Of a stretch of DNA of 10,674 nt, positions 1-10,674 are shown one piece after another. A program made the position numbers and the translations under genes. Numbering within the stretch: position 1 is the stretch's first letter; the number at the start of each line of letters is the position of its first letter. The DNA lies in NCBI GenBank assembly GCA_013821585.1, contig JACDGO010000039.1:1-10674 (forward strand), in the 5' to 3' direction. The stretch is from Sphingomonadaceae bacterium (GTDB lineage: Bacteria; Pseudomonadota; Alphaproteobacteria; Sphingomonadales; Sphingomonadaceae). The notes under the pieces were generated by a model. That model searched no databases, was not told the DNA's origin, and saw nothing but the letters and a program-made list of their open reading frames with translations.

Positions 1-470
1 TCGTCGGCGGCAGCCATTTTCGGCGGCTGCTGTCCGATCCTTCTGCCCCGCAGGATGCCCATGTCGAGCGGCTGGTGCTGTGCAGCGGCAAGGTCGCTTA
101 TGATTTGTTCGACGCGCGCGACGCGGCGGGCGACACGACGACCGCGATCGTCCGGGTCGAGCAGCTTTATCCCTTCCCGAGCGAGCCGCTTGTGGCGCGG
201 CTGAAGCGGATGCCGAACCTCAAGGACGTCGTCTGGGCGCAGGAGGAACCGAAAAACAACGGCGCCTGGAGCTTCGTCGAGCCGTTCATCGAGCAGTGTC
301 TGGCGGCTGCGAAGACAAACGCGTCACGGCCGCGTTACGCGGGGCGCAAGGCGGCGGCCTCGCCCGCGACCGGCCTTGCCAAGCGTCACCAGTCGGAACA
401 GGCCGCGCTCGTCGCCGATGCGCTCGGCCACAATGTCCGGGCCGAGATTAGAAGGCAGCGAAAAGCATGA
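1..470 (+). CDS. sucA: 2-oxoglutarate dehydrogenase E1 component, C-terminal part (partial)
   Basis: This is the last 155 residues of the thiamine-diphosphate-dependent E1 subunit, which decarboxylates 2-oxoglutarate and passes the succinyl group to the lipoyl arm of E2. The gene enters from the left edge, and the first full codon is at position 3. Segments typical of the SucA C-terminal domain are visible: HFRRLL near the start, [37 protein letters not shown], and [14 protein letters not shown] followed by HQ..Q..LV.DAL. These line up in order with the end of E. coli SucA as I recall it. The stop overlaps the sucB start by four bases (ATGA at 467-470), so E1 and E2 are probably translationally coupled. 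Only the 3' end is visible, so catalytic residues and the promoter cannot be judged. Confidence 0.95.
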
Positions 471-1690
471 GCACCGAAGTCATGGTTCCGACGCTCGGCG
501 AGTCGATCAGCGAAGCGACGCTTGGCGAATGGCTGAAGAAGCCCGGCGACGCGGTGAAGGCCGACGAGGCCGTGGCGAGCCTCGAGACCGACAAGGTCTC
601 GGTCGAGGTCAACGCGCCCGTCGCGGGCGTGATGGGGCAGCAGTCGGTCAAGGTCGGCGACACCGTCAGCGTCGGCGCGACGATCGGCTCGATCGAAGCG
701 GGTGACGGCGCGCCGGCCAAGGTCGCCGAGCCCGCACCCAGGGCCGAAGCCCCCGTGCAGCCGACGGCGGATTCCCCGCCGCGCGAGCAGCCGCACGCGG
801 ACGCCTTGCCGCAGACGCTCTCGCCTTCCGTGCGCCGCCTCGTCCTCGAAAAACATGTCGACCCCTCGACGATCAAGGGAAGCGGCAAGGATGGACGGCT
901 GACCAAGGACGACGTGCTCGCTGCCGCGTCGAGCGGCGCGAAGCCCACGCCCCCGTCATCGCCCGTTCCCGCGCCGTCGCCAACCGGCGACCGCCGCGAG
1001 GAGCGTGTGCGGATGACGCGGCTGCGCCAGACGATCGCGACGCGATTGAAGGACGCGCAGAACACGGCCGCGCTGCTCACGACCTTCAACGATGTCGACA
1101 TGACCGCGGTGATGGGCGCGCGCGCGCGCTACAAGGAGCTGTTCGAGACGAAGCACGGCGTCCGCCTCGGCTTCATGGGCTTTTTCGTGAAGGCGGCTGT
1201 GATGGCGTTGAAGGACGTGCCGAACGTCAACGCGTCGATCGACGGCGACGAGATCGTCTATCGCGACTATGCCGACATCTCGGTCGCGGTCTCCGCGCCC
1301 GGCGGCCTCGTCGTTCCGGTGATCCGCGATGCGCAGGCGCTGTCGGTCGCGGCGATCGAAAGGACGATCGGCGAGTTCGGCGCGAAGGCCAGGGCCGGCA
1401 CGCTGACGATGGACGAGATGAAGGGCGGCACGTTCACGATCAGCAACGGCGGCGTGTTCGGCAGCCTGATGTCCACCCCGATCATCAATCCCCCGCAGTC
1501 GGCGGTGCTCGGCCTCCACCGTATCGAGGACCGCGCGGTCGTTCGCGACGGACAGGTGGTGGTTCGCCCGATGATGTATCTCGCTCTCAGCTACGACCAC
1601 CGCTTGATCGACGGCCGCGAGGCGGTGACGTTCCTCGTCGCGGTGAAAAATGCGATCGAGGACCCGACGCGTATTCTGATCGATCTTTGA
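467..1690 (+). CDS. sucB: Dihydrolipoyllysine-residue succinyltransferase, E2 of 2-oxoglutarate dehydrogenase
   Basis: This 407-aa protein is the E2 core of the 2-oxoglutarate dehydrogenase complex. It carries succinyl groups on a lipoyl arm and transfers them to CoA. Domain order is complete. An N-terminal lipoyl domain (about 1-76) has ETDKVSVEV with the lipoylated Lys at residue 43. An Ala/Pro-rich linker follows, then the E1/E3-binding domain (about 118-153, SPSVRRL to GRLTKDDVL), a second linker, and the catalytic acyltransferase domain (about 180-407). The active-site motif [12 protein letters not shown] gives His378 and Asp382. The single lipoyl domain and the length fit bacterial OdhB/SucB rather than pyruvate dehydrogenase E2, which agrees with the sucA gene upstream. 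The ATG at 467 overlaps the sucA stop and has an AGAAGG-type ribosome site just before it. lpdA follows after 7 bases. Confidence 0.96.
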
Positions 1691-1697
1691 GGGACGA

Positions 1698-3095
1698 ATG
1701 ATGGCCGACACAGACTATGACGTCCTTGTCATCGGCGCCGGACCCGGCGGCTATGTCGCGGCGATCCGCGCGGCGCAGCTGGGGCTGAAGACCGCGTGCG
1801 TCGAGAGCCGCGAAACGCTCGGCGGCACCTGCCTCAACGTCGGGTGCATACCTTCGAAGGCACTGCTGCATTCGTCCGAGCTGTTCGAAGAGGCGCATTC
1901 GGGCGCGCTCGCCAAGTTTGGGATCAAGATCGACGGCGCGAGCCTAGACATGGATCAGATGCACGCGGAAAAAGCGCTTGCGGTCAAGGAGTTGACGGGC
2001 GGGATCGCGTTTCTGTTCAAGAAGAACAAGGTCGAATGGCTGAAGGGTCAGGCGGCGTTCGTGGGCGCGAACAGCGTCACCGTCGACGGCAAGACGGTGA
2101 TCGCGAAGAACATCGTGATCGCGACCGGATCGTCGGTGACGCCCTTGAAGGGCGTCGAGATCGACCAGAAGGTCGTCGTGGATTCGACAGGGGCGCTCGC
2201 GTTGCCGAAGGTGCCGGAGCACATGGTTGTGATCGGCGGCGGGGTGATCGGGCTCGAGCTCGGCAGCGTCTGGCGGCGGCTCGGCGCGAAGGTGACGGTG
2301 GTCGAGTTCCTCGACCAGATCCTCCCCGGCTTCGACGGCGAGGTGCGCAAGGAGTGCGCCAAGCTGTTCAAGAAACAGGGCTTCGAGCTGATGACCTCGA
2401 CCAAGGTAACCGGCCTCAAGGTCAAGGGCGGAAAGGCGACGCTGACGCTCGAATCCGCGGCGGGCGGTAGCGCGACGACGATCGAGGCCGATGCCGTCCT
2501 CGTCTCGATCGGGCGTAGGCCGAACACCGACGGCCTGTCGCTCGACAAGGCGGGGCTCGCGGTCAACGATCGCGGCCAGATCGAGACCGACGCGCGCTTC
2601 CAGACCTCGGTTCCCGGAATCTGGGCGATCGGCGACGTGATCCCGGGGCCGATGCTCGCGCACAAGGCCGAGGACGAAGGGATCGCGGTCGCCGAAAATA
2701 TCGCGGGGCTGACCGGAATCGTGAACCACGACGTCATCCCGAGCGTGGTCTATACGATGCCCGAGATCGCCGGCGTCGGCCTGACCGAGGAGCAGGCGAA
2801 GGAAAAGGGCACGATCAAGGTCGGCAAGTTCCCGATGATGGCGAACAGCCGCGCCAAGACCAACCGCGACACCGACGGCTTCGTGAAGGTGATCGCCGAC
2901 GCCAGAACCGACCGCGTGCTCGGCGTGTGGATCGTCGCCAGCCTCGCCGGAACGATGATCGCCGAAGCGGCGCTGGCGATGGAATTCGGCGCGACGAGCG
3001 AGGACATCGCCTACACCTGCCACGCGCACCCGACGCACTCGGAGGCGCTCAAGGAAGCGGCGATGGCGGTGCAGGGCAAGCCGATCCATATCTAG
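1698..3095 (+). CDS. lpdA: Dihydrolipoyl dehydrogenase, E3
   Basis: This 465-aa FAD flavoenzyme reoxidises dihydrolipoamide on E2 and passes electrons to NAD+. The N-terminal FAD-binding motif is VIGAGPGGYVAA (residues 11-22). The redox-active disulfide is GGTCLNVGCIPSK, with Cys45 and Cys50. The NAD-binding Rossmann motif is VVIGGGVIGLELG (about 177-189). The second FAD contact, GIWAIGDV, follows. The dimer-domain active site HAHPTHSEAL supplies His444 and Glu449. All hallmark residues are present and the length is normal for the family. The start is ATG ATG at 1698/1701, after GAGGGACG, and either ATG could be used. It is the last gene of the sucA-sucB-lpd operon. A GC-rich palindrome lies 26 bases after the stop. 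This E3 could also serve other 2-oxoacid dehydrogenases, but its position assigns it to the 2-oxoglutarate complex. Confidence 0.96.
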   Translation: MMADTDYDVLVIGAGPGGYVAAIRAAQLGLKTACVESRETLGGTCLNVGCIPSKALLHSSELFEEAHSGALAKFGIKIDGASLDMDQMHAEKALAVKELTGGIAFLFKKNKVEWLKGQAAFVGANSVTVDGKTVIAKNIVIATGSSVTPLKGVEIDQKVVVDSTGALALPKVPEHMVVIGGGVIGLELGSVWRRLGAKVTVVEFLDQILPGFDGEVRKECAKLFKKQGFELMTSTKVTGLKVKGGKATLTLESAAGGSATTIEADAVLVSIGRRPNTDGLSLDKAGLAVNDRGQIETDARFQTSVPGIWAIGDVIPGPMLAHKAEDEGIAVAENIAGLTGIVNHDVIPSVVYTMPEIAGVGLTEEQAKEKGTIKVGKFPMMANSRAKTNRDTDGFVKVIADARTDRVLGVWIVASLAGTMIAEAALAMEFGATSEDIAYTCHAHPTHSEALKEAAMAVQGKPIHI

Positions 3096-3120
3096 CACGC
3101 ATGTTGTCGACCGAGCGGAG

Positions 3121-3138
3121 CGCGCGCAATTGCGCGCG
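3121..3138. terminator. Perfect 18-bp GC palindrome after lpdA, weak terminator candidate
   Basis: CGCGCGCAATTGCGCGCG reads identically on both strands. It could form a 7-bp GC stem with an AATT loop, 26 bases past the lpdA stop. No T-run follows on either side, so it is not a classic intrinsic terminator. Termination or 3'-end protection of the suc operon transcript is an inference from position only. Confidence 0.3.
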
Positions 3139-3281
3139 TCGCGCCGACGTTCAGGATAGATTTAACACCATCGTTAACGTCTCGCGCGCGGGCGAAAGTG
3201 TCTACCTCTCTTGACGGTTAGTCAAGTTGGAAAACTGATCGATAAACTCGCTCGTTCCACTTGTCGCTCCGGACTAGTTGC

Positions 3282-3310
3282 TTGGACATATAGTTAATAC
3301 ATTGTATTGA
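3282..3310 (+). promoter_or_regulatory. Candidate sigma70-like promoter
   Basis: TTGGAC (3282-3287) and TATTGA (3305-3310) are separated by 17 bases. The predicted transcript would begin near 3317, about 40 bases before the target site GGAGAGAG that served as Shine-Dalgarno before the insertion. The match to consensus is partial and the region is AT-rich, so chance matches are likely. Position is the main support. Confidence 0.25.
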
Positions 3311-3357
3311 CCCCTGTAGTTAACTTGAAGCGACGCTTTATTTGTTTGACTCTTGGT

Positions 3358-3365
3358 GGAGAGAG
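3358..3365. repeat. Left copy of the IS target-site duplication
   Basis: GGAGAGAG lies directly outside the left IS end and is identical to 4722-4729. Eight bases is the duplication length expected for the IS66 family. Confidence 0.93.
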
Positions 3366-3385
3366 GTAATTACCCACCCCTTGCC
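3366..3385 (+). repeat. Left terminal inverted repeat of the IS66 element
   Basis: GTAATTACCCACCCCTTGCC matches the reverse complement of 4701-4721, except that the right end has one more C in the C-run (20 versus 21 bases). Confidence 0.92.
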
Positions 3386-3389
3386 GGGG

Positions 3390-4670
3390 TCAGGCGGTGA
3401 TGGCGCCGAGGATGGTATGAAACGGGAGTTTTCCGGCGAGGCGGGCAGTATCGACGGTTGAGCGCAGCGCGGCTTCGGCGTCGGCTGCCCACTTGGCGCG
3501 ATATCCGTTGGTGACCTTTCGCTGGATGACACTGGGCCTGAGCGCCCGCTCGCTGACATTGTTGGTGGCATCGACCTGGCCGGCGAAATCGCAGAAGGTG
3601 AGCATCTGGTCGCGCGCACGGCGGATTTGCCCGAGCAGGTCGCGGGCGAGCGGGCAATCAGTGGCGCTGGCCAGGATGACATCGAGATCGCGCGCCAACA
3701 CGCGTTTTCGCTTCTTCACCGTGGTAATGGCGAGGCTGGCGATATCGCGAGCAAGCCTGAAGGCGCGGTCGAACCAGAGCTGGAGCCGCATTCCGATCAG
3801 ATCGTTGCCATGCTCGGCAACGAAGCGCGCTTTTCGATCCAGATGCGCGAGACAGGTCTGGTGGCGAGTGGCGTGCCCTTGCTGGGCGGTATAGCGATCC
3901 GATATCCACACTTCGGGCCGGTGCCCGGCCATGGTGTCGCGCACGACCTGGGCCGCACGGCTGAACTCGGCGGTATGGACAACGGCTTGGGGCGAGCAAA
4001 ACACCCATTGGTAAGCATTGCACCCCTCGATCCGCACGCCCGTCTCGTCGCAGGCCACAACATCGGCGCCGCGCAGGGCTGTAAGGGCATTGTTGCGCCC
4101 GGCGGCAAAGATCGGTGCGGCGCGCTTGAACATGTTCATCAACGCGCCCTGGCTGAGATTGAGCCCGAACAGGTCGGCAAACACGCCTTGCAGCCGTTCG
4201 TAGGAAAACAACTGGTTCGACTTGAGGTAGAGCGCCAGCGCATGAATGCGCCGGCCAAAGGGCGTGCCCTGCGCCGCCTGAGGCATGGGCGCGGCGGTTG
4301 CCTTGCCGCACTTCGCGCAACGGCACTTCAACCTGCGGTGGCGTTTGACGACAGGCTTGACCTCGGGAAGATCGATCTCGTCATATTCCCCGATCACCGC
4401 ACCTGCTTCATCTTCAGAAAACGGCAGACCGCAATGGCGACAGTGCGTCGGCCGGTGATCTTCCATCATGTCCGGCGCTTCGGCCAAGTCACGAGCATGG
4501 CCCTTATGGCCGGGCTTGGCCCCGCCGGGGCGCGAACCTTCCCGCTTCGCTTTCCGGTCCGTCGATGGCGGCTTCGAGGATGTCCGCGAGGTCTTGTCGG
4601 GCCGCTGCAGCCCTAAAACCAGGTCGACCAGCTCCGGCTTCGTAAGCCGCTCAAGATCCTCGCGATTCAT
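3390..4670 (-). CDS. IS66-family transposase (TnpC type)
   Basis: This 426-aa DDE transposase catalyses movement of the surrounding element. The N-terminal region includes the Ser/Pro/Lys/Gly-rich stretch around residues 29-58 (SSKPPSTDRK, GGAKPGHKGH) seen in IS66 transposases. A zinc-finger-like region follows, with C77xxC80 and C118xxC121. The catalytic core has Asp208 in VVACDETGVR, Asp258 in VWISDRY, and Glu374 in NNVSERALRP, giving a full DDE triad. The C-terminal end matches the usual family ending in outline. The start ATG is 31 bases inside the right inverted repeat, and the stop is 4 bases inside the left repeat, so the gene fills almost the whole element. No strong ribosome site is visible before the ATG. 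The protein looks intact and potentially active. Confidence 0.95.
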   Translation of the reverse strand: MNREDLERLTKPELVDLVLGLQRPDKTSRTSSKPPSTDRKAKREGSRPGGAKPGHKGHARDLAEAPDMMEDHRPTHCRHCGLPFSEDEAGAVIGEYDEIDLPEVKPVVKRHRRLKCRCAKCGKATAAPMPQAAQGTPFGRRIHALALYLKSNQLFSYERLQGVFADLFGLNLSQGALMNMFKRAAPIFAAGRNNALTALRGADVVACDETGVRIEGCNAYQWVFCSPQAVVHTAEFSRAAQVVRDTMAGHRPEVWISDRYTAQQGHATRHQTCLAHLDRKARFVAEHGNDLIGMRLQLWFDRAFRLARDIASLAITTVKKRKRVLARDLDVILASATDCPLARDLLGQIRRARDQMLTFCDFAGQVDATNNVSERALRPSVIQRKVTNGYRAKWAADAEAALRSTVDTARLAGKLPFHTILGAITA

Positions 4671-4700
4671 CGGCAGGATGAATCACGGCCAGCCACCCTT

Positions 4701-4721
4701 GGCAAGGGGGTGGGTAATTAC
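4701..4721 (-). repeat. Right terminal inverted repeat of the IS66 element
   Basis: The reverse complement reads GTAATTACCCACCCCC then TTGCC. It pairs with 3366-3385 with a single one-base length difference. The outermost base is 4721. Confidence 0.92.
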
Positions 4722-4729
4722 GGAGAGAG
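4722..4729 (+). promoter_or_regulatory. Right target-duplication copy acting as the Shine-Dalgarno of the next gene
   Basis: GGAGAGAG is followed by ACG and then ATG at 4733, which is good Shine-Dalgarno sequence and spacing. It is also the right-hand copy of the IS66 target duplication. Removing the IS and one copy gives a continuous GGTGGAGAGAGACGATG, so the element inserted within this gene's ribosome binding site and the duplication left a working copy attached to the gene. Confidence 0.8.
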
Positions 4730-4732
4730 ACG

Positions 4733-4912
4733 ATGACGGATGCATCTATCGCCAGGCTGTTCGAGCGCAGGAAGCGAGCAAAACGCGCGCTCGACGCCGC
4801 GGAGGCCGCGATCCGGGCCGCGCGTGCGGCCTATGCCGCGAAACACGGACTGCTTGCCTTTCCTTCGATGGACGCAATGCGCCGGGGATGCCAAACGCAA
4901 GCCGCCGCTTGA
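4733..4912 (+). CDS. Small charged helical protein of unknown function (59 aa)
   Basis: This short reading frame begins MTDASIARLFERRKRAKRAL and is very rich in Ala, Arg, Lys and Glu. Heptad-like spacing through residues 5-36 suggests one long helix. The start is supported by GGAGAGAG three bases upstream. I do not recognise the family. It is followed after 67 bases by the TolA-like gene on the same strand, so the two probably formed an operon transcribed from the region now left of the IS. The last nine residues (from RGCQTQAAA) look unlike the rest. If one G of the G-run at 4884-4887 were absent, the frame would continue through DAKRKPPLDGDAGP and onward without a stop into the frame of the next gene. 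The 3' end is therefore less certain than the start. The IS has separated the gene from its upstream sequence, so expression may be reduced. Confidence 0.6.
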   Translation: MTDASIARLFERRKRAKRALDAAEAAIRAARAAYAAKHGLLAFPSMDAMRRGCQTQAAA

Positions 4913-4979
4913 CGGCGACGCGGGACCGGGCGGGCCATTGCCATGCCAGCCGACAGTCGGAGCCCTGAGAGGAGCGGCG

Positions 4980-5512
4980 ATGGCGGCGGCGGGAAAGCTC
5001 AAGGTCTATCGAACGCCGATCGGCTTTCACGACGCCTATGTCGCCGCGCCGAGCATGAAGGCGGCGCTGAAGGCTTGGGCAGCTCACGCAACCTGTTCGC
5101 GCTCGGTTCGGCCGAGCTCGTCACCGACCCCGCATTGACCAAAGAGCCGCTCGCGAATCCGGGCAAGGTCGTCAAGCGATCGCGCAGCAGCGCGGCTGAG
5201 CAGTGCGATGCACTTGGGGACAACGCCGACGCGCCCGCGCGCGCCTCGCAACCGGCGAAGGCAGATAAGCCTGCAAAGCCCGTGAGGCCGATGCCGAGCC
5301 GCGCGGAGCTCGACGCCGCCGAAAAGGCGCTCGCCGACGCGGAAGGGCGCCAGCGGCAAGAGCGCGACGCGCTCGCGGGGAAGGAGGCGAAGCTGCGCGA
5401 GAAGCGGCGTCGCCTGGAAAAGACGCAGCGAGAGGAATTGGCGAAGCTCCAGCCGAAACGTGATCGCGCGGACGACGCCCATGACGAGGCGATGCGGCAC
5501 TGGCGGGGGTGA
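4980..5512 (+). pseudogene. TolA-like cell-envelope/coiled-coil protein, broken by a one-base deletion
   Basis: The protein starts at ATG 4980, with GGAG five bases upstream, in one frame: KLKVYRTPIGFHDAYVAAP then MKAALKAW. It continues in another frame from GSSRNLFALGSAELVTDPAL through TKEPLANPGKVVKRSR to a long charged helix (ELDAAEKALADAEGRQ onward) ending at MRHWRG. The two parts join cleanly if the GGG at 5077-5079 is read as GGGG, giving a restored 177-aa product. From memory, sphingomonads carry many proteins of this design that are auto-annotated as 'cell envelope biogenesis protein TolA'. The name reflects the Ala/Lys/Glu-rich coiled coil (about residues 105-170), not proven TolA function. 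No signal peptide or membrane segment is visible. The break may be a real mutation or a homopolymer error. As written, translation stops after about 52 residues at 5138. Confidence 0.75.
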
Positions 5513-5590
5513 CACGGGCTCGGTCGTGCGCCGTGCAGACATCAACGTCGGGGCTATGTTATCGGCCGGCGGTTCGCCCACCCACTCCCG

Positions 5591-5604
5591 AGGGAGATAT
5601 ACAT
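5591..5604 (+). promoter_or_regulatory. Strong ribosome binding site resembling the phage T7 gene 10 leader
   Basis: AGGGAGATATACAT precedes ATGGC at 5605. The 17 bases from 5593 to 5609 are the same as the phage T7 gene 10 translation leader as I remember it. This fixes the start of the small membrane protein at 5605, rather than the GTG-type start 96 bases upstream in the same frame. Confidence 0.7.
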
Positions 5605-5808
5605 ATGGCGCTCATGAAGCCCGTTGCAGCCGGGCTGGTCGCCTCGTTGTCCCTCTCTTATTTGATGAGTGATCAGGAGGGCCTTGTTCGAAACATATTC
5701 GCGGTCACCATGATCGAAATTGGCCAGCATCGAATCTGGTGGTCGTGGCCGATATTCGCGATCGTAACGATATTCGGATGGGTGGTGCAGAAGATCACCG
5801 CCAACTGA
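5605..5808 (+). CDS. Small two-helix membrane protein of unknown function (67 aa)
   Basis: The start at ATG 5605 is chosen for its very good ribosome site. The predicted protein has two hydrophobic stretches: residues about 6-21 (PVAAGLVASLSLSYLM) and about 46-61 (WWSWPIFAIVTIFGWVV). A short loop with acidic and basic residues (SDQEGLVRN) and a helix (IFAVTMIEIG) join them. It would span the inner membrane once or twice. I do not recognise the family. It follows the TolA-like pseudogene by 92 bases on the same strand and ends 53 bases before the convergent peptidase gene. Its lower GC and frequent ATT/ATA/GTA-type codons differ from neighbours, which may reflect recent acquisition or simply hydrophobic composition. 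Confidence 0.65.
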   Translation: MALMKPVAAGLVASLSLSYLMSDQEGLVRNIFAVTMIEIGQHRIWWSWPIFAIVTIFGWVVQKITAN

Positions 5809-5861
5809 CCGACGTGAGCCGGCGCGGTCCACTGTCGGCTTCCACCTCCGCCTCCGCCCGC

Positions 5862-7253
5862 TCATCTCGACAGATCCGTGAATAGCGAGAGGTAATAGGT
5901 GATCGCGGGCGCGATGTTCGAAACGGGCGTGCGCTCGTTCAGGCCGTGGCTGAAGTCCTCCGAATTTTTGATGAAGACCGGGCTCGCGCCATAGCTGGGG
6001 ACGTGGTGATGGCGGAACCACATGCTGTCGCTCGCGCCCGAAGCCATGCTCGGGAAAACCGGAACGTCCGGATGAACCGCCGCCATCGCCTTTTTCACCG
6101 CCGCGACGAAATCGGGCCGCATCGGCGAGGCGTCGTTGGGAACCGCGCCCTCGGTCACGTCCCTGAAATGCACCGCCGGTTCGGCCGCGACGCGCCGCAG
6201 CTCGGCCATGATGTCGGCCGGCTTGTGCCCCGGAAAGATTCGGCAATTGATGTTGGCGGTCGCGCGCTGCGGCAGCGCGTTGAGCGCGTGGCCGCCGTCG
6301 ATCATCGTCGCGACGCAGGTCGTTCCGATCTTGCCGACCGTCGCGGGGTCGGCGGCGAGCACGGTGATCGCCCGCGCGTCGGCCGGGTTCGCGGCGAAGG
6401 CGCGCATCGCCGCGCCCGTCCCGGGGCTTTCGTATTTCGCCGCCTCGACGAAATAGGCGCGCGTCAGGTCGCTCAGCTCGGGCGTGAACCGGTAAGCGCC
6501 GATCCGGACCAGCGCCCCGGCGAGCTGGACGATCGCATTGTCCTTGCGTGGCGCGGACGAATGGCCGCCGGGATTGGTCACGCTCAGCTCGAAATCGGCA
6601 TAGGTCTTCTCGGCGCCCTGCCAGGTGAAATATTCGGGCTTGCCGGTCCGCTCGTCGAGCGTCCCGCCGCCGCCGTCGATGTTGAGGACGAGGCCGGCGT
6701 TGGCGAGATTTTCGGCGACGATCGCGCTCGTCTTCATCGTCGTTTCCTCGTCGCCCGAGAATTCGATGACGATGTCGCGCCGGGGCTTATACCCTTCGCG
6801 CCTCAGCTCGATCAGCGACGCGATGGCGAGCGTGCCGTCGAGCTTCATGTCGGTCGCGCCGCGGCCGAACAGATAGCCGTTCTCCACGACCGGCGTGAAC
6901 GGGTCGCGCCGCCAGTCGGCCGGCTTCGCCTCGACCACGTCCATATGGCCGGAGATGACCAGCGGCTTGAGCTTCGGATCGCTGCCGTGCCAGCGCGCGA
7001 TCAGATAGGCGGTGTCGTCGACCGGAACGATCGTCACGTCGCGATCGGCGAAGCCGCCCGCGACCAACGCGCCCTTGTACAGCCCCGCGACCTGCGGCGT
7101 CCGGATGCCGGGGCCGCGCACCGAACGCATGGCGATCGCCTTTTCCGCGAGGTCGAGCGCCTGCGCTTCCGCTTGCGGATGCCCCGCGGGCGCGGCGCGC
7201 GCGGCCCCGGCCAAAATCATCGCGGCAACACCCGCCGTCATTGCTGCCCGCAT
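5862..7253 (-). CDS. Exported M20-family metallopeptidase (M20/M25/M40)
   Basis: This 463-aa zinc-dependent peptidase or amidohydrolase probably acts in the periplasm on small peptides or N-acylated amino acids. The substrate cannot be read from the sequence. The N-terminus is a signal peptide: MRAAM, a hydrophobic core, then AARA|AP with likely cleavage after residue 20. M20 metal and catalytic residues are in order: His103 and Asp105 in VISGHMDVVE, bridging Asp135 in GRGATDMKLDG, the Glu169-Glu170 pair in FSGDEET, and His436 in NSEDFSHG. The dimerisation-domain motif NPGGHSSAP is also present. The start at 7253 is chosen because GGAG lies nine bases upstream and the signal peptide begins immediately. 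An ATG at 7268 is possible, and the frame is open far upstream into the next gene. It lies about 100 bases after the ferritin-like gene on the same strand and converges with the small membrane protein gene. Confidence 0.92.
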   Translation of the reverse strand: MRAAMTAGVAAMILAGAARAAPAGHPQAEAQALDLAEKAIAMRSVRGPGIRTPQVAGLYKGALVAGGFADRDVTIVPVDDTAYLIARWHGSDPKLKPLVISGHMDVVEAKPADWRRDPFTPVVENGYLFGRGATDMKLDGTLAIASLIELRREGYKPRRDIVIEFSGDEETTMKTSAIVAENLANAGLVLNIDGGGGTLDERTGKPEYFTWQGAEKTYADFELSVTNPGGHSSAPRKDNAIVQLAGALVRIGAYRFTPELSDLTRAYFVEAAKYESPGTGAAMRAFAANPADARAITVLAADPATVGKIGTTCVATMIDGGHALNALPQRATANINCRIFPGHKPADIMAELRRVAAEPAVHFRDVTEGAVPNDASPMRPDFVAAVKKAMAAVHPDVPVFPSMASGASDSMWFRHHHVPSYGASPVFIKNSEDFSHGLNERTPVSNIAPAITYYLSLFTDLSR

Positions 7254-7351
7254 TCGCCCGTTCTCCATCCCGCGGAAGGGATAGAGCGCTTTTCGGCAAA
7301 GACGAATACTCGATGCGGACGCGCCGAGCCGCGATTTTGCTTGAGGATGGC

Positions 7352-8005
7352 TTATGCCGTCGCGTCCGCCGCATCCGGCCAGTCCGCCAACCGTGGCATC
7401 CTGGGGTTGAGGAACACCGCGGGGAGCTTGGCGAGCATCAGGCTCTTGTGGATCCACCAGTCGGCGAGGCGCTCGCGCTTGCGCCAGCCGGCGCCGCCGG
7501 TTGCCTCGAGCCAGTGGACATAGGGCAGGAAATGGTCGGGCTCGTCGCGCTCGATGATCGTGAAGATGCGATGGAGCACGGGATCGGAGCGCACCGCCGC
7601 CGAGCGCAGCAGCACGTCGACCTGGCGCAGCCCGCGCATCTCGGTCAGCGCGATGACGCGGCAAAGCGTCCTGAACATCGTCTCGTCGCCGGTCACGGCA
7701 CCGGTGTCGAGATCGTCGATCGTGCAGCCGAAGATCAGGCGGATGAAATGGTCGATGTGCCCGCAGGTGCGATCGACGGCGAGCGGCATTTCGCCCTTCA
7801 GCTCGAAATAGCGGCGGAACATCTTGTAGTGCTTGCGCTCGTCGGCGCGGTGCTTTTTCACCTCGGCGATGAAGTCGGCGGCTTCGGGATGGCGCACGAC
7901 CACCGCCTCGAGCACGCGGTCGATGCTCGTATAGCCGCGATGCTCGTTGTAGATGTAAACCGACGCGAGAACATCGAGATAGCGGCGGCGGAAGCGGGCG
8001 AACAT
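7352..8005 (-). CDS. Ferritin-like diiron protein
   Basis: This 217-aa soluble helical protein has the repeated E...ExxH pattern of ferritin-like diiron proteins. Candidate ligands are Glu21 (YNEHRG), Glu56 and His59 (ADERKHYKMF), Glu122 (LTEMRG), and Glu155 with His158 (RDEPDHFLPY). The family includes oxidases, hydroxylases and iron-handling proteins. The sequence does not say which reaction this one performs. The C-terminal part (WWIHKSLMLAKLPAVFLNPR) is amphipathic and could touch the membrane. The start ATG at 8005 has only a weak upstream AAGG. The gene is divergent from the lipoprotein gene at 8108, with 102 bases between the starts that must hold both promoters. It is followed by the M20 peptidase on the same strand, but the gap of about 100 bases leaves co-transcription open. 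Confidence 0.78.
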   Translation of the reverse strand: MFARFRRRYLDVLASVYIYNEHRGYTSIDRVLEAVVVRHPEAADFIAEVKKHRADERKHYKMFRRYFELKGEMPLAVDRTCGHIDHFIRLIFGCTIDDLDTGAVTGDETMFRTLCRVIALTEMRGLRQVDVLLRSAAVRSDPVLHRIFTIIERDEPDHFLPYVHWLEATGGAGWRKRERLADWWIHKSLMLAKLPAVFLNPRMPRLADWPDAADATA

Positions 8006-8107
8006 CGTTTCACGCTGCCTTGCGATGCGCTTCGGGTCAACAGTGCGACGGAACGAATGCGCCCGCTCGCCCGTATTGAACGCGAACGTAACGATCGGAC
8101 TTGCCCC

Positions 8108-8779
8108 ATGCGCCGCCTTGCCCTGATCCTCCCCCTCACCGCGAATTTGCTTTCTTCGTGCGGACCGAAGACCCTCGCGCTGCCCGTCGACCCGGTCGAT
8201 CGCGCCGCGAGCTGCGGCGTGGTCGCCGCCGCCGACGCGCGCAAGAGCGGCAACAGCAGCGACGTCGGCAAGCCGCTGCCCCTCGCGCAGTCAGCGCATG
8301 TGCTCCACTATGCCATGCTCGCCGCGTCCGCGGGCAAGAAGTTCGAAGCCGGGGTGGCCGCGAACGTGGTCCAGCGCATGCCCACTCTTGAGGCGGGAAT
8401 CACCTGCGGCCAGTGGCAGCCGCTGAAAGCGCAATGCGACGCGGCCTATCCGCAGGCGGCGATGGCGTCGCCGGCGCCGCTTCCCGCGGATCCGCTCGGC
8501 GCGCAGCTCGGCTGCTCGGCGCTTAGCGAGTTCATCGGAAAGGCGATGGCGAGCCAGGACGCCGCCTATGGCGATCAGCTTACCCAATACCGGCTATTGG
8601 GCGCGCGTCTCGATCCCGGCATCGGCGCGAAGCTCTCCGCGCGCGGCATCAAGGGGTTCGAGGCGACGCAGGCGGCGCGCAACAAGGCGCTCGGCCAGGT
8701 CGTGAAGCTCGGGTCGCCCGCGGCGGTGCTCGACGCATGCATCGCCAAATATCCCGCGCCTGCTAAAACGGCGGTGTGA
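8108..8779 (+). CDS. Putative lipoprotein of unknown function
   Basis: This 223-aa protein has a short basic N-terminus, a hydrophobic stretch and a lipobox (MRRLALILPL then LLSSC), so Cys18 is the predicted lipidated residue and the mature protein would be membrane-anchored. The remainder is Ala-rich, with several further cysteines (for example ASCGVV, GITCGQW, KAQCDAAY, LGCSALS, LDACIAKYP), which could form disulfides in the periplasm. I do not recognise a named domain. The reading frame is open far upstream, but the lipobox fixes the start at ATG 8108. The ribosome site is weak. The stop overlaps the GTG start of the channel gene (GTGTGA at 8776-8781), so the two are probably expressed together. 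Confidence 0.78.
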   Translation: MRRLALILPLTANLLSSCGPKTLALPVDPVDRAASCGVVAAADARKSGNSSDVGKPLPLAQSAHVLHYAMLAASAGKKFEAGVAANVVQRMPTLEAGITCGQWQPLKAQCDAAYPQAAMASPAPLPADPLGAQLGCSALSEFIGKAMASQDAAYGDQLTQYRLLGARLDPGIGAKLSARGIKGFEATQAARNKALGQVVKLGSPAAVLDACIAKYPAPAKTAV

Positions 8780-9399
8780 CTGGCGACCTTTCCGCTTTCC
8801 GCTTCTTCCTGCCGTGGCTCGACCTGTTCGGCATCGCGGTGTTCGCGGCTTCGGGCGCGCTCGCCGCCGCGCGCGCGCGCCAGACGCTCGTCACATTTTC
8901 GTTCTTCGCGCTCGTCACCGGGGTCGGCGGCGGGACGGTGCGCGACCTGCTGATCGGCGCGCCGGTGTTCTGGGTGCATGACTGGCGCGTGCCCGCGATC
9001 TGCCTCGGGACCGCGCTCGCGGTCTGGATGACGCCGGTGCGCTTCTGGTGCGGCCGCGCGCTCGACTGGTTCGATGCGGTGGGCCTCGCCGTCTATGCGG
9101 TGTTCGGCGCGGCCAAGGCGCTCGGCCTCGGCATCCCCGCGCTTCCGGCGGTCATGATGGGCGTCATCACCGCGTGCGTCGGCGGTATCGTCCGCGACGT
9201 GCTCGCGGGCGAGCCGTCGATCCTGCTGAGGCCCGAGATCTACGTGACGGCCGCCGCGCTGGCGGCGGGGCTGTTCGTCGCGCTCGTGCTGACCGGCGCT
9301 CCCGTCATGGCCGCCGCGATCACCGGGGCGCTGGCGGGCTTCGGACTTCGCGCGCTGGCGATCGTGCGCGGGCTGTCGATCCCGGCCTACCGGGGGTGA
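8776..9399 (+). CDS. TRIC-type cation channel family protein (YadS/UPF0126)
   Basis: This 207-aa inner-membrane protein belongs to the prokaryotic TRIC family, whose members form trimers with a cation-conducting pore in each subunit. The two internal repeats are plain. Repeat one runs from DLFGIAVFAASGALAA (16-31) to GVGGGTVRDLL (49-59). Repeat two runs from DAVGLAVYAVFGAAKAL (100-116) to CVGGIVRDVLAGE (134-146). A C-terminal seventh hydrophobic segment follows (about 156-172, then 176-195). The paired GG(G)xVRD motifs and Lys114 in repeat two are family hallmarks. The GTG at 8776 overlaps the lipoprotein stop by four bases, indicating translational coupling. The physiological ion and role in bacteria are not settled, so nothing more specific is claimed. 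Confidence 0.9.
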   Translation: MTGDLSAFRFFLPWLDLFGIAVFAASGALAAARARQTLVTFSFFALVTGVGGGTVRDLLIGAPVFWVHDWRVPAICLGTALAVWMTPVRFWCGRALDWFDAVGLAVYAVFGAAKALGLGIPALPAVMMGVITACVGGIVRDVLAGEPSILLRPEIYVTAAALAAGLFVALVLTGAPVMAAAITGALAGFGLRALAIVRGLSIPAYRG

Positions 9400-9446
9400 T
9401 ACCGGCTATGAGACGACGATCATCCTCTGCGCGTTGTTGATCCCGA

Positions 9447-9770
9447 TCAACCGCGCTGCGCGAGCCAAGAACGAAGCTGGCTTTCTATTACCGCCCGATC
9501 GACACTCCGCGCATTTTCATGCGTTGTCAGGTAGTTGTCGTTCACGGCGTCGATCAGCGGCTGCTTTCGATGCCGGGCCGACAGTATCAGGGTAAGGGCA
9601 TTGGCGCTTCGGACCCAAAGCGAATATTCCTCAAACGTCATCCCCAAAAATTCGTATAGCTCCTCGCGACTATCCCCCTCATGCCATGCCGCAACGAAAT
9701 CGTCGATTTCGTCAGGGACGACGCGGCCGTCCAGCGCGAGATCGATAAACTGGGCAGGGCATTCAGACAT
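9447..9770 (-). CDS. Putative antitoxin/immunity partner of the E3-type RNase toxin
   Basis: This 107-aa acidic protein begins at ATG 9770. A TTG start seven codons upstream is possible but less likely. Its core is EIDDFVAAWHEGD (residues 21-33) and ELYEFLGMTFEEYSLWV (37-53), followed by LTLILSARHRKQPL. From memory, small proteins with the EIDD..WH...LGM..EEY.LWV pattern are commonly encoded directly after short colicin-E3-type RNases, which fits the neighbour here. The start overlaps the toxin's restored stop by eight bases (ATGTCTGA), the usual toxin-antitoxin coupling. The gene looks intact although its toxin is broken. Codons are more AT-rich than in the flanking genes, suggesting separate acquisition. 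The antitoxin or immunity role is inferred from pairing and acidity. The alternative is a stand-alone regulatory protein. Confidence 0.65.
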   Translation of the reverse strand: MSECPAQFIDLALDGRVVPDEIDDFVAAWHEGDSREELYEFLGMTFEEYSLWVRSANALTLILSARHRKQPLIDAVNDNYLTTHENARSVDRAVIESQLRSWLAQRG

Positions 9771-10019
9771 CGATGCGTCGTCCTCGAACAAAAGCCTTGC
9801 GCGGCTCGCCTGTTACCGGATCCACGACGGCCACATGCCGTCCACGGCGATCATATCCTTAATTTCGCCGTGAAATGAATCGCAAGTGTATAGGCGCGTG
9901 CCGTCCTTGCTCCGCCAGCGGCGTTCGCTGTCGAATGCGCCGAGATAGTCGCATTGGTCGAGCAGCGACCGCGAAGGAATCGGAAGCCGGGTTAAGTTAG
10001 CGGCGCACCACGCCCACAT
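9763..10019 (-). pseudogene. Colicin-E3-type cytotoxic RNase toxin, frameshifted
   Basis: From ATG 10019 the frame reads RLPIPSRSLLDQCDYL, RRWRSKDGTRLYTCDSFHGE and IK, then runs out of register and stops at 9813. One frame over, the rest follows exactly: YDRRGRH, VAVVDPVTGEPRKAF, VRGRRIDV, stop at 9763. Adding one base at about 9856-9857 rejoins the halves into an 85-aa product. The layout matches the C-terminal 16S-rRNA-cleaving domain of colicin E3 (YEWDGQHGELEGY ... IGAFDPKTG ... NRSI), without import or receptor domains. The E3 catalytic Asp510 and His513 correspond to Asp47 and His50, and Arg545 to Arg81 of the repaired protein. Glu517 is replaced by Lys54, and the usual Trp before the Asp is Cys46. 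The toxin is probably inactive. Its start overlaps the GNAT stop by 23 bases. Confidence 0.75.
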
Positions 10020-10554
10020 CCCTGCAGCTCTTCGGTTCCTCCGGCGGATCGTCGGGTTCGGCGAGAACGCATTGCCAGAAGCCGACGTCGACCCACTGGC
10101 CGCGGACATGGCCGACCTCGCGGTAGACGCCCGCGCGGCGGAAGCCGACCGATTCGTGAAGCGTGATCATCCGGTCGTTGGGCATGCCGATGCCCGCGAT
10201 CGCCTGGGTGAAGCCCTGCTCCTTCAAGGTCGCGATCAGCGCGCCGTAGAGCAGGCGGCCGACGCCGCGCCCCCCGACGTCGCCGGCGATGTAGATCGAC
10301 GTCTCGACCACCCAGCGATAGGCCGCGCGCGCCCGGAACGGCGTGGCGTGGGCATAGGCCAGGACGCCGCCGCTTTCGGTCTCGATCGCCACGAGCCAGG
10401 GGTGGCTGTCGCCGCTCGTCTCGATCCGGCCGCGCATCGTCTCGGCGCTCGGCGGCGTCGCGTCGAGCGCGACTCCAGTCGAAACGACATAGGGCGCATA
10501 GATCGCGGCGATCGCGGCTGCGTCGTCGGGCGTCGCGGCGCGGATGCCGATCAT
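9997..10554 (-). CDS. GNAT N-acetyltransferase, phosphinothricin-acetyltransferase-like
   Basis: This 185-aa acetyl-CoA-dependent transferase belongs to the PAT/YncA-like branch. The N-terminus IRAATPDDAAAIAAIYAPYV is the usual first strand and helix. WLVAIE and GVLAYAHATPFRARAAYR form the central strands, and TSIYIAGDVGGRGVGRLLY (85-103) is the acetyl-CoA motif A with GGRGVG. NDRMITLHESVGFRRAG and REVGHVRGQWVDVGFWQ complete the fold. Relatives acetylate phosphinothricin, methionine sulfone/sulfoximine or other amino acids; the substrate here is unknown. The start at ATG 10554 is chosen because the domain begins there and because it overlaps the upstream gene's stop by four bases (ATGA), although the frame is open further. 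The final ~20 residues (AEPDDPPEEPKSCRD onward) are a polar tail beyond the domain, encoded where the toxin gene begins. Confidence 0.88.
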   Translation of the reverse strand: MIGIRAATPDDAAAIAAIYAPYVVSTGVALDATPPSAETMRGRIETSGDSHPWLVAIETESGGVLAYAHATPFRARAAYRWVVETSIYIAGDVGGRGVGRLLYGALIATLKEQGFTQAIAGIGMPNDRMITLHESVGFRRAGVYREVGHVRGQWVDVGFWQCVLAEPDDPPEEPKSCRDVGVVRR

Positions 10555-10674
10555 CGCGTCGCCCAGGCGATCAGCAGGTCGATCAGGCGCGGCGCTGGCA
10601 ACGGTGCCGCGACGGCCGGGCATTCGAGGCAGCGCGCCTGGATCGCCGCCCCGGTCGCGAGCGCGCGCGCGTCA
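10551..10674 (-). CDS. Unrecognised protein, C-terminal 40 residues (partial)
   Basis: The frame enters from the right edge and reads DARALATGAAIQARCLECPA, then VAAPLPAPRLIDLLIAWATR, stop. GC-rich third positions and an ATGA overlap with the GNAT start support it as real coding sequence. It contains CLEC, a CxxC pair, but forty residues are too few to name a family. It would be the promoter-proximal neighbour of the GNAT gene and is probably co-transcribed with it. Confidence 0.55.
   Translation of the reverse strand, partial: DARALATGAAIQARCLECPAVAAPLPAPRLIDLLIAWATR

What the first reader, a model, noticed from the sequence alone, without database searches (positions are those of the whole stretch)
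9763..10019. Decayed stand-alone colicin-E3-type RNase toxin, readable across two frames
Seen directly: one frame gives RRWRSKDGTRLYTCDSFHGE, the adjacent frame gives YDRRGRHVAVVDPVTG to GRRIDV-stop, and a single added base at about 9856-9857 unites them into 85 aa. From knowledge of colicin E3: the D-x-x-H-x-x-x-E pattern and the later Arg are catalytic. Here Asp47, His50 and Arg81 are kept but the Glu is Lys54, and the usual Trp is Cys46. Inference: a chromosomal toxin inactivated by at least one and probably several hits. The deletion is not in a homopolymer and coincides with active-site changes, which argues against a simple sequencing error. Automated annotation would likely miss it or call a meaningless hypothetical.
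Basis: partly seen in the sequence, partly recalled or inferred. Interest (0 to 1): 0.72.

Follow-up and report, generated by a model that had tools for sequence, protein, structure and literature searches.

The report
Broken ribosome-cutting toxin, intact partner gene
A bacterium carries a foreign fragment holding a broken copy of a small colicin-E3-like toxin next to an intact partner gene, most likely its antidote, and intact versions of the pair occur in several unrelated bacteria and in some phages.

Summary
On the minus strand, two pieces in adjacent frames (9861-9989, then 9766-9855) match consecutive parts of a stand-alone colicin-E3-type RNase (PF09000), E 2.3e-12 and 2.3e-6, searched apart. 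Decay is supported apart from the frame break: at 21 columns conserved in at least 95% of 139 intact relatives the window differs at 5 (4 without the column at the break), including Trp to Cys; 138 of 139 relatives differ at 3 or fewer.

An intact 107-aa gene (9770-9447) overlaps the toxin's end. Its family, unnamed in Pfam, NCBIfam and PADLOC, lies directly downstream of the toxin in 33 loci; 22 of 31 assessable ones add a peptidase-like gene, which the window lacks. The pair sits in a ~600-bp low-GC insert between genes whose stops overlap in two congeners and lie 30 nt apart in a third.

Best reading: a captured toxin-antidote module with a dead toxin. Antidote function is inferred; reads were unavailable, so a base-count error is not excluded.

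The parts
9858..9995 (-). toxin piece 1: N-terminal and catalytic part of an E3-type RNase (Asp, His kept; Trp to Cys)
   Evidence: (9861-9989, 48.2 bits, E 2.3e-12)
9763..9855 (-). toxin piece 2 in the adjacent frame: C-terminal part with the conserved later His and Gly-Arg, and the stop at 9763-9765
   Evidence: (9766-9855, 29 bits, E 2.3e-6)
9853..9863 (-). region of the frame break, at the column where 139 of 139 intact relatives have Glu
9447..9770 (-). intact 107-aa partner gene (probable antidote), start overlapping the toxin's stop
   Evidence: 29 sequences in its family, itself included; 139.4 bits to a family model built without it; 0 of 15 conserved columns changed
9400..9996 (.). 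inserted low-GC segment (57.6% GC) between two convergent host genes
   Evidence: empty site in L056, L057 and L058; GC by codon position
8776..9399 (+). left flank: PF03458 (Pfam 'Gly_transporter') membrane protein gene
9997..10623 (-). right flank: GNAT acetyltransferase gene, same strand as the module and upstream of it (ATG 10551 is the likelier start)

Best explanation
A ~600-bp foreign segment landed between two convergent chromosomal genes. [quoted passage not shown] The toxin is dead: its frame is broken in the catalytic strand and four other highly conserved residues are changed. The partner is intact and may still be translated. Shown: homology, frame break, changed residues, partner intactness, empty sites in congeners. 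Inferred: RNase activity of the ancestor, neutralisation by the partner, order of events.
For: Pieces match consecutive parts of intact relatives. Of 139 intact toxins, 111 deviate at 0 of 21 conserved columns and one at the maximum of 4; the window deviates at 5, or at 4 of 20 without the break column. The partner deviates at 0 of 15 columns conserved in at least 90% of 48 relatives. The partner lies directly downstream of the toxin in 33 loci, from Sphingomonas to Leptospiraceae, Nitrospira and phages. 21 of 21 relatives scanned match PF09000, and the model of an intact relative matches colicin E3 structures first (pLDDT 93; 1jch_A, TM 0.77 by query). Empty sites in three of six congeners.
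Against: No reads, so a base-count error cannot be ruled out; the four other changes were read from the same assembly. The reference set is 21 loci plus the 120 best of 1254 hits and favours consensus-like sequences. One open-frame relative, L019, has Asn in place of the catalytic Asp, so single active-site changes occur elsewhere. The start is weak evidence: 30 of 33 relatives have a common start codon 35-39 codons before the catalytic Asp and the window has none there, but it has an ATG at 46, the position of L017's only common start in the range searched. The window partner's 90% cluster holds two sequences on two contigs, the longest 12,586 bp; that contig could not be reached and its toxin may be intact. 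The partner model is only moderate (pLDDT 70) with no structural match.
Confidence: 0.8

Rival explanations
1. The frame break is an assembly or sequencing error and the toxin is open and perhaps active in the organism.
For: The genome is a 537-contig assembly; the break is a small shift; the partner is intact, as expected if the toxin were alive; an in-frame ATG exists at 10019.
Against: Four other conserved columns are changed, including a Trp kept in 139 of 139 relatives; the only in-frame common start near the family's position lies inside the GNAT gene.
Confidence: 0.13
2. The module is an orphan cassette of a polymorphic toxin or bacteriocin (toxin tip plus immunity gene) rather than a self-contained toxin-antitoxin module.
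For: Toxin-first order with a 3' partner is the order of polymorphic toxin-immunity pairs (PMC3482391, section 43). Vibrio and Bosea plasmids carry short ColE3 ORFs without the partner, the Vibrio one among pyocin-domain genes.
Against: Eight ColE3 places from the class search, in open frames of 119 to 2249 aa, lack the partner, whereas the 33 partnered toxins lie in open frames of 69 to 239 aa. The size ranges overlap, so this is a tendency. A partnered module lies in the repressor-integrase region of a Gordonia phage.
Confidence: 0.2
3. Programmed frameshifting or a two-chain toxin: the two pieces are used as they stand.
For: Both pieces keep most of their conserved residues.
Against: The relatives examined have one open frame (protein searches such as can show open frames only); no relative with the same split was seen; conserved residues outside the break are lost.
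Confidence: 0.02

Closest known systems
Colicin E3 cytotoxic RNase family (Pfam PF09000; NCBI name 'colicin E3/pyocin S6 family cytotoxin')
   Same: Sequence and predicted fold of the intact relatives; Asp, His and later Arg of the active site kept in the window
   Different: No room for receptor or translocation domains in the relatives (most of the 120 listed are 75-80 aa); different partner; the window copy is broken
Tox-ColE3 of polymorphic toxin systems with Imm-Cloacin or Imm45 (PMC3482391, passages and section 43 seen)
   Same: Toxin domain; toxin gene before the partner gene
   Different: The partner matches no such Pfam family; that section names BECR-fold RNases, RES, Ntox24 and DOC as the chief domains shared with toxin-antitoxin systems, not ColE3
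Type II toxin-antitoxin modules
   Same: Two small overlapping or adjacent genes, patchy distribution
   Different: Toxin first; no DNA-binding domain recognised in the partner; no activity data
CapP/ImmA-IrrE (M78) peptidase-controlled immune operons (PMC13373217, passages seen)
   Same: The third gene of 22 of 31 assessable intact loci carries an HExxH motif; the L010 one matches PF06114 and PADLOC capP
   Different: The window has no third gene; I did not look for a CapH-like repressor; the activation route is untested

Membership tests
PF09000 Cytotoxic (E3 rRNase) | Sequence match above the curated cut-off | tested here: inconclusive
   Window pieces 12.9 and 16.2 bits, each under the 22-bit cut-off; both significant to a model of intact relatives, all 21 of which match PF09000 at E 0.001 or better
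PF09000 Cytotoxic (E3 rRNase) | Catalytic Asp, His, Glu and later Arg | tested here: inconclusive
   Asp, His and Arg kept; the Glu column lies at the frame break
PF09000 Cytotoxic (E3 rRNase) | One continuous open frame | tested here: not met
   Two frames; hence a decayed relative, not a working member
PF09000 Cytotoxic (E3 rRNase) | E3 RNase fold | not tested
   Window toxin not folded (no rejoining); an intact relative gives the E3 fold
PF09000 Cytotoxic (E3 rRNase) | Cleavage of 16S rRNA | not testable with these tools
   Needs an assay
Type II toxin-antitoxin | Small toxin and partner genes adjacent and co-oriented | tested here: met
   33 relatives, and the window's remnant
Type II toxin-antitoxin | Partner neutralises the toxin | not testable with these tools
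   Needs co-expression
Known E3 immunity families (Imm-Cloacin, Imm45) | Partner matches their Pfam families | tested here: not met
   No such match for any of 29 partner sequences; only weak hits to four other families, best E 0.015. That Pfam holds models of both immunity families is recalled, not checked
HicA/HicB (annotation of the Gordonia phage pair) | HicA and HicB domains | tested here: not met
   L028: gp52 matches PF09000, E 4.8e-13; gp51 matches nothing in Pfam at E 0.01

The most novel reading that the evidence does not exclude
The intact relatives are an undescribed, mobile three-gene system: an E3-type rRNase held by an all-helical antidote of a new family and released when a CapP-like M78 peptidase, triggered by DNA damage, cuts the antidote. 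The window would then be a domesticated remnant in which only the antidote survives and protects the host from related modules brought in by phages.
Probability: 0.25. Interest if true: 0.75.

Novelty: new variant of a known kind. Interest (0 to 1): 0.42.

Why it matters
The broken toxin alone is an ordinary pseudogene. Its surroundings point to a recurrent pairing of the colicin E3 RNase domain with a partner family that has no name in Pfam, NCBIfam or PADLOC, often with a peptidase gene that resembles known DNA-damage switches of bacterial immunity. If confirmed, it would place the E3 domain, known from bacteriocins and delivered toxins, in resident toxin-antidote modules, and toxin-dead, antidote-intact copies such as this one would be natural tests of whether orphan antidotes protect cells.

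Tried and rejected
Third-gene stub: the bases after the partner stop read somewhat like the start of the M78 peptidase, but the score (0.5 bits against 11.8-30.1 for real members) is reached by 5.1% of shuffles and 11.6% of random window stretches; rejected. Since 9 of 31 assessable intact loci also lack the third gene, I do not claim that the window lost it.

Target-site repeats at the insert ends: none convincing. Partner fold: no useful PDB match, best E 2.8. Partner profile against PDB sequences: best E 0.11, to an anti-CRISPR, not significant. Partner family against NCBIfam and PADLOC: only stray single-member hits, E 0.0062 to 0.0097. Protein search with the window's own toxin piece found no candidate, so intact relatives were reached through the partner. 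Partner search in 59 genomes (the own one counted): only the window itself; first genome-contig scan with the single sequence: none; in 396 genomes of the order: 3, counting the own. PADLOC on the two toxin pieces: nothing. PADLOC NsnC: weak, to the C-terminal end of the models where coordinates were shown, in up to 6 of 21 toxins; the name's meaning is not known to me. Literature: searches showed no paper describing a stand-alone E3 toxin with this partner; I saw listings and abstract starts, plus passages of PMC3482391 (and its section 43), PMC9990079, PMC13284704, PMC13373217 and PMC3710099. Most subscription papers and all bioRxiv preprints are missing from that library.

Full report
What is there. 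The window is a whole contig (C293) of a 2.81-Mb, 537-contig genome, 91% complete. On the minus strand, downstream of a GNAT gene (9997-10623), lie two stretches in adjacent frames. A profile of 21 intact relatives finds them in the own genome as separate hits at 9861-9989 (positions 3-45 of 77, E 2.3e-12) and 9766-9855 (positions 48-77, E 2.3e-6). In 100 shuffled windows the best score was 8.4 bits, against 47.5 and 33.2. tblastn of intact relatives against the window gives the same two-frame picture for most of them (L016, L018, L021 and L022 hit one frame only), and of the 120 listed homologues 102 hit both frames at E 0.001.

Is it dead? Aligning each piece separately to 139 intact relatives, 21 columns are conserved in at least 95%. 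The window differs at five: Pro to Arg, Trp to Cys, Leu to Phe, Gly to Ala and, at the break, Glu to Lys. The last depends on which frame is read and is not an independent hit. Of the relatives, 111 differ at none, 21 at one, 5 at two, 1 at three and 1 at four. That set is 21 loci plus the 120 best of 1254 hits, less duplicates, which makes the window look worse. L019, not in the set, has Asn for the catalytic Asp in an open frame. A common start codon lies 35-39 codons before the catalytic Asp in 30 of 33 relatives (not L006, L017, L028). The window has none there, and that position is next to the insertion junction; its nearest in-frame ATG (10019, 46 codons before the Asp) lies inside the GNAT gene, and L017's only common start in the range searched is also at 46. 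The start is therefore weak evidence. On balance the toxin is probably inactive through several changes, although no reads could be checked.

The partner. The next gene, 9770-9447, overlaps the toxin's stop and encodes 107 aa. Its search returned 29 proteins, itself included, from 5.8 billion, none with a precomputed Pfam domain. Over the 29, Pfam, NCBIfam and PADLOC give only weak or stray hits; PHROGs of unknown function match. At 15 columns conserved in at least 90% of 48 relatives the window's copy has no deviation. AlphaFold predicts seven helices at moderate confidence, pLDDT 70, with no useful PDB match.

The intact module. Partner-profile searches in GTDB and viral contigs gave 23 loci (L002-L024). 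A toxin lies directly upstream in 21; L023 starts near a contig end and L024 has none. Toxin searches in viral contigs gave 11 loci, all with the partner (L071, L074 and L076 repeat L020-L022). A search of 385 genomes of the class gave one stand-alone toxin with the partner (L059) and eight places in open frames of 119 to 2249 aa without it, besides the window's own two pieces. Adding L027, the Gordonia phage pair L028 and the faecal phage L081 (L026 repeats L005), 33 loci carry toxin and partner side by side. No two of their toxins are identical, but L077-L079 are near copies of each other, as are L016 and L022. Two short plasmid forms, L082 and L083, lack the partner, and three phage loci, L029-L031, have a partner-like frame and no toxin. 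In 22 of 31 assessable loci the next frame carries an HExxH motif and starts within 164 bases of the partner's end, mostly overlapping it. Only those of L010 and L028 were scanned in Pfam (L010 M78, 49.9 bits; L028 21.1 bits, just under the cut-off of 22); the L010 one is closest to PADLOC capP. L006, L007, L009, L012, L019, L059, L070 and L080 and L081 (plus strand only) show none; L077 and L078 end at the partner. L009 and L059 hold only 988 and 1241 bases after it.

Insertion. In the congener G006 blocks match window 8815-9395 and 9996-10673 with no gap in the congener, and the stops of the two flanking genes overlap there and in G001; in G003 30 bases lie between them. In the other three of six congeners the two genes are on different contigs or far apart. 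The inserted ~600 bp has 57.6% GC. Third-codon GC is 64% for the partner, against 89-93% for four flanking and core genes and 76% for an IS66 transposase, which fits horizontal gain.

Mechanism. [quoted passage not shown] The 139 relatives all keep Trp, Asp, His, Glu, the later His and Gly-Arg, and the one modelled folds like colicin E3. By position and constant linkage the partner is most likely the antidote; this is inference. CapP is a protease activated by ssDNA that cleaves the repressor CapH (PMC13373217, passages), so a peptidase that cuts the antidote is a reasonable guess for the three-gene form, not a result.

Verdict. The finding is real and partly rightly read: a decayed E3-type toxin. 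What matters more is that it is half of a module whose other half is intact and whose pairing I found described in none of the papers I could search.

Noticed in passing
L028 (Gordonia phage Phabuloso, ON526981, 34136-35489); also PP208924: Genes annotated HicA-like toxin and HicB-like antitoxin are, in Phabuloso, a PF09000 E3-type domain (E 4.8e-13) and a member of the partner family, between the immunity repressor and the integrase; LitninMcQueen has the same annotation under matches to both queries.
   Followed up: partly
L029, L030, L031 and one search hits: Partner-like frames without a toxin in a Pseudomonas, a Streptomyces and a Vibrio phage; one search lists 53 Streptomyces and 5 Vibrio records. 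They could be phage-borne antidotes, or only a shared motif.
   Followed up: partly
L019 (Duganella sacchari) 2703-3005: Open-frame relative of the toxin with Asn in place of the catalytic Asp; possibly another inactive copy beside a partner.
   Followed up: no
window 9997-10623, minus strand: GNAT acetyltransferase, best NCBIfam match arsinothricin resistance ArsN1 family B at 192 bits, under the 210-bit cut-off.
   Followed up: no
window 3390-4670, minus strand: IS66-family transposase downstream of the lipoamide dehydrogenase-like gene; its third-codon GC (76%) lies between that of the insert's genes and that of the host genes.
   Followed up: no
L077 2293-2568: A second, extra partner-like frame upstream of an intact toxin-partner pair in a viral contig.
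   Followed up: no
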